Program-made: the position numbers and the translations under genes
Origin: Thermodiscus sp.
GTDB taxonomy: Archaea; Thermoproteota; Thermoprotei_A; Sulfolobales; Acidilobaceae
Direction: 5' to 3'
NCBI GenBank assembly: GCA_015521175.1
Contig: WAOR01000108.1
Coordinates: 1-44,959 of the forward strand
Length of the DNA: 44,959 nucleotides
Notes under the pieces: generated by a model
The model's database searches: none
Told to the model about the DNA's origin: nothing
Seen by the model: the letters and a program-made list of their open reading frames with translations, nothing else
In this document: positions 1 through 44,959 of the stretch, piece by piece
Layout of the letters: each line of letters opens with the position of its first letter
How positions within the stretch are numbered: the stretch's first letter is position 1

Positions 1-5
1 CCTTT

Positions 6-629
6 ATGAAGAGGCCAATAGTTGCCGTGGAGCACATGGAGGATCACCCAACCAGGTGGCTAGTAGAGGAGTACGTTGAAGCTGTAAGAGAGGCCACTAC
101 GGCAGGCCTCCGCCTGATAATAACTGGCGTGAGGGACCCCCGCCTCCAAGCGATACTGAGTAAGAGAGGGGTGGAATGGGAGTGGAGGCATTCATGGGAG
201 CTATACGACCTGCCCGGCACAATAGTGCTAGACATGTGGGCCCCAAGGGACCTCGAGGTGTGGGAGGCGCAGCAGGCTAGGGCGTTTGTAGTCGGAGGCA
301 TAATGGGGGACTATCCTCCACGGGGAAGGGGGAGGCTCCTCTCCTGGATGTTCGACTGGGCCTCTACTCGCAGGCTAGGCGAGGCACAGCTTAGCATTCA
401 CACGAGTGTTTGGGCTCTCGCAATGGTTAGGCGGGGCGTCCCGGTTAACCGCCTCCCCCTGTGCCCGGAGGGGGCTTCCTTCGAAGCTGACCTGGGCTTT
501 TACAGGGTTGAAGTCACACTACCCTTCGCTTACCCCTGCGGGGAAGACGGTTCGCCGAGGGTCCCCCAGGGTGTTAGGAGGATACTGGCTCGAGGGGTTG
601 TGTGGGACGAGGAGGTATGGTCTTTCTAG
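6..629 (+). CDS. SPOUT-like SAM-dependent methyltransferase, SFM1/DUF431 (PF04252)-like
   Basis: ORF; VEHMED...W.VEEY N-terminus and overall length resemble the archaeal/yeast Sfm1 family. Confidence 0.6.
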   Translation: MKRPIVAVEHMEDHPTRWLVEEYVEAVREATTAGLRLIITGVRDPRLQAILSKRGVEWEWRHSWELYDLPGTIVLDMWAPRDLEVWEAQQARAFVVGGIMGDYPPRGRGRLLSWMFDWASTRRLGEAQLSIHTSVWALAMVRRGVPVNRLPLCPEGASFEADLGFYRVEVTLPFAYPCGEDGSPRVPQGVRRILARGVVWDEEVWSF

Positions 630-1075
630 GCCTCGACTATTCCCTCGGCTCCCTTCTTTTGACTAGTTATCTCAGCGGCTTCGGCTTCAAGCTCTGCTCG
701 GAGATCGTCGTTTATGTAGGGTGCTATTAATAGCACCTTGTTCTCTTGATATTCATCCTCAGTTATTATGGTGCTGTCGAAGCTCACTAGGATTATTGGG
801 AGCATTGCCGATGCCTTATCCTTCCCTCTGCTTAGCGGTATGCCAGCGTCTCTTAGCGCATCGTATAAGGCCGGGTCTATTGGTAGCTTAATCTCGACCT
901 CTCTAACATCGCGGGCTACCACGAAGTCGCTCTTCCGCGGCTCCCATTCGTCTATGACGCGTTTAACCTCCTCTTTCGTGACCTCGTAGAGGTCGCCCTC
1001 AACGATATCCGATTCAACTACCTTGCCGTACTCGGCTCTTATCACCAACACCTTCAAGGCCCTGGCACCCCTCAC
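626..1075 (-). CDS. Conserved crenarchaeal hypothetical protein (possibly DUF2286)
   Basis: ORF; KVLVIRAEYGKVVESDIVEGDL... acidic small protein. Confidence 0.55.
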   Translation of the reverse strand: MRGARALKVLVIRAEYGKVVESDIVEGDLYEVTKEEVKRVIDEWEPRKSDFVVARDVREVEIKLPIDPALYDALRDAGIPLSRGKDKASAMLPIILVSFDSTIITEDEYQENKVLLIAPYINDDLRAELEAEAAEITSQKKGAEGIVEA

Positions 1076-1176
1076 TGCTCTCCTTGCAGGGCCATCAGTG
1101 CACTGAGGTAAAAACCCTTGACTACTATACGGAGGGAGGTGCGCCTGCCCAGGGGGCGAGCCAGCAATACTGAGGG

Positions 1177-3258
1177 GTGTCGAGCGGAGTGGCTAGGAGC
1201 AAGGGGCCAGAAGCCTGGCCTGTGAGAGCAGAAACCTACTGGTGCCCCGAGACGAACGTGCCACTAGTGGGCAAGGAGTGTAGGAGTGGTGCTAAGGGTT
1301 ACAGGCTCAACCTAACGGATCCGGGAGACGCGAGGCCAGCGTTCGACCACGATATTGAATCACTCAGGAAAGGGTACGAGAGAGAGACGGGGTCGCCAGC
1401 CGGATTCCAGGAACTCCGCGGGTATAGTGTAGTGTTATTCAACAAGGTACCCTTCATGGATCTAATGTACGAGGTTGTAGCCGATGGACGGGTTATAGGC
1501 CGGCTCTACTGGGACCCCCTCGAGTCAACCTGGAGGTTCCGCTTCTCCTACCCCGGCCTCGCACGCGTATGGCACAGGGAGCCCCTCCCTATTATACGCT
1601 TCCAGGGGTCCCCCAGGGACCTCAAGAAGCACTGGCTCCACCCGAACAACGGGGGCCTCGCACCTGGGACCCAGGTAGCATTCGCCACCCCGCAGGGGGA
1701 CCCGCTGGGAATAGGCTACGTTCACCCCAACGGGGAGAGGATAAAGGTTCACACCGTCTTCTGGAGGAGGCCAGAGCCCTACGCCTCGCGCAGACCGTCC
1801 ACATGGAACGACGCCCTGAGAGAGAACGAATACTATCTTTACCTTCACCCGGCCCGGGCAGTGAAGTTCATCTATGTCATGAAGGAGAAGATAGGCAAGC
1901 CCGTGATAGTATCCTATAGCGGCGGTAAGGACAGCCTAGCCGCCCTCAACCTAACACTGGAGGCTGGCATTAAACCCTACGTCCTATTCAACGACACCGG
2001 GATAGAGCTGCCGGAGACGAGGGAGTCCGTGAGGAAGATCGTAGAGGAGAAGGACCTAGAATTGCTCGTCGCCGACGCAGGCGACGCTTTCTGGCGTGCA
2101 GTCGAGGTTGTAGGACCGCCCGGGAAGGATTACAGGTGGTGTTGCAAGGTAACCAAGCTAGCCCCACTGAGCAGACTCCTATTAGAGAGGTTCCCCGACG
2201 GCGCCTTGAACATTGTTGGGCAGAGGGCGTACGAGAGCCTGGATAGGGCTAGGAGCCCAAGGGTTTGGAGGAATAGGTGGCTCCCCCAGATCCTCAACAT
2301 AAGCCCCATCCAGTACTGGAGCCAGCTAATGGTCTGGCTCTACATCTGGGACAGGAAGCTACCCTACAACCCCCTCTACGAGAGGGGCTTCGACAGGATA
2401 GGCTGCTTCATGTGCCCGGCCGCCTTCATGGCCGAGTATAAGCATGTGAAGGAGGCGCACCCAGAGCTCTGGGAAAAGTGGGAGAAAGTACTATGGAAGT
2501 GGGCCGAGCGGATAGGATTACAGGGCAAGGAGGCAGAGGCATGGGTCCGCAGGGGAATATGGCGGTGGCTCACGCCAGCGGCTCAAAAACAAAGGCTAGC
2601 TCAGAGGCTAGGCGTGAGGCTCCCCGACTGGAGGGAGAAGTACCGGAGATGGCTGAGGCCAGGCCTGGAAGCCTATGATGAAGGGGAAGATGGAGTAATC
2701 GTAAGGTTTAGCGACCCCTACCCGATAGAAAGCCTAGCCGAGCAGTACACGGTCCTAGGCGCATTCAAAGCCCGCAAACAGGGAGACGAGCTGGAGCTCG
2801 AGGGGCCCTCCGGGATACGGGTAGAATTCAACGGGCGAACCATCAGGGTGAAGGGGGCTAAGGGGATACTAGCAAGAGAACTAGCACTAGATGCCGCTAA
2901 GCTCGCCTTCCGCTGGTACGGCTGCGCTGGCTGCAAGGCCTGCGAGACGAGCTGTCCCACAGGCGCTATCCGAGTAGTTTACGAGGATGGAAGGTATAGG
3001 CCCGTGGTTGAAGAGTCTAAGTGCATCCACTGCAAGCTGTGCCTCGACAATTGCCCTCTGGCAGACGTCGTCGCAGAGAGGATATACTCGGCACTCGCCC
3101 TAGACGAGCCCACTGCTTGGCGGAGGAGCGGGCGGAGGAGTAGGGAGAGCGTTATCCGCAGGTACCTCCTCTTGAAGGGCTATAAGATCGAGGAGGATAG
3201 TACTGCTGTCGTCGACGAGGACGTGCTAGTAATGCCTCCAGGCCTCATGGAGGAATAA
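1177..3258 (+). CDS. PAPS reductase/PP-loop family protein fused to C-terminal 2x[4Fe-4S] ferredoxin domain
   Basis: SGGKDS PP-loop motif; CCKVTK; C-terminal CAGCKACETSCPTGAI and CIHCKLCLDNCP. Confidence 0.85.
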   Translation: MSSGVARSKGPEAWPVRAETYWCPETNVPLVGKECRSGAKGYRLNLTDPGDARPAFDHDIESLRKGYERETGSPAGFQELRGYSVVLFNKVPFMDLMYEVVADGRVIGRLYWDPLESTWRFRFSYPGLARVWHREPLPIIRFQGSPRDLKKHWLHPNNGGLAPGTQVAFATPQGDPLGIGYVHPNGERIKVHTVFWRRPEPYASRRPSTWNDALRENEYYLYLHPARAVKFIYVMKEKIGKPVIVSYSGGKDSLAALNLTLEAGIKPYVLFNDTGIELPETRESVRKIVEEKDLELLVADAGDAFWRAVEVVGPPGKDYRWCCKVTKLAPLSRLLLERFPDGALNIVGQRAYESLDRARSPRVWRNRWLPQILNISPIQYWSQLMVWLYIWDRKLPYNPLYERGFDRIGCFMCPAAFMAEYKHVKEAHPELWEKWEKVLWKWAERIGLQGKEAEAWVRRGIWRWLTPAAQKQRLAQRLGVRLPDWREKYRRWLRPGLEAYDEGEDGVIVRFSDPYPIESLAEQYTVLGAFKARKQGDELELEGPSGIRVEFNGRTIRVKGAKGILARELALDAAKLAFRWYGCAGCKACETSCPTGAIRVVYEDGRYRPVVEESKCIHCKLCLDNCPLADVVAERIYSALALDEPTAWRRSGRRSRESVIRRYLLLKGYKIEEDSTAVVDEDVLVMPPGLMEE

Positions 3259-3314
3259 CCCTGAAATATAGAATTCCCTGACACCGCTTGCATCTCCGGG
3301 GGAGTTGCTGAGAG

Positions 3315-4070
3315 TTGACAAGCCCGGTCGACGCTCTGTTATTCCTCACAATAGGCTTCGCTGGAGGATTCCTCGGCTCGATACTAGGAATTGGAGGAGG
3401 CTCGCTCATGACGCCCCTCCTGCTAGCGGTAGGCTATGATATAACAGTGGCAGTCCCCGCCAGCCTCCTAGCAATCGTCGGTACAAGTCTTGGAGGACTC
3501 TATGTCTACGAGGAGAAAGGCCTCATAGACTACGACCTAGCAGTTACAGCTGAAGCTGTAACCGTCCCCGGGAGCCTGACCGGGGTCTTAATAGCCTCCG
3601 CTGGCTTCAAGGAGGCTATGAAACTCACACTAGCAGTCATACTACTCCTTATCAGCATTGACATGATCCGCCCCACGAAACAGGGCAATAACGGGGAAAA
3701 CGCTGGACCTAGTACTCACCCGTTAGTCGGCTATGCTTCAATGTACCTGGCAGGAATGATCTCAGCTCTAGCAGGCATAGGCGGGGGAGTATTAAAGGTA
3801 CCTGTTCTCCACAAGCTGATGGGAGTAGACATCAAGAAGGCGGTGGCAACAAGCAAACTCATGGTGGGGCTAACTGGGGCGGCGGGGGCACTGGGATACT
3901 ACCTGGGAGGCCTCCTTAACTCGTGCCTCGCCCTTAGCCTTCTAGCGGGATCGTTAGCGGGGGGATTAGTCGGGGCTAGGACGGGGGTAAAGCTATCGGG
4001 AAGACTGATCAAGGTCTTGTTCTCATTATTCCTACTTGCCATGAGTGTTCTCGTCATAGTGAGGGGATGA
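3315..4070 (+). CDS. TauE/SafE-family sulfite/anion exporter-like membrane protein
   Basis: Multi-TM protein with duplicated GIGGGxLxxP motifs; TTG start. Confidence 0.85.
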   Translation: MTSPVDALLFLTIGFAGGFLGSILGIGGGSLMTPLLLAVGYDITVAVPASLLAIVGTSLGGLYVYEEKGLIDYDLAVTAEAVTVPGSLTGVLIASAGFKEAMKLTLAVILLLISIDMIRPTKQGNNGENAGPSTHPLVGYASMYLAGMISALAGIGGGVLKVPVLHKLMGVDIKKAVATSKLMVGLTGAAGALGYYLGGLLNSCLALSLLAGSLAGGLVGARTGVKLSGRLIKVLFSLFLLAMSVLVIVRG

Positions 4071-4315
4071 AGGTGAGCCGTTATACTAGGGCGGTATCGA
4101 GGAGTGTTACTAGGTACGTACCGCCAATAGCCCTCCTGTTATCCCTCGCCGGCGTAGGGGTATTGTGTGATGCGCTAGCCCTTATCATGGTCTCTCTACC
4201 ATACGCTCTACTAGTGGTGGCGTTGGTCACGCAGGAGTTCAAGGCGTCTACTAAGATAGCATTAATAATATTATATTTAGAATTATTATTAGTTTTAATA
4301 GTCAAGCATGGCTAG
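4067..4315 (+). CDS. Small hypothetical membrane protein
   Basis: ORF overlapping the upstream stop (ATGA); two hydrophobic segments. Confidence 0.5.
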   Translation: MKVSRYTRAVSRSVTRYVPPIALLLSLAGVGVLCDALALIMVSLPYALLVVALVTQEFKASTKIALIILYLELLLVLIVKHG

Positions 4316-4905
4316 CATGGAGTAAAGGGAACCAGCCTTCTAGGATTAAACCTACGCGGCCTAAACAACCCCCCTACAGCAAAGCGGAGCGGTACATCGA
4401 AATCAGATGACACGTTCACTCGGTAATGCCTCGACACCTCAACGGGCTCATAGGCGAAGTAAACCCTTATCATACCACGCCACACGGGCAATCCATCATG
4501 CCTAAGACTAATGCCCATGGCCCTGGAAACCCTCCCAGGACCCTCAACGAGTCTTCCATCCACAAGGCACGAGCGTGCTAGAACCGCTCCCCCACTCCCC
4601 GGCTCGTGGGCAACAATGTTTGCCAAATACCAACCATGCATACCGTAAACAAGCAGTATCCCCGGATCTCCAAACAGCCTCTCCCTTATCCTGCCAGACT
4701 TATACCGCCTAGCCCTAGAGCCGGGATCACAATCTCCGAAGTAAGCCTCGGTCTCCACGATAATACACGAGCGATCATTGACTACTAGCCTAGCTCCTAG
4801 AAGTTCACGCGCCACAAGGTCTGGCCTCCTGGCATAGAAGTCTCTGGGGATAATCCGGCCCTTCTTCGGAGACTCTTTAAGGGCGCTACTGCTCGTGTTC
4901 TTCAT
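4312..4905 (-). CDS. 3-methyladenine DNA glycosylase (AAG/MPG family)
   Basis: LARELLGARLV, VETEAYFGDCD, LLVYGMHGWYLANIV, EGPGRVSRAMGI motifs. Confidence 0.85.
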   Translation of the reverse strand: MKNTSSSALKESPKKGRIIPRDFYARRPDLVARELLGARLVVNDRSCIIVETEAYFGDCDPGSRARRYKSGRIRERLFGDPGILLVYGMHGWYLANIVAHEPGSGGAVLARSCLVDGRLVEGPGRVSRAMGISLRHDGLPVWRGMIRVYFAYEPVEVSRHYRVNVSSDFDVPLRFAVGGLFRPRRFNPRRLVPFTPC

Positions 4906-4961
4906 AAGTTTGGACCCTCTTGATGGAATCGTATAGGATGGTTTTTCTATGTGCTTTCGGC

Positions 4962-5018
4962 GGGGTCGAGCCGCAGAGAATTCTTCACTGTTCAGCTAGG
5001 TGTTGGCTCTTCATCCCC
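4962..5018 (-). ncRNA. Box C/D guide sRNA (candidate E)
   Basis: Minus-strand read: GGGG-g-ATGAAGA-gccaacacctag-CTGA-aca-GTGAAGA-attctctgcggc-TCGA-CCCC; 12/12 spacers, 3-nt K-loop, terminal complementarity. Confidence 0.82.
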
Positions 5019-5181
5019 CCACGGTCTTGCCCAGCGCTCTGGAAGGATTGATATTTTTAGTCCCACGTTTATCCCACCTCTATATGTAAAGATTTATATT
5101 AGTTTGTAGTGTATTGGTACTTACGAATACGGACTGAGTAACAAATAAAATCTTTGAATTCCCATATTAACACCTGGCAAG

Positions 5182-5203
5182 GGCCTAGTGAACAGATTAG
5201 GCC
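5182..5203. repeat. Inverted repeat GGCCTA-N10-TAGGCC upstream of HTH regulator
   Basis: Direct reading of sequence. Confidence 0.6.
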
Positions 5204-5224
5204 TGTAGAGAGGGGGAATGGAAA

Positions 5225-5578
5225 ATGGTAAAACAAGTAGGCCTTGATAGGAGTGAACTAGAGAAGAGCCTAAGAGCGCTGCTACACTGCTTTAAAGCCG
5301 CTAACCCGGAGGTGTCAGCCAGAATAATACTGTTACTACTTGAGAATGAGAAGGGTATTACTGTCAGCGAGATAAAGGACAAGGTGAATGTGAGCTATGC
5401 AATGGCTCTCCGTATCATTAGCGAGCTGGAGAGCCTGGGCATTGTGGAGACTGATAGAGTGAAGGTTGTTAAGGGTAGGGGTAGGGCTAGGAAGCTAGCG
5501 AGGCTCTCAAAGGAGGGAATAGTGAGGCTAGCCAAGCAGTGCATTGAGCTACTAGAGCCTCTTACAAAGATACAATAA
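5225..5578 (+). CDS. Winged-helix transcriptional regulator (MarR/ArsR-like)
   Basis: GITVSEIKDKVNVSYAMALRIISELESLGIVETDRVKVVKGRGRARKLARLSKEG. Confidence 0.75.
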   Translation: MVKQVGLDRSELEKSLRALLHCFKAANPEVSARIILLLLENEKGITVSEIKDKVNVSYAMALRIISELESLGIVETDRVKVVKGRGRARKLARLSKEGIVRLAKQCIELLEPLTKIQ

Positions 5579-5579
5579 A

Positions 5580-5597
5580 CTATATAAAATATATAGA
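5580..5597. terminator. AT-rich inverted repeat between convergent genes
   Basis: CTATATaaaatATATAG followed by A/T-rich tract between the stops of two convergent genes. Confidence 0.35.
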
Positions 5598-5622
5598 AAT
5601 AATAAATTTTTTAATTAATGAT

Positions 5623-6300
5623 CTAGGTTTTTTCAAGCGCGTAGGCTAGTGCTTCAAGAGAGCCGGCCGGATCCTTAGATTTCATAATGATGCTCGCGAC
5701 CAGTACGCCTCTGGCCCCCAGCTCGACGGCCCTAACTGCGTCGTCGGGAGAGGAGATACCTGCTCCCGCTAATACTGTGATCCCAGGATCAACCCGGTGT
5801 ACTGCTTCCACGCTTCTTGTAATGACCTCTGGCTTAGCCTTACTAACAGGAATCCCGGTACCTATTAGCTCGGGAGGCTCTACTGCAATCATGTCGGGCT
5901 TAAGGTATGCCAGGCCTGCCGCTTCACTAGGAGTATCAGCGCATGCTATCACCTCCTTGCCAGCTTTCCTTACAACATCAATAATTTTAGCAACATCTCT
6001 AAAGGGTATCTTGTGCTCGCTATGATTTATGAGGGTCCCTCGTACTGGAAGATCCCTGATTGCTTCGGCTGGAATGTATCCTGTGTGAGCCCCGTAATCC
6101 AGAGGGTCTAGGTGCTGCAGGTAGAGGTCCTCGTATATGCTAGCTATCTTGTAGGTCATGGGGGCTGGTACTGCTAGTATTATCCTGGTCTTGGATAGTT
6201 TCTCGGCGAGCTCTGCGGCTTTCCTCGCGATCTCCACGGCTTCCTCGCGGAAAGCTGTGGGATATGCCTTGTAGTTGACTACTAGGAATCTCTCCTTCAA
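5623..6300 (-). CDS. tpiA: Triosephosphate isomerase
   Basis: VNYKAYPTAF..., INHSEHKI, VEPPELIGTG, GAGISSPDDA motifs of archaeal TPI. Confidence 0.95.
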   Translation of the reverse strand: MKERFLVVNYKAYPTAFREEAVEIARKAAELAEKLSKTRIILAVPAPMTYKIASIYEDLYLQHLDPLDYGAHTGYIPAEAIRDLPVRGTLINHSEHKIPFRDVAKIIDVVRKAGKEVIACADTPSEAAGLAYLKPDMIAVEPPELIGTGIPVSKAKPEVITRSVEAVHRVDPGITVLAGAGISSPDDAVRAVELGARGVLVASIIMKSKDPAGSLEALAYALEKT

Positions 6301-6354
6301 CGTGATACCCTCCCCTAGAGTATATTATAGGGATGTAGGGGGATCGCTCGGAGT

Positions 6355-7521
6355 TTAGTCGTGGATTTCCTCTCCGCTCAGCTCCTCGCTGTGCTTGATC
6401 ACAGGCTTGTAGCCTAGCTCGTAGGGCTTGAACCTGTCGTGTAGCTTCTTCAGTACCTGGGGTAGTGTTGTGTACTCCATTTCCTCGGGGCCTAGCCTGT
6501 GAGGCATGAATGGACCGTGCCTCCTCATGTAGTCGGTTATTAGCTGGGCTAGCCTCCTGGCCTCGTCGAATGCTGGGTCGTCGAATAGGTCGGCTGGGCC
6601 TATAAGCTCTCCGTTGTGGATCTGGAAGCCTAGCGCTACGACTCTGGGCGGGCCGTCAAACCTCGTCATCTTGGCGTCCTTTAGTCCTACTGGCATTAGC
6701 GGGCCGTGGTGGCTTCCGCGCATCCAGCCGGCAACTAGGTGTGGGAAGCTGAAGGCTTCTAGTATCTCTCCGACTGCTGGGAACCCGCTCTGGGCCCTGG
6801 CGATTGCTACCGGGTCGTCTTTCCCAACGTATTTGCCTGCTATTAGGTTGAGCCTCTCGCTGCTCACGACTCCAGCGATCTCTCCGTCGCTCTTCCTGTA
6901 GACTCTCTTAATAACGTACCTGCTCGGGGTTCCTATGAGTGCTAGGATGTCGTAGAGCTCCTCGGGGGCGGAGAGGCGCACCATCTTGCCCTCGAACACG
7001 TCTAGTATCTCGAATATGAAGCCGTCATGCATTCTAGGATCTATTACTAGGCCGGCTGTGTTGAAGGGGTCGGCGAATATCTTGTAGAAGGGGAGGTTGA
7101 ATGCTCCGGGCTCGGTCTTATCGGCCATGAATATGACGACTGGCTCCGAGGGTCTCTCGACAAACTCCATCTCGGCAACTCCAGGGCCTAGGCCCCGGAC
7201 GTTACCGCTGAACGCGTCGCTTAGCAGGTCCTGTCCTGCGGCGTATAGGCCTAGATCCTTGGCCACCTTGGTGGCTTCCTTGAAGGCGTTCCAGGCCAGC
7301 TCGTGGATCTCTGGGTTATCGACGCCCTTGTAGTGGGTCATTATGAGTTGGAGATCGTCGCCTACATGGGTCACGTAGAAGCTCTTGATTACACCCTTCT
7401 TCTTAGCCTCGGCTAAAATCCTCGAGGCCGCGAGCATCGTGTCCGGGTGCACCTTGTGGTGTCCAGCGAGGCTCCCTATATCGGCCTTGATAACGCTCAG
7501 CGTAACCTTCTCCCCAGGCAT
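6355..7521 (-). CDS. fbp: Fructose-1,6-bisphosphate aldolase/phosphatase (bifunctional, archaeal type)
   Basis: KVTLSVIKADIGSLAGHHKVHP..., GHDLQL-like VGDDLQLIMTHYKG, FMADKTEPGAFNLP..IFADPFNTAGLVIDP. Confidence 0.95.
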   Translation of the reverse strand: MPGEKVTLSVIKADIGSLAGHHKVHPDTMLAASRILAEAKKKGVIKSFYVTHVGDDLQLIMTHYKGVDNPEIHELAWNAFKEATKVAKDLGLYAAGQDLLSDAFSGNVRGLGPGVAEMEFVERPSEPVVIFMADKTEPGAFNLPFYKIFADPFNTAGLVIDPRMHDGFIFEILDVFEGKMVRLSAPEELYDILALIGTPSRYVIKRVYRKSDGEIAGVVSSERLNLIAGKYVGKDDPVAIARAQSGFPAVGEILEAFSFPHLVAGWMRGSHHGPLMPVGLKDAKMTRFDGPPRVVALGFQIHNGELIGPADLFDDPAFDEARRLAQLITDYMRRHGPFMPHRLGPEEMEYTTLPQVLKKLHDRFKPYELGYKPVIKHSEELSGEEIHD

Positions 7522-7582
7522 AGGATGCCACCAAGACTATGAAGGTATCCTGGGAGAGTTTAAAGGTTAGGGTAGTATTCCA

Positions 7583-9421
7583 CTATGCTCCTCCATAATA
7601 GTATTCTCCCTTCGCCTTCTGCATCCTGTCCAGGAAGCTTCCCGGCTTGTTGACCCTGGGCCTCCCAGTGGCTGGGTCCCTCCTGAAGGTCACGCCTAGC
7701 TCTCTTAGGAATAGGTTCATGGCCTTGTAGAGGTTCATAGGCTTGCTCGCGTGTCCTTCTACTCCGGGCTTTCCTAGTATTGGGATAAGCTTGTCGCTTA
7801 TGAAGTCGATAACTAGGAGGTCGTGTTCTACGACGAAGGCAGCGGCACCTCTCCCCTCCGTGACCCGCCTAATCGCCCTGGCCACGGCAAGCCTCTCTTC
7901 AACGTCGAGGTAAGCGCTAGGCTCGTCGAGTAGATATATGTCGGCCTCCCGTGCAAGCGCTATGGCTACTGCGAGTTTTTGCATCTCGCCTCCACTCAAC
8001 CTCCGGGCCTCTCTGTCCCAAAGCTTGTTCAAGCGCAGCTTCTGGATCAGCTCGAGGTAAAGCCATGACCCGGGCACAACGGCCTCAGGGTTAGCCTCTC
8101 GTAGAAGGTCTCCAACCGTGTATCCTTTCGGGAAGAGTTCCGGCCCAACATACTGGGGCTTATAGCTAACGGTGTACTCACCCTCGATCATTACCATGCC
8201 GTCAACGGGCTCTATCTTTCCAGCGAGAGTTGCGATAAACGTCGTCTTCCCAATGCCGTTGGGACCAACAATACCTATGACTTCTCCGCTCCAGACTTCT
8301 CCCGCCTCTGCTCGAAGCGTGAAGGAGCCCCTCCTAACGGCGAGGTCAGTCCACTCCAAGTACTTGATCTTTTTCTTAGGACCTGCCTCGACCGATGCCT
8401 CCGAGAGTTTTCTAAACCGGATGGGCTCTTTCCTCAACCGGATGTTCTCTGCTGGCAGGTATCCTTCTAGGAAATTGTTTACTCCAACCCTGGTACCGTA
8501 GGGTGTAGACACGATCCCGTAGGCACCCGGCTCTCCATATAGTATGTGGACGATTTCCGTGACAAAGTCCAGAACTGCTAGGTCGTGCTCGATTACTAGG
8601 AAATAGCGGCCCGGCTTAACTTCCCTCATTATAAGGTTCGCGACCCGCATTCTCTCCCTGATGTCAAGGTAGCTGCTTGGCTCGTCGAAGATGTACACGT
8701 TAGCATCCTTAGATAAAACAGCCGCGATTAGGAGTTTCTGCAGCTCGCCGCCACTAATCTTCCTAATATCTCTATCCCAGATAGTGTCGAGGCCAAGCTC
8801 CTGGGCCAGATCTTTCGCGACTCCCCGTTCATCGGCCCTCTCAAGCAGTTGGCCAACTGTTCCCTTGAGGTACCTAGGAACTAGGTCAACATGTTGTACC
8901 TTATGAGCCACCCGGAGCTTCCCGTCCGCCAGCTTTCTAAGATATGTCTGGAGCTCGCTACCACGAAACCTCCTAATTATCTCGTCCCAGTCGGGTTCAC
9001 GGTTCGGGTCGCCGAGGTTAGGCTTCAACTCTCCGCCGAGTATCCTGACAGCTGTAGTCTTACCGGTGCCATTCTTGCCTATGAGGCCTACTGCCTTCCC
9101 ATCCTTGGGCACCGGTAGCCTGTAGAGCTTGAACCCGTTAACCCCATATCTATGGACAGCCTGTTCCTCTAGCTCGCTTGGCAGGTTCACGATGAATATG
9201 GCGTCGAAGGGACAGGCCTTCACGCAGAGGCCGCAGCCGATGCACACGTCCTCGAATATGACGGGCTTACCCTTCTTCTCCTTGTCAGCCTTAATCGCTA
9301 CGCCACGCCCGCTCTTGTTAATGGGGCACACATTGATGCACTCGTAGCTACATTTTCTCGGTTTGCACACGTCGTAGTCTATTACTGCGAGCCGCACCTT
9401 GCCGGCCATCGTGTAGAGCAC
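7583..9421 (-). CDS. Ribosome-recycling ATPase ABCE1/RLI
   Basis: N-terminal Fe-S cysteines, two ABC ATPase domains (GKNGTGKTT, GPNGIGKTT; ISGGELQKL, LSGGEMQKL). Confidence 0.97.
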   Translation of the reverse strand: MLYTMAGKVRLAVIDYDVCKPRKCSYECINVCPINKSGRGVAIKADKEKKGKPVIFEDVCIGCGLCVKACPFDAIFIVNLPSELEEQAVHRYGVNGFKLYRLPVPKDGKAVGLIGKNGTGKTTAVRILGGELKPNLGDPNREPDWDEIIRRFRGSELQTYLRKLADGKLRVAHKVQHVDLVPRYLKGTVGQLLERADERGVAKDLAQELGLDTIWDRDIRKISGGELQKLLIAAVLSKDANVYIFDEPSSYLDIRERMRVANLIMREVKPGRYFLVIEHDLAVLDFVTEIVHILYGEPGAYGIVSTPYGTRVGVNNFLEGYLPAENIRLRKEPIRFRKLSEASVEAGPKKKIKYLEWTDLAVRRGSFTLRAEAGEVWSGEVIGIVGPNGIGKTTFIATLAGKIEPVDGMVMIEGEYTVSYKPQYVGPELFPKGYTVGDLLREANPEAVVPGSWLYLELIQKLRLNKLWDREARRLSGGEMQKLAVAIALAREADIYLLDEPSAYLDVEERLAVARAIRRVTEGRGAAAFVVEHDLLVIDFISDKLIPILGKPGVEGHASKPMNLYKAMNLFLRELGVTFRRDPATGRPRVNKPGSFLDRMQKAKGEYYYGGA

Positions 9422-9524
9422 CCTCCACTGTTATCTCTGGCTGGAGGATTATCAACTCACCGAGAGTGGGGTGGAAGGCGAGACGTTTAATTATTAAGTT
9501 AAGTAAAATAATTTAGGTAAATAT

Positions 9525-10220
9525 CTAGAACTTGAACTCGTACTTCTCACCAGGGTTCAAGACTACTACCTTCGTCTCCGGCGCTCTCTCTTTAACGAGT
9601 TTCTCGAACTCCTCGGGGGTCCCGTATAGTACTGGGAAGGTCTTATAGTGCATTGGTATCGCTACCTTCGGCTTAATCAGCTCAACGGCCTTAGCCGCCT
9701 CCACTGGGTCCATGGTGAAGTGACCTCCAATGGGTAGCAGGGCTATGTCCGGCTTGTAGATCTCGCCTACAAGCGCCATGTCCATGGTTATGCCCGTGTC
9801 GCCCGCGTGGTAGACCGTGCCCTCGCTGGAGATTATCACTACTCCCGTGGGCGCCCCGTAGGGGCTGCTGTGTGTGGCTGGGACTAGTGCTATCTTTAGC
9901 CCATCAACGTGCATTGGGCCGCCCATGTTGCCTCCAATCGCCCTGCTCGGATCGCCTATTCTCTCGCCTATGTAGTTGGCTAGCTCGAATATTGCCACGA
10001 CTTTAGCGTTCTTATTGTTCTTCAAGATGGTTATCGCGTCGCCTATGTGGTCGTCGTGGCCGTGTGTTAGCACTACTAGGTCAACGTCTCTTATCTCGTC
10101 GGCTCTGGCCGGGGATAGGGGGTTGCTCAGGAATGGATCTATGAGGATCTTCTTCCCATCCACGTAGAGTTCGAAGGCAGAGTGGCCGTAGTACTTTAGG
10201 TACGCCATAGCTCTCACCAC
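9525..10220 (-). CDS. Metal-dependent hydrolase, UPF0173 metallo-beta-lactamase fold
   Basis: GHSAFEL..KILIDPFLSNP, LTHGHDDHIGD, HAGDTGITMD, PIGGHFTMDP, PMHYKTFP. Confidence 0.92.
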   Translation of the reverse strand: MVRAMAYLKYYGHSAFELYVDGKKILIDPFLSNPLSPARADEIRDVDLVVLTHGHDDHIGDAITILKNNKNAKVVAIFELANYIGERIGDPSRAIGGNMGGPMHVDGLKIALVPATHSSPYGAPTGVVIISSEGTVYHAGDTGITMDMALVGEIYKPDIALLPIGGHFTMDPVEAAKAVELIKPKVAIPMHYKTFPVLYGTPEEFEKLVKERAPETKVVVLNPGEKYEFKF

Positions 10221-10291
10221 TAGTAATACGTAATTAGCGAGTTACTTAAGCCTAACACTAGAGGACTCTTTATAGGGAAGGTGCGCTGGAG

Positions 10292-11206
10292 ATGGATATT
10301 GACGTGGACAAACTAGTGAAAGCCGGGAAGATTGCTGGCGAGGCGAGGGACCTCGGAGCCTCACTAGTCAAGCCTGGAGCCTCGGCGAGGGAAATCTGCG
10401 AAGAGGTCGAGGGATACATTCGGAGGAAGGGGGCCGAACCAGCATTCCCCTGCAACTTCTCGGTGGACGAGGTCGCAGCCCACTATACTCCCGGCCTGGA
10501 CGATGATGTAAAACTGCGGGGAATAGAGGTTGTCAAGGTGGACGTCGGAGCCCACATCGACGGCTATATTGCCGACACGGCTAGAACCGTCGATCTCTCA
10601 GGTGTTTACGAGAAGCTCCTCGAAGCAAGCAAGGCCGCCCTGGAAAGAGTAGTCTCAATAATGAAGCCCAACATACGCGTCTACGATATCGGAAAGGCAA
10701 TCGAGGCAGAGATAAGAAAGAGGGGATACAAGCCAGTAAGGAACCTGACAGGTCATACAATCGACAGGTGGACTATACACGCTGGAACCCAGATACCCAA
10801 CTATCCGGACCGGGCAACCTTCCACAAGAGGCTACGCCCCGGGACCCTCGTTGCAGTAGAACCATTCGCCACGAACGGACGGGGAATAGTGAGAGACGGA
10901 GGACTAGTAAACATCTACTCCCTTATACCAAGGAAGCCGAAATACAAGCTCTCAGAGGAGGAGGCGGAAATACTCTCCTATATCCAGGAACACTATAAGA
11001 CACTCCCATTCACCCCGAGATGGCTACTGGAAGACTTCGACAAGAGGGGAATAGAGGCGGCCATAAGGTCACTGGTATCCAAAGGCATCCTATACCCCTA
11101 CCCCATACTCGTAGAAGCGGGAAAAGGGAAAGTCTCACAGTTCGAGCACACATTCCTCATACTAGAAGACCGCGTCATCGTAACAACATGCAAAGAATGC
11201 GTATAG
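10292..11206 (+). CDS. map: Methionine aminopeptidase type II
   Basis: FPCNFSVDEVAAHYTPG, VDVGAHIDGYIADTARTV, NLTGHTIDRWTIHAG, VEPFAT. Confidence 0.95.
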   Translation: MDIDVDKLVKAGKIAGEARDLGASLVKPGASAREICEEVEGYIRRKGAEPAFPCNFSVDEVAAHYTPGLDDDVKLRGIEVVKVDVGAHIDGYIADTARTVDLSGVYEKLLEASKAALERVVSIMKPNIRVYDIGKAIEAEIRKRGYKPVRNLTGHTIDRWTIHAGTQIPNYPDRATFHKRLRPGTLVAVEPFATNGRGIVRDGGLVNIYSLIPRKPKYKLSEEEAEILSYIQEHYKTLPFTPRWLLEDFDKRGIEAAIRSLVSKGILYPYPILVEAGKGKVSQFEHTFLILEDRVIVTTCKECV

Positions 11207-11274
11207 GCCAGGAGCCCCTAGGCCCCAAAATTTAAGGCCCACTACAGGACTCGGCCCACAAGGGACACTAAGGG

Positions 11275-12384
11275 TTGGCCTCAGCAAGCCTAGCCGACTG
11301 GATATCGGCAATAAGCCAGTTACTCTTCCTACTAATATTCATATTGCTATTCCTAGGCGTGAATCAGCGCTTCCAAGTCTATGTCTGGAGCAGGGACATA
11401 AAAGCGAAGCTTGCAATAATCGAGGCAATGGCTAAGGATGCCAGGAAGAAAACACTAGACTACATGATAAAGAATAAGGCGAGGGACGCTCCGAAGCTAA
11501 TGGATAGAATACTGGACTTCTTCGTTATCTCACCAGTAGACATAGAGCCAACAGACATTATCAAGAGGTTGGCCCACCTCCTAGATGTTAGAAGGAGAAG
11601 GTTCAAGCAAGCCTTCCAAGAGGCTATGCCGGAGTCCGACGATTACACGAGGAGTAAGGCTGAGACCGCCGCTGAGATTTCAGCCGCGTTGAACTTCATC
11701 TACAAGTTCGTACGACACCTACTCATAACGGGGGAAAAGACCAGGAACTGGATACTAATAATGCAACTCCAGTTAATAATGCCCCAGATACTACGAATAG
11801 CAGACATGTACAGGAAGGCTCTAGACGACTTCATCGCGGGGACACCCATAGGCGACGCGGCAGGACCAATGGTGGCGCTCAGGCTAGCGGGATACGATGC
11901 GGAGTGGCAAGAGATAGAAGAGGAAACAGTCTACGCCCGGGCAACAGTCGAGGGGAGAAAAGCCTACATAGTCAAGGCGAAGGGACCCGCCTCCAGCGTG
12001 GGCAAACCTGGCTACGCTACTGCGAAGCTTATAGAAGAGCTAGTCAAGAAGGGAGAGAAGCCCTCACTCCTCATAACCGTTGACGCCGCCCTCAAACTCG
12101 AGGGAGAGGAGACCGGGAGTATTGCAGACGGTGTAGGCGCAGCCATAGGAGACCCCGGCCCGGAGAAGATAAGCTTCGAGAGAATAGCTGCGAAACACGG
12201 AATCCCCCTCCGCGCCGTTATCATAAAGATGGGGATGGAGGAAGCCATTCAGGCTATGAAGAAAGAGATCGCGGAAGGAGTCGATAAAGCTGTGGAGCGC
12301 GTCAAGGAACTTATAAAACGGGAAACCAGGGAAGGCGACGTTGTAGTAGTAGTCGGTGTAGGTAACACGCTAGGCGTAAGGTGA
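11275..12384 (+). CDS. DUF1512-like archaeal membrane-anchored protein
   Basis: N-terminal TM, long helical cytoplasmic region, C-terminal VVVVGVGNTLGVR; TTG start. Confidence 0.65.
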   Translation: MASASLADWISAISQLLFLLIFILLFLGVNQRFQVYVWSRDIKAKLAIIEAMAKDARKKTLDYMIKNKARDAPKLMDRILDFFVISPVDIEPTDIIKRLAHLLDVRRRRFKQAFQEAMPESDDYTRSKAETAAEISAALNFIYKFVRHLLITGEKTRNWILIMQLQLIMPQILRIADMYRKALDDFIAGTPIGDAAGPMVALRLAGYDAEWQEIEEETVYARATVEGRKAYIVKAKGPASSVGKPGYATAKLIEELVKKGEKPSLLITVDAALKLEGEETGSIADGVGAAIGDPGPEKISFERIAAKHGIPLRAVIIKMGMEEAIQAMKKEIAEGVDKAVERVKELIKRETREGDVVVVVGVGNTLGVR

Positions 12385-12391
12385 ACACCCC

Positions 12392-12688
12392 ATGACGGGT
12401 AATGCACTCTTTCCTGATTGGCTGCAATCCCTCCTCCTCCTACTCTTCCTGGGCCTAGCAATAATCCTAGCCTTCCAACAGGCAAACGAGTTAAAAAAAC
12501 TACAAAAATCATCAAATAAGAAAGTCTACACGGTAATAGTCTGCGGAGACAAGGAGCACACCAGGCAGTTCCGCGAGGGTGACTATGTGGGAGCTAAAGT
12601 ATCCTGTGATGGTGAAGGAGAGGGCCGGATAGTGAAAATATACGCGATTGTTCCAGAAGAGCAGAGTAAAAAGCCGATGAAGACCTAG
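12392..12688 (+). CDS. Small membrane-anchored hypothetical protein
   Basis: ORF with N-terminal TM; 4-gene-cluster context. Confidence 0.5.
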   Translation: MTGNALFPDWLQSLLLLLFLGLAIILAFQQANELKKLQKSSNKKVYTVIVCGDKEHTRQFREGDYVGAKVSCDGEGEGRIVKIYAIVPEEQSKKPMKT

Positions 12689-12741
12689 CTAGCCTTGAGC
12701 CCCCGTGGGGGCTGTGATGAGCACCGGGTTAGCCGAGGCTT
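12671..12741 (+). ncRNA. Box C/D guide sRNA (candidate A), overlapping 3' end of upstream CDS
   Basis: AAGCC-g-ATGAAGA-11nt-TTGA-GCCCCCgtGGGGGC-t-GTGATGA-12nt-CCGA-GGCTT. Confidence 0.75.
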
Positions 12742-12795
12742 CAGCTCTTCTCAAGTAATCCGTCTCATTCTGGAACGCCATTTGAATAATTTAAT

Positions 12796-12830
12796 TTAAA
12801 AATAATTATATACACCGAGAGGGTTAAATA
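12796..12830 (+). promoter_or_regulatory. Candidate archaeal BRE/TATA promoter region for secreted subtilase
   Basis: TTTAAAAATAATTATATA about 70 nt upstream of the ORF in an intergenic region. Confidence 0.35.
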
Positions 12831-12874
12831 CCAGCTTCCAGTTTAACTAATAATCACAGAATCCTCCAGGGTGA

Positions 12875-15800
12875 ATGGGTGAATTCGAGATGAAAAAAGC
12901 AATACTTAGCAGCCTCCTAGCAGTAATATTCATACTGAGCATAGCGGCTCCAGCCATGGCCAGCAGCCCAAGCATAATAGCCAAGGAGTTTGCAAAGCAC
13001 TCAGTACAATCAACTATCCTCTCGAAGACTGTGCCCCCTAAGGCAGACTACTTCCCCGTAGACAAGATTGACAGAGCAATAATGGATGCCCACTATATGA
13101 GGGACCTAGCCGGAAGGTATGCAACATTATTTGGCAAGGTATATCACACGAACAAGCCCTCGCTAGGCGTCTTCGTGAAAATCAAGAACATGAACTATGT
13201 AAGCGATATAACGAGGATAGCTAGTAGGTTCGGAGGAAAAATAGTGAAGACCTATCCGGAAATAAACACCGTTCTAATAGCATTCCCAGCGGACCCGGGA
13301 GCCGTGGCTAAATTCTCCAGGATAGCCGCCGGCTCCACCTATGTAGAAAAGATAACCCTAGATAGGGTTGCCCAGCCTGCAATGTGGGACACGACAATAC
13401 TTCTCAGGGCCTACGACGTTTGGAACACACTAGGCATTAACGGAAGCGGCACACTGGTAGCAATACTAGACACGGGAATAGATCCGACGAACCCTGCAGT
13501 TCCTTATCCAGCCTATTGGAAAGACTTCATAAACAACCAGTCAACACCCTATGATGACGTCGGCCACGGGACCCACGTGAGCGGCACAGTAGCCGGTAAC
13601 GGTCCATCAATATTCAACACGACGACTGGAATGTGGCACGCTGTGCTAGTAGGTCAGACCGGGCAGTTCAACTACATAGACAAGGCCAACCTAACCTATT
13701 CAGTAAACGTCACAGGCTACGGTGGAAGCAACGTGACCCTAAACATAACACACCTCTATATACTACTAGATACTTCATATGCTAGCTATGGCTACATCTT
13801 CAAAGCTGGAGCCTATATATACTATAAATTTGATAACGGCAATTGGACGCTCCTAGCAAGCTTCAATGGAAACCAGACCACTCCGGTAACAAACTCCTAT
13901 AATATAACGGTTCCAGCTAATGCAACAACAATGGAAGTCTCCTTCATCTACGACTATCTAGCGGCATACATAAATGGAACGTACTACTTGAGCCACTGGG
14001 ACATAGATGGATGGTTCATAGACAAAATAGTAATATACAATGCAACTAACTCGTCCCAAGTACTCCTCTACGACGACGTATCAACGCTAACTCCACCGCC
14101 AAACGTTATCACACACAGCTGGTGGGTAAGGACGCCGAGCCAATTCCATGGAATAGCGCCGGGAGCTAAGATAGCCATGGGCAAAGTCTGCGGAACATCC
14201 GGATGCCCCTACAGCGCAATACTCAATGGAATGGAGTGGGCCTACAATATTAGTGCAGACGTAGTATCTATGAGCCTGGGAGGACCCGCCTCATCCTATG
14301 ATCCAATAGCGCAAATGGCTGACTGGCTAGTCGAAAACGGAATAGTAGTTGTAATAGCAGCAGGCAACAGCGGCCCAGACTACTACACAATCGAAAGCCC
14401 AGGCATAAGCCACGAAGCAATCACGGTAGCGGCCGCAACAAAGGCATGGACAACCGCATACTTCAGTAGTACTGGTCCAAGCCCGGTAGACTACTACCCG
14501 AAGCCAGACGTCTCCGCCCCCGGAATGGCGGTATCATCAACGGTCCCAATGAGCCTCGGTCTGTGGGCGCCTGACTTCCCCTACGAGGCATGGGCCGGGA
14601 CAAGCATGGCTACGCCACATGTTGCTGGCCTCGCCGCCCTCATAAAGAGTGCTCATCCAACATGGACACCCTACATGATTAAGTCGGCAATAATCTCGAC
14701 CGCGGACTGGCTCTACCCTAACGTCTACTTCCCCTACGCTTATGACATCTACAAGCAAGGCGCAGGAATGATTGACCCCATGCAAGCCGTGACTACTACC
14801 GTGATCCCGAAGGAGGCAAACGTGTTCCTAGGAACTCCGGTGAAGTACATAGACAATAGCACCGAGTACAACATCACGCTAATTAACCTAGGCTCCACTC
14901 CAGCCCAGGTCAATATCACAGACATAGACCTCTACTGGACTAGCGCTAACATAAGCCACCTCTCATACCAAGACTGGGACGCTGCAGTGCAGTCGCCAAG
15001 CATCGGCGACAGCTATGTCATACCGCCCAATGGAACTATAACAATAACGCTATACATTAATCTGACAAACACAACCATGCCCACAGGACCCTACGGTGGC
15101 CACATAACATTCAGCACCAATACAAGCGGTACCATTAAGGTAATCTACGGCTTCACACTCCTAGTCCCAGTATGGATAAACGGCACAGTCATAGACTACG
15201 ACACTGGGAAACCAATAGCGAACGTGAATGTAAGCGCCTGGACCCCATACCTCGACAGCCTTTACGGCTGGAACGTCACAGACTCAAATGGAGAATTCCA
15301 CATAAGAGTGCCGTCTAACACCACCATTAGGCTTGTAGGCGAGGACCTCTCCGGCACTCACTACCTCTACATGAGCTACCCCTTCGACAGTGACGGAGGA
15401 GCATACCTCTACATATACATGAAAGAGAGGGTAACACAGCCTACAATACTAATAGTCCCCGACGCCCACGCGGCCCCTAACGTAACTAAGAGCATAGCGG
15501 CGATGGAGGGAGCGGCGAAGGAAGCGGGCTTACCATTCTTCCTATGGAACCCTGCAAAACTAGGAACAATATACGGCCCCGTCCTGAGCGGAGACTTTCC
15601 AGTAATAGCGTACTTCTCCGGAGGCTACTACTATCCGATAAGTGACGCCGCCGACTATACAGCCCTATACTACTATTCAGTCTACTACAACGGTCTAATC
15701 ATCTTATCTGGAGGAGACATAGGATGGTTCCACGACAATGATGCATTAATGGTTAATGTTGCCCACGCAAAGTTCTACGAGGACATGTGGCCGGACACCT

Positions 15801-16996
15801 ACAATGTAACCCTGCTAAAACACCCGATAACAGTGACGTTCTTCGGTCCAGAAAACTATCTAGAATACTATAATGCTAGCGACGGCACTCCAATAGGTAA
15901 CATCACAGCCTACTATATCGGCGGTTACTGGCCGGACAGAGTCCTACCAGAGAATGGTGGAGTAACTATAGGCAACTGGAGCGACCAGATCAACACGTCG
16001 GCTATAGTAGCCTACGACGGATCCGGAAACACCACGGCCAAGACGGTATACTTCGCCTTCGACACGGACATGCTCAACGAGAGTATAACAGAGCAACTAC
16101 TAATGAGAGCACTCGCCTTCTACTACGATCAAGCACCACCAGCTCCAAAGAACGACGCGATAATAAGCATCGACTACCCAATTATTGAGATAAACGCTAC
16201 AAATGCCTTCCAGGACGACTTCGCGATGGCTCTCTATAAGATTTCAATAACGAGTGGAAACACAACTCTATATACCTCAGCGGCGTCTTCTCCGATCTTC
16301 GCGATAAACGCTTCTGAAGTGGGACTAACACCTGGTAATGAGTACAATGTAACAATAACTGGAGTAGACCTACTAGGCAAGGAGACACCTGCAATAGCAT
16401 CACTGAAGCTCTACAGCCCTGCAAAGGGAGCATCAGTACTCTTCCTGGACAACACAACCGCCGTTGTGCCAGGCGTGACTAGAGAGGAGGTATTAGATAC
16501 GACCATGGTCTCGGCCAACATTACCGCTCCAGCGACAGTGCAGATAGTGAAATTCCCAGATAACACTACCTTCTCAAGCGTCCTAGGCGTGCCACTACCA
16601 GCGAAACTGAACAGGTTAAACGTTTACATGGACGTGTACGTCAAACAGTCGACAAGCGGCGCCGTGAAGAAGATAGTGTTGAAGTTCTACATGAATACGA
16701 AATGGGTGAAGAACGATGACGCAGTAGTGCTCTGGTACGATGGAACCACTTGGAGAAAAGCCAGCAATGTAACTGCCGACCCGAAGACTGGTGAAATTGA
16801 CGTTGTGATAACGAACACCACCAGCCCGTCGATCTCTGACCTAACCGGCACACCGGTAATTCTGTCAGCTCCCGCTAAGATAGTTGGAGGAAGCCTGGCG
16901 TTACCAGAGGCCTCTAACAGCTTTGCAGTAGCAGTAATGGCGCTGACGGCGGCTCTCGCAGTAGCGGTTTACTTCTCCGCGTATAGAAAGGAGTAG
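12875..16996 (+). CDS. Large secreted, membrane-anchored S8 subtilisin-like protease
   Basis: Signal peptide; AILDTGID, GHGTHVSGTVAG, GTSMATPHVAGLAA triad; many N-glycosylation sequons; C-terminal TM. Confidence 0.93.
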   Translation: MGEFEMKKAILSSLLAVIFILSIAAPAMASSPSIIAKEFAKHSVQSTILSKTVPPKADYFPVDKIDRAIMDAHYMRDLAGRYATLFGKVYHTNKPSLGVFVKIKNMNYVSDITRIASRFGGKIVKTYPEINTVLIAFPADPGAVAKFSRIAAGSTYVEKITLDRVAQPAMWDTTILLRAYDVWNTLGINGSGTLVAILDTGIDPTNPAVPYPAYWKDFINNQSTPYDDVGHGTHVSGTVAGNGPSIFNTTTGMWHAVLVGQTGQFNYIDKANLTYSVNVTGYGGSNVTLNITHLYILLDTSYASYGYIFKAGAYIYYKFDNGNWTLLASFNGNQTTPVTNSYNITVPANATTMEVSFIYDYLAAYINGTYYLSHWDIDGWFIDKIVIYNATNSSQVLLYDDVSTLTPPPNVITHSWWVRTPSQFHGIAPGAKIAMGKVCGTSGCPYSAILNGMEWAYNISADVVSMSLGGPASSYDPIAQMADWLVENGIVVVIAAGNSGPDYYTIESPGISHEAITVAAATKAWTTAYFSSTGPSPVDYYPKPDVSAPGMAVSSTVPMSLGLWAPDFPYEAWAGTSMATPHVAGLAALIKSAHPTWTPYMIKSAIISTADWLYPNVYFPYAYDIYKQGAGMIDPMQAVTTTVIPKEANVFLGTPVKYIDNSTEYNITLINLGSTPAQVNITDIDLYWTSANISHLSYQDWDAAVQSPSIGDSYVIPPNGTITITLYINLTNTTMPTGPYGGHITFSTNTSGTIKVIYGFTLLVPVWINGTVIDYDTGKPIANVNVSAWTPYLDSLYGWNVTDSNGEFHIRVPSNTTIRLVGEDLSGTHYLYMSYPFDSDGGAYLYIYMKERVTQPTILIVPDAHAAPNVTKSIAAMEGAAKEAGLPFFLWNPAKLGTIYGPVLSGDFPVIAYFSGGYYYPISDAADYTALYYYSVYYNGLIILSGGDIGWFHDNDALMVNVAHAKFYEDMWPDTYNVTLLKHPITVTFFGPENYLEYYNASDGTPIGNITAYYIGGYWPDRVLPENGGVTIGNWSDQINTSAIVAYDGSGNTTAKTVYFAFDTDMLNESITEQLLMRALAFYYDQAPPAPKNDAIISIDYPIIEINATNAFQDDFAMALYKISITSGNTTLYTSAASSPIFAINASEVGLTPGNEYNVTITGVDLLGKETPAIASLKLYSPAKGASVLFLDNTTAVVPGVTREEVLDTTMVSANITAPATVQIVKFPDNTTFSSVLGVPLPAKLNRLNVYMDVYVKQSTSGAVKKIVLKFYMNTKWVKNDDAVVLWYDGTTWRKASNVTADPKTGEIDVVITNTTSPSISDLTGTPVILSAPAKIVGGSLALPEASNSFAVAVMALTAALAVAVYFSAYRKE

Positions 16997-17010
16997 TCAA
17001 TCAACTCCTA

Positions 17011-18363
17011 TTATTTTTTATTTTTAATTAAAATTATGATTACACTGTTTAAGTTCGAATCTATAGGACCAGTCTCTATCGTAGCACCAATCATAGATAG
17101 CAACGAGTAAGAATCATGCTTCTCTAGGTACACCCATGGATCTAAGCCAGAATCCCTAGCAACACGAGCTAATCCAGGCCAAACGACGGCTCCAGCAGCA
17201 GGACTATTACCATCGATACCATCAGTATCCATCGCTAAGAGAACCATTTGTGCTGCGGGTTTTTCCATCCACTTTTCAACGTGTAGAAGCCAGGAGAGCG
17301 CCAACTCTTGGTTTCTACCACCCCTCCCTCCCTCACCCTGAACGCTAACCGTAGTCTCTCCTCCAACGAGGAAGGCGGCAGGAGCCTCTAGGGGTATCCC
17401 TTTTTCCATTGCCTCGAGAGAGATCGATGCTAGGGCCCTGCCTACCTCCCGGCTCTCTCCATCTATCCTACTAGTCAATATCAGAGTATTGTATCCAAGA
17501 CGTCGCAAGTAGCCACTGAGTTTTTCGAGTACATGCATATTCGACGCGACTAGGCTGTTGAAGACCTTCGAGAACACCGGGTCTCCTGGCTTAGGTGTTT
17601 CTGGGCGGAGACCGCTTGCTCCCTCCTCTAAGACGCGCTTGACATCAGCTGGGACGCGGTCGAGCAGGTTATACCTACTAAGTACTGTGAGGGCGTCTTC
17701 ATAAGTAGAGGGGTCTGGGACGGTGGGCCCAGAAGCAATAGTGTCAAGCCTGTCTCCAGGCACGTCGCTGGCGTACAATCCATAGACTGTACCCGGGTAG
17801 GCATGTTTGGCAAGCCACCCGCCTTTGACGAGGCTTAGGTGTTTCCGGACAGCGTTTATCTCATATATTGAGGCGCCGGATAATAGAAGGAGTTTGTTTG
17901 TCTCCGCAATGTCTTCGAGCCCGACTCCTTCCTGGGGTAGCTCGACCATTGCACTCCCACCACCTGAAACCAGCACGAGCAACTCTTTGCCTCTAGCAGC
18001 CCTCGCCCACTCTACAACTGCCTGTCCAGCCTGGAGGCTTGACTCGTCTGGAACAGGGTGGCTCCCCTTGACTACTTCGAGCCCGGGCAGGCTTGGCGTC
18101 TCTCTCCACTTCGGTATTACCACAACGCCTCCCTCAATGCTATCGCCGAGGTAGTCAATGGCTGCCCTCGCCATTGGAACACTTGCCTTGCCAAAAGCTA
18201 TCAGGATCCTAGGCTTCACGTTAAGGGATTCTAGCGCTCTCATTGTATAAGTGTAGAGATCGCTGTATTCGATTATTCTATCGACTAGTGATCTGGCTTC
18301 TAGCGCTATCCCGGGAATATCGCGTGTATTCGTCATTGAGGAGATCCCCATGTATGGTAACAT
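17011..18363 (-). CDS. Glycerate 2-kinase (MOFRL/GckA family)
   Basis: LIAFGKASVPMARAA, LVSGGGSAM, GGETTVSVQGEGGRGGRNQELAL, DTDGIDGNSPAAGAV. Confidence 0.92.
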   Translation of the reverse strand: MLPYMGISSMTNTRDIPGIALEARSLVDRIIEYSDLYTYTMRALESLNVKPRILIAFGKASVPMARAAIDYLGDSIEGGVVVIPKWRETPSLPGLEVVKGSHPVPDESSLQAGQAVVEWARAARGKELLVLVSGGGSAMVELPQEGVGLEDIAETNKLLLLSGASIYEINAVRKHLSLVKGGWLAKHAYPGTVYGLYASDVPGDRLDTIASGPTVPDPSTYEDALTVLSRYNLLDRVPADVKRVLEEGASGLRPETPKPGDPVFSKVFNSLVASNMHVLEKLSGYLRRLGYNTLILTSRIDGESREVGRALASISLEAMEKGIPLEAPAAFLVGGETTVSVQGEGGRGGRNQELALSWLLHVEKWMEKPAAQMVLLAMDTDGIDGNSPAAGAVVWPGLARVARDSGLDPWVYLEKHDSYSLLSMIGATIETGPIDSNLNSVIIILIKNKK

Positions 18364-18396
18364 ATACTAGTTGAACATTATTATATCGGATAGACC

Positions 18397-19011
18397 GTGA
18401 ATACTATATTTGATAGAAACTGGTGTGAGGGGTACGACTTGCGATTCGAGATAAGATGGCATGGCCGGGGCGGCCAAGGAGCCGTAACGGCCGCAATGAT
18501 CCTTGCCGAGGCAGCCATATTCGAAGGAAAGTATGCTCAGGCTTTCCCCGAGTTTGGCGCTGAGAGGCGTGGAGCACCGGTTAGAGCCTACACGCGAGTA
18601 TCCGATAAGCCGATACTAACAAGGGCTCCAATAACAAGACCCGACGTCGTAGTAGTCCTAGACTCAAGCCTTCCCAAGGAGCTCTACCTGGCAGGCCTCA
18701 AGGAGGGTGGGCTAATCCTTGTCAATACTAAGAAGACGGCAGGCGAATTCGCAGAGTCAACTGGTATCGATACAAGCAAGTACAGGCTCTACACTGTGGA
18801 CGCAACGAGAATAGCCCTCGAGATCCTAGGAGTCCCGATAGTGAACACCGCTATGGTAGGCGCGCTAGTAAAGGTTCTACCAATCGTGTCACTCGAGAAT
18901 GTAGAAAAAGCTATTATGGAGACCTTCCCGGGCCGCCTCGGCGAGAAGAACGTCAAAGCCGTACGGGCGGCCTATGAGGCTGTGGCCGCTGAGAGTGTAG
19001 TTGCGAGGTGA
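18397..19011 (+). CDS. porG: 2-oxoacid (pyruvate):ferredoxin oxidoreductase gamma subunit; true start probably further downstream
   Basis: [24 protein letters not shown]; operon order. Confidence 0.9.
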
Positions 19012-19017
19012 GTAGCG

Positions 19018-19344
19018 GTGGCGGCTGAGGAGAAGCTTCCCGCGTGGAACGAGATCCCTCCTGGAGGAATTATTATCGAGCCAGGTAATGCCGAGGAGAG
19101 ATATACTGGAGACTGGAGAGTCTTCAGGCCCGTGATTAATCAGGACAAGTGTATAAGGTGCCTTCTATGCTGGGTGTACTGCCCGGACTCTGTTTTCCAT
19201 ATTGTTGACGAGGAGTATGTCACAAGCAAGGGCAGGAAATACTCCTTTTCCCTCAAGATAGACTACGACCACTGTAAAGGGTGCGGGATCTGTGTTGAAG
19301 AGTGCCCCGTGAACGCGATAGACTTCGTGGAGGAGGTGAAGTAG
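19018..19344 (+). CDS. porD: 2-oxoacid (pyruvate):ferredoxin oxidoreductase delta subunit
   Basis: CIRCLLCWVYCPD and CKGCGICVEECPVNAI; GTG start. Confidence 0.92.
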   Translation: MAAEEKLPAWNEIPPGGIIIEPGNAEERYTGDWRVFRPVINQDKCIRCLLCWVYCPDSVFHIVDEEYVTSKGRKYSFSLKIDYDHCKGCGICVEECPVNAIDFVEEVK

Positions 19345-19345
19345 C

Positions 19346-20572
19346 ATGGCGGTAACGGTTCAGGAGGCTAAGGTCACCTGGAAGAGGCTCCCCCTCTCGA
19401 GTAACTACGCAGCCGCCTATGCTGTAAAGGATCTAGACGTCGACGTTATCGCGGCCTACCCGATCACGCCTCAGACGACTGTTGTAGAGAAGATCGCAGA
19501 GTTCATAGCCAATGGCGAGCTAAACGCTGAAATGATACACGTCGAGAGCGAGCACTCAGCACTCAGCGCGACAATCGCCGCGTCAGCCGCTGGAGCAAGA
19601 GCATTCACAGCAACCGCAAGCCAGGGACTAGAACTGATGCATGAGATACTCCATATAGCTAGCGGGCTAAGACTACCAGTAGTAATGAGCATCGCTACCA
19701 GGGCCCTATCGGCGCCGATAAGTATCTGGAACGATTATAGCGACCTAATGAATACGAGGGATACCAGCTGGATAACCCTGATAGCTTCTTCAGCCCAAGA
19801 GGTCTACGATAGCATAGTGCAAGCATACCGCATCGCAGAAGACCCTGAGGTAATGCTACCCGTAATGGTAGCCTACGACGGCTACCTAATGAGCCACACA
19901 TACGAGCCCGTCCTCGTCCCAGAGGACAACAAGCCAATACTAGACTATGCTCCTAAGAACTATAACAGGATCAAGCTAGACCCCGAGAGGCCCATCTCGA
20001 TGGGAACCCTGACAGGGCCGGAATGGTACTACGAGTTCAAGTACCAGCAGGTCGTAGCAATGAAGAAAGCCCTCGAAAAAGCCAGGAAGGCGGACGAGGA
20101 ATTCAAGGCAAGGTTCGGACGAGGCTACGGCCTCATAGAAACCTTCAACGTTGAAGACGCAGACGTCGTAATAGTGGCGTATGGAGGCCTCTACGGAACA
20201 GTCATTGAGGCGATAGAGCCGCTAGTAGAGAAGGGGGTGAAAGTTGGAGCTATGAGGCTGAGGCTGTGGAGGCCATTCCCAGTCGAGGACGTGAAGAAGG
20301 CACTAGGTAATGCCAAGCTAGTCACCGTGATAGACAAGGCCATTAGCTACGGAGCGAGAATAGCTGGCCCTGTAGCACTCGAGGTAATGTCCTCATTCTA
20401 CCATGATGAGGCGAAACCCATGATCATGAGCGTTATAGCAGGTATAGGGCAGCGGAGGATAACAGAGGATACAATCCGAGAGATAGTAGATTACTCGTTC
20501 AAGGTTTTAGGCAGGGGGAGAGCCCCAGAGGAGTCTCTCTATTGGGGAGTTAGGGGTGTGAGATATGAGTAG
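19346..20572 (+). CDS. porA: 2-oxoacid (pyruvate):ferredoxin oxidoreductase alpha subunit
   Basis: AAYPITPQTTVVEKIAE, VESEHSALSATIAASAAGARAFTATASQGLELMHE. Confidence 0.93.
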   Translation: MAVTVQEAKVTWKRLPLSSNYAAAYAVKDLDVDVIAAYPITPQTTVVEKIAEFIANGELNAEMIHVESEHSALSATIAASAAGARAFTATASQGLELMHEILHIASGLRLPVVMSIATRALSAPISIWNDYSDLMNTRDTSWITLIASSAQEVYDSIVQAYRIAEDPEVMLPVMVAYDGYLMSHTYEPVLVPEDNKPILDYAPKNYNRIKLDPERPISMGTLTGPEWYYEFKYQQVVAMKKALEKARKADEEFKARFGRGYGLIETFNVEDADVVIVAYGGLYGTVIEAIEPLVEKGVKVGAMRLRLWRPFPVEDVKKALGNAKLVTVIDKAISYGARIAGPVALEVMSSFYHDEAKPMIMSVIAGIGQRRITEDTIREIVDYSFKVLGRGRAPEESLYWGVRGVRYE

Positions 20573-21536
20573 CCAGGCACAGAAGAAAAAGAAGAGGTAC
20601 TTCAAGCTCATAAACCAGATACCCAGGCAGGAGCTATTCTCCCCCGGTCACGGCCTATGCGCCGGGTGTACGGCTGGGACCATAGTCAGGCACCTCCTAA
20701 AAGCCGCCGGCCCTAACACCATAGTAGTAAACGCAACCGGATGCGTAGAGGTATCAACCACCACGTATCCGTACACGAGCTGGAGGGTACCATGGCTACA
20801 CCTGGCATTCGAGAACGCTGCAGCCGCTGCTAGCGGTGTCGAGACAGCGATAAAGGTCCTGCAGAGGAAGGGAGTGATCGACCCGAACAAGAAGATTAAC
20901 ATCGTAGTGCTAGGAGGTGACGGTGGAACATACGACATAGGCTTCCAAGCACTCTCCGGAATGCTAGAGAGAGGCCATAACGTAATGTACGTGCTCTACG
21001 ACAACGAGGCCTACATGAACACTGGAATCCAGAGAAGCGGGTCCACCCCACTCTTCGCCTGGACAACCACTACACCCGCCGGCAAGGTATGGAGGGGAGA
21101 GAGGAGGCCCAAGAAGCCGATAGCAGAGATAGTAGCAGCCCACAGGGTACCCTACGTAGCCACCACGAACCCCGCCTACCCCCTAGACATGCTCAACAAG
21201 TTCAAGCGCGGCTTAATAGTAGAGGGTCCAACCTTCGTACACGTGCTGCAACCATGCCCGACCGGGTGGAGATTCGACCCGAGATACGGTATCAAGATTG
21301 CAAGACTGGCTACTGAGACGGGAATGTGGGTGAACTGGGAGCTAGACCACGGCGAGTTCGACGTAACAGTACCAGTACCGAGGAGGAAGCATGTTAAGCA
21401 CTACCTCCGGATGCAAGGGCGCTTCAAGCACCTAACCGAAGAGGAGATTGAAGAGATCCAGAAGTGGGTGGACCAGGAGGTCGAAAGGATAAATAAGATG
21501 GTGGGCAGGCAGGTAATAGGGCCGGTAGAAGAGTAA
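20565..21536 (+). CDS. porB: 2-oxoacid (pyruvate):ferredoxin oxidoreductase beta subunit
   Basis: CAGCTAGTIVRHLL, GDGGTYDIGFQALSGMLERGHNVMYVLYDNEAYMNTG (TPP binding). Confidence 0.93.
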   Translation: MSSQAQKKKKRYFKLINQIPRQELFSPGHGLCAGCTAGTIVRHLLKAAGPNTIVVNATGCVEVSTTTYPYTSWRVPWLHLAFENAAAAASGVETAIKVLQRKGVIDPNKKINIVVLGGDGGTYDIGFQALSGMLERGHNVMYVLYDNEAYMNTGIQRSGSTPLFAWTTTTPAGKVWRGERRPKKPIAEIVAAHRVPYVATTNPAYPLDMLNKFKRGLIVEGPTFVHVLQPCPTGWRFDPRYGIKIARLATETGMWVNWELDHGEFDVTVPVPRRKHVKHYLRMQGRFKHLTEEEIEEIQKWVDQEVERINKMVGRQVIGPVEE

Positions 21537-21616
21537 GCATCTCATACTACCCCCTCATTAATTTCTCCTGGTCCTCAGATAGTATCCTCGAGAGCCTGCG
21601 AGGTGTACCACCAGCT

Positions 21617-22309
21617 TTGAAGGAGCCGATAGGCATTGTAGGAGGCCTCAGCCCCTACTCTACCATACTCTACTATAAGTTCATTGTAGAATATTTTCGA
21701 GATAAGGTGGGGAGAGACCCACGTATAATCCTTTACAGTATTCCGGTCCAAGAAATGTGTAAACACGTTGAAAAAGGGGATAAAAAAGAAGCAGTAGGAC
21801 TCCTTGTCGAAGCCTTCCGGGGCCTAGAAGACGCCGGGGCCAAGATAGGCTTGCTGGCCGCTAATACTCCACACATGTTCCTGAAGGAAGCACTAGGGGA
21901 AGCGAAGCCGAGTTATCCTGTCGTGGATATAAGGGAAGCCGTAGCTAGGCGGATCGAGAGGATGAGAGTATCTAAGGTCGGCTTACTGGCGACGAGGGCA
22001 ACAGTGGAATCAAGGATTTATCACGAATACCTAGAACCTTTGGGAGTCGAAGTTGTAACGCCTGGACTTTATGGGCAGAAGATAGTAGACTCTATAGTTG
22101 ATAGGCTCGTTGAGGGGCGAATACCAGAATCGCTTAACCTAAAGCTAGCTCAAGTTATCTCGTCGCTTAAGGCCCGTGGCGTAGAAGCCCTAGTTTATGG
22201 GTGTACAGAGCTGTCCCTGCTCGTTGGAAAGATAAAATTATCAATACTTATTATAGATAGTCTGACTGAGCATGTAAAACTGGTAGTTGACAGGGCTCTC
22301 GAGAAGTGA
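21617..22309 (+). CDS. Aspartate/glutamate racemase family protein
   Basis: IGIVGGLSPYSTILYY, LLAANTPHM, VYGCTELSLLV; TTG start. Confidence 0.85.
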   Translation: MKEPIGIVGGLSPYSTILYYKFIVEYFRDKVGRDPRIILYSIPVQEMCKHVEKGDKKEAVGLLVEAFRGLEDAGAKIGLLAANTPHMFLKEALGEAKPSYPVVDIREAVARRIERMRVSKVGLLATRATVESRIYHEYLEPLGVEVVTPGLYGQKIVDSIVDRLVEGRIPESLNLKLAQVISSLKARGVEALVYGCTELSLLVGKIKLSILIIDSLTEHVKLVVDRALEK

Positions 22310-22350
22310 GCCACGTTAATTTCCCCTGCAATGCTTCGAGTATGTTAACG

Positions 22351-22415
22351 AGGGGATGAAGAGCTCGGCGTAACTGAGAATACTTGGTGAAGAGGGTCTT
22401 GAGTGCGGACCCCCT
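22351..22415 (+). ncRNA. Box C/D guide sRNA (candidate B1)
   Basis: AGGGG-ATGAAGA-11nt-CTGA-9nt-GTGAAGA-12nt-CGGA-CCCCCT. Confidence 0.7.
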
Positions 22416-22474
22416 ACCATTCTAGATACCCAATACTGTGGTCTTTACAATACTCTCGCGGTACTAGGTCTAAT

Positions 22475-22548
22475 GGGGATGAAGAAGTACACGGGCCCGA
22501 GCCCCCGTGTGCTCGAGGGCTGTGAGGAGACCTGTCTCAGCCGACCCG
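22475..22548 (+). ncRNA. Box C/D guide sRNA (candidate B2)
   Basis: GGG-g-ATGAAGA-11nt-CCGA-GCCC..GGGC-t-GTGAGGA-gacctgtctcag-CCGA-CCC. Confidence 0.77.
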
Positions 22549-22556
22549 CTCGTTGA

Positions 22557-22901
22557 CTAGGGAGTGGGTAGCATTTGCCTATCGATAATGTGGTATAATA
22601 GTTGCCATCTAGGATCGTCGTATAATGCTTGTGTTAGCTTGTCCAGGATATCGGCCTTTATCTCGCTGAAGCAGTCCCTGTCGAACACTCCAGCGTCTAG
22701 TTCGAGTATGAACCCGGCCCCTCTCTGGTTGACGTATAGGTACCTGATCTTTTCATTGCCATTAATCATCCTTATATTCACGTTCCCGACAGTTACCTCC
22801 CTGTACACGTCGACTAGATCACCAGCCTCCTCCATGAGCCCTGAATCACAGACTATCCACCTAGCGCTACACTCGCTCCTAGAGCCTCTCCAACACGCCA
22901 C
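22557..22901 (-). CDS. Hypothetical protein
   Basis: ORF only; competing plus-strand ORF is less protein-like. Confidence 0.5.
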   Translation of the reverse strand: MACWRGSRSECSARWIVCDSGLMEEAGDLVDVYREVTVGNVNIRMINGNEKIRYLYVNQRGAGFILELDAGVFDRDCFSEIKADILDKLTQALYDDPRWQLLYHIIDRQMLPTP

Positions 22902-22996
22902 AAGTAAGCACCTCGGATATCGATACCCTCCTTTTCAGTAGAGGAAGAGTTACAACTAGCCTCTAAATAGTACTAGTACTAGCGCCTAATCTAACG

Positions 22997-23566
22997 GTGC
23001 AAGGTTTGGACCAGGAGAAATGGCCAAGGCCCTGGTACAGGATACTATACGCCCCGTGGAGAATGAAGTACATAGCAGGATCAGAGCGAACAAGCGGATG
23101 CGTCTTCTGCGAGGCACCCAAGCATCGCGATAAGGAAGCATTAATCGTCTATCGCGGAGAGCTATCATACGTCATATTAAACAAATACCCCTACAACTCG
23201 GGTCACGTAATGGTAGTACCGTACAGGCATGTGCCCACCCTCGAAGACCTCCGACTACCGGAACTAGCCGAGATGGGACTCCTTGTAAAGGCCTCGATGA
23301 GAGCCCTAAGGAGAGCCTACAACCCTCACGGCTTCAATATAGGAGTGAATGTGGGAGAGGCTGCAGGGGCAGGGATAGCTGGCCACGTGCATATACACAT
23401 ACTGCCGAGATGGAGCGGAGACACGAACTTCACAGTGATATTCTCGGCGACCAAGGTGTTGCCAGAGGCCTTGGAGGATACTTACGAGAAGCTGAAAAAA
23501 CTCCTACCCGAAGCTGTAAATGAGGTGGCCAGGGAGGAAGGTATAGAATGGGGCACCTCTTCATAG
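22997..23566 (+). CDS. HIT-family nucleotide hydrolase/transferase
   Basis: CVFCEAP..., LNKYPYNSGHVMVVPYRH, GAGIAGHVHIHILPRW. Confidence 0.92.
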   Translation: MQGLDQEKWPRPWYRILYAPWRMKYIAGSERTSGCVFCEAPKHRDKEALIVYRGELSYVILNKYPYNSGHVMVVPYRHVPTLEDLRLPELAEMGLLVKASMRALRRAYNPHGFNIGVNVGEAAGAGIAGHVHIHILPRWSGDTNFTVIFSATKVLPEALEDTYEKLKKLLPEAVNEVAREEGIEWGTSS

Positions 23567-24570
23567 TAACACACACTGACCTCGACGGTGCAGGATCAGC
23601 GGCGGCAGCCCTTATCGCTTATAAAAGGAGAATCGAGGAAGCCACGATACTCTTCGCAGAGCCCTACAATATACACGAGGCCCTGGAAAACCTCGTAGGC
23701 AACGTAGGCCAAGGAGACATCCTAGTCGTCTCTGATCTCGGCCCCAACAAGAAGAGCGTCGAGGAGTCTGCGAAGCACATATCAACGATGACAAGCGAGG
23801 GAGCAAGAGTAGACTGGTACGACCACCATATATGGCCCGAGGAGTGGAGGAAGCTAATCTCCGACGCAGGCGCCAAGCTCACAATCGACACTAGCACTTG
23901 CGCAACAGGCGTAGTGGCCAGGTACGCCACCAAGTACAATAACACGGAATACACTGACTATCTCCGAGAACTAGAGGAAGCCGTGTGCGCAGCAGACCTA
24001 TGGCGGTGGAACCATCCACTAGCACCCAAACTTTTCCGAATCGCTGATACAAGATACGAGGATGGAGTAGCCGAGTGGAGGAGAAGGGTTATCGCAAAGT
24101 TCTCCGAGGGTATCCTCTGGGACGACGAACTCCAGGAAAAACTCGAATCCTATGTTAACGCCGAGCTGGAGAACTTCAACAAGATACTCTCAACAGTATA
24201 TGTCGCTGAAGGCGAGTGCAGAGTAGCTGCCGCTTACAAAAAGCACGGCCCTCCATCGAACAGCTTCATAGGGGCAAGCCTCCTATCACGGTTCCAGGCA
24301 GACATAGCTGTCATAATAAGGGAGAATGGGGGACTCTCCCTAAGGAGCAGGGGAGTGAATGTTCAAGTCATAGCCGTCGAGCTGGGCGGGGGAGGTCACC
24401 CTAGGGCGGCAGGGGCCAGAATAGAGATACCCTTCACGACCAGGATGCTGGGGAAGCTGTGGAAGAGGGCAGTTACCAGGCAGGCGGCTAGGAAAATATT
24501 AGGTGTTGCAGAGGCTACTGGCGTCTGCAGGGGGCGGGGAGGCGAGGTTACATCGGCAAGAGTCATGTAG
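23548..24570 (+). CDS. DHH/DHHA1-family phosphoesterase
   Basis: THTDLDGAGSAAA, VSDLGPN, DHHIWPEEW, GGGGHPRAAGARI. Confidence 0.9.
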   Translation: MGHLFIVTHTDLDGAGSAAAALIAYKRRIEEATILFAEPYNIHEALENLVGNVGQGDILVVSDLGPNKKSVEESAKHISTMTSEGARVDWYDHHIWPEEWRKLISDAGAKLTIDTSTCATGVVARYATKYNNTEYTDYLRELEEAVCAADLWRWNHPLAPKLFRIADTRYEDGVAEWRRRVIAKFSEGILWDDELQEKLESYVNAELENFNKILSTVYVAEGECRVAAAYKKHGPPSNSFIGASLLSRFQADIAVIIRENGGLSLRSRGVNVQVIAVELGGGGHPRAAGARIEIPFTTRMLGKLWKRAVTRQAARKILGVAEATGVCRGRGGEVTSARVM

Positions 24571-25991
24571 CAGCTGTCATTATTCTTATCTGGCTAGCAT
24601 TAACAGGGATTACGGCAAGTAGCCTGGAGATACCCCGCCACCCACCTATTATACTCAAACAAGCGGTCACCGTTAACGCTACACTTCTCCTGGACTCCCT
24701 GGACATAGAGTTCCTAGCACAGATAGCTATACAACAAATTAATAATATATTACACAGCAACAATATAGGAAGTAACACTACATGGCACTTACGATTAATC
24801 GACGCCCTCCGAACAGTAGCTGGGCAGGCTGAGTACGGCTTTCCATTATCGGCAATAGACGAGTTGAGGAAAGTCTTCAACTCGCTAAACACTACACAGC
24901 TATCCCTACTAGCAGAAGAGGCTCCCACATACCTCCCAGCATGCCCTAAAAGTATCGTCTACAATGGAGCTAACACAACATTCTATGCCGTAGCTAACCC
25001 CCTAGGATACCTACCCTACCAAGACTGCCAAGCACCAACCACAGCCGTAACACTTAGATCACCGCTAGACACGCTAATAGCCCTGCTAACCGTTAGGAAG
25101 GTCTCAGGCTTCATCGTACTAACGGCGAGCTATCCGGGAGAATCCCAGACATTAGTTAGAGTATACACTCCAACCTATATATCAGAAATAGTACACATAC
25201 CAAAGCAACTAGTCAGCAAAGAGCTAGTGCAAGCAGTAATCGAGGGCAAGCTGGAAATAACCCAGCCAGGCGAGAAGGAACGAGTAAACCAAACAGTAAT
25301 CGAAAAACTACTCGAAACTATAGAGAAGGGGAGCAAGGAAGAAGCAACCAACGCCCTGAAAAAACTAAACGACTACGCAAAACAGGGCCTAATCCCCTGG
25401 TCACTCTACGAGAAAGCATTAAGGGAATACGAGGGGAGATTCGGCGCTCCCAACCTCGTCGGGCAAAAGCAAGAGAAGGCCAAGGAGGAGGAAGTAAACC
25501 TAACAGACTTCCTACAAGGCCTCCAACACATAGTGGTACAGGCGGAGAAGGCACGAATAGAAGCACAAGGTGGAGCAACCCCGAAGCACAAAGGCAAAAC
25601 TCTCCCTACTACAATATCGCCACCATCCCGCGTTCTCCTAGGCGTATCCGGGGTAGGAATCCTCATAGTCGCCCTGCTAGCTCAAAGGGAAAGTCTATCT
25701 CCGGTCGCCGACCTAGTCAGGCTGCTTGCTGGTAAACCTGCAGGGGGCCCGGAGTGGTGCTATAACGCTACAATACTAGCATTCCGCCTCCGAGGAAAGC
25801 CCAAGTATATCAACGAGACGCCCCGAGAGTACCTGGAAAGGGTCAGGGACTCGCTCACACCGGAAGCCCAAGCATTACTCGAGGACGTCACACGGGCCTA
25901 CGAGGCCAGAGTCTATGGCGATACACCAACAGATTTCGAGCCTTATGATTGTGCTAGAAGACTGAGGAGGGTGCTTCTAGGTGGAGTCTAA
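24552..25991 (+). CDS. Membrane protein with C-terminal DUF4129-like domain; N-terminus extended upstream of the TTG-initiated ORF (24864)
   Basis: Reading frame open back to TAG at 24489 and encodes a signal/TM segment VAAVIILIWLALTGITAS not included in the ORF call; C-terminus EWCYNATILAFRLRGKPKYINETPREYLERV. Confidence 0.7.
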   Translation: MGKSHVAAVIILIWLALTGITASSLEIPRHPPIILKQAVTVNATLLLDSLDIEFLAQIAIQQINNILHSNNIGSNTTWHLRLIDALRTVAGQAEYGFPLSAIDELRKVFNSLNTTQLSLLAEEAPTYLPACPKSIVYNGANTTFYAVANPLGYLPYQDCQAPTTAVTLRSPLDTLIALLTVRKVSGFIVLTASYPGESQTLVRVYTPTYISEIVHIPKQLVSKELVQAVIEGKLEITQPGEKERVNQTVIEKLLETIEKGSKEEATNALKKLNDYAKQGLIPWSLYEKALREYEGRFGAPNLVGQKQEKAKEEEVNLTDFLQGLQHIVVQAEKARIEAQGGATPKHKGKTLPTTISPPSRVLLGVSGVGILIVALLAQRESLSPVADLVRLLAGKPAGGPEWCYNATILAFRLRGKPKYINETPREYLERVRDSLTPEAQALLEDVTRAYEARVYGDTPTDFEPYDCARRLRRVLLGGV

Positions 25992-27360
25992 GAAATGGCT
26001 AGCACTAGTACTAGTTATAGTAGCGTTGCTAGCCAGCCTAGAATACATGCCCAGAAACATTCTCCTCAGGGTGGCAATACCAAGTGATGCCTCCTACCCG
26101 CTAAACAAGGGTCCCTACGGTACCAGCAAGCTGTGGAACATGCTAGCATCCAAGGGTTACAGGGAGGCCATAGTATACGGGTATAGCGGGTTGCCCAGAC
26201 TACGGAACGTTAAAGACGTTGTAATCTTAGAGATAGGCGGGTCATCAACCGCTCCACCTTCAGAGGCTTACAGGCTTGCAAGGGACCTAGTCGCCAGGAA
26301 CGTGAGGGTTCACCTAATAGTCCTAGACGAAGAGCCGAGTCAAGGAGTCTCCAAATATATCGAAAATGTAAGCGACCTGCTCTGCGGTTACACGCCTCCA
26401 AGGATAAGGGGTCCCCTCAACAGTACGTATAACGACCTCTACCTAGTCGTCGACGGGAAAGCCTACGACTTACCTACGGGGTATACGGGATACCTATCCT
26501 ACACTACAGACCCGGTCGCGACGCCAGGGAAGCCGCGCTTGCCGGAAAACCAAGGACTATACAAGCTGATCGCGGCCGCATGGCCATATCCCTCACCACC
26601 CTACAATGGCTTCTGGTACATAATAGGGGCAGAGTGCAGGTCTAATAGAGGAAGTGTTGTACTGATTGCGGATAGTACAATAGCGACTAACATGGAGGCG
26701 GACGCTCACCCCGAGGCTGTAGAAGCAATTACAAATATTATAAATGATAGAGTCTCCTCCCCTAGAACAACCCTGATACTAGTAGACGAGGAGTTCTATG
26801 TGAATCCGGGCCAAGGCAACGTGCAATTAATACTATCACTACACCCATCAATATTCCTACTGGCATTCGCAAAAGCTTACTCTGGGATAGAGAAATTTGT
26901 GATAAAAGATCTTGTGGGTCATCACCTTACACCGCTACTAGTGCTAGGTATCGCCACGGTCTTGTCGGCTGCTACACTCTATGCATCTAGAATCACGGGG
27001 AAGGAGAAGGTGAGAGTAAAAACCGGCCGGAAAAGGTCCTGGAAGCTGGGAATTACACTATCCTTAGGACTGGGATCGTGGAGCGATGCATACACGGTTT
27101 GCATGAGGGCTGAGAAGTATAGCAGGTTGATAACTGGGCATGACACGTCCTTGGGAACTATAAGAGAGCTTACTCAAGAAGTGGGAGAATTATGTCGTAG
27201 AGTAAGAGGATCCCGGGTTCTACGCTATATCCCACTATGGGGGTCCCTCAAACGTAGAATTATTGTTAATACGGCTCTAGCCCTTTCCATTGAGGGGGTT
27301 TACCCTTACCAGGAGGCTTTAAAGCTGTTAGAGGGTGAAGGCCGTGGACAGCAACGGTGA
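25981..27360 (+). CDS. DUF4350-like membrane protein
   Basis: N-terminal [17 protein letters not shown]-terminal TM; located in MoxR operon. Confidence 0.75.
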
Positions 27361-28315
27361 CGGGCCCGTATTCGTAGCTGAACTAGCAGGCAAGATAATA
27401 GGCGAAGTATCAAAGGTTATAATCGGTAAGAAAAAGGAGTTACAACTAATCCTAGCATCAATGCTTGCCCAAGGCCACGTTATCCTAGTTGGAGTGCCAG
27501 GTGTATCCAAGACTAGTATGGCCAAAGCACTGGCTCGCGCGATAGGCTTATCGTTTAAGAGGATTCAATTCACGCCAGACCTCCTCCCAGCCGACGTACT
27601 AGGTACAATGGTCTACGATCCTAGGAGCGGAGAATTCAGGTTCCGCAAGGGCCCTATTTTCGCTAACATAGTGCTGGCCGATGAGATTAACAGGGCTAGT
27701 CCCAGGACCCAGAGCGCCTTTATAGAAGCCATGCAAGAGAGGCAGGTGACTATTGAGGGCATCACTTATGAACTGCCTAAGCCTTTCATTGTGATAGCTA
27801 CAATGAACCCGGTGGAGTTCGAGGGTGTATACCCTCTCCCGGAAGCCCAGATTGACAGGTTCATGGTAAAGGTTGATGTCGGTTATCCCAGTAGAGACGA
27901 GGAGAAGGATATACTCAAAAAATACAATATTATAGAAGAGTTCAACGTTGCAAAGGTAGCCGAAGCACAGGAAATAATGAAGGCGTCTCGGGTAATAAGG
28001 AATATCCACGTGTCAGACCCAGTAATCGACTACATACTCGACATTGCACGGGCCACTCGAGACCACTCAATGATAAGGCTGGGAGCGAGCCCGAGAGCCT
28101 CAATATTCCTCATGAGAATGAGCCAGGCATGGGCCGCAATAAATGGCAGAGCCTACGTTTTACCAGACGATGTCAAGAGCGTCGCAGTACCAGTACTGGC
28201 CCACAGAATAATACTAAAGCCGGGAGTCACACCAGAACCCGGGCTCACAGAAAAAATAATAGAACAAATAATTAATACGATACCGACTCCCAGCCCGCCG
28301 GCGAGGAAACAATGA
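27335..28315 (+). CDS. MoxR-type AAA+ ATPase
   Basis: [57 protein letters not shown]. Confidence 0.95.
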
Positions 28316-29454
28316 AGGAGCCACGACTAATAGCTAGAAAGCTTACACCACTAGGATTAGGCCTTGCCCTAGCAGGACTCCTAATAGCAGCCTGGGGGCT
28401 ACTCGAGGATAGCTGGCAGAGAACAGGCCTCGGCCTTGCCCTAGCATTCACACCCCTAGCATCCGGCTTACTAACTCATCTCGCCGCTAACGAGCTCATG
28501 AATAGCCTTGAGAGAAGGATCCCAGAGGTCCCAGTGGAGGGTTACGTGGCCCCTATCATACTATCGGTTAGGAACAACAGCCTGTTAGCACCAATAATCG
28601 CCGAAGTAGAAGACACGCCCCCCGGAAACCTTAGACGAATAGGCTCCGCGAAAACACGTCTAATCGCCCTGCCGGGCACCGAAGCCCGCACCACATACTA
28701 CCTAGTAGCCAGGCCTGGTAAACGAGCCTTCGCACAGGTCAAAGCGAAAGCCTACGACCCGCTCGGACTATACGAGTTAACAATCGAATGGCATCCGAGG
28801 GGCGACTCTTACCTCCACGGAAAGCCGGCTCAGAAAAAAGTCGAGTTAAAGGAATCTCTGGAAAGGGAGATCTCAACCCTGGTTCGAAGGTACTCCAGGG
28901 GGATGGGCCTGGAATTCTACGAGGTCAGGGAGTACAGGGAGGGCGATGACCCGAGGCTTATAGACTGGAAGGCGACCGCAAGGCTCGGCAAGCTCATAGT
29001 CAAGGAGATGGCTAGGGAGACGAGTAGCCCTGTAATTATTATGGTTGCTCCAGGCCCGGAGGGTGATAAGGGGGAACCATATAAGACACCATTCGAGAGG
29101 CTCTCTCGAATAGCGGCTGGCCTCGCAGGCGAGCTGTCAAGCAAGGGAATAACCGTTGGCTACATTGGCCTCGTAGAAGAACCCATAATTGTTCCTCCAA
29201 GCCCGGGACCCCGAGGCCTCGACGCCGTACTATCTGGTCTCGCAGAGACGCCTCCCTTTGGAGAACCTCCCCCAGACCTGGCTGCTGTTATAAGGAAGTA
29301 CTTAAGGGACTTCGTGAGGGCTAGGCCTCTCCTCATACTATTGGCCCCACCGGAGATAGCAGATGCTATTGGAGGAGAAGCCAGAGCCGTGGCCGGGGAG
29401 GCGAACGGGAAGCTTGTAGTCATGGTGATCAAGGATGAAAAAGAGAATAATTAA
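28312..29454 (+). CDS. DUF58 (vWA-like) membrane protein
   Basis: [32 protein letters not shown]. Confidence 0.93.
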
Positions 29455-30547
29455 TATTATTCTAAGAATCATACAGATTGGAGCAGCCTATATTCTCTTT
29501 ACAGAAATAGCCCGCAGCATGACAGTGCAACTCATACCCGGCCTCAGTATCGGCGAAGTGCTACTACCTCTCTACCTTGTAGCCCTAATACCCCTAGCCT
29601 ATCCCCGCTATTATTACCTGTCCATCCTCCCGGGACTAGTATCCATCCTTCTAACCCCTAACCTGGGAATAATATATAATAGCTTATTATTATCTATAAT
29701 ATCATTTATAGTATTCTGGGCTAACATAGGGGGAACAAGCATAATTATTACTAGAAAATGGCGCTTCCTAGCCTCCAACCTACTAGTATTCCTAGTCTTC
29801 GCAATATTGGCGATCCTAGGATACGCATCCGTGCTACTATCCGAGAAGGCCTACCACGCCAACCCACCCCTGCAAGGCGAGGTTAAGGCCATAATCTACC
29901 TCCTCAAACCAACTGTAGCATACAAACTAACACTATTACTGTTAATCACAGTTTTACTATATAAGACGGCCTCAAGCATAGTAGAGCTAGCAATAGCGTG
30001 GAAGGCGAAACCCTCCCTAAGAAAAGCACTGCTAGCTAAGCAGATAGCAGAAGAAGAGAAAACACTAATCCATTTCGATGGAACCCAGTATCCAGTCCTA
30101 GATTGGGGCTCCGGGCTACTATTAACCCTGCTACTCGCACCAGTACTCTATCCAGCCTTCGAAGCCCTCGTGAAAACGGGGCTAAGCATATCGCACGTAA
30201 ACGCTGGAAACTATACGGGCGTCACAGCATCACTACTAGCCACCATTATACTCTGGCCCTTCAACAAATACCTCATCCAGGCCCTAACTAAACCCCACAC
30301 TCTAGCAAAGCTCTACAAGCCTGCCCCCGAGAAGATACTCGTTGCGGCAGGAGTCGTCATAATATCACTACTACTACTCGTAGACATTACGGGTTACGAT
30401 CCAATAGCCCTCCTAAACAATGTTGTCCACGGGGAACTACCGCCAGCCGACCCCTTTTCAAAACTCCTAGTAGAGCCTGGCGAAAAGTACTATCAGGGAC
30501 TCTCGCGCCTCCTAGACCTACTAGTGCAATTATTCTGGGGAGGATAA
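29435..30547 (+). CDS. Polytopic membrane protein of MoxR operon
   Basis: Multi-TM ORF overlapping DUF58 gene. Confidence 0.7.
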   Translation: MKKRIINIILRIIQIGAAYILFTEIARSMTVQLIPGLSIGEVLLPLYLVALIPLAYPRYYYLSILPGLVSILLTPNLGIIYNSLLLSIISFIVFWANIGGTSIIITRKWRFLASNLLVFLVFAILAILGYASVLLSEKAYHANPPLQGEVKAIIYLLKPTVAYKLTLLLLITVLLYKTASSIVELAIAWKAKPSLRKALLAKQIAEEEKTLIHFDGTQYPVLDWGSGLLLTLLLAPVLYPAFEALVKTGLSISHVNAGNYTGVTASLLATIILWPFNKYLIQALTKPHTLAKLYKPAPEKILVAAGVVIISLLLLVDITGYDPIALLNNVVHGELPPADPFSKLLVEPGEKYYQGLSRLLDLLVQLFWGG

Positions 30548-30574
30548 CTCCCAATCCATCCTGGTGCAACAAGA

Positions 30575-31438
30575 TTGAGGGACCCCCTCACACCACTCCA
30601 AGAAGCAGTAGAGGAGATCCGGAGAGAGAAGGTAAGAGGGGCGAGATGGGCCCTATACCGGGCAGTAAGGGCCGTAATAGAATCAGTCGAGAATGGAGCC
30701 ACCTGTAGCGATGCCGAGAGAATAGCGAAGTCAATAATCAATGCAAACAAGTCGATGGCTCCACTTTACAATCTAAGCCTTGCAATACTGGAAGGATGTA
30801 AGAAGGGTCTCGATCCGTCTAAAACTGCTAGGAAAGTACTGGATTATTATTCTAAAAGCCTTGAGAGGATTAGGATGGAGGCGAGATCGTTCCGAGAACC
30901 TATAAAAATAATAACTATAAGCTATAGCTCCACCGTGGAAGCATTAATACTAGCCTCCAAGCAGAACTTCGCCAAAGTAATTGTATTAGAGAGTAGGCCG
31001 GGCGGGGAAGGAGCCCTTCTAGCCGCGACACTCAGGGACTCGGGGCTCCCCGTCGAACTCATACCCGATACGGCGACCCCGCTACGGATAGAAGAGGTAG
31101 ACTATGTTATCGTTGGAGCAGATGCTGTGACAAGAGACGGATGCCTCGTAAACAAGCTAGGAACCCGGCAACTAGCGATGATAGCAGGCCAATCGGGTAA
31201 ACCCGTGGTGGCGGTGTTTGACTCGCTGAAGATTCATCCGGAATCAACATGTGATAGCCACCCTATAGAAGAGAGATCCTACATAGCCCCTGGTTATGGC
31301 CCGGTAAGGTATCCTCTCTTTGACAAGACGCCGCGGAGCCTGGTATCATATATGTTAACTGAGAGGGGCGTAAACAAGTATGAGGTTTCAGTACTTAGGG
31401 AGGCCTGGGAAGATATGATGAGGGAAATACTCGAGTAA
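30575..31438 (+). CDS. eIF-2B alpha/beta/delta-related (aIF-2B/R15P isomerase superfamily) protein
   Basis: VIVGADAVTRDGCLVNKLGTRQLA, VAVFDSLKIHP; TTG start. Confidence 0.85.
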   Translation: MRDPLTPLQEAVEEIRREKVRGARWALYRAVRAVIESVENGATCSDAERIAKSIINANKSMAPLYNLSLAILEGCKKGLDPSKTARKVLDYYSKSLERIRMEARSFREPIKIITISYSSTVEALILASKQNFAKVIVLESRPGGEGALLAATLRDSGLPVELIPDTATPLRIEEVDYVIVGADAVTRDGCLVNKLGTRQLAMIAGQSGKPVVAVFDSLKIHPESTCDSHPIEERSYIAPGYGPVRYPLFDKTPRSLVSYMLTERGVNKYEVSVLREAWEDMMREILE

Positions 31439-31537
31439 ATAACAGGCTACTACAATGTATTAACTCCCATAGTAACCCCCGTTATAATCCCCATAACCGG
31501 CCCTCCGTCAAACCCGGAGCCTGAGAGGTGTAGAGAT

Positions 31538-32596
31538 GTGAAGTTCCTAAGATGCAAGGAGATACCCCCCTCAACTGGGAAGAAGGTAGCCATAGTAGGA
31601 GCAGGCCCAGCTGGGCTCGGGGCCGCTGGTATACTCCGGTGCAGGGGTCACGACGTAGTGGTATATGACCAGAACCCGGAGCCCGGAGGGCTCATACTCT
31701 TCGGCATACCCGTTACGAGGATACCTAAAGGCCCCGTAAGAAAGGGTATCAAGGAACTCATAGACGCCGGAGTGAAATTCGTTCTAAGAACTAAGGTCGA
31801 CATGGTAGGAGACCTGGAATTAATGGATAAGATCATAGACCCTCAGGACAGAGTCCACCTCGAGGAACTCATAAACGAGTACGACGCAGTCCTCATAGCA
31901 ACAGGGACATGGAAGACCAGGAAAATGAACGTGCCCGGAGAGGACCTCCCTTGGGTATACCCCGCGGTCGAGTGGATAGTAGCACTACACATGGCAAAAT
32001 ACGGGTACAAGCCATGGGACAGCGTGCCACCACTCGAGGGGAGAATACTAGTAATAGGAGGAGGACTTACAGCAGCGGACGCAGTACTCATACCCCTAAC
32101 CTACGAGGAAGTCAAAGGTAAGGTGAGTGAGGTCGTACTAAGCTATAGGAGAACGGCCGAATACGCCCCAATGGGCAAGAAGGAGATCGACAACCTAATA
32201 GCGGCGGGAGCAAAATACTGGGAGCTAACACAGCCCATAGAGTTCAGGGAGGAGAACGGTAAGAAGATAGTCAAGTTCGTACGAATGAGGCTAGTAAGGA
32301 CTAGCGCTGAGAAAAGGCCCAAGCCCGTGCCAATAGAGGGAACGGAGTTCGAGGAAGAGTTTGACTACGTGTTAAAAGCCGTAGGAGTCCTGCCAACACC
32401 GCCAGTAAAAGACGGTTGCTGCGGAATAAAGGTAGACCCACACGGCACCATAGTAACCGATGAAAACTTCATGACGACAAGGGAAGGAGTATTCGCCGCA
32501 GGAGACGTAAGACACGGGCCAAGCCTAATAGGCCCAGCCCTAAAGAGCGGAATGGACGCCGCAAAGAAAATACACGAATACCTAATGAACAAGTAA
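31538..32596 (+). CDS. FAD-dependent pyridine nucleotide oxidoreductase, GltD/SudA-like
   Basis: VAIVGAGPAGLGAAGILRCRGHDVVVYDQNPEPGGLILFGIP, VIGGGLTAADAV, GVFAAGDVRHGP. Confidence 0.9.
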   Translation: MKFLRCKEIPPSTGKKVAIVGAGPAGLGAAGILRCRGHDVVVYDQNPEPGGLILFGIPVTRIPKGPVRKGIKELIDAGVKFVLRTKVDMVGDLELMDKIIDPQDRVHLEELINEYDAVLIATGTWKTRKMNVPGEDLPWVYPAVEWIVALHMAKYGYKPWDSVPPLEGRILVIGGGLTAADAVLIPLTYEEVKGKVSEVVLSYRRTAEYAPMGKKEIDNLIAAGAKYWELTQPIEFREENGKKIVKFVRMRLVRTSAEKRPKPVPIEGTEFEEEFDYVLKAVGVLPTPPVKDGCCGIKVDPHGTIVTDENFMTTREGVFAAGDVRHGPSLIGPALKSGMDAAKKIHEYLMNK

Positions 32597-32638
32597 GCCT
32601 AAACCCTATTTCCACTCTCCAGAGAATCACTTAGTGGG

Positions 32639-32760
32639 GGGTCCCCCAGCCCTCGAGGAGGGGTGTGAGGAGGAGAAAGGGGTAGAACAGAGCCCCTCTG
32701 AGGGCTATGAGCGGAGCTCACCCCCACTAACCCCCTTAACGAGGGCTTTGCGGGGGACCC
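32639..32760. repeat. 17-bp interrupted inverted repeat (GGGTCCCCC.AGCCCTCG / CGAGGGCT.ttgc.GGGGGACCC) enclosing an 84-nt structured insert
   Basis: Direct reading: left arm 32639-32655, right arm 32740-32760. Confidence 0.85.
32659..32737 (+). ncRNA. Degenerate box C/D-like sRNA (candidate C)
   Basis: AGGGG-t-GTGAGGA-11nt-TAGA-..AGCCCctctgaGGGCT-ATGAGCG-13nt-CTAA-CCCCCTT. Confidence 0.42.
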
Positions 32761-32876
32761 TCAACTCCTAGCCATAATTGTCCTTACTCTAAAATATATT
32801 CTAATATTTTGGAAACCATAATTGTATAACCCTGAAGACCTACTAGGGTAATGATAAATGGAGACCAGTTGGAGGC

Positions 32877-34844
32877 GTGAAAGAAGTGCGCCGGGTCGCG
32901 CCGCTAGTGCTTGTAGCTATCATTATGGCTTCACTACTATCTCCTGTGTTAGCGATAGCGTCTCCCTCGGGCACCGCTACGTCCAGGTGGTCTAGGACTT
33001 GTAGCGTTTACATTGTTGCTGTTTCCAGTAGCGGTGGAGGAGTAACCGGTAATCTAACGGTGACGGTAGTTTACCCGGGCCACGGGCGGGTGTACATCTC
33101 CACCAGCCCTGCCTCTATGATCGACACGCAGGGCAGTGCTAGGCTCGCCGCCTTCTCTGCTAGCCTGCTAGCAGGAGTCGACATGACGAGGCTCGACTTC
33201 TACTATGACGTTGAATCGGGCTCGATAATAATAGGAGGTCCCAGCGCTGGCTTCGCAATGGCCCTCGCAACACTACTAGCCCTAGAAGGCGTGAACTGCA
33301 CGAGGGACTTCGCTGTAACAGGCATGATCCAGCCAGATACAAGCATAGGTCCTGTGGGAGGCTTAAAGGAGAAACTGGAAGCGGCGGCCCACGCTGGGGC
33401 CAAGCTCTTTATAATACCTGCGGGCCAGGAAGTCTACAAGTACTATAAGACTGTCTACAAGAGAATAGGTCCACTAGTAATAGCTGAGAGAGTCCCCGTC
33501 CAAGTGAACTTGACAAGCTACGGTGAGAAGCTCGGCGTCCGAGTGGAAACAGCCGCATCCCTCGATGAGGGATACCGTCTTGTAACAGGTAAAACCCTCC
33601 TTACAGCGAACGTCTCGAAGCCTAAAATAGATCCGCGAATACAAGCTCTCATAAAGCAATACCTAGCACACGTCAACACGACGCTCATAGAGTTAAACAC
33701 AACTATCTCCCAGGCTAAAAACAAGTATGTAGAAAACCTCTACGATAACGCGACTAAAACTCTGGAAGAGGCTGCAAACCTATACTCCCAAACCCACTAT
33801 TACCAAGCCGCGCTCAAAGCAGTAGAATCTCTGGAGACAGCTTACACTGCAAGCTATCTTGCCTACGCCATAGGCCACAACCTCGACATAACAGTACCGG
33901 TAGAAGAAGTAAACGCTACGCTACAACATCTCTACAACAAGCTTAACGACACTAACTACGATAACCTATCCCCTGTAGGAGTAGAATCCCTTGAGAAGGC
34001 GTGGGCTAAAACAGGTATAAGCGCCTACTACTATCAAAAAGCACTCCAAGCCCTGGAAAGTGAAGATGGGAAATACAAGCTCCCATCATTCCTGGGAAGA
34101 ATAGACACAACTGGAGCAGAATATCTAGCGGAGTCGAGGGCACTCGCCTCATGGTCCTGGTTCTGGCTGAACGCCTCAACCCTATACCCTGGTAAAACTA
34201 GCCCCGACAGGGTCAGGCAGGTAGCATTAGTATTACTAGCAGAGGCGAGGACGGCAGTAGCATATCTGGACACCCTTCTCAACGAAGCGGGAGCACCGAC
34301 TACCGGAGAGGAACTACCCATCTATCTAACCACGGAAGCAATGAGTACGTCCAACCCGGTAGGGAAGCTAGGGCTCTCGATAGAAGCGATAGCCCTATCG
34401 ACCAGTATTATCCACGAGACGTTCACGCTCCAACCGGCAAGGACTGCGAGGGAATTAGTGAGGACCGCTGAGACGATCGCGTCAAGGATAAACAATACAA
34501 GCCTACAGGAGAAACTTCTAGTCTCCTACGCCCTATCAATAAACAGTACTAGGGACCAACTCCTGAGCGCTAGTAAAGCAGTCCTATATGCCTATACAAC
34601 CCAGCTCCTACTGCAAGAGAAAGTCAAGCCGCAGAAACCGGTTAGCCCTAGGCCAACCACGAGCACGCCGACAGTTGCCACAAATAAGACCGCGTCCAAC
34701 CAGCCAGGAAAAACGGCGGCGAACACGACTGCACCCGGCGTAGCACGCCCCCAGTACTCGCTCACAATAGCCCTAATAGCTATCATAACATTAATAATCG
34801 GCGTAATAGTAGGAGCCCTAATCCCTAGAAGCGGCCAATACTAG
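32877..34844 (+). CDS. Secreted/membrane-anchored Lon-like S16 serine protease without AAA+ domain (COG1750-like)
   Basis: Signal peptide; IIGGPSAGFAMALA (Ser) and IGPVGGLKEKLEAAAHAGAKLFIIPAG (Lys); C-terminal TM. Confidence 0.88.
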   Translation: MKEVRRVAPLVLVAIIMASLLSPVLAIASPSGTATSRWSRTCSVYIVAVSSSGGGVTGNLTVTVVYPGHGRVYISTSPASMIDTQGSARLAAFSASLLAGVDMTRLDFYYDVESGSIIIGGPSAGFAMALATLLALEGVNCTRDFAVTGMIQPDTSIGPVGGLKEKLEAAAHAGAKLFIIPAGQEVYKYYKTVYKRIGPLVIAERVPVQVNLTSYGEKLGVRVETAASLDEGYRLVTGKTLLTANVSKPKIDPRIQALIKQYLAHVNTTLIELNTTISQAKNKYVENLYDNATKTLEEAANLYSQTHYYQAALKAVESLETAYTASYLAYAIGHNLDITVPVEEVNATLQHLYNKLNDTNYDNLSPVGVESLEKAWAKTGISAYYYQKALQALESEDGKYKLPSFLGRIDTTGAEYLAESRALASWSWFWLNASTLYPGKTSPDRVRQVALVLLAEARTAVAYLDTLLNEAGAPTTGEELPIYLTTEAMSTSNPVGKLGLSIEAIALSTSIIHETFTLQPARTARELVRTAETIASRINNTSLQEKLLVSYALSINSTRDQLLSASKAVLYAYTTQLLLQEKVKPQKPVSPRPTTSTPTVATNKTASNQPGKTAANTTAPGVARPQYSLTIALIAIITLIIGVIVGALIPRSGQY

Positions 34845-34845
34845 G

Positions 34846-35208
34846 TCAGGCTTCAGCTCCACCTAGTTTTTCACTGGCTTCAACCGGCTCCTTCCAGGAT
34901 TTCACCATGAAGTAGCCTATTCTCCAGTCCTCGTCGGAGAAGGGGTCCTCTGGCTCCTCTATACGGAGTAGGTCAACCTCTGCTCCGAGATCTTCAAGGA
35001 CGAATTTGAAGTCCTCTACCCAATCGTTTATGCCGCAAGTCTCGCAGAAAGAACCCCGGAATAATACTATAACGGTGTCTCCATCGATCCGGAGTAGTTC
35101 AGCCTTAGCCTCCGGGGCTCTATACCTGTTATACAACTCGATAGCCTTATCCACGAGCCTCTTGAGCCCCAGGCTTACGATCCTACCGCCGCTCATTTCT
35201 CCACTCAC
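34846..35208 (-). CDS. Hypothetical protein with CETCG motif
   Basis: VLFRGSFCETCGINDWVEDF. Confidence 0.6.
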   Translation of the reverse strand: MSGEMSGGRIVSLGLKRLVDKAIELYNRYRAPEAKAELLRIDGDTVIVLFRGSFCETCGINDWVEDFKFVLEDLGAEVDLLRIEEPEDPFSDEDWRIGYFMVKSWKEPVEASEKLGGAEA

Positions 35209-35780
35209 CGGTATCGCCTCCTCCTCCAGGGCTTATAGCATATCTCCTCGAAAAGATCGTCCACAAGCTGGTCGGGGACACCGTCTATTACTCTCCAACC
35301 CTTTACCGGCGGTCTAACGGCGGCGTACTCGTCCTCATACCCGCAGGCAAGCCTCGAAACCTTCCGGAGAACCTCAACACCATACTTCTCCTCTACAAGC
35401 CTATAAGGGAGGACTTCAAAGCCCTGGCTCCTAAAGAAGGCCACACTAGCCCTATTACCCCTGCTAATAGTAGCAAGCACCGCATCCGGCCTCTCACGCT
35501 TTAGGGCCTCTGACAGCAGTATCTTAGCTACACCCTGCCTCCTAGCCGAAGGGCTGCTAGCAATATAGTAGACTACTAGAACCCTGCCACTAACCCCCTC
35601 CACGGTATAGTAAATGAGGCCTCCGAGGACACCACTCTCACTAACAGCCGCTAAGCCCTTTGCAACCCCGGCCTCGACCGCGGCACGAGCATAGTATGCG
35701 TGCCAGTCACCCATCGTCTCACTAATTACCCTAAGCGCTGTAGCCGGATCCTCCACTACTCGAATTTGCTTGGCCCTCAT
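35205..35780 (-). CDS. GNAT-family N-acetyltransferase
   Basis: VVYYIASSPSARRQGVAKILLSEALKRERPDAVLATISRGNRASVAFFRSQGFEVLPY. Confidence 0.88.
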   Translation of the reverse strand: MRAKQIRVVEDPATALRVISETMGDWHAYYARAAVEAGVAKGLAAVSESGVLGGLIYYTVEGVSGRVLVVYYIASSPSARRQGVAKILLSEALKRERPDAVLATISRGNRASVAFFRSQGFEVLPYRLVEEKYGVEVLRKVSRLACGYEDEYAAVRPPVKGWRVIDGVPDQLVDDLFEEICYKPWRRRRYR

Positions 35781-35792
35781 GATCCCAGCCGC

Positions 35793-37697
35793 TTACACCT
35801 CCAATCCAATCCTACTAGCTCTCTCTGCCACGACTTGTAACGCTTTCTCGGCATCCCTAACCGCCCATTCCAGCCCAAGCCTTTCAAGAGTCTCCGGGAG
35901 CGGAACGCCTAGGACAGGGTGCCATCCCCGTAACTTGTAGTACTCACGTATGGCCTCCACCTTGTCACGCTCGTCGATGAACGCTCTCTCACCCTTCAGC
36001 GGGCCTTCAGGCTCCGGCTCCATCCACCTAGGAGGTATATCGTCGTCGATTGGCGGGATCAAATGGTCTAGCACGGCGTGTATCCTAGAGAGAGCCTCGG
36101 CTCTCTGGGGGATTAGGAGTAGGTCCTCCACACTCCTCTCCTCCCCAGTTATAACCTTATAGAACTCGGCCAGGGCCTCAACAGGGTAGGATACGAAACG
36201 GCAAACTCCCAGCGTATCCATCAGGGCGTCCTCATCCCTACTCCTAGCCATGCTGGTGACGACTTCTTTTGCCGGGCCAGCACTGGGAGGGTCCCTTGTC
36301 CGGGGCCACCCCCTCAAGTGGCTTGCCCCAACGTCGGCGGTCGCATAGCTAACTGCTAGACCCCGCCTTCCACGGGGATCCCAGGCGGGCGCCTCCAAGC
36401 CCTTCACGTGCACCGCTCTCTCCCAGCCGACTCCAAGTATCTGCGAGGCCCTTGCAACACCCTCCGCTAGGATCGCCCCGATACCTCGTCTCTCAGCTAT
36501 TAGGTGTATTAGCTTCTCAACAGCCTCCACGTCTCCGAACCCCTTGGCTTCGAAGCCGTAATCCTTCGGGTCTACTAGGCCCTCTTCTACGAGCTCCAGG
36601 AACCATGCAATCGCATTGCCAGTGCTTATACTGTCGAGTCCCAGGTCGTCTACTAGCCTGTTGAAGTACAAGACGGGGTCCAGCTCGAAAACGCCTGTAG
36701 CGGCCCCCAGCATAGCTAAGTTCTCGTACTCGGGCTTAACCAGGAACTCCCAAGCCTTATACTTACCCCTAGCATACCTAGCGCACTTCACCGGACAAGA
36801 CTTGCCATGTAGAAACCAGGGAGGATCTACTTCCCTCCTCTTAACCTCCTCACCACCGAGCCTCTCAGCGAGCTCCAGTGGGACCCAGGGCTTCCTGAAG
36901 TTATAGCTCGGGCTCATGCCGACCTGGCTAGAATAGACTAGCGCGTTGGTTGTGCCATACCGGCGTAGATCCTCGTAACGAGGACTCTCCGAGAAGTGCC
37001 TATACCACTCTTTCGCTAGTCTCTCAAGAGCATCCTGGTCCTTAACGCGAGGCTTACCAGAGCCGTGTACTACTATGGCCTTAAGCCTCTTGGACCCCAT
37101 AACTGCTCCCAGCCCGCCTCGGCCCGCAGCTCTCTCCTCATCGAATACGATGTTGGCGATGCGTACGAGCCTCTCACCAGCGGGCCCGATCACCGCTACA
37201 CTGGCATCACTCCTAGTCTCCTCGCGGAGAAGCCTCGTCGCCCTCCTAGTATCCAAGCCCCACAGCTTCTCAGCGCCTCGAATCTCGGCCTCGCCATCCC
37301 TAATCCAGAGATATATGGGATCCCTGCTAGCCCCCTCAACGATTACTGCGTTGAAGCCAGCCCTCCTTAACAGAGGGCCGAAGAAGTCGCCGGCACTACT
37401 GTCGTGTATGAGCCTGGTCAGCGGGCTCTTAGATACAACACTAACCTTACTAGCCCCCGGTACCAGCGCGTTGAAGAAGCCGGCGCTGAAGACGAGTACG
37501 TTTGCGGGCGACAACGGGTCGGTGCCCGGCGGGACAAGCTTGTAAACAAGATAGTATCCGAGACTCTTACCGCCAAGGAAGAGCCTTGCAACATCACTAT
37601 CTAACTCTTCTACCTTAATTTTCCCCCTAGACAGGTCTATCCTTAACAGCCTCAAACCCTCTAGAACCATGGAGCCTGGCACCCCAGACCTACGCAT
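35793..37697 (-). CDS. Aldehyde:ferredoxin oxidoreductase family (tungstopterin) paralogue
   Basis: LRIDLSRGKIKVEELD, LGGKSLGYYLVYKLVPPGTDPLSPANVLVF, SPLTRLIHDSSAGDFFGPLLRRAGFNAVIVEG, GGLGAVMGSKRLKAIVV. Confidence 0.93.
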   Translation of the reverse strand: MRRSGVPGSMVLEGLRLLRIDLSRGKIKVEELDSDVARLFLGGKSLGYYLVYKLVPPGTDPLSPANVLVFSAGFFNALVPGASKVSVVSKSPLTRLIHDSSAGDFFGPLLRRAGFNAVIVEGASRDPIYLWIRDGEAEIRGAEKLWGLDTRRATRLLREETRSDASVAVIGPAGERLVRIANIVFDEERAAGRGGLGAVMGSKRLKAIVVHGSGKPRVKDQDALERLAKEWYRHFSESPRYEDLRRYGTTNALVYSSQVGMSPSYNFRKPWVPLELAERLGGEEVKRREVDPPWFLHGKSCPVKCARYARGKYKAWEFLVKPEYENLAMLGAATGVFELDPVLYFNRLVDDLGLDSISTGNAIAWFLELVEEGLVDPKDYGFEAKGFGDVEAVEKLIHLIAERRGIGAILAEGVARASQILGVGWERAVHVKGLEAPAWDPRGRRGLAVSYATADVGASHLRGWPRTRDPPSAGPAKEVVTSMARSRDEDALMDTLGVCRFVSYPVEALAEFYKVITGEERSVEDLLLIPQRAEALSRIHAVLDHLIPPIDDDIPPRWMEPEPEGPLKGERAFIDERDKVEAIREYYKLRGWHPVLGVPLPETLERLGLEWAVRDAEKALQVVAERASRIGLEV

Positions 37698-37756
37698 AAT
37701 AGGATGGCCTGCCGGGAAAATAATCCCTATGAAGACTCATAGTTCATAGTATGAAC

Positions 37757-37835
37757 GGGGCCCGTGAGGATACGGCCGTGACCCCAGCCCTCTCACTGGG
37801 AGGGCTATGCGGAGCCGTGTTTCTACCCGAGGCCC
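37757..37835 (+). ncRNA. Box C/D-like sRNA (candidate D) with nested hairpins
   Basis: GGGGCC-c-GTGAGGA-12nt-CCCA-GCCCTctcactgggAGGGC-t-ATGCGGA-13nt-CCGA-GGCCCC. Confidence 0.6.
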
Positions 37836-37844
37836 CCGTGACGG

Positions 37845-38438
37845 TTAGATGAGGAGCTTGTACGAGAGCGGTAGGAGCGCTCCCACGACAGCGTATGCTG
37901 GCGCGACTCCCTGCTTGTACAATCCATAGGCGGTGAGGCCCACGCCTATAAGCAGTAAGAGTAGTCCTATCGGTGATGTCGAAGCAGACACTAGAGATCT
38001 AAAACTTAGCCTCCCCTCGAAGGCGAGAAGGGGGACCCTCAACGTATATGGTAGCAGGCTAGAAGCCCTGACCGCTATTACAGAGTACAGTGGAGGCCTA
38101 TCCGGCGCGGCTATAACAGGGATGATTATAAGGATTGTGTCCAGCCCTGCAGCTATAACAGGTACGAGGAAGCTGTAGAGCGCCGCGGTGAAGGGAGCCT
38201 CCAGGAATGAAGTTATACTGTGATACCTCACGCTATTCACGAGTAGGGCTGGAACAGCGATTAGGAATGATATAATGGCTGAGCCGATCCACGCCCCAAT
38301 GTAAAAGGATGCCGTGAATAGGAACCCGTACCGCCTGGTGAACTCTCGTATCTCCTCGAAGACTCTCCTCGGCGAGTAGAGTATCTTTAGGGGGGCTCCG
38401 AGGCCCTCGAGGAACGCGCTGAATATCCTTTGGGTCAA
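37845..38438 (-). CDS. Yip1-domain-like integral membrane protein
   Basis: Five predicted TM segments; ILYSPRRVFEEIRE N-terminus typical of Yip1 family. Confidence 0.65.
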   Translation of the reverse strand: MTQRIFSAFLEGLGAPLKILYSPRRVFEEIREFTRRYGFLFTASFYIGAWIGSAIISFLIAVPALLVNSVRYHSITSFLEAPFTAALYSFLVPVIAAGLDTILIIIPVIAAPDRPPLYSVIAVRASSLLPYTLRVPLLAFEGRLSFRSLVSASTSPIGLLLLLIGVGLTAYGLYKQGVAPAYAVVGALLPLSYKLLI

Positions 38439-38551
38439 CGCTAGGCCCCCTCCACAAGACTATACTATTTTAGAGGCCGATTATGTAAATAGGAGTTGTC
38501 TCGGGGACGTCTGGGCTCGACAGCTGGCTTGAGTGTTAATGGTGCCCTGTC

Positions 38552-40396
38552 TTGTGCGGGATCATCGGGGTTACAACTAGTAAGAGAGACAACGTTGTAG
38601 ACGTTATCATAGAAGGGTTAAGGAGGCTTGAGTACAGGGGCTATGATAGTGTAGGCATAGCGGTCGTCGACGAACAGGGTAGGATCGTGGCGAAGAAAGC
38701 GGCGGGTACCATAGACTCCTTCGTGAGGAAAACCGATCTCTCGAGTATAAAGGGGCGGACCGGGATAGGTCATACGAGATGGGCCACCCACGGCCCCCCA
38801 ACAGACTATAACGCCCACCCCCACACCGACTGTAACGCGAAAGTAGCTGTTGTCCACAATGGGGTCATCAGGAACTTCTCTAGCCTGCGCCAACTACTCG
38901 TTGCCAGGGGACACCGTGTCAAGAGCGAGACTGACACGGAGCTTATAGCGCACCTACTAGAAGAAAAGCTCGAAGAATCCACTAGCGGGGTTGAAGCTTT
39001 ATCGCGAGCATTACACGAGATCCAGGGCACCTATGCTCTAGGGATACTTGTAGCGGGAGAGCCGGACAAGATCTACTTTGCGAGGATGAGGAGCCCACTG
39101 ATAGTAGGTATTGGTGATGGGGAAAACGCTATTGCCAGCGACATACCAGCCATAATCAGCCTCACGAGAAGAGTATTAGTGCTGGAAGACGGCGAGTTCG
39201 GCTATATAACGCCTCATCGAGTAGAGATCTACCGCCTCACAGGCGACGGCTATAGGAGGGTCCCCCAAAATCTTGTGGTTTCAAGAATAAAGACCATAGA
39301 GTGGACTCCGGAGGCGGCCTCAAAGTCAGGCTACCCCCACTTCATGATCAAGGAAATATTCGAGCAACCGGAAGCCCTTTACGCCACTCTTAGTGGATCA
39401 GTTGAAGACCCATTGGTCAGGGAGGCTGCCAGGATAATCCTGGGCGCTGAGAAGGTTGTCGTTGTCGGGGCGGGTACCAGCTACCACGCTGGCCTAGTGC
39501 TCGAGTACTTCCTAGCCAAGCTAGCAGGCATTGTCTCCTACCCGCTTATAGCATCGGAGTATAAAGTCTTAGAAGAGGCTGTTGGAGAGGACACCGTCGT
39601 AGTAGCTGTGAGCCAGAGCGGCGAGACCTTTGATACATTGGAGGCTGTGAGAACCTTTAAGGAGAGGGGAGCGTCTATCATAGGAGTTACCAACGTAGTG
39701 GGTAGCGCTCTATCTCGTGAAGCCGATCTTACATTATACACGAGGGCTGGCCCGGAGATCGGCGTTGCAGCAACGAAGACATACCTAACCCAGGTCCTCC
39801 TATTAGAGCTACTAGCGGTATTCGCAGGTGAGATGAGTGGACGCTACGATTCCTCAACTACGAGAAGATATCTCGATGTGCTATCGAAGGCGCCTATCAC
39901 TGCTAAAGACTCGATCGAGGTAGGCGACCCGGAGGCGAGGATGCTGGCAAGGAGGCTCGTCAAGCCCAGCATGTATATCATTGGTAGGGGTTTGGGCGCG
40001 ATGCTTGCTAAGGAGGCTGCGTTGAAGATAAAAGAGATAGCTTACCTTCATGCTGAAGCTTATCCTGCGGGCGAGAGTAAGCACGGGCCTATAGCTCTAG
40101 TAGAGGAGGGGTTCCCAGTATTTGTCGTAGCCACGGGGGATAGTCCTGAGGTAGCCGGTAATGCCGTTGAAATGCGGGCTCGGGGGGCATGGGTTAGGGT
40201 GGTTAAGCCGGCAAACTATGAGTTAGAGCTGCCCTCTGATGTGGAAGTACAGGCCACTCCGCCAGTTGATAGCCACCTATTAGAACCCTTCAGCATAATC
40301 CCCTTCTTCCAACTCCTAGCCTACCATACGGCTGTCAGTAGAGGCTACGATCCTGACAAGCCACGGAACCTTGCAAAGACCGTCACTGTGGAATAG
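38552..40396 (+). CDS. glmS: Glutamine--fructose-6-phosphate aminotransferase (isomerizing)
   Basis: MCGIIGVT N-terminal Cys nucleophile after TTG start; GIGHTRWATHGPP; two SIS domains; C-terminal DPDKPRNLAKTVTVE. Confidence 0.96.
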   Translation: MCGIIGVTTSKRDNVVDVIIEGLRRLEYRGYDSVGIAVVDEQGRIVAKKAAGTIDSFVRKTDLSSIKGRTGIGHTRWATHGPPTDYNAHPHTDCNAKVAVVHNGVIRNFSSLRQLLVARGHRVKSETDTELIAHLLEEKLEESTSGVEALSRALHEIQGTYALGILVAGEPDKIYFARMRSPLIVGIGDGENAIASDIPAIISLTRRVLVLEDGEFGYITPHRVEIYRLTGDGYRRVPQNLVVSRIKTIEWTPEAASKSGYPHFMIKEIFEQPEALYATLSGSVEDPLVREAARIILGAEKVVVVGAGTSYHAGLVLEYFLAKLAGIVSYPLIASEYKVLEEAVGEDTVVVAVSQSGETFDTLEAVRTFKERGASIIGVTNVVGSALSREADLTLYTRAGPEIGVAATKTYLTQVLLLELLAVFAGEMSGRYDSSTTRRYLDVLSKAPITAKDSIEVGDPEARMLARRLVKPSMYIIGRGLGAMLAKEAALKIKEIAYLHAEAYPAGESKHGPIALVEEGFPVFVVATGDSPEVAGNAVEMRARGAWVRVVKPANYELELPSDVEVQATPPVDSHLLEPFSIIPFFQLLAYHTAVSRGYDPDKPRNLAKTVTVE

Positions 40397-40421
40397 GTTA
40401 ACACTGGAGGTGGGCGTGGAA

Positions 40422-41564
40422 ATGGTCTGGATTGGAGTTCTCGCGGGTGGTTGGGGTAAGAGGCTCGGTCCTCTAACCGAGTCCAGGCCCAAGCCCTTGT
40501 TACGAATAGGTGGTAGGAGAATTATTGATTATACTCTAGAGCAAGTCCTCGAGGCGAGACCCTCCAGCGGGGTCGTAGTTGTCCACCCAGCGATTGCGAG
40601 GCTAGACGGGGTCCCCAGCCCGTTGAGAGTCGTCGCACAGGAGGGCCCAGGCCTCAAATCTGCGATAAGGACCGCCCTAAACTACGCTGACGATGACATC
40701 GTTGTCTTATCATTCACCGGCTACCTCTCCCGGCCTAACACGATCGTCTCAAGCCTCCTAGAATACTACACGGTCTCAGACTACCAGCTTGTAATGGCCC
40801 TAGCACCAGTATCCAGCGGCCTAGAAACCTTCGGGTTCGCAAGGCTAGGCTTCGGTGGAAGAGTCGAGAAGGTTACTGAAAAACTAGAAGAGTGGAGGGC
40901 AGGTCGAGGCTACGTCTTCGCGGGAGTACTAGCGGGCAAGAAGAGCCTCGTAGAGACGCTGGCCCAAGAGGGCTTCATAAATGGAGTAAACCTTCTATCC
41001 GCTAAAGGCCTCGTAGGCGGCTACATCTGGGAGGGGGACTGGCTCGAAATAGCATATCCCTGGGACTTGCTGGAAGCCCCACGCCTCCTAATCCCCAGGT
41101 ATGAGACAGCCATCCGAGAGGGGGCAGAGGTAGCTGCGACGGCGCGTATAGGGAGGGGCGTTATAATCGAGCGTGGAGCCTACATCGGTGAGAATACGGT
41201 TGTGATCGGACCCTCCTATATAGGGGCAGACGCTTCGATAGGCCCCAATAGCGTGATCGGCCCTGGCACAATCATTGAGAAGGATTCTCGCGTGGGCCCC
41301 TTGACCCTACTAGAGAATACTATAGTGATGGTTGGAGCAACCGTGGGCGCCTCAACGATAATGAGTGGCGGCGTAGTAGGAGAGGGAGGCGAGGTTGCAC
41401 CACACGTAGTAGGAGAAAAAGGCCGGCTAGACGACCCTCCAGAATGGGCAATACCCTTACTCGAGGGCAGGAGGCCGAGGAACCTGGTAATGGGCCCTCT
41501 AATCCGTCCGGGCTCCAAGGCGACCTCGCCGTGCATGTACCTCCGGCCCGGAGAGCTAGTCTAG
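40422..41564 (+). CDS. Bifunctional sugar-1-phosphate nucleotidylyltransferase/acyltransferase, GlmU-like (start could be GTG 40416)
   Basis: VLAGGWGKRLGPLTESRPKPLLRIGGRRIIDYTLEQ and left-handed beta-helix hexapeptides; SD GGAGGTG upstream. Confidence 0.88.
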   Translation: MVWIGVLAGGWGKRLGPLTESRPKPLLRIGGRRIIDYTLEQVLEARPSSGVVVVHPAIARLDGVPSPLRVVAQEGPGLKSAIRTALNYADDDIVVLSFTGYLSRPNTIVSSLLEYYTVSDYQLVMALAPVSSGLETFGFARLGFGGRVEKVTEKLEEWRAGRGYVFAGVLAGKKSLVETLAQEGFINGVNLLSAKGLVGGYIWEGDWLEIAYPWDLLEAPRLLIPRYETAIREGAEVAATARIGRGVIIERGAYIGENTVVIGPSYIGADASIGPNSVIGPGTIIEKDSRVGPLTLLENTIVMVGATVGASTIMSGGVVGEGGEVAPHVVGEKGRLDDPPEWAIPLLEGRRPRNLVMGPLIRPGSKATSPCMYLRPGELV

Positions 41565-41657
41565 CCAGGGACACGGATCTCCTACGTGGTAGCTTTTGGA
41601 GTAGCCCGCCCGCCTCACCGCTTTGGCCCCACATCACTACCATGATTATTCAGCCCG

Positions 41658-41690
41658 GTCCACCCCATAGACCCTAGTTGTGGGGTGGAC
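41658..41690. repeat. Perfect 10-bp inverted repeat GTCCACCCCA-N13-TGGGGTGGAC
   Basis: Direct reading, just upstream of ASCH-domain gene. Confidence 0.85.
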
Positions 41691-42311
41691 TATCGCTCAA
41701 CGGCGGGCGGGCCAGAAAGGGTGGTGATAGTGGAGAGGCCTAAAAAGAAATGGTTCCTCGGGCGCCACCTCATGTTGAAGAAACGGTACGCTGATAAATT
41801 ACTTGAAGGCGAGAAGAAGGCGACGATTAGACTTGGCATTGTAAGGGTGAAGCACCCGGAACTAATCGTTCACAGCGGGGGTAAGCCTGTAGCCAAGGTG
41901 CGTGTCAAAAACATACGTGTAAAACGGGTGAGAGAGCTAACCGATGAAGACGCTAGGCTCGATGGGTTCCGGACAAGAGAAGAACTTATAGAAGAGCTGA
42001 GAAGGGTCTACGGCTCCATATCGCTTGAAGACCCCGTTACAATAATAGAACTGGAGCTAGTCAAGAGGATTGAGGGTGAGGATGAGGATCCCTACAAGGG
42101 CCTCGAACCAGCGGATATTGCCAGGATAGCCCTACGGTACCTACAGGACGAGTTGTCTGAGGAGGAGAAGAGGGTTCTCCTCGACCTAACCAGGACTAAT
42201 AGTATAAGGATGACGGCTACGAGACTCTACGGTGGGATCCATAAGAGGAAGCGCGTTCGAGGAGCCCTTCGAAAGGCTCTCCAGTTGTTAAAGGTGAGAG
42301 GAATCCTATAG
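41685..42311 (+). CDS. ASCH/PUA-like domain RNA-binding protein (start possibly GTG 41721)
   Basis: RHLMLKKRYADKLLEGEKKATIRLGIV...GGKPVAKVRVKNIRVKRVRELTDEDARLDGF. Confidence 0.8.
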   Translation: MDYRSTAGGPERVVIVERPKKKWFLGRHLMLKKRYADKLLEGEKKATIRLGIVRVKHPELIVHSGGKPVAKVRVKNIRVKRVRELTDEDARLDGFRTREELIEELRRVYGSISLEDPVTIIELELVKRIEGEDEDPYKGLEPADIARIALRYLQDELSEEEKRVLLDLTRTNSIRMTATRLYGGIHKRKRVRGALRKALQLLKVRGIL

Positions 42312-42367
42312 CATTGTTGTCCTCAACATGTTATTAGTCGAAGAGTTATCAGTTTGACACGGGGCGG

Positions 42368-42655
42368 ATGGAGGTTATGAAGGAAGAGTATAGGGATATA
42401 GCGCCTTGCCCTAAATGCGGGGCCCCGGGCGAGTACACTTATACTATTGAGTGGCCCGGAGACGACGATGACGATAAAGTAGTCATCACGGTTAACTTCA
42501 AGTGTACCGTATGCGGCTACTCTATAACTGGCAAGAGGATCGTTATCCCAGTCAGGGCACTCTACTTACTCAAGGGGTTACTAGCTCCCAAGGTGAGGCC
42601 CTTCGTGGAAAAAATATTCCTAGCCTCCAACCTCAAGTTAGAAGACAGCCCTTAA
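42368..42655 (+). CDS. Small zinc-ribbon protein
   Basis: CPKCGAPG...CTVCGYS. Confidence 0.6.
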   Translation: MEVMKEEYRDIAPCPKCGAPGEYTYTIEWPGDDDDDKVVITVNFKCTVCGYSITGKRIVIPVRALYLLKGLLAPKVRPFVEKIFLASNLKLEDSP

Positions 42656-42700
42656 GAGGTCTCGTAGCGATTACAGGTCTAGAACGGGTGTGGTAGAGAC

Positions 42701-42901
42701 GTGACTAAATGGAGGTTGAAGTGCACCGAGTGCGGGCGCGAGTGGATACTTCCAGTCAGCTTCCGCCTAGACGAGATGGGCAAGATATACCACTACTGCC
42801 CCTACTGTAAGAAGAACACCTTCCACATAGTTCTAGGTAAGGTGGAGGACGAAGCCGGAGACCCCGCTCCAAGAGAGGAGGCTCCTAACCTCGAGGAGTA
42901 A
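42701..42901 (+). CDS. Small zinc-ribbon protein (GTG start)
   Basis: CTECGREW...CPYCKKN. Confidence 0.6.
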   Translation: MTKWRLKCTECGREWILPVSFRLDEMGKIYHYCPYCKKNTFHIVLGKVEDEAGDPAPREEAPNLEE

Positions 42902-44209
42902 CTCCCCCAGGGTCACAGCCTCCTGGCTCCCAGGCCTCCACCTCCTCCTTACCGTAACAGTCCCTGTCTCAACCTCACGCTTCCCAACAGTTAAGACCAG
43001 GGGAACCCATAGTTTACCCGCGCTCCTAACCCTGCCGCCCACGCTAGACTGGGACTCGTCTACGGCCACCCCGGCACCAAGTGATGCGAGATCCCTGGCT
43101 ACACTCAATGCGTACTCGCTAGCCCCGGATAATGGAACTATGTATGCTGTTACCGGGTGCATCCATGCCGGTAGCCGGGGAACCCAGTCCTCAACCTCGG
43201 CCCTTGAAGCCTCATGGTCGATTACAGCCTTAACGATGTTGCCAAGCGGGCCTAGGAATACGTTTCCTCCAGTAGCGACGCCTATTGGGAGGCAGTATCC
43301 TTTCGGAGACTCGTATAGGAGTATCTCCCCACTCGCCCCTATTTCAAGGCAGGGAGGATCCCCGCACGTATTGATTCTTGTGATCCTCTTGGTTATCCCA
43401 TTTGATAGGTCGTCGAGGATCTCGACGCCAACGTCTACCCTAACCACGGCCGAAGGCATGGGAGACCCTGCCCTCCGGGCCCCGAGGGCTACCGCCTCCG
43501 AGTATAATCGAGCTACGGCTTCGATATCGTCTAAGTCCTCCGGGGGCGTATAGGGCTTTAGAGAATAGAGGGACCCCCAGGGCTTCCCGAGGTCTTCCAG
43601 CCTCCTAGCAAGCCTCTCAACCAGTCCCAGGGCGAGCCACGAGTTCCACGATCTGAGGCCCAGTAGCTCCTCCTTCTCGCCTGCTAGGCCCTCAAGCCTC
43701 CTAACACGCCTCCCTAGGCACCGGGGAGCAAGGCCTTTACTAACGGCTTCACTAACAGTGATTTCCCCATCGACTACCCGGAATGCCACACGACCCTGCT
43801 CCCCGATACTCCTCGAAAGCTCTGCTAGGGGATGTCCCTTACCATGTAATCGGAACTCCTTGTACCACCCGAAGGGTGCCCGGTGCAGGTTTCCATTCCA
43901 CAGTTCCCTCACTTTGTTCTCGAGGCGTACTAGGATTGAGTGCGCTCTCCTAGGCTTTTCCAGGTTACTGCTGAGGTGGGCGTAGGGGTAGATTACTATC
44001 CAGTCCGCTTTAACGGTCTCTCCAGCGTACTTCACGATCTCCTTACTGGCTTCATCAACCGCTCTCTCTCCATCGCCTTTTTCGACAGACACGAATACTA
44101 CTGCAGCGTTCTCTGCCTGGAATTCGCCTGGCGGGTCCGGAGGGTTCTTGATAGCCGGCTTATGCGTCTTGTACCATAGTTCTTCGGCGTGTATTAGGAG
44201 TATTTTCAA
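42833..44209 (-). CDS. Stand-alone threonyl-tRNA synthetase editing protein (archaeal editing domain plus anticodon-binding domain, no catalytic core)
   Basis: MKILLIHAEELWYKTHKPAIKNPPDPPGEFQAENAAVVFVSVEKGD; HRAPFGWYKEFRLHGKGHPLAELSR; C-terminal HGTP-like domain; lacks class II motifs. Confidence 0.88.
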   Translation of the reverse strand: MKILLIHAEELWYKTHKPAIKNPPDPPGEFQAENAAVVFVSVEKGDGERAVDEASKEIVKYAGETVKADWIVIYPYAHLSSNLEKPRRAHSILVRLENKVRELWNGNLHRAPFGWYKEFRLHGKGHPLAELSRSIGEQGRVAFRVVDGEITVSEAVSKGLAPRCLGRRVRRLEGLAGEKEELLGLRSWNSWLALGLVERLARRLEDLGKPWGSLYSLKPYTPPEDLDDIEAVARLYSEAVALGARRAGSPMPSAVVRVDVGVEILDDLSNGITKRITRINTCGDPPCLEIGASGEILLYESPKGYCLPIGVATGGNVFLGPLGNIVKAVIDHEASRAEVEDWVPRLPAWMHPVTAYIVPLSGASEYALSVARDLASLGAGVAVDESQSSVGGRVRSAGKLWVPLVLTVGKREVETGTVTVRRRWRPGSQEAVTLGELLLEVRSLLSWSGVSGFVLHLT

Positions 44210-44385
44210 TGCTTTACCCCTCCACGTGTTAATGGCTACGTGACTCGCTAGTTTATAGGCGTAGTGTAAATGCGCCGGTAGCGGTCGATAGCGGGTGAGA
44301 ATACATCCGGTAACCCCTGGGACGAGAGACCATAGTTCACTGTAAGTATATTAGGCGGCGTAATGCTAAAAGTACCAACAAGGGG

Positions 44386-44959
44386 ATGGAAACAGGCATG
44401 CCTAAGAAAAAAGAAATACGCGATATAACAGACCTCCCAGGAGTGGGTCCTAACGCAGCCCAGAAGCTCATCGAGAATGGGTATACGAGCATAGAGGCAA
44501 TAGCAGTAGCCACGCCTTTCGAGTTAAGCCAGGCAACAGGGATACCACTACCAACCGCTCAGAAGATAATCCAGGCAGCGAGGGAAGCATTGGACATACG
44601 GTTCAAGACGGCTAAAGAATTGAAGCTCGAGAGGTTGAATGTCAGGAAGATAACCACTGGGGCCAGAGCGCTGGACGAACTCCTCGGCGGAGGAATAGAA
44701 ACAAAAACAATAACAGAATTTTTCGGAGAGTTCGGCAGCGGTAAATGCTTTGCAAAAGATACATACATATTTTATGAGAATGATGAAATAACTCATGTTT
44801 CCACGATCCAGGAAATGTACGAGAAATACAAGGAAATCAATGGCGAGACACCCTTCGACTCCGGTTATGCAGTGCCGCTCAACTCCGTTCACGTGTACGC
44901 ATTACACCCCGAGACTCTGGAGCCAATAAAAGTAAAAGCATCATATATATATAAAGAAT
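44386..44959 (+). CDS. radA: DNA repair/recombination protein RadA, truncated by window end, interrupted by intein
   Basis: Translation (start 44386 or 44398): [41 protein letters not shown]...[25 protein letters not shown] then non-RadA sequence. Confidence 0.95.
44746..44959 (+). other. RadA intein N-terminal part (continues beyond window)
   Basis: After GEFGSGK: Cys1 [71 protein letters not shown]; intein block A and RadA-intein-like sequence. Confidence 0.92.

Follow-up and report, generated by a model that had tools for sequence, protein, structure and literature searches.

We conclude with high confidence that positions 5019 to 4962 on the minus strand of a 44,959-nt stretch of archaeal DNA (the window) hold a gene for a box C/D sRNA whose two guides direct 2′-O-methylation at the equivalents of G830 and C859 of E. 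coli 16S rRNA. The window is contig C108 of an Acidilobaceae metagenome-assembled genome (MAG; order Sulfolobales; 131 contigs, 83% complete). Its fructose-1,6-bisphosphatase is most similar to those of Acidilobaceae MAGs, with 99% identity to the best named one, and the GTDB order is taken from the named relatives. The predicted gene, about 58 nt long, is intergenic, lying between a methylpurine-DNA glycosylase gene identified by Pfam match (4312 to 4905, minus strand) and an HTH regulator gene (5225 to 5578, plus strand), and no open reading frame of at least 60 amino acids overlaps 4962 to 5019. As expected for a box C/D sRNA, the host encodes all of L7Ae, Nop5, and fibrillarin: the fibrillarin and Nop5 genes are adjacent on contig C53, and there are two L7Ae-family genes. 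The sRNA is of the ordinary double-guide archaeal box C/D type, previously unannotated, with unusually drifted box motifs.

On the minus strand, from 5019 to 4962, the RNA reads GGGG-G-AUGAAGA-GCCAACACCUAG-CUGA-ACA-GUGAAGA-AUUCUCUGCGGC-UCGA-CCCC. Re-reading the sequence reproduced exactly the layout given in a preliminary description (boxes, two 12-nt spacers, a 3-nt K-loop, and complementary ends). The interval proposed there, 4962 to 5018, stands at its 3′ end and is extended to 4962 to 5019 at the other, since the 5′ arm begins at 5019. That arm, GGGG (5016 to 5019), pairs with CCCC (4962 to 4965) to form a terminal stem of 4 bp that brings boxes C and D together, as archaeal box C/D sRNAs require. 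Box C (AUGAAGA, 5008 to 5014) and box C′ (GUGAAGA, 4982 to 4988) are each one base off the consensus RUGAUGA, and the exact consensus is found in several homologues, AUGAUGA occurring as box C in several of them and as box C′ in G001, G003, and G004; the GAU at 5013 to 5015 would form the k-turn bulge. Box D′ is CUGA (4992 to 4995), separated from box C′ by the loop ACA (4989 to 4991), the length of which varies among homologues. The D′ guide, GCCAACACCUAG (4996 to 5007), and the D guide, AUUCUCUGCGGC (4970 to 4981), are both 12 nt long, within the 10 to 12 nt expected of an archaeal box C/D sRNA. Box D (UCGA, 4966 to 4969) is two bases off the consensus CUGA, retains the GA needed for the sheared pairs, and aligns with the CUGA of diverged homologues such as those of G161 to G166. 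Reading box D instead as CU(N)GA with an 11-nt guide, with which the f1 sequences taken alone are compatible, is disfavoured, the CUGA of the diverged homologues sitting in the UCGA register. An AT-rich, TATA-like element, AAAAAUAU (5051 to 5058, minus strand), precedes the stem by about 35 nt and is a possible promoter; a similar element is found at roughly the same position in the close relative G002. The plain folding energy shows no extra stability relative to shuffled sequences (z = -0.11), as is expected of an RNA held by k-turns.

Words as short and degenerate as these boxes could fall into such an arrangement by chance. A search for a relaxed C/D motif closed by a 4-bp terminal stem gave two matches in the window (4962 to 5019, minus strand, and 12677 to 12736, plus strand) and none in 60 dinucleotide-shuffled windows. 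Together with compensatory change in the terminal stem and conservation across 17 genomes, described below, this makes a chance origin extremely unlikely; it is the conservation across genomes that refutes it, and homology is a stronger proof of the sRNA than the motif shuffles.

The other match in the window, at 12677 to 12736 on the plus strand, reads AUGAAGA-CCUAGCUAGCC-UUGA-GCCCCCGUGGGGGCU-GUGAUGA-GCACCGGGUUAG-CCGA in an AAGCCG/GGCUUC context and overlaps the end of a small open reading frame. All four other genomes of the genus contain matches to this region, and the D guide of this second C/D-like RNA can form 11 pairs (10 Watson-Crick, one G.U) with a sequence of G016 located downstream of its 16S gene, in what is presumed to be 23S. 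The stretch from 12875 to 16996 on the plus strand is a 1373-amino-acid open reading frame with a C-terminal hydrophobic segment that, judged by eye, reads like a subtilisin-type serine protease.

A 16S gene was looked for in the host MAG and is absent, so the exact target of the sRNA is inferred from sister genomes. The 16S of G001 and G003, both of the same genus, reads GGGCUAGGUGUUGGGCGGGCGAGAGGGCCCGCCCAGUGCCGCAGGGAAGCCGUUAAGCCC and contains both target segments, CUAGGUGUUGG and, 34 nt on, GCCGCAGGGAA, in agreement with the earlier claim that the two guides address a single 16S neighbourhood. The D′ guide forms 11 contiguous Watson-Crick pairs with CUAGGUGUUGG, and the D guide forms 11 contiguous pairs with GCCGCAGGGAA, namely seven Watson-Crick, one G.U, and three Watson-Crick, for a total of 10 Watson-Crick pairs; in the window's RNA the twelfth position is unpaired in both guides. 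The preliminary description had looked for at least about nine contiguous pairs with the organism's own 16S, and this length is exceeded by both guides in the 16S of the sister genomes. When aligned to E. coli rrsH, the paired segments fall at about 826 to 836 and 855 to 865, and by the N+5 rule the predicted 2′-O-methyls are at the equivalents of G830 (D′ guide) and C859 (D guide); the sites put forward earlier, CUAGG and GCCGC with the methyl on the last nucleotide, are the same two. In the established 16S secondary structure, G830 and C859 lie on opposite sides of the helix 26 base. The 16S genes of G001, G003, and G031 (L015, L016, L018, and L230) exceed the model length (1959 and 2202 bases, for example), which suggests that they contain introns or inserts.

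Matches this good are rare among shuffled guides. Only 3 of 5000 shuffled D′ guides matched equally well anywhere in a 16S-23S operon, and the second-best match of the D′ guide itself in the 16S of G001 and G003 has 6 pairs. For the D guide, 7 of 5000 shuffles matched equally well within 100 nt of the D′ site and 69 of 5000 did so somewhere in the operon; because of the latter figure, and because the D guide also forms a 12-pair, G.U-rich match in the 23S of two relatives, the D guide considered alone is weaker as target evidence and not decisive.

Nucleotide searches together with pattern searches recovered the guide pair, its order unchanged, from 17 genomes representing six genera of the family, in which the loop, stem letters, and flanks diverge while the guides persist. 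All 17 share one D′ guide sequence, a number that is partly by construction, because the pattern that found most of these genomes demanded the D′ guide core; the first nucleotide search was made without that constraint. Pattern matches in G093 and G149, outside the family, lack boxes and were taken as chance. The paired stretch of the D guide has a single variable position, which is U in the window's genus (giving the G.U pair) and C elsewhere (giving a Watson-Crick pair). Compensatory change in the terminal stem was assessed over 15 distinct sequences: 78.9% of cells are paired, compared with 55.6% in shuffles, 18 cells have changed on both sides, compared with 7.1, and the covariation score is 0.573, compared with 0.187, with none of 500 shuffles scoring as high.

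A covariance model built from 15 sequences matched in 60 of 216 genomes of the order at E ≤ 0.01, with the best diverged homologues in other families reaching E values down to about 1e-12. The strong additional matches, in genera g4 and g22 and families f6, f7, and f8, share the layout C - CCAACACCUAG - D′ - C′ - UUCCCUGYGG - D, and in many of the f7 homologues box D is CUGA. Several of the weakest matches (below about 28 bits) have no recognisable D guide, and these weakest matches may be chance or partial. Because the model includes the guides, it is biased towards sequences that keep them, and the number of genomes says less than the wobble pattern does. The 16S target is identical in nearly all genomes in which sRNA and 16S are both readable. 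Across all guide positions, 11 substitutions keep pairing with the target and 13 break it, ten of the breaks being in the four box-adjacent positions, two at position 11, and one at position 8. At positions 5 to 10 from the box, counted by hand, eight substitutions are pairing-neutral (C to U opposite G, or A to G opposite U) and one is breaking. The homologue in G107 has 12 paired positions, one of them G.U, and shares a contig with the 16S gene, which is about 2.3 kb away (L200). Genera g5 and g6 have a different 16S target (UUAG; GCCACAG); no homologues were found in these genera, where a compensatory guide change was sought.

In the 17 close homologues box D is UCGA, UGGA, UAGA, or UUCA and never CUGA, with UUCA lacking even the GA, and both guides are conserved regardless of this drift. 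These facts would fit a C/D RNP that sits on both strands of helix 26 but, owing to degeneration of the terminal box D, methylates a single site (most likely G830), its main role then lying in 16S folding; chaperone roles have been proposed for double-guide sRNAs (Dennis et al. 2015, PMC4644070). L7Ae is reported to depend for binding on the box C uridine, a terminal stem, and two sheared G.A pairs (PMC7994747). By sequence all of these are present in the window's RNA, and the GA, the box C uridine, and the terminal stem are kept in all but G010, which argues against the loss of one site and leaves this reading unlikely. Both the D′ and the D spacers are 12 nt in the window's genus; in other genera, read by eye, the GA of D′ sits one base further along, the D spacer measuring about 15 nt, and in these genera, where the D′ boxes are degenerate, the D′-directed methyl might move, with some uncertainty, from G830 to G829. 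A broader version, in which box D has decayed across the order with both guides still kept on helix 26, methylation at C859 is lost or weakened, the D′ site goes from G830 to G829 between genera, and the sRNA acts mainly as a clamp or chaperone of helix 26, we likewise consider improbable.

The element ends 57 nt upstream of the start of the glycosylase gene, on the same strand, and L7Ae-bound k-turns are known in mRNA leaders (PMC5539422, PMC6298567). It could therefore be imagined as a k-turn in the 5′ leader of the glycosylase mRNA, through which L7Ae binding controls translation. Such a leader element would leave unexplained both the second C′/D′ pair and the two 12-nt stretches that persist from genus to genus and are both complementary to a single 16S neighbourhood, and we regard it as very improbable.

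As a double-guide C/D sRNA, the RNA has many counterparts. Of the 489 archaeal C/D sRNAs catalogued by Dennis et al. (2015, PMC4644070), 262 are double-guide, defined as having two guides that act within 100 nt of each other, and their rule for a target asks for nine or more Watson-Crick pairs in a row, with G.U also admitted for double guides. Judged on the 16S of sister genomes, the present RNA qualifies as double-guide by these criteria: across the N+5 nucleotide the D′ guide passes the nine-pair rule strictly, and the D guide passes it only in the G.U-relaxed version. It resembles other archaeal double-guide sRNAs in length, box order, spacer length, terminal stem, and having targets no more than 100 nt apart in one rRNA, but differs in that its box D is not CUGA. 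The closest parallels in arrangement are Nanoarchaeum equitans sR17 and sR15, the guides of which likewise pair with opposite strands of one 16S helix (PMC4644070); their targets lie far from each other in the sequence (helices 28 and 30), whereas those described here are separated by 34 nt, at helix 26. We did not find the helix 26 target pair named in the searchable main text of that paper. No Rfam family reaches its gathering score in the window, and the subthreshold matches are all archaeal C/D sRNAs, the best being sR9 (RF01312) with 23.2 bits against a gathering score of 36 and snoPyro_CD (RF00095) with 19.1 bits against 45; these two share the C/D box architecture, but their guides differ.

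Taken as a double-guide methylation sRNA, the RNA very probably directs two nearby 16S ribose methylations. We infer that it is transcribed and would fold into a terminal C/D k-turn and an internal C′/D′ k-loop, bind L7Ae, Nop5, and fibrillarin, and use its two guides to pair with both strands of the helix 26 base in nascent 16S rRNA, upon which the RNP would 2′-O-methylate the G830 equivalent (D′ guide) and the C859 equivalent (D guide). By holding both strands of helix 26 apart, it might also have a folding-chaperone effect. The finding brings to light a C/D sRNA family that spans the order, has a well-supported pair of 16S targets, and matches no Rfam family at threshold. Guide turnover is the usual picture for C/D sRNAs, with about 17% of predicted sites common to more than one of seven species (PMC4644070); the retention of both guides in different families stands in contrast to it. 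The natural series of box D variants, combined with near-constant guides, offers a direct test bed for the box D requirement.

Follow-up and report, generated by a model that had tools for sequence, protein, structure and literature searches.

A conserved C/D box sRNA predicted to guide methylation of 23S rRNA G2599 in Thermodiscus and its order

A short intergenic segment in the thermophilic archaeon Thermodiscus sp. raises two questions: does it encode a functional guide RNA aimed at the catalytic centre of the ribosome, and are both of its guides in use? The segment, which we call B2, lies in a contig of 44,959 nucleotides (WAOR01000108.1, assembly GCA_015521175.1) that was analyzed whole and is referred to here as the window. 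A first-pass annotation had proposed, from the letters of the DNA, that B2 is a double-guide C/D box sRNA with a particular layout of boxes. Both the class and the layout are borne out by exact reading and by the conservation of orthologues across the family and the order, and we put the probability that B2 is a functional archaeal C/D box methylation-guide sRNA at roughly 0.9.

B2 occupies positions 22475..22547 on the forward (+) strand and reads GGGG-ATGAAGA-AGTACACGGGC-CCGA-(21 nt)-GTGAGGA-GACCTGTCTCAG-CCGA-CCC. A terminal stem of GGGG and CCC (22475-22478 with 22545-22547) closes the C/D motif and, by reading, complementary ends are found in most homologues as well. Enclosed by this stem are box C (ATGAAGA, 22479..22485, the same in genome G043), the D' guide AGTACACGGGC (22486..22496), box D' (CCGA, 22497..22500), a D'-C' spacer (22501..22521), box C' (GTGAGGA, 22522..22528, read also in homologue copies), the D guide GACCTGTCTCAG (22529..22540) and box D (CCGA, 22541..22544), with D' and C' making up an internal C'/D' motif. 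The guides, of 12 nt (D) and 11 nt (D'), are inside the 10-12 nt range of archaeal C/D guides (PMC7994747). Box C is one position off the consensus RUGAUGA, and both D boxes of B2 are the non-consensus CCGA, one position off CUGA; ATGAAGA and CCGA retain the GA/GA core of a kink-turn. At gathering thresholds, Rfam gave no match anywhere in the window. The Rfam C/D families sR42 and sR-tMet do align over the full length of B2 below threshold, but sR42 (RF01127) scores 15.9 bits against a gathering score of 38, and its guides are unlike those of B2 (GCCCCCUCUC against GACCTGTCTC).

The D guide had been proposed to form 11 pairs with an archaeal 23S sequence around A2602, which would place the N+5 target at about G2599. 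In the 23S rRNAs of relatives, we found 11 contiguous Watson-Crick pairs between this guide and GUGAGACAGGUC in helix 93: guide positions 2-12 upstream of box D pair with U2596-C2606, and the N+5 nucleotide, itself paired, is G2599, three nucleotides from A2602. The proposed position held when the numbering was checked on E. coli MG1655 rrlB, where the target stretch is 2595-2606. Further, GUGAGACAGGUC or a close variant was the best-scoring site of the D guide in each of 16 full-length 23S sequences, with 11 contiguous pairs in most of them. The proposed sequence is likewise present in relatives: GTGAGACAGGT[C/T] is carried by G040 and G042 of the same genus and by the rest of the family, and the target stretch occurs in each 23S gene or fragment from the family that covers this region (23 genomes, namely G040, G042 and 21 others). 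A 23S gene was absent from the window's own metagenome-assembled genome (MAG; 83% complete), in which a search for the exact D target matched solely the D guide itself, so that the target is verified in relatives only. Complementarity and conservation make Gm2599 a strong prediction, and B2 very probably directs a methyl group to G2599 of the 23S rRNA. A covariation between guide position 12 and 23S position 2606, picked out by eye, was dropped; the three genomes with U2606, all of one genus, have A at guide position 12, but genomes with C2606 have any base there and we therefore make no covariation claim.

How deeply this guide is conserved was gauged by a blast of the whole locus against 48 family genomes, 21 of which had locus matches; in all 12 other genomes matched over the B2 part, the D guide core lies between C'-like and D-like boxes. 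A homologue model made from 11 sequences then matched 120 of the order's 214 genomes, spread over ten families, while a class-wide search of 15 further genomes gave 0 matches. All 69 homologue copies read from the order share the 10-nt core ACCTGTCTCA exactly, followed by one free base and then by box D (CTGA in 38, the CCGA variant in 27, four others). The invariant stretch is exactly D guide positions 2-11, with positions 1 and 12 variable, which fits the limit of archaeal C/D RNPs to a guide-target duplex of ten base pairs. The search model includes the guide core, which partly builds in the invariance seen outside the family; the first within-family copies were obtained by blast of the entire locus and not by the guide-containing model. 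Compared with the window, G043 has both guides and all boxes identical but matches at 14 of 21 positions in the spacer and 49 of 69 in the interval between B2 and the neighboring sRNA B1, and in G040 the ten-base D guide core is identical.

The D' guide has a different history. Its usual form in the family is CTCCACGGG plus one base, and in most family members this guide forms 8-10 bp with helix 74 of the 23S rRNA (C2064-G2072, within the segment GACCCCGUGGAGC at E. coli 2061-2073), placing N+5 at G2067. Some members have an additional base in front of D' that would move the register, and for these G2067 is not certain. With targets at G2067 and G2599, both ancestral sites are in domain V near the catalytic center, ~530 nt apart, and the ancestral B2 probably held on to the catalytic core at two of its strands. 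In the window and in G043, by comparison, AGTACACGGGC has mismatches at positions 8 and 10 that leave 6 contiguous pairs with this segment. The D' guide of this lineage has probably decayed to an inactive form, judging from its pairing. The window is the only case in which this guide is complementary to the spacer too, and the two are paired in a fold of the naked RNA, although with a weak z-score of -1.4. Elsewhere the D' guide has been replaced in one genus (G044-G046) and is different in families f7 and f3. At loci L299-L313 (family f7 and others), the D guide is kept next to another D' guide, for example AAAGGGGTT in f7. As read from these alignments, the differing D' guides represent modular guide exchange within one sRNA lineage. 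The ancestral G2067 target, the D' decay, the depth of conservation and the stem in the D'-C' spacer all go beyond the first-pass annotation.

Protein steps established for archaeal C/D RNPs (PMC7994747) suggest how B2 would work. L7Ae would bind both kink-turns (C/D and C'/D'), Nop5 and fibrillarin would complete the RNP, and the D guide would capture helix 93 of the 23S rRNA before or during its folding, upon which fibrillarin would methylate the 2'-OH of G2599, whose pairing partner is the fifth nucleotide from box D. The D' guide of most relatives would pair with helix 74 and direct a second methyl group to G2067; where this guide is intact, a single RNP could keep two strands of the peptidyl transferase core together during assembly. 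The box anatomy, the complementarity, the conservation and a fibrillarin gene encoded in the same genome (E 7.5e-105) are observed directly, whereas we infer expression of B2, its assembly into an RNP, methylation and any chaperone effect. A broader proposal, tentative and possible at best, is that B2 installs Gm2599 throughout the order and, in most family lineages, also tethers helix 74 (G2067) to helix 93 as a dedicated chaperone and modifier, with some lineages now dismantling one side.

It could alternatively be argued that B2 is mainly a folding chaperone of rRNA whose guides organize helix 74 and helix 93, with methylation secondary or absent at one site. The pairing of both guides, in most relatives, with such distant strands around the catalytic center would suit this role, and a chaperone function has been proposed for double-guide sRNAs that bridge distant sites (PMC4644070). 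However, the D' guide of the window lineage pairs poorly with its ancestral site and is exchanged in the lineages named above, whereas the D guide core never changes, and we regard a mainly chaperoning B2 as unlikely. A second alternative, to which we give similarly little credence, is that the D' guide of the window has been retargeted to another RNA instead of decaying. The sister genomes G000 and G043 share AGTACACGGGC without change despite differing flanks, suggesting constraint, but these genomes are close (79% over the locus) and 11 identical nucleotides are weak evidence. Further, the guide had no match in the sense tRNAs found in its own genome, whose loci were taken from Rfam matches, and no convincing target in the 16S or 23S rRNAs of relatives; its four other exact genomic matches are not recognizable as RNA genes. 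One 9-nt match in G041 was rejected as it lies upstream of the 16S gene, outside the mature rRNA. Decay of the D' guide thus remains our preferred reading.

Finally, that box-like intergenic motifs merely coincide with an accidental 23S match is extremely improbable: the boxes are non-consensus and ~0.13% of all 11-mers in the window are fully complementary to some stretch of a relative's rRNA, making such a match unlikely by itself yet not decisive, but the guide and boxes are conserved across the family and order amid diverged flanks, and this pattern, as we read it in the alignments, decides the matter by contradicting chance resemblance. Within the window, TGAGACAGGTC occurs once, on the strand opposite the D guide (0 of 100 shuffles). 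Among six pairs of box-C-like and box-D-like motifs on both strands, the B2 guide is the only one with an 11-nt complement in the rRNA of a relative, and the remaining pairs have complements of 8 or less.

The type of RNA described here is well known, and this includes C/D guides aimed at helix 93. A C/D sRNA site at C/U2606 in this helix was predicted in all six thermophiles of a seven-species study (PMC4644070). The C/U2606 guide is of the same RNA class as B2 and has an adjacent target sequence, but the methyl register of B2 falls on G2599, seven nucleotides upstream, so the two are different guides; the partner D' guide of B2 ancestrally aims at helix 74, unlike the C/U2606 guide. The long-range double-guide sRNAs Neq sR15, Neq sR17 and Iho sR114, which have been proposed to be rRNA chaperones (PMC4644070), resemble the ancestral B2 in having two guides to rRNA strands that are distant in sequence and share a structural core. 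However, none of the three joins the G2067 and G2599 regions, and the second guide in the window is degraded. The main texts that we searched make no mention of G2599 in archaea; an earlier prediction of this site, for instance in the site lists of Dennis et al. 2015 or Lui et al. 2018, is possible. What is unusual in B2 is the depth of guide conservation together with the one-sided decay. Archaeal guide sequences have been described as fast-evolving (PMC4644070, PMC7994747), and about three quarters of predicted methylation positions in the seven-species study (407 of 529) were found in a single species (PMC4644070). That a ten-nucleotide core directed to a site only three nucleotides from A2602 stays unchanged through an order suggests an unusually constrained modification. 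G2599 is a precise site at which the predicted methyl group can be tested, and the lineage that has lost the partner guide offers a natural experiment on whether both halves of the RNA are needed.

The D'-C' spacer varies in length from 3 to >20 nt among homologues, and in most of the close ones its ends pair as GCCC/GGGC, as they do in the window. In this modest sample of homologues the stem is paired in 95% of cells, a level reached in 0 of 500 shuffles, and two of its pairs show changes on both sides. The k-turn and k-loop forms of the internal motif are both known in archaea (PMC8413462), and the conserved spacer stem indicates that the motif in B2 is a k-turn with a stem I and not a k-loop.

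B2 lies between an Asp/Glu racemase gene (21617-22309) and an unassigned downstream ORF, and is next to B1, another C/D sRNA (22356-22409, + strand); the same order is seen in G043 and G040. B2 had been placed about 60 nt downstream of B1, and while it is indeed downstream, 69 nt separate box D of B1 from box C of B2. The D guide of B1, GGGTCTTGAGTG, forms 10 bp with the anticodon loop of tRNA-Leu(CAA) with N+5 at C34, a pairing seen in G040, G021 and a contig-end fragment of the window's own genome. By this complementarity, the predicted target of the B1 D guide is C34 of tRNA-Leu(CAA) and not rRNA. Guides to the first anticodon position of this tRNA are known in Pyrococcus (PMC7994747). For the D' guide of B1 we found no target; both B1 guides recur unchanged in G043 and G040. 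Upstream of B2, TCTTTACAATA (22442-22452, + strand) is kept in G043 amid differing nearby bases and is a possible TATA-like promoter, which would give B2 its own transcript.

We also observed inserts in the 23S genes of G016, G040, G033, G020 and G023 (L225, L230, L224, L223 and L234, respectively), at ~50 nt and at ~12 nt upstream of the B2 target. Several family contigs end at these inserts, which are probably rRNA introns and may explain why the 23S gene is missing from many MAGs. On two other contigs of the window's own genome (C116 and C120; L184 and L185), repeated GTTGAAAACAAGCAAGACTAAGAG units resembling CRISPR arrays lie near tRNA genes.
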